Origin: JAUXIQ01 sp030620925 [NCBI: Nitrospinota bacterium]
GTDB taxonomy: Bacteria > JAUXIQ01
NCBI GenBank assembly: GCA_030620925.1
Contig: JAUXIQ010000051.1
Location: forward strand, 1-9,275
Direction: 5' to 3'
Length of the DNA stretch: 9,275 nucleotides
Shown here one piece after another: positions 1-9,275 of this stretch. The notes below the pieces were generated by a model. The model had not been told where the DNA came from and did not search any database. It saw nothing but the letters and a program-made list of their open reading frames with translations. Both the position numbers and the translations under genes were made by a program. Position 1 is the stretch's first letter. Each line of letters opens with the position of its first letter.

Positions 1-2283
1 GACGGCAGGGTGGTAAAAATAGAAGGCAATCCCATGCACCCCATCAACGAAGGAACCATCTGTATGAAGGGGCACGCGGGCCTTCAGCTACTTTATCACC
101 CGGAACGCATTAAGGGACCACTTAAAAGAGCAGGCGAGAAAGGGGCAGGTCAGTGGGAACCCATAGAATGGGAAGAAGCCATCCAGATGGTAGCCGAAAA
201 CCTGACCAGCCTGAGGGAAAAGAAGCAATCGCATACCGTCGCCGTTCTGGGAGGCGATTATAGGGGTCTTCGCCATCATCTCTGGGATCGTTTCACAAAG
301 GCTTACGGTACACCCAACTATATCCGTCTACGAAATTCGCGTATGGAGGAGAGCGCCCTTACCCATGAGCTGATGCAGGGCGTCTCCAAGCCTCTTGGGT
401 ACGACTTCTTCAATGCTCGCCTGGTGCTTTCCTTTGGCTGCAACTGGTTGGAAACCTGGAATTCGCCGGTATATCAATTCCGCGCCTACGGACACCTCAG
501 GGAAGGAATAGAAGGCCACAAACCGAAGATTTTCCAAGTGGATTCCAGATATTCGGTTACCGCCGCCAAGGCGGACCAGTGGATACCCATCAATCCCGGC
601 AAGGATGCCGTGCTGGCTATGGGTTTAGCACATGTCATCATTAAAGAGAGCCTTTACGATCAAAGTTTCGTAGAGAAGCATTGCTTCGGTTTTAAAGATT
701 GGCAGGATAGCTCCGGGGAACGCCACACGGGATATAAGTCTACAGTTTTGAAAGATTACGACCCGTTGACTGTTGCCAGGATCACCGGCGTCCCCCCAAG
801 AATTATCTTCAACCTTGCCAGAGAGCTGGCAAAAACGAAGCCCGCCCTCGTCCTGGGGGAGAAGGCTACCTCCTTCGGAAGTGGGGATATTTACACTCGT
901 ATGGCTATACACAGCCTCAATGCATTGACCGGAAACATTGGAGATTCCGGAGTGCTGACCGTTCAGGGAGGGGTTCCGCTGAGTGGATTGAAACCGCTTC
1001 CTAAAGACCCCGTCAGCCAACAGTCGCTCTCTAAACCGCGTATCGACGAGGCTGGGAAGGGGCGATTCTTTATGACCGACAACATCGCTCTCAACCTGCC
1101 CCGAAATATTTCTAAAAAGAACCCCTACCCTTTAAATTTGCTGTTTCTCTTCCGTTCCAACCCTGTCCATAGCGCTCCGAATGGAGAAGCCTTCGCCAAA
1201 GCCCTGACGAAGATACCTCTTGTGGTAAGTTTTTCCTCTTTCATGGATGAAAGCACGCAATACGCCGATCTCATCCTGCCGGACCAGTTTTCTCTAGAGC
1301 GCTGGCAGGACGACATTGTCACCCATCTCTCAGGGTTCAGCCTTTTCAGCATCGGCAGGCCGGTAGTCCCCCCCGTGGTAAATTCCAGGAACGCCATGGA
1401 AGTATTGTTCGATATTGCCCACAGGCTGGACGATAAAATTTCAGCAGCTTTCCCGTGGAATAAATACGAAGACCTTCTTCGTGAAAGCTGCTCAGGCCTA
1501 TTCAACGCCGGTCGTGGATACATCGTCTCATCCCCCCGTGAAGAGGCTTTCCGTAAGGTACTGGAAAGACAGGGCTATCGAATTCCTGAACACAAATCTT
1601 TTGCCGGTTTCTGGGAGGGGTTGATGATGGCTGGAGCCTGGTGGGACCCCTCGGACTCTTACAGAGGAGTCAGAGATTTATTGGGCGGCCCCAACAGGAC
1701 GTTCGATTTTTATTCCAGAAGTTTGAAGGAGAAAATCGAGGGACAGGCTCGCAAGATTGCCCGGGGAGCTGCGATATCGCCTGAGGAGGCGCAGACCAGC
1801 CTCACGAAAATAATGAATCTTAAGGGGAGCGGAGACCTTATTTTCCTCCCCCATGATGAATCGGACGAACGCGACAGCAACGAGAAATACCCATTTTATC
1901 TCAACGCCTACAATTTACATTCACTGACCGATGGAAGCGGAGCAAATCAACCCTGGCTTCAGGAAAACCTGGCCATCCACGCCGATGGTAACTGGGGCAG
2001 TTGGGCGGAGATCAACCCTCATACAGCAGAGGAATTGGGAATCGGAGACGGGGATTGGATTTGGTTGGAATCCCCAAGAGGCAAAATTAAAGTTCGAGCT
2101 AAATTATATGTGGGGGCCATGCCCGAGGTGGTTAATGTTCCACTGGGGCAAGGCCATACCGCTTACGGCCGCTGGGCGGAAGGTCGCGGCTCTAACGCCA
2201 ACCAGATCCTGACGGATGACCTGGATTCGTTAACCGGCCTGCCCCTGGCCAATCAGACCAGGATTAATATTCGTAAGGCATAG
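1..2283 (+). CDS. Molybdopterin oxidoreductase-type large subunit (Qrc/ACIII-like), 5' partial
   Basis: The reading frame is open from the first base, so the gene starts upstream; 760 residues are visible. Numbered from the first codon, C21 in GTICMKG fits the fourth cysteine of the N-terminal [4Fe-4S] site of this superfamily; the other three, and any Tat signal, lie outside the window. Residues about 30 to 610 form the molybdopterin oxidoreductase core, including the GCNWLE strand (144-152). Residues about 630 to 760 are the dinucleotide-binding C-terminal domain, with a GQGHTAYGRWAEGRG stretch (about 715-730) resembling alternative complex III ActB and Qrc QrcB proteins. The segment GTPN...NSRM (103-115) has Met115 roughly where Psr/Phs-type enzymes carry the metal-binding Cys, so molybdenum binding is uncertain. 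The gene precedes iron-sulfur and NrfD genes, which fits a membrane-anchored respiratory complex. The substrate is unknown; a separate Psr- or Ttr-like reductase is the main alternative. Confidence 0.9.
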   Translation, partial: DGRVVKIEGNPMHPINEGTICMKGHAGLQLLYHPERIKGPLKRAGEKGAGQWEPIEWEEAIQMVAENLTSLREKKQSHTVAVLGGDYRGLRHHLWDRFTKAYGTPNYIRLRNSRMEESALTHELMQGVSKPLGYDFFNARLVLSFGCNWLETWNSPVYQFRAYGHLREGIEGHKPKIFQVDSRYSVTAAKADQWIPINPGKDAVLAMGLAHVIIKESLYDQSFVEKHCFGFKDWQDSSGERHTGYKSTVLKDYDPLTVARITGVPPRIIFNLARELAKTKPALVLGEKATSFGSGDIYTRMAIHSLNALTGNIGDSGVLTVQGGVPLSGLKPLPKDPVSQQSLSKPRIDEAGKGRFFMTDNIALNLPRNISKKNPYPLNLLFLFRSNPVHSAPNGEAFAKALTKIPLVVSFSSFMDESTQYADLILPDQFSLERWQDDIVTHLSGFSLFSIGRPVVPPVVNSRNAMEVLFDIAHRLDDKISAAFPWNKYEDLLRESCSGLFNAGRGYIVSSPREEAFRKVLERQGYRIPEHKSFAGFWEGLMMAGAWWDPSDSYRGVRDLLGGPNRTFDFYSRSLKEKIEGQARKIARGAAISPEEAQTSLTKIMNLKGSGDLIFLPHDESDERDSNEKYPFYLNAYNLHSLTDGSGANQPWLQENLAIHADGNWGSWAEINPHTAEELGIGDGDWIWLESPRGKIKVRAKLYVGAMPEVVNVPLGQGHTAYGRWAEGRGSNANQILTDDLDSLTGLPLANQTRINIRKA

Positions 2284-2296
2284 AAAGGGAGCAAAG

Positions 2297-2992
2297 ATGC
2301 CTAGATGGGGAATGGCGATTGACCTAAATAAATGTACGGCATGCCAGGCGTGCGTCATAGCATGTAAAGCCGAGAACAACATCCCTTTCGTGGGGCCCGA
2401 GGAAACGGCCAAAGGGCGCGATATAACGTGGATGGAGCTGATTTCTGTGCATGAGGGACACTACCCGGATGCGAAAATAAAGTTCTTCCCTCGCCCCTGT
2501 TTTCACTGCGACAAACCTCCATGCACAAAGGTCTGCCCCGTGCATGCCACATATAAGAACCCTGAGGGGTTGGTTGCACAAATCTTTCAGCGGTGCATAG
2601 GCTGTCGCTTCTGTATGGCGGCATGTCCCTACACGGTCAAATATTTTAACTGGTACAAGTATGACATCCCTGATGAGATGAAGAACCATTACAATCCGGA
2701 TGTTTTCGTGAGGCCCGCGGGGGTCGTAGAGAAGTGCACCATGTGCCATCATCGTCTGCAGAAGGCCAGAGATAAAGCTCGTGTGGAAGGGAGGAGCTTA
2801 AAACCGGGAGAATATATACCCGCATGCGCCGAGACTTGCCCCAGTAATGCAATCATTTTCGGCGACCTGGATAATTCCAGCAGTGAGGTGGCAAGACTCT
2901 CCAGGAGCTCCCGGGCTTTCCGCCTGCATGAAGAGCTGGGAACTGAACCAAAGGTATTCTATCTGACCGAAGAGGACCGACATGTCATTTGA
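2297..2992 (+). CDS. Four-cluster [4Fe-4S] ferredoxin-type electron-transfer subunit
   Basis: A 231-residue protein of the NrfC/PsrB/QrcC type. It has 16 cysteines in four sets: C13/16/19/23, C68/71/76/80, C100/103/106/110 and C147/150/177/181. This is enough for four complete [4Fe-4S] clusters, and no set has lost a ligand. In known complexes of this kind the subunit passes electrons between the large molybdopterin-type subunit and the NrfD membrane protein. There is no signal peptide (it begins MPRWGMAID), so if the complex is periplasmic the subunit would travel with a Tat-exported partner, as known for DmsB-like proteins. Start ATG 2297 has an AAAGGGAG Shine-Dalgarno at 2284-2291 and lies 13 bp after the large-subunit stop, so the genes are surely co-transcribed. 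The 3' end overlaps the NrfD gene by 11 bp. Confidence 0.95.
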   Translation: MPRWGMAIDLNKCTACQACVIACKAENNIPFVGPEETAKGRDITWMELISVHEGHYPDAKIKFFPRPCFHCDKPPCTKVCPVHATYKNPEGLVAQIFQRCIGCRFCMAACPYTVKYFNWYKYDIPDEMKNHYNPDVFVRPAGVVEKCTMCHHRLQKARDKARVEGRSLKPGEYIPACAETCPSNAIIFGDLDNSSSEVARLSRSSRAFRLHEELGTEPKVFYLTEEDRHVI

Positions 2993-4310
2993 AAACAAGT
3001 GGGGACAAGATGAGCGTTTATTCGAGCCCATTGAAAAGACGGGGTGGGGCTTCCGTGCAACGGTCGCCATTCTGCTGGTTCTCGTCGCCTGGGGTGCCAC
3101 ATCCTATTTCAGACAGGTGAAATATGGACTGGGAGTTACAGGCATGGCGGAGCCCGTATCCTGGGGGCTGTACATAACCAACTTCGTATTCTTCATCGGG
3201 ATAAGCCATGCGGGTACCCTCATATCCGCCATACTGCGCCTCAGTCAGGCCGAGTGGCGACGCCCTATCACTCGCATGGCGGAGGTTATCACTGTCGCCG
3301 TCCTCTTTATCGGGGCTGGTTATGTATTGATAGACCTGGGCCGCCCCGATCGCATGTTAAACGTCCTCCTTTACGGCCGCTATCAATCGCCGCTACTCTG
3401 GGATGCCACCAGCATTTCCGCTTACCTGACGGCGAGTACCATCTATCTGTATCTCCCCCTTATCCCTGATATAGCTATATTGAGGGATCGGGCCAGAAAG
3501 TGGAACTTCATATTTCGCATCCTGTCCTTAGGCTGGCAGGGTACAGCAAAGCAGCAAAAAGTCCTCAATCGGGCCATCGCCATCATGGCGGTGCTGGTCA
3601 TACCCATCGCCGTATCGGTCCACACAGTGGTCTCCTTTGTGTTCTCCATGACGTTGCAGCCCGGTTGGCACAGCACCATCTTCGGACCCTACTTCGTCGT
3701 GGGAGCCATATTCTCAGGTATCGCCGTGCTGATAATTGTTATGGTCGTCTTCCGTAAGGCTTTCAGGCTTGAAGCCTACCTCAAAGAAATACATTTCAGC
3801 AATCTGGGGCTTCTGTTACTGGTCATGTCATTGCTATGGTTCTACTTCACTTTTGCCGAATACCTGACGGGTTTCTACGGCCACGAACCGGAGGAAATGA
3901 GCGTATTCTGGGATAAATTCAGAGGCCAATATGCTCCCCACTTCTGGGCCATGGTCACCTTTAACTTTGTGCTGCCTATAATTATTCTCGGTAACCGCAG
4001 AACCAGAACCATACTGGGTACTCTCATTGCCTCTATAACCATCTCTATCGGAATGTGGATGGAGCGTTTCCTGATAATCGTGCCCACTCTTATGAATCCA
4101 CGACTGGAGTATTCCCGGGGGTTTTACTTCCCGACTCTTACTGAGTGGAGCATCACCATCGCCGGCTTCGCTCTCTTCTTACTGTTCTACGTGGTGTTTA
4201 CCAAGTTTTTCCCCATTATTTCCGCCTGGGAGGTGAAAGAAGGGAGGGAGGAAGGCCTGGAAGAAGTTGATCATAGAGTTCGAAGTTATCTCCCTGACTA
4301 CGGGAATTGA
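2982..4310 (+). CDS. nrfD: NrfD/PsrC-family quinone-interacting membrane subunit (ActC/QrcD-like)
   Basis: A 442-residue polytopic protein with about ten hydrophobic helices, near residues 25-42, 60-86, 98-118, 141-161, 198-222, 234-257, 273-296, 319-336, 342-366 and 389-411. The segment around 60-86 (WGLYITNFVFFIGISHAGT) and the WHSTIFGPYFVVGAIFSG stretch (229-246) look like ActC of alternative complex III and related NrfD proteins. Ten helices favour the ActC/QrcD branch over the eight-helix PsrC. Family members bind quinone near the membrane surface and exchange electrons with the iron-sulfur subunit. H76 and H230 are visible conserved-looking polar residues within or next to membrane segments. 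Start ATG 2982 lies inside the previous gene with AGAGGA at 2971-2976, which suggests translational coupling. The charged C-terminal tail (416-442) is short. The gene symbol names the family, not a proven nitrite-reductase role. Confidence 0.93.
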   Translation: MSFENKWGQDERLFEPIEKTGWGFRATVAILLVLVAWGATSYFRQVKYGLGVTGMAEPVSWGLYITNFVFFIGISHAGTLISAILRLSQAEWRRPITRMAEVITVAVLFIGAGYVLIDLGRPDRMLNVLLYGRYQSPLLWDATSISAYLTASTIYLYLPLIPDIAILRDRARKWNFIFRILSLGWQGTAKQQKVLNRAIAIMAVLVIPIAVSVHTVVSFVFSMTLQPGWHSTIFGPYFVVGAIFSGIAVLIIVMVVFRKAFRLEAYLKEIHFSNLGLLLLVMSLLWFYFTFAEYLTGFYGHEPEEMSVFWDKFRGQYAPHFWAMVTFNFVLPIIILGNRRTRTILGTLIASITISIGMWMERFLIIVPTLMNPRLEYSRGFYFPTLTEWSITIAGFALFLLFYVVFTKFFPIISAWEVKEGREEGLEEVDHRVRSYLPDYGN

Positions 4311-4383
4311 TAAGAGGTGAGCTAGAAAAAGATAAGTGCTTCTCGAAAAAAATAAGTAATACGATAGGGAAGAAGGAGTAGAA

Positions 4384-4623
4384 ATGAAATTTCCCACCGG
4401 CGATAAGACCGTTTCTATTATTCAATATGTGATATACTTGTTGTTTTGTCTGTTCGTGGCGGGGATCATCGGTTGGATAGCGCATCTCATCCTCCTCTCC
4501 CGGGAGCTGCAAGATGTCCCCTCGGCTTCGATAGGTATATCCATAGTAGCCATTCCCCTCTTTTCAACCCTCATAGCCATATTCAGCTATGTGTTCTGGG
4601 GTATGAAGCGGGGTAAACAATGA
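4384..4623 (+). CDS. Small two-helix membrane protein of unknown function
   Basis: A 79-residue protein that I do not recognise. It has two hydrophobic segments, about residues 12-38 and 49-72, separated by a short loop (SRELQDVPSAS) and ending in a basic tail (KRGKQ), which suggests a hairpin in the membrane. It has no heme or iron-sulfur motif. Start ATG 4384 has AAGGAG at 4373-4378 with a five-base spacer, which is strong support for a real gene. It lies 73 bp after the NrfD gene and 74 bp before the first tandem cytochrome gene, all on the same strand. From its position I infer a small accessory subunit or membrane anchor of the complex or of the following cytochrome, comparable in place, though not demonstrably in sequence, to the small membrane subunits of alternative complex III. 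Confidence 0.8.
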   Translation: MKFPTGDKTVSIIQYVIYLLFCLFVAGIIGWIAHLILLSRELQDVPSASIGISIVAIPLFSTLIAIFSYVFWGMKRGKQ

Positions 4624-4643
4624 CAGGAAGAGAATTTGGTTAC

Positions 4644-4673
4644 ACCTCGATAAAATAGAGGTTGTATTACAAC
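4644..4673 (+). promoter_or_regulatory. Overlapping inverted repeats upstream of the first tandem cytochrome
   Basis: ACCTC 4644-4648 can pair with GAGGT 4658-4662, and GTTGT 4661-4665 can pair with ACAAC 4669-4673 around ATT. The two stems share bases 4661-4662, so full versions of both cannot form together. They lie 25 to 54 bp before ATG 4698. They may be an operator or a weak attenuating structure between the small membrane-protein gene and the cytochrome gene; chance is also possible at this length. Confidence 0.25.
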
Positions 4674-4697
4674 TATTTAACTGCATGCGAGGATAAC

Positions 4698-5921
4698 ATG
4701 GTTCAAAAGATTTGCCGCAAGATGCTGGTTGTGGTAACCATAATGATTTTGTTCGCTTCCATACAATCGTTGGCCAGCGCTCAAATCTCAGAGTATCAGC
4801 GAAATCCGCTCAGCGGCAGCCAGGTTTTTTTTCAAAAAGGATGCGCCGGTTGCCATTCCATACTCGATGTGGGGGGAAATATAGGGCCGGACCTGGGCAA
4901 AGTGGAGTTGAACTATAGTTTTTTCGGCGTTGCCTCCATAATGTGGAACCATGCCCCGAATATGCTGAACAAATTCGAGGCATTGGATATCTCCTTTCCC
5001 GAGTTATCTTCAGAGGAGATGAATGCGCTGATTACCTTCCTTTCCTATCTTAACTATATGGAACGGCCAAGCGATCCTGAGCGAGGAAGAGAACTCTTTA
5101 CCCAGAAGAAATGTGTACGTTGCCACTCGGTGGGAGGAATAGGCGGTAACGTAGGCCCCGCCCTGGACCGATTCCGCCCCTATCAATCGCCAGTCTTTAT
5201 TACCACCGCTTTTTGGAACAAGGCGCAAAAAATGGCTGAGTCCATGCTGGAGATGGGTATAAAACGGCCGGTGTTCGAAGGTAATGAGATAATGGACATT
5301 ATGGCTTTCATCCGCGAGAACGCAGAGGTTGCCAGAGGAGACTACCGGAGGATTTATACACAACCGGGGGACCCCAAAGCGGGCGAAGCTCTCTTGGCGA
5401 AAAAGCGCTGTACGCACTGTCACAATATCAACGGAGAGGAAAAAGGAATCGGCCCCGACCTGGGGAAATCGGACTTGCGCATCAGTTTCACAAAGATTGC
5501 GGGCAGGATGTGGAATCATGGCCCTAAAATGTGGAGAGCCATGTCAAAAGAAAATATACCCGTTCCTAAATTTTCAGAAACAGAGATGTCCGACGTGCTG
5601 TCTTACATATATTTCGCCGCCATACAGGAAAGGGGCGATAACCCTTTAAATGGAGAACTCCTTATATTCGAGAAAGGTTGTAACAGTTGCCATCCGATCG
5701 CCGGGAAAGGAGGCGACGCTGATTTGGCGCCGGATTTGGCCGAAATTTCCTCAGAACTGGAACTCAACACGCCAACAAAGGTCATCACCGAGATGTGGAA
5801 CCACATCCAGTCTATGGGCCTGAGCGTAGAAGAAGTGGGTATGGCATGGCCCACCATAGATTCAAGGGAAATGGCTGATATTACTTCCTATATAGTGAGA
5901 CTTGCAAAGCCAAAGCCTTGA
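4698..5921 (+). CDS. Exported tetraheme cytochrome c of four tandem class I-like domains (paralogue 1)
   Basis: A 407-residue protein with a Sec-type signal peptide (hydrophobic 9-27, probable cleavage after ASA at 26-28). Four covalent heme sites are CAGCH 49-53, CVRCH 139-143, CTHCH 238-242 and CNSCH 328-332, each in a domain of about 90 to 99 residues. Each domain carries a WN(H/K)xxxM motif: Met89, 179, 278 and 373. Domain 2 has Lys175 where the others have His. Domains 1 and 3 resemble each other more than they resemble 2 and 4, giving an ABAB order. The likely role is periplasmic electron transfer with the upstream quinone-linked complex. I chose ATG 4698, with GAGG at 4689-4692, over an in-frame ATG at 4662 that would add 12 residues ahead of the signal peptide and has no good ribosome site. 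A paralogue lies at 6847-8058. Confidence 0.92.
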   Translation: MVQKICRKMLVVVTIMILFASIQSLASAQISEYQRNPLSGSQVFFQKGCAGCHSILDVGGNIGPDLGKVELNYSFFGVASIMWNHAPNMLNKFEALDISFPELSSEEMNALITFLSYLNYMERPSDPERGRELFTQKKCVRCHSVGGIGGNVGPALDRFRPYQSPVFITTAFWNKAQKMAESMLEMGIKRPVFEGNEIMDIMAFIRENAEVARGDYRRIYTQPGDPKAGEALLAKKRCTHCHNINGEEKGIGPDLGKSDLRISFTKIAGRMWNHGPKMWRAMSKENIPVPKFSETEMSDVLSYIYFAAIQERGDNPLNGELLIFEKGCNSCHPIAGKGGDADLAPDLAEISSELELNTPTKVITEMWNHIQSMGLSVEEVGMAWPTIDSREMADITSYIVRLAKPKP

Positions 5922-5944
5922 TGTAGCTTTAGAGGACGGAATTA

Positions 5945-6505
5945 ATGGTACTCAGAACCTTAGGAGGGAGGCAAAACCGAGTGAAAAATTCTACAATTAT
6001 TTTGATGCTAGCTGTCGCTGCGATATTCGCCTTATCAGCGGGCCCTTTTGCAGGTTCGGGAGATGCGGCAGAGTATGTTGGCATAGCGAAATGCAAGATG
6101 TGTCACAACAGCAAGGCAGTGGGAGGAGAGCAGTATAAGGTATGGGAAAAGTCGAGACACGCCAATGCTTTGAATACCCTTAAGAAAGAAGGCGAATCCG
6201 AAAATCCCAAATGTATAAAGTGCCATACCACCGGTTATGGAAAGCCCGCCGCGGCTGGAGCAAACCTCGCTAATGTGCAGTGCGAAGCCTGCCATGGTCC
6301 GGGAAGCGCTTATAAGTCTATGAAAATAATGAGTAAAAAAGCTTTCAAGGAGGACCACGCGGCGGCACGCAAGAAAGCAAAGGAAGCGGGGCTGGTCATA
6401 CCTCCCACAGAGGACGTGTGCCGGGGATGCCACAACGAAGAAAGCCCTAAGATTAAAGGCTTCGATTTTGCCGCTTACAAAGAGAAGATCAAACATTGGA
6501 AATAA
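5945..6505 (+). CDS. Tetraheme cytochrome c554-type protein, exported
   Basis: A 186-residue protein with four heme sites: CKMCH 50-54, CIKCH 90-94, CEACH 113-117 and CRGCH 159-163. The pattern YVGxxxCxxCH, then WEKSRHANAL, CHTTGYG and VQCEACHGPGS is typical of the cytochrome c554 / cytochrome c-prime multiheme family. The protein is small for that family and has no extra C-terminal domain. The N-terminus has a signal peptide ending near DAA (40-42). Two starts are credible: ATG 5945 with AGAGGA at 5931-5936, and GTG 5981 with a strong GGGAGG at 5966-5971, which gives a more usual signal peptide beginning KNSTIILML (174 residues). The gene follows the first tandem cytochrome by 23 bp and so shares its operon. 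Electron transfer is inferred; an enzymatic role, as in hydroxylamine-oxidising systems, cannot be claimed. Confidence 0.92.
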   Translation: MVLRTLGGRQNRVKNSTIILMLAVAAIFALSAGPFAGSGDAAEYVGIAKCKMCHNSKAVGGEQYKVWEKSRHANALNTLKKEGESENPKCIKCHTTGYGKPAAAGANLANVQCEACHGPGSAYKSMKIMSKKAFKEDHAAARKKAKEAGLVIPPTEDVCRGCHNEESPKIKGFDFAAYKEKIKHWK

Positions 6506-6638
6506 TCATGATTTGATACTCTATAACCCTCTGGACGCATAAGGGCTGGTATAGCAAACGGATGAAGCGTTGCTTTGAAAAGATGGTCCAGGCAAGATTT
6601 CTGAGAATATTTTATAAAAAGTATTAGAAAGATCCAGG

Positions 6639-6732
6639 GGCCTCCGTACCGCTTTTGTATGGTACCCTGCCCCCTCGAAGGCCTCGGCTGGTTTTCGAGG
6701 AAGAAAAGATGCCATGAGTATGTGCGGAGGCC
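6639..6732 (+). ncRNA. Candidate branched structured RNA (leader or repeat element)
   Basis: An outer stem of eight perfect pairs, GGCCTCCG 6639-6646 with CGGAGGCC 6725-6732, encloses two hairpins. The first is TACC 6647-6650 with GGTA 6661-6664. The second is an 11 bp stem, 6673-6683 with 6690-6700, which includes two G-U pairs and closes on TCGGCT. A purine-rich single strand, GAAGAAAAGATGCCATGAG, follows at about 6699-6717. This is a three-way junction layout, as seen in many riboswitches and in folded intergenic repeats. It does not match a riboswitch class that I can recognise. The strand is assigned because the next gene downstream is on +; the inverted repeats alone do not decide it. 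Confidence 0.4.
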
Positions 6733-6788
6733 GGTTTAATTAAGGAGGCTCATCGAAGCATATAAAAGGTGCCCTTCTCACTGTATAA

Positions 6789-6820
6789 GGCTGTAAAGGA
6801 GAACAGCCAACTAATTAGTT
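6789..6820 (+). promoter_or_regulatory. Hairpin and adjoining 12 bp palindrome before the cytochrome gene
   Basis: GGCTGT 6789-6794 pairs with ACAGCC 6803-6808 around the loop AAAGGAGA, and is followed directly by the perfect palindrome AACTAATTAGTT at 6809-6820. They lie 26 to 58 bp before the start at 6847. The palindrome could be a protein-binding operator. No regulator is identified, and neither element is a proven signal. Confidence 0.3.
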
Positions 6821-6846
6821 AATCACTCAAGGAAGGGGACAATAAG

Positions 6847-8058
6847 ATGCTTAAACGAAAACTTCTTATAGTCGGTTTGTTCATTTTATTAGCCTTCCCT
6901 ACTATCCCCCGCTCCATTCTGGCCCAGGAAATCACTCTCCCCGAAAACCCATTGATGGGAAGAATGCTTTTCTACCAGAAGGGATGTCTCGGGTGCCATT
7001 CCGTGCGCGGGGAAGGAGGTAATGTGGGTCCTGACCTGAGTAATAAGGGCCATAACAGGAGTGTTACTCAAATGGTAGGGACCATGTGGAACCATTTCCC
7101 CAAGATGTACCAGAAGATGAGTCAGGAGGGTATCCCCTTTCCCCGCTTTACGACCGAAGAAATGGCTGAATTGCTCGCCTATATTTATTTTGCAGGTTAT
7201 TTCGATAAACCGGCTACTACCGCTGACAGGCTCAAAGGGATGACACTTTTTAGCGAGAAAGGCTGTAAGAAATGCCACTCTCTGGATGGTGCCGGAGGCG
7301 ACGTCGGGCCCGACTTGACGGCGTGGGACAGATTCGCTTCACCAGTTCTCTGGGCTCAATTAATGTGGAATCATGGGTCCACAATGAGAGACAAAATGAT
7401 AACAAAAAATATTCCCTGGCCCAAATTCGAGGGTAATGAGATGAGGGATCTCGTTGCTTACATATATAGGGCCAACTGGCCTCCAAAGCAGGATGTTTCT
7501 TACTCGCTGCCCGGAAACCCGGCCGAAGGGAAGAGGCTTTTTAATGAGAAAAAATGCGTTCAATGCCACTCAATTTTCGGCACAGGCGGAAAGATCGGCC
7601 CATCACTGACCGATAAGCGCTACGACAGGACAGTCACTCAACTAATAGGAATAATGTGGAACCATGCCCCAGGTATGTTCGAGAAAATGGAACTGGCAGG
7701 CATCCAAAGACCACAGTTCTCAGGCGGAGAAATGTCGGACATCGTGTCATTCCTCTTCTTCCTGGGCTATTTTGATCGTCCCGGCAGTGCGGATAATGGG
7801 AGAAGGCTTTTCTTCGTCAAAAAATGTGCCCTGTGCCATGGATTGCGAGGAGAAGGGGGAAAATTGGGGCCTAACCTGACCAAATACAGTAATATAGAGC
7901 AGCCTCTACAACCGGTCCATATCGCTCAGGCCATGTGGAACCATGCTCCACTCATGGCCGAAATTATGAAAGCAAGAAACATTGCCTGGCCCCGGCTGGA
8001 AGAAAACGATGTGAACGATCTCATGGCATTTATTAGAGGGACAGGCAGCAATAACTAA
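6847..8058 (+). CDS. Exported tetraheme cytochrome c of four tandem class I-like domains (paralogue 2)
   Basis: A 403-residue protein with a Sec-type signal peptide (KRK at 3-5, hydrophobic 6-20, probable cleavage near ILA 24-26). Heme sites are CLGCH 47-51, CKKCH 140-144, CVQCH 237-241 and CALCH 327-331. All four domains keep MWNHxxxM (Met87, 180, 277, 370), followed by an IP/IQ/IA-x-P-x-F/L stretch and a helix ending in AYIY or similar. Domain 1 matches 3 (RSVTQ/RTVTQ, GYFDKP/GYFDRP) and 2 matches 4, giving ABAB. The architecture equals that of the cytochrome at 4698-5921, so the two arose by duplication. Start ATG 6847 follows AAGGAAGGGG at 6829-6838. A 341 bp gap with inverted repeats separates it from the upstream cytochrome, so it may have its own control. 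It is the last + strand gene before the convergent tRNA. Confidence 0.93.
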   Translation: MLKRKLLIVGLFILLAFPTIPRSILAQEITLPENPLMGRMLFYQKGCLGCHSVRGEGGNVGPDLSNKGHNRSVTQMVGTMWNHFPKMYQKMSQEGIPFPRFTTEEMAELLAYIYFAGYFDKPATTADRLKGMTLFSEKGCKKCHSLDGAGGDVGPDLTAWDRFASPVLWAQLMWNHGSTMRDKMITKNIPWPKFEGNEMRDLVAYIYRANWPPKQDVSYSLPGNPAEGKRLFNEKKCVQCHSIFGTGGKIGPSLTDKRYDRTVTQLIGIMWNHAPGMFEKMELAGIQRPQFSGGEMSDIVSFLFFLGYFDRPGSADNGRRLFFVKKCALCHGLRGEGGKLGPNLTKYSNIEQPLQPVHIAQAMWNHAPLMAEIMKARNIAWPRLEENDVNDLMAFIRGTGSNN

Positions 8059-8120
8059 GACCTGTATTGCCGGACAGAAGAAAAAAATCTCAATTTTGAT
8101 ATGAACAGCTTGAGGATGGT

Positions 8121-8149
8121 CCCGCCAAGTGGAAGGTTTTATTGGCGGG
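8121..8149. repeat. GC-rich inverted repeat at the convergent gene end, overlapping the tRNA 3' end
   Basis: CCCGCCAA at 8121-8128 is perfectly complementary to TTGGCGGG at 8142-8149, with a 13-base loop. On the + strand it lies 63 bp after the cytochrome stop and could slow or end transcription, although there is no following T-run. On the - strand the inner arm is the acceptor 3' end of tRNA-Asp, so the tRNA trailer could compete with the acceptor stem before processing. I see no classic intrinsic terminator elsewhere between 8059 and 8142. Confidence 0.4.
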
Positions 8150-8219
8150 GCTGACGAGACTTGAACTCGCGACCTCCGGCTTGACAGACCGGCGTTCTAA
8201 CCAACTGAACTACAGCCCC
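8143..8219 (-). tRNA. tRNA-Asp (anticodon GUC), CCA encoded
   Basis: The - strand folds as a full cloverleaf of 77 bases. The acceptor stem is GGGGCTG with CAGCCCC, and the D arm is GTTC/GAAC. The anticodon stem is CCGGT/GCCGG with loop CTGTCAA, which places GUC (the complement of 8183-8185) at positions 34-36. The T arm is GCGAG/CTCGT with loop TTCAAGT. Discriminator G and an encoded CCA follow at 8143-8146. It reads aspartate codons GAC and GAU. It lies downstream of proS on the same strand, with 186 bp between them. Confidence 0.97.
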
Positions 8220-8405
8220 ACCGCGGAATTACCAGAGTGGTATTTAAAGTAATCGGTTTAAAATTACAGGACTTAATCTAGCATGAGGATATATGCATGT
8301 CAAACAAAATCAAAAATGTCCAGGTGAGTACCGAGGGAACAGCAGGCCTTCATTATGATTTAACGTGAAAACAGTATTAAGCTTCCCTTTCAGTCTTCCC
8401 TAATC

Positions 8406-9275
8406 TCAGGTTTCCGTGTAACTCTTCAGAGCAGCATCTATTTCCCTTTCGAGCACTTTCGGTGCCTGTTCGATTTCCACCAGGGTGACGGAGCCGTCGC
8501 TTCTACTGCGCAATTCGACTTTGTTTTGTGCCAGGTTTTTGGAGCCCACTGTCAGGCGAAAGGGTATCCCTAAAAGGTCTGCATCTTTGAATTTTACACC
8601 TGCTCTTTCGTCGCGGTCATCTATGATTGCTTCCAGCCCGGCTTTTATGCAAGCTGAATAAATATCTTCGGCTGCGCTGAGCACTTCTTCGTCCTTCATG
8701 TTGACGGGCAGAATATAAACATGGTAGGGAGCGATGGGCATGGGCCAGATTATTCCATCTTCGTCATGGTTCTGTTCAATTGCTGCCGCCATCGACCTTC
8801 CCACACCGATACCGTAGCAGCCCATAATGATTAATTTCTCCTCACCCTGGGCATCCTGAAAGGTGGCTTTGAGCGCCTGGCTGTATTTGGTGCCCAGCTT
8901 GAAAACGTGCCCCACTTCTATTCCTTTTTCGATGGTCAGTGTGGAGCCGCATCTGGGGCAGGGGTCATCCGCCTCTAATAACCTTAAATCCTGAAAGTCG
9001 TGAACCTCGAAGTCTCTGCCGATATTGACGCTCAGGAGATGGTAGTCATTTTCGTTCGCGCCGGTTACGAAATTGGCCAGCCCTTTTACAGCTAAGTCGG
9101 CGATTATTTTTATTCCCTCAAGTCCCACCGGACCGGAGAAACCCTCGGGCCCCTCCGTGATCTTCTGTATGGCTGCGCTGTCGGCCATCTTCAACTCCTG
9201 TGCGCCGGAGAAATTCAAGAGCTTGGCCTCGTTGACCATATGATCTCCTCGCACCAGCACCGCAAGGGGGGTATC
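8406..9275 (-). CDS. proS: Prolyl-tRNA synthetase, C-terminal part (5' end outside window)
   Basis: The frame stays open to the window edge; 289 residues are visible, beginning DTPLAVLVRGDHMVNEAKL. That is inside the insertion (editing) domain of bacterial-type ProS, so the true start lies beyond 9275. A GTG at 9260 is not the start because the preceding codons also match the family. Numbered from the first visible residue, the rest of the insertion domain runs to about 95, a CPRCG pair follows at 106-110, and class II motif 3 is GIGVGR at 155-160. The anticodon-binding domain begins near APYHVYILPVN (about 177) and ends at the stop at 8406-8408. The enzyme charges tRNA-Pro with proline in the cytoplasm. 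It is a housekeeping gene convergent with, and unrelated to, the cytochrome operon. Confidence 0.98.
   Translation of the reverse strand, partial: DTPLAVLVRGDHMVNEAKLLNFSGAQELKMADSAAIQKITEGPEGFSGPVGLEGIKIIADLAVKGLANFVTGANENDYHLLSVNIGRDFEVHDFQDLRLLEADDPCPRCGSTLTIEKGIEVGHVFKLGTKYSQALKATFQDAQGEEKLIIMGCYGIGVGRSMAAAIEQNHDEDGIIWPMPIAPYHVYILPVNMKDEEVLSAAEDIYSACIKAGLEAIIDDRDERAGVKFKDADLLGIPFRLTVGSKNLAQNKVELRSRSDGSVTLVEIEQAPKVLEREIDAALKSYTET

What the first reader, a model, noticed from the sequence alone, without database searches (positions are those of the whole stretch)
4698..8058. Two paralogous ABAB tetraheme cytochromes with a shared WN(H/K)xxxM motif
Seen: all eight heme domains carry WN(H/K)xxxM. 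The Met lies 36 residues after the heme His in six domains, and 41 and 39 in the two fourth domains. At the position where class I cytochromes usually show the axial Met (the MPPF-like stretch) these domains have Ile (for example IPFP, IPWP) or a related residue. Inferred: the invariant Met of this motif, or its neighbouring His, is the sixth heme ligand, and a diheme AB unit was duplicated before the whole gene was.
Basis: partly seen in the sequence, partly recalled or inferred. Interest (0 to 1): 0.6.

Follow-up and report, generated by a model that had tools for sequence, protein, structure and literature searches.

The report
Paired four-heme cytochromes, unusual heme motif
Two related proteins that each carry four hemes in an alternating ABAB pattern are encoded beside a membrane complex that exchanges electrons with quinones; they belong to a barely described family, found in several phyla, that seems to hold its heme iron with a methionine (or histidine) on a helix and not at the usual place.

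Summary
In detail: T1 (4698-5921) and T2 (6847-8058) each have four class I type heme domains, all eight with WN(H/K)xxxM, at the stated spacings. One correction: the usual axial-Met site is Ile in seven domains but Met in T1 domain 4. ABAB is well supported: in a 264-domain tree the A/B label needs 2 changes, shuffled mean 88. The ligand inference is undecided: of 264 domains, Trp is kept in 261, Met in 247, His in 246, and the usual site is Met in 18. AlphaFold2 models put the motif inside a long helix; no coordinates were available to place hemes. The genes follow QrcB-, QrcC- and NrfD-like genes; of 40 relatives' loci, 31 hold at least one such gene and 25 all of QrcA, B, C and NrfD. Best reading: periplasmic tetraheme electron carriers of a Qrc/ACIII-like quinone complex. 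A 2022 paper mentions a four-heme ActE-like protein beside an ACIII-like cluster (passages); eight text searches showed me no description of the motif. New variant of a known kind.

The parts
10..2283 (+). QrcB-like molybdopterin-family subunit, 5' end missing (the window is a whole contig that starts inside the gene; the GTG at 10 is only the first start codon seen)
   Evidence: PF00384, PF01568; QrcB model 304 bits, cut-off 440; window = contig C139 1-9275; five full-length relatives carry about 70 more N-terminal residues with an RR signal; the Cys of ArrA that I recall as its Mo ligand aligns with Arg
2297..2992 (+). QrcC-like 4Fe-4S subunit
   Evidence: QrcC model 297 bits (cut-off 400); Fer4 domains
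2982..4310 (+). NrfD-family quinone-interacting membrane subunit
   Evidence: PF03916 E 1e-36; DsrP 136 and QrcD 37 bits, both below cut-off
4698..5921 (+). T1: tetraheme cytochrome, class I type domains A1-B1-A2-B2
   Evidence: AlphaFold2 model pLDDT 85.4
4944..4964 (+). T1 domain 1 motif WNHAPNM
5214..5234 (+). T1 domain 2 motif WNKAQKM
5511..5531 (+). T1 domain 3 motif WNHGPKM
5796..5816 (+). T1 domain 4 motif WNHIQSM (spacing 41; this domain also has Met at the usual site)
5945..6505 (+). Cytochrome c554-like protein with four CxxCH, between T1 and T2
   Evidence: PF13435 E 8.9e-15
6847..8058 (+). T2: tetraheme cytochrome, class I type domains A1-B1-A2-B2
   Evidence: AlphaFold2 model pLDDT 84.6
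7087..7107 (+). T2 domain 1 motif WNHFPKM
7366..7386 (+). T2 domain 2 motif WNHGSTM
7657..7677 (+). T2 domain 3 motif WNHAPGM
7936..7956 (+). T2 domain 4 motif WNHAPLM (spacing 39)

Best explanation
T1 and T2 are exported periplasmic tetraheme cytochromes (N-terminal hydrophobic signal-like stretch, and c-type hemes), each a chain of four class I type domains in ABAB order, made by doubling of an AB diheme unit before the family spread among phyla (supported by trees). They serve a Qrc/ACIII-like quinone complex (QrcA-like multiheme, QrcB-like, QrcC-like, NrfD) as its electron exit or relay: electrons pass between quinone at the NrfD subunit, the iron-sulfur subunit, the complex's cytochrome and the tetraheme chains, and on to a partner not encoded in the window (inferred from gene order). 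I lean to the quinol-oxidising direction, as in ACIII; the opposite, as in Qrc, is open. In most domains the sixth heme ligand is the Met of WNHxxxM, presented from the middle of a long helix that replaces the usual Met loop (inferred; about 0.55 on its own), with the His one helix turn before it on the same face. Shown: domain count, motif, ABAB order, gene neighbourhood, long helix in both predicted models. Inferred: ligand, partners, direction.
For: Motif and spacing. Conservation over 264 profile-retrieved domains: W 261, H 246, M 247, usual site Met only 18. MP dipeptide 26-75 residues after the heme His in 8 of 264 family domains against 13 of 21 control class-I-like domains in the held DNA. 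In all seven domains where the His is replaced by Ala, Arg, Gln or Asn (3, 2, 1, 1) the Met is kept. AlphaFold2 models of T2 and T1 (pLDDT 84.6 and 85.4) put the motif inside one helix of 21 or 22 residues in seven of eight domains, and in a helix with a one-residue break in T1 domain 4. Class I type: PF00034; structural matches to c-550 (Z 7.5, 3.4 A, 77 aligned), NorC (Z 6.3, 3.3 A, 86), SorU (Z 6.2, 3.1 A, 78). ABAB trees. Gene order: of 40 loci fetched around profile hits, 31 hold at least one of QrcA-, QrcB-, QrcC-like or NrfD, 27 at least three, 25 all four, 36 these or a cytochrome b; median gap NrfD to tetraheme gene 184 b in 24 same-strand cases. The genome has two COX1 matches over the cut-off.
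Against: Met and His of the motif are equally conserved, so the ligand choice rests mostly on plausibility. Seventeen of 264 domains lack the Met (13 of these keep the His); four lack both. No model coordinates were available, so no heme was placed. No QrcA-like gene is visible here: the contig starts inside the QrcB-like gene, and a search of the own genome with one QrcA-like protein found nothing (not informative). Four of 40 profile-retrieved and two of 15 pattern-retrieved loci show none of the neighbour genes searched. Subunit contact is untested. On direction: in a sulfate-reducing acidobacterium NrfD-type genes assigned to qrcABCD were transcribed under anoxic conditions (PMC10564751, passages), which would fit quinone reduction; whether those are genes of this kind was not tested.
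Confidence: 0.6

Rival explanations
1. The His of WNHxxxM, not the Met, is the sixth ligand: bis-His class I type domains, with the Met only covering the heme face. Lys may substitute in WNK domains.
For: His 246 of 264 against Met 247. Thirteen domains keep His without Met, and three more have Lys without Met. Bis-His class I cytochromes exist: MtoD (His47/His95, +155 mV; PMC4412085, passages) also matches the T1 model (Z 6.0, 4.3 A, 82 aligned).
Against: His is replaced by Ala 3, Arg 2, Gln 1, Asn 1, Pro 1 and Lys 6 with Met kept, among them window T1 domain 2. In MtoD the distal His is at +48, near the usual loop position, not +32.
Confidence: 0.25
2. Ligation is mixed: some domains (T1 domain 4 and others with Met at the usual site) use the ordinary loop Met and some hemes are five-coordinate, so the motif is a structural helix signature, not a ligand.
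For: Usual-site Met in 18 of 264 domains, including T1 domain 4. Trp (261 of 264) is more conserved than either candidate ligand. Four domains lack both His and Met.
Against: 246 of 264 domains have no Met at the usual site, and of the 18 that have it 16 keep the motif Met as well. Besides the CxxCH His, the motif His and Met are the most conserved His and Met columns; the next Met columns reach 170, 159 and 155 of 264 and a Lys beside CxxCH 215.
Confidence: 0.15
3. The proteins serve mainly another partner (a cytochrome b complex, or an outer-membrane MtrCAB-like conduit for extracellular electron transfer), and the Qrc/ACIII-like complex is one of several docking partners.
For: Nine of 40 profile-retrieved loci have a cytochrome b gene nearby and five an MtrA/MtrC-like gene. 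In L017 and L018 the tetraheme gene lies downstream of an MtrC-like and an MtrA-like decaheme gene. The own genome has cytochrome b matches on two contigs, each read with one stop inside.
Against: Qrc/NrfD-type genes are the commonest neighbours (31 of 40) and the window has them; no MtrA-like decaheme reached the family cut-off in the own genome, which is fragmented.
Confidence: 0.3

Closest known systems
Alternative complex III (ACIII, ActABCDEF), subunit ActE
   Same: QrcB/ActB-type, iron-sulfur and NrfD-type subunits with periplasmic c cytochromes; ActE carries one His/Met heme at the end of the heme wire (PMC5928083, passages)
   Different: Here the carriers have four heme domains in ABAB order and the WNHxxxM motif; ActE has one heme; the two ActB parts are fused in R. 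marinus; no ActD- or second NrfD-type gene seen in the window
Qrc complex (QrcABCD) of sulfate reducers
   Same: Best named NCBIfam model for the window's QrcB- and QrcC-like proteins and for the pentaheme QrcA-like protein of two relatives; partner of Qrc is a tetraheme cytochrome (PMC13059093, passages)
   Different: All scores are below the family cut-offs (304/440, 297/400, 37/570; relatives' QrcA 122 and 80/180); the Qrc partner is a cytochrome c3, whereas these have class I type domains
Four-heme 'ActE-like protein' in an ACIII-like cluster of candidate phylum MBNT15 (SHF-111)
   Same: The text says cluster 4 has ActABCD and an ActE-like protein with four rather than one heme (PMC9386147, passages); probably the same kind of gene
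   Different: No sequence, motif, domain pattern or ligand is discussed in the passages seen; identity with this family was not tested
MtoD, bis-His class I cytochrome of Sideroxydans
   Same: Class I fold with an unusual sixth ligand; proposed periplasmic shuttle (PMC4412085, passages; match to the T1 model Z 6.0, 4.3 A, 82 aligned)
   Different: One heme; distal His at +48, not in a WNHxxxM helix
Actinobacterial QcrC (diheme c subunit of the bc complex)
   Same: Profile aligns its first domain (GRMPAM) with the WNHGPAM stretch; tandem class I type domains
   Different: Two domains, Met-Pro present, not four; T1 and T2 score 55 and 71 bits against a cut-off of 200
SoxX
   Same: Class I cytochrome; weak structural matches (Z 6.1-6.4)
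   Different: One heme; single window domains score at most 30.6 bits against a cut-off of 61

Membership tests
Class I type cytochrome c domain (Pfam Cytochrom_C) | Sequence match over the curated cut-off | tested here: met
   PF00034: T1 110.4 and T2 117.7 bits, cut-off 21.3, four stretches each
Class I type cytochrome c domain (Pfam Cytochrom_C) | Class I fold | tested here: inconclusive
   AlphaFold2 models match c-550, NorC, SoxX, SorU at Z 5-7.5; Z under 8 is weak by itself
Class I cytochrome c, usual His/Met form | Axial Met in the C-terminal MPxF-like loop (usual, not universal: MtoD has His) | tested here: not met
   Met at that column in 1 of 8 window domains and 18 of 264 family domains
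Qrc complex | QrcB, QrcC, QrcD model scores over the NCBIfam cut-offs | tested here: not met
   304/440, 297/400, 37/570 bits; best-named models for B and C, but below cut-off
Qrc complex | QrcA multiheme subunit encoded with B and C | tested here: inconclusive
   Contig starts inside the QrcB-like gene; QrcA-, B-, C-like and NrfD genes occur together in 25 of 40 relatives' loci
Qrc complex | QrcB without redox cofactor | tested here: inconclusive
   The recalled Mo-ligand Cys aligns with Arg (ArrA) or Met (thiosulfate reductase) in the window, but L004 and L005 have a Cys two columns away and full-length relatives keep a CxxCxGGC motif
Alternative complex III | ActE-like monoheme subunit, ActD and second NrfD (ActF) | tested here: inconclusive
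   The window shows one NrfD and two tetraheme proteins, no monoheme ActE; the contig is cut and ACIII gene content varies (C. abyssi lacks F and G; PMC5317091, passages)
SoxX (TIGR04485) | Single-domain score over the cut-off of 61 | tested here: not met
   Best single domain 30.6 bits; whole proteins pass (70.2, 86.0) only by summing repeats
SoxX (TIGR04485) | Partner SoxA beside it | tested here: inconclusive
   None of the seven window proteins scanned matches a SoxA family; the rest of the genome was not searched for it
c3-type (class III) or NapC/CymA-type tetraheme cytochromes | Match to class III (PF02085) or NapC/NrfH-type models over cut-off | tested here: not met
   No such match listed at E 0.001 for T1 or T2; T1 barely passes the short Paired_CXXCH_1 model (21.2, cut-off 20.6)

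The most novel reading that the evidence does not exclude
A distinct, cross-phylum family of ABAB tetraheme class I type cytochromes whose hemes are ligated from the middle of the third helix (Met, with a His one turn away that could take over), acting as the heme wire of a so far unnamed branch of Qrc/ACIII-like quinone complexes. The paired His and Met in one helix could allow ligand switching with redox state or pH.
Probability: 0.35. Interest if true: 0.65.

Novelty: new variant of a known kind. Interest (0 to 1): 0.5.

Why it matters
If true, class I type cytochromes have a second way to hold their iron, from a helix and not a loop, used by tandem four-heme carriers. It would also name a likely soluble partner of many Qrc/ACIII-like complexes in Acidobacteriota and other phyla, where electron flow to and from quinol is now guessed. 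Both claims are open to ordinary tests with small soluble proteins.

Tried and rejected
Rejected: that T1 and T2 are SoxX. Whole-protein scores pass the model (70.2 and 86.0, cut-off 61) only because four repeats add up; single domains reach at most 30.6 bits.

Rejected: that T1 and T2 come from a recent local duplication; they lie in different parts of a 66-protein tree.

Tried without decision: telling Met from His by which is lost. Table: both 233, Met only 14, His only 13, neither 4 of 264. Lysine-bearing domains do not settle it.

Tried without use: a loose regular expression M[PA]x[FWYL] for the usual Met. It also catches EMADL in the next helix (68 of 264 family domains, 9 of 21 controls), so I used the dipeptide MP (8 of 264, 13 of 21) and the alignment column.

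Tried: solved structures by sequence. In the printed alignments (five at most per call) I saw no chain with WNHxxxM. Foldseek gave one match at E 0.001 or better, a designed cytochrome c555 trimer (9l08); the second looks are weak (best Z 7.5 at 3.4 A over 77 residues for T2; best for T1 Z 6.7 but 15.3 A), and the absence of a family there means nothing.

Tried: own-genome search for a QrcA-like gene, nothing found; not evidence of absence in a genome of 445 contigs.

Tried: literature. Eight text searches, including motif letters (40 papers hold a term, 20 listed, none on cytochromes in the listing). The library holds open-licence papers only. One search gave nothing useful.

Promoter and terminator scan: counts as in shuffles.

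Rows dropped: of 86 profile hits left after removing same-core copies, 66 with exactly four CxxCH were kept; 20 with 2, 3, 5, 8 or 9 were left out, many of them cut pieces of kept genes. So 'four motifs' is a selection, not a finding, in that set. One gene is still in twice (L045 and L007), so counts of 264 hold four repeated domains. The first set of 103 domains came from peptide patterns that contain WNH, so it is biased; I rely on the profile set, whose profile was trained on motif holders. For the 91-domain tree I left out 12 of the 103 (4 of the split L019 gene, 7 monoheme, 1 fragment of L011). The 40 loci are my pick from the hits, not all of them: hits already held, some further copies and most partial hits were not fetched; several genomes gave two or three loci.


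Full report
The observation. Reading the window mechanically and counting motifs confirms the finding at its coordinates. T1 starts at ATG 4698 and T2 at 6847. Each has four CxxCH and four WN[HK]xxxM, with heme His to Met distances of 36, 36, 36, 41 and 36, 36, 36, 39. Both match Pfam Cytochrom_C with four stretches each.

Is it more than chance? A peptide-pattern scan of a collection with one genome per species gave 23 loci, but those patterns contain WNH and are biased. I therefore built a profile (A1, 22 tetraheme proteins) and searched whole genomes: 17 genomes named by handle; 59 relatives, of which 6 matched at E 1e-20, the own genome among them; 297 genomes of the phylum of an acidobacterial locus, of which 22 matched at E 1e-60, the starting genome among them; and 198 of the phylum of locus L007, of which 8 matched, two of them already known to me. 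From all held DNA, 86 hits were left after removing same-core copies, of which 66 have exactly four CxxCH. In their 264 domains Trp is kept in 261, Asn in 236, His in 246 (else Lys 9, Ala 3, Arg 2, four singles) and Met in 247 (else Ile 7, Val 4, two gaps, four singles). The usual Met column is Ile 97, Val 60, Leu 43, Met 18. As a control, 21 other class-I-like CxxCH domains in the held DNA gave MP in 13 and the motif in none; the family gave MP in 8 of 264.

Domain history. A tree of 91 domains has one branch (SH-aLRT 97) with all 46 domains 1 and 3 on one side and all 45 domains 2 and 4 on the other. With 264 domains (FastTree; the program warned of long branches joined, T1 domain 4 among them) the A/B label needs 2 changes (shuffled mean 88), while the two other ways of pairing positions need 15 and 17. 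Plain identities agree only weakly for the B pair: between proteins, domain 1 against 3 is 36% and 2 against 4 is 32%, the latter no higher than 2 against 3. T1 and T2 are not sisters in a 66-protein tree, and in the two-copy loci I checked in it (L004, L006, L007, L008, L010) the copies fall in different clades. So doubling of an AB unit came first and gene-level copies came later or were gained separately.

The ligand. AlphaFold2 models (T2 pLDDT 84.6; T1 85.4) put the motif inside helices 73-94, 166-186, 263-283 and 356-376 of T2, and 75-95, 165-185, 264-284 and 359-380 (one-residue break, at the His) of T1. Four residues separate His and Met, one helix turn, so both face the same side; a Met column one turn further on (159 of 264) continues the stripe. 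The usual loop Met is absent from 246 of 264 domains, so the sixth ligand should come from this helix in most. Which residue is not decided: both present 233, Met only 14, His only 13, neither 4. I favour Met, because all seven domains with Ala, Arg, Gln or Asn in place of His keep the Met. The bis-His rival is real, since MtoD is a bis-His class I cytochrome (PMC4412085, passages), though its distal His lies 48 residues after the heme His. In actinobacterial QcrC the profile aligns GRMPAM with WNHGPAM, which suggests how a Met-Pro ligand could have moved along a helix; this is inference, and which Met binds in QcrC was not found (the search for it gave nothing useful). That helix-borne Met ligands occur in the photosynthetic reaction-centre tetraheme subunit is recalled, not looked up.

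Surroundings. The window is one whole contig and starts inside a QrcB-like gene (304 bits, cut-off 440), followed by QrcC-like (297 of 400) and NrfD-family genes. The Cys of ArrA that I recall as its Mo ligand aligns with Arg here, that of thiosulfate reductase with Met; L004 and L005 have a Cys two columns away, so a Mo enzyme is unlikely but not excluded. Five full-length relatives carry an RR signal, so the subunit is probably periplasmic. A cytochrome c554-like protein with four CxxCH lies between T1 and T2. In relatives the order QrcA-like, QrcB-like, QrcC-like, NrfD, tetraheme recurs. Of 40 loci I fetched around profile hits, 31 hold at least one of these four genes, 27 at least three, 25 all four; 9 hold a cytochrome b; 36 hold either; 5 an MtrA- or MtrC-like gene; 4 none of these; 5 hold two tetraheme genes. 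For 15 pattern-retrieved loci the same numbers, in the same order, are 9, 7, 5, 4, 11, 3, 2 and 7. These counts use bit-score limits set in the script, and some contigs are short.

The genome. It has two COX1 matches over the cut-off, four NrfD matches over the cut-off, cytochrome b on two contigs, each read with one stop inside, and no MtrA-like decaheme over the cut-off. A search of its phylum returned this genome alone. This fits a respiring bacterium in which quinol oxidation feeds periplasmic cytochromes, but the direction is not shown; Qrc runs the other way, and a sulfate-reducing acidobacterium transcribes genes assigned to qrcABCD when oxygen is absent (PMC10564751, passages).

What is known. 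Qrc and ACIII are the closest complexes (PMC13059093, PMC5928083 and PMC8076601, passages). ACIII passes electrons to ActE, a one-heme His/Met cytochrome; Qrc takes them from a tetraheme cytochrome c3. One paper notes an ActE-like protein with four hemes in an ACIII-like cluster of MBNT15 (PMC9386147, passages), probably an earlier sighting. In eight text searches (listings, and passages of nine papers) I saw no account of the motif or of the ABAB family; the library holds open-licence papers only. I rate this a new variant of a known kind.

Noticed in passing
window 4698-5921 and 6847-8058: Whole proteins pass the NCBIfam SoxX model (70.2 and 86.0 bits, cut-off 61) though single domains score at most 30.6; automatic annotation may name these genes soxX wrongly.
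   Followed up: yes
window 5945-6505: Cytochrome c554-like four-CxxCH protein between T1 and T2; similar genes lie in 9 of 55 relatives' loci, in L107, L111, L112 and L119 next to the tetraheme gene.
   Followed up: partly
L020-L026: One-heme relatives with MWNHAPGM in Rhodospirillales and other Proteobacteria, without QrcB-, QrcC- or NrfD-like genes in the held DNA; 7 of 7 keep W, N, H and M, but they were found with a pattern that contains this stretch.
   Followed up: partly
third domains, for example of the tetraheme genes in L010, L092 and L093: Lys replaces the motif His in 8 of 66 third domains; in three of these the Met is also lost (WNKGxxV), so these hemes may have Lys or another ligand.
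   Followed up: partly
L017 5070-11026 and L018 4643-11125: Tetraheme gene downstream of MtrC-like and MtrA-like decaheme genes and, in L017, a 619-aa ORF without family match: a likely outer-membrane electron conduit.
   Followed up: partly
L005 13075-13710, L133 16202-16852, L134 8507-9157, L137 10283-10930: A second QrcC-like iron-sulfur gene (150-160 bits) near the tetraheme operon.
   Followed up: no
window 8143-8219 and 8406-9260, minus strand: tRNA-Asp and a truncated class II aminoacyl-tRNA synthetase gene with an editing domain (prolyl type, judged from its domains) converge on the operon.
   Followed up: no
G000 contigs C157 and C402: Cytochrome b matches beside weak multiheme matches, and a weak tetraheme-profile match on C402 3886-4296: possibly further quinol complexes with c-type partners.
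   Followed up: no
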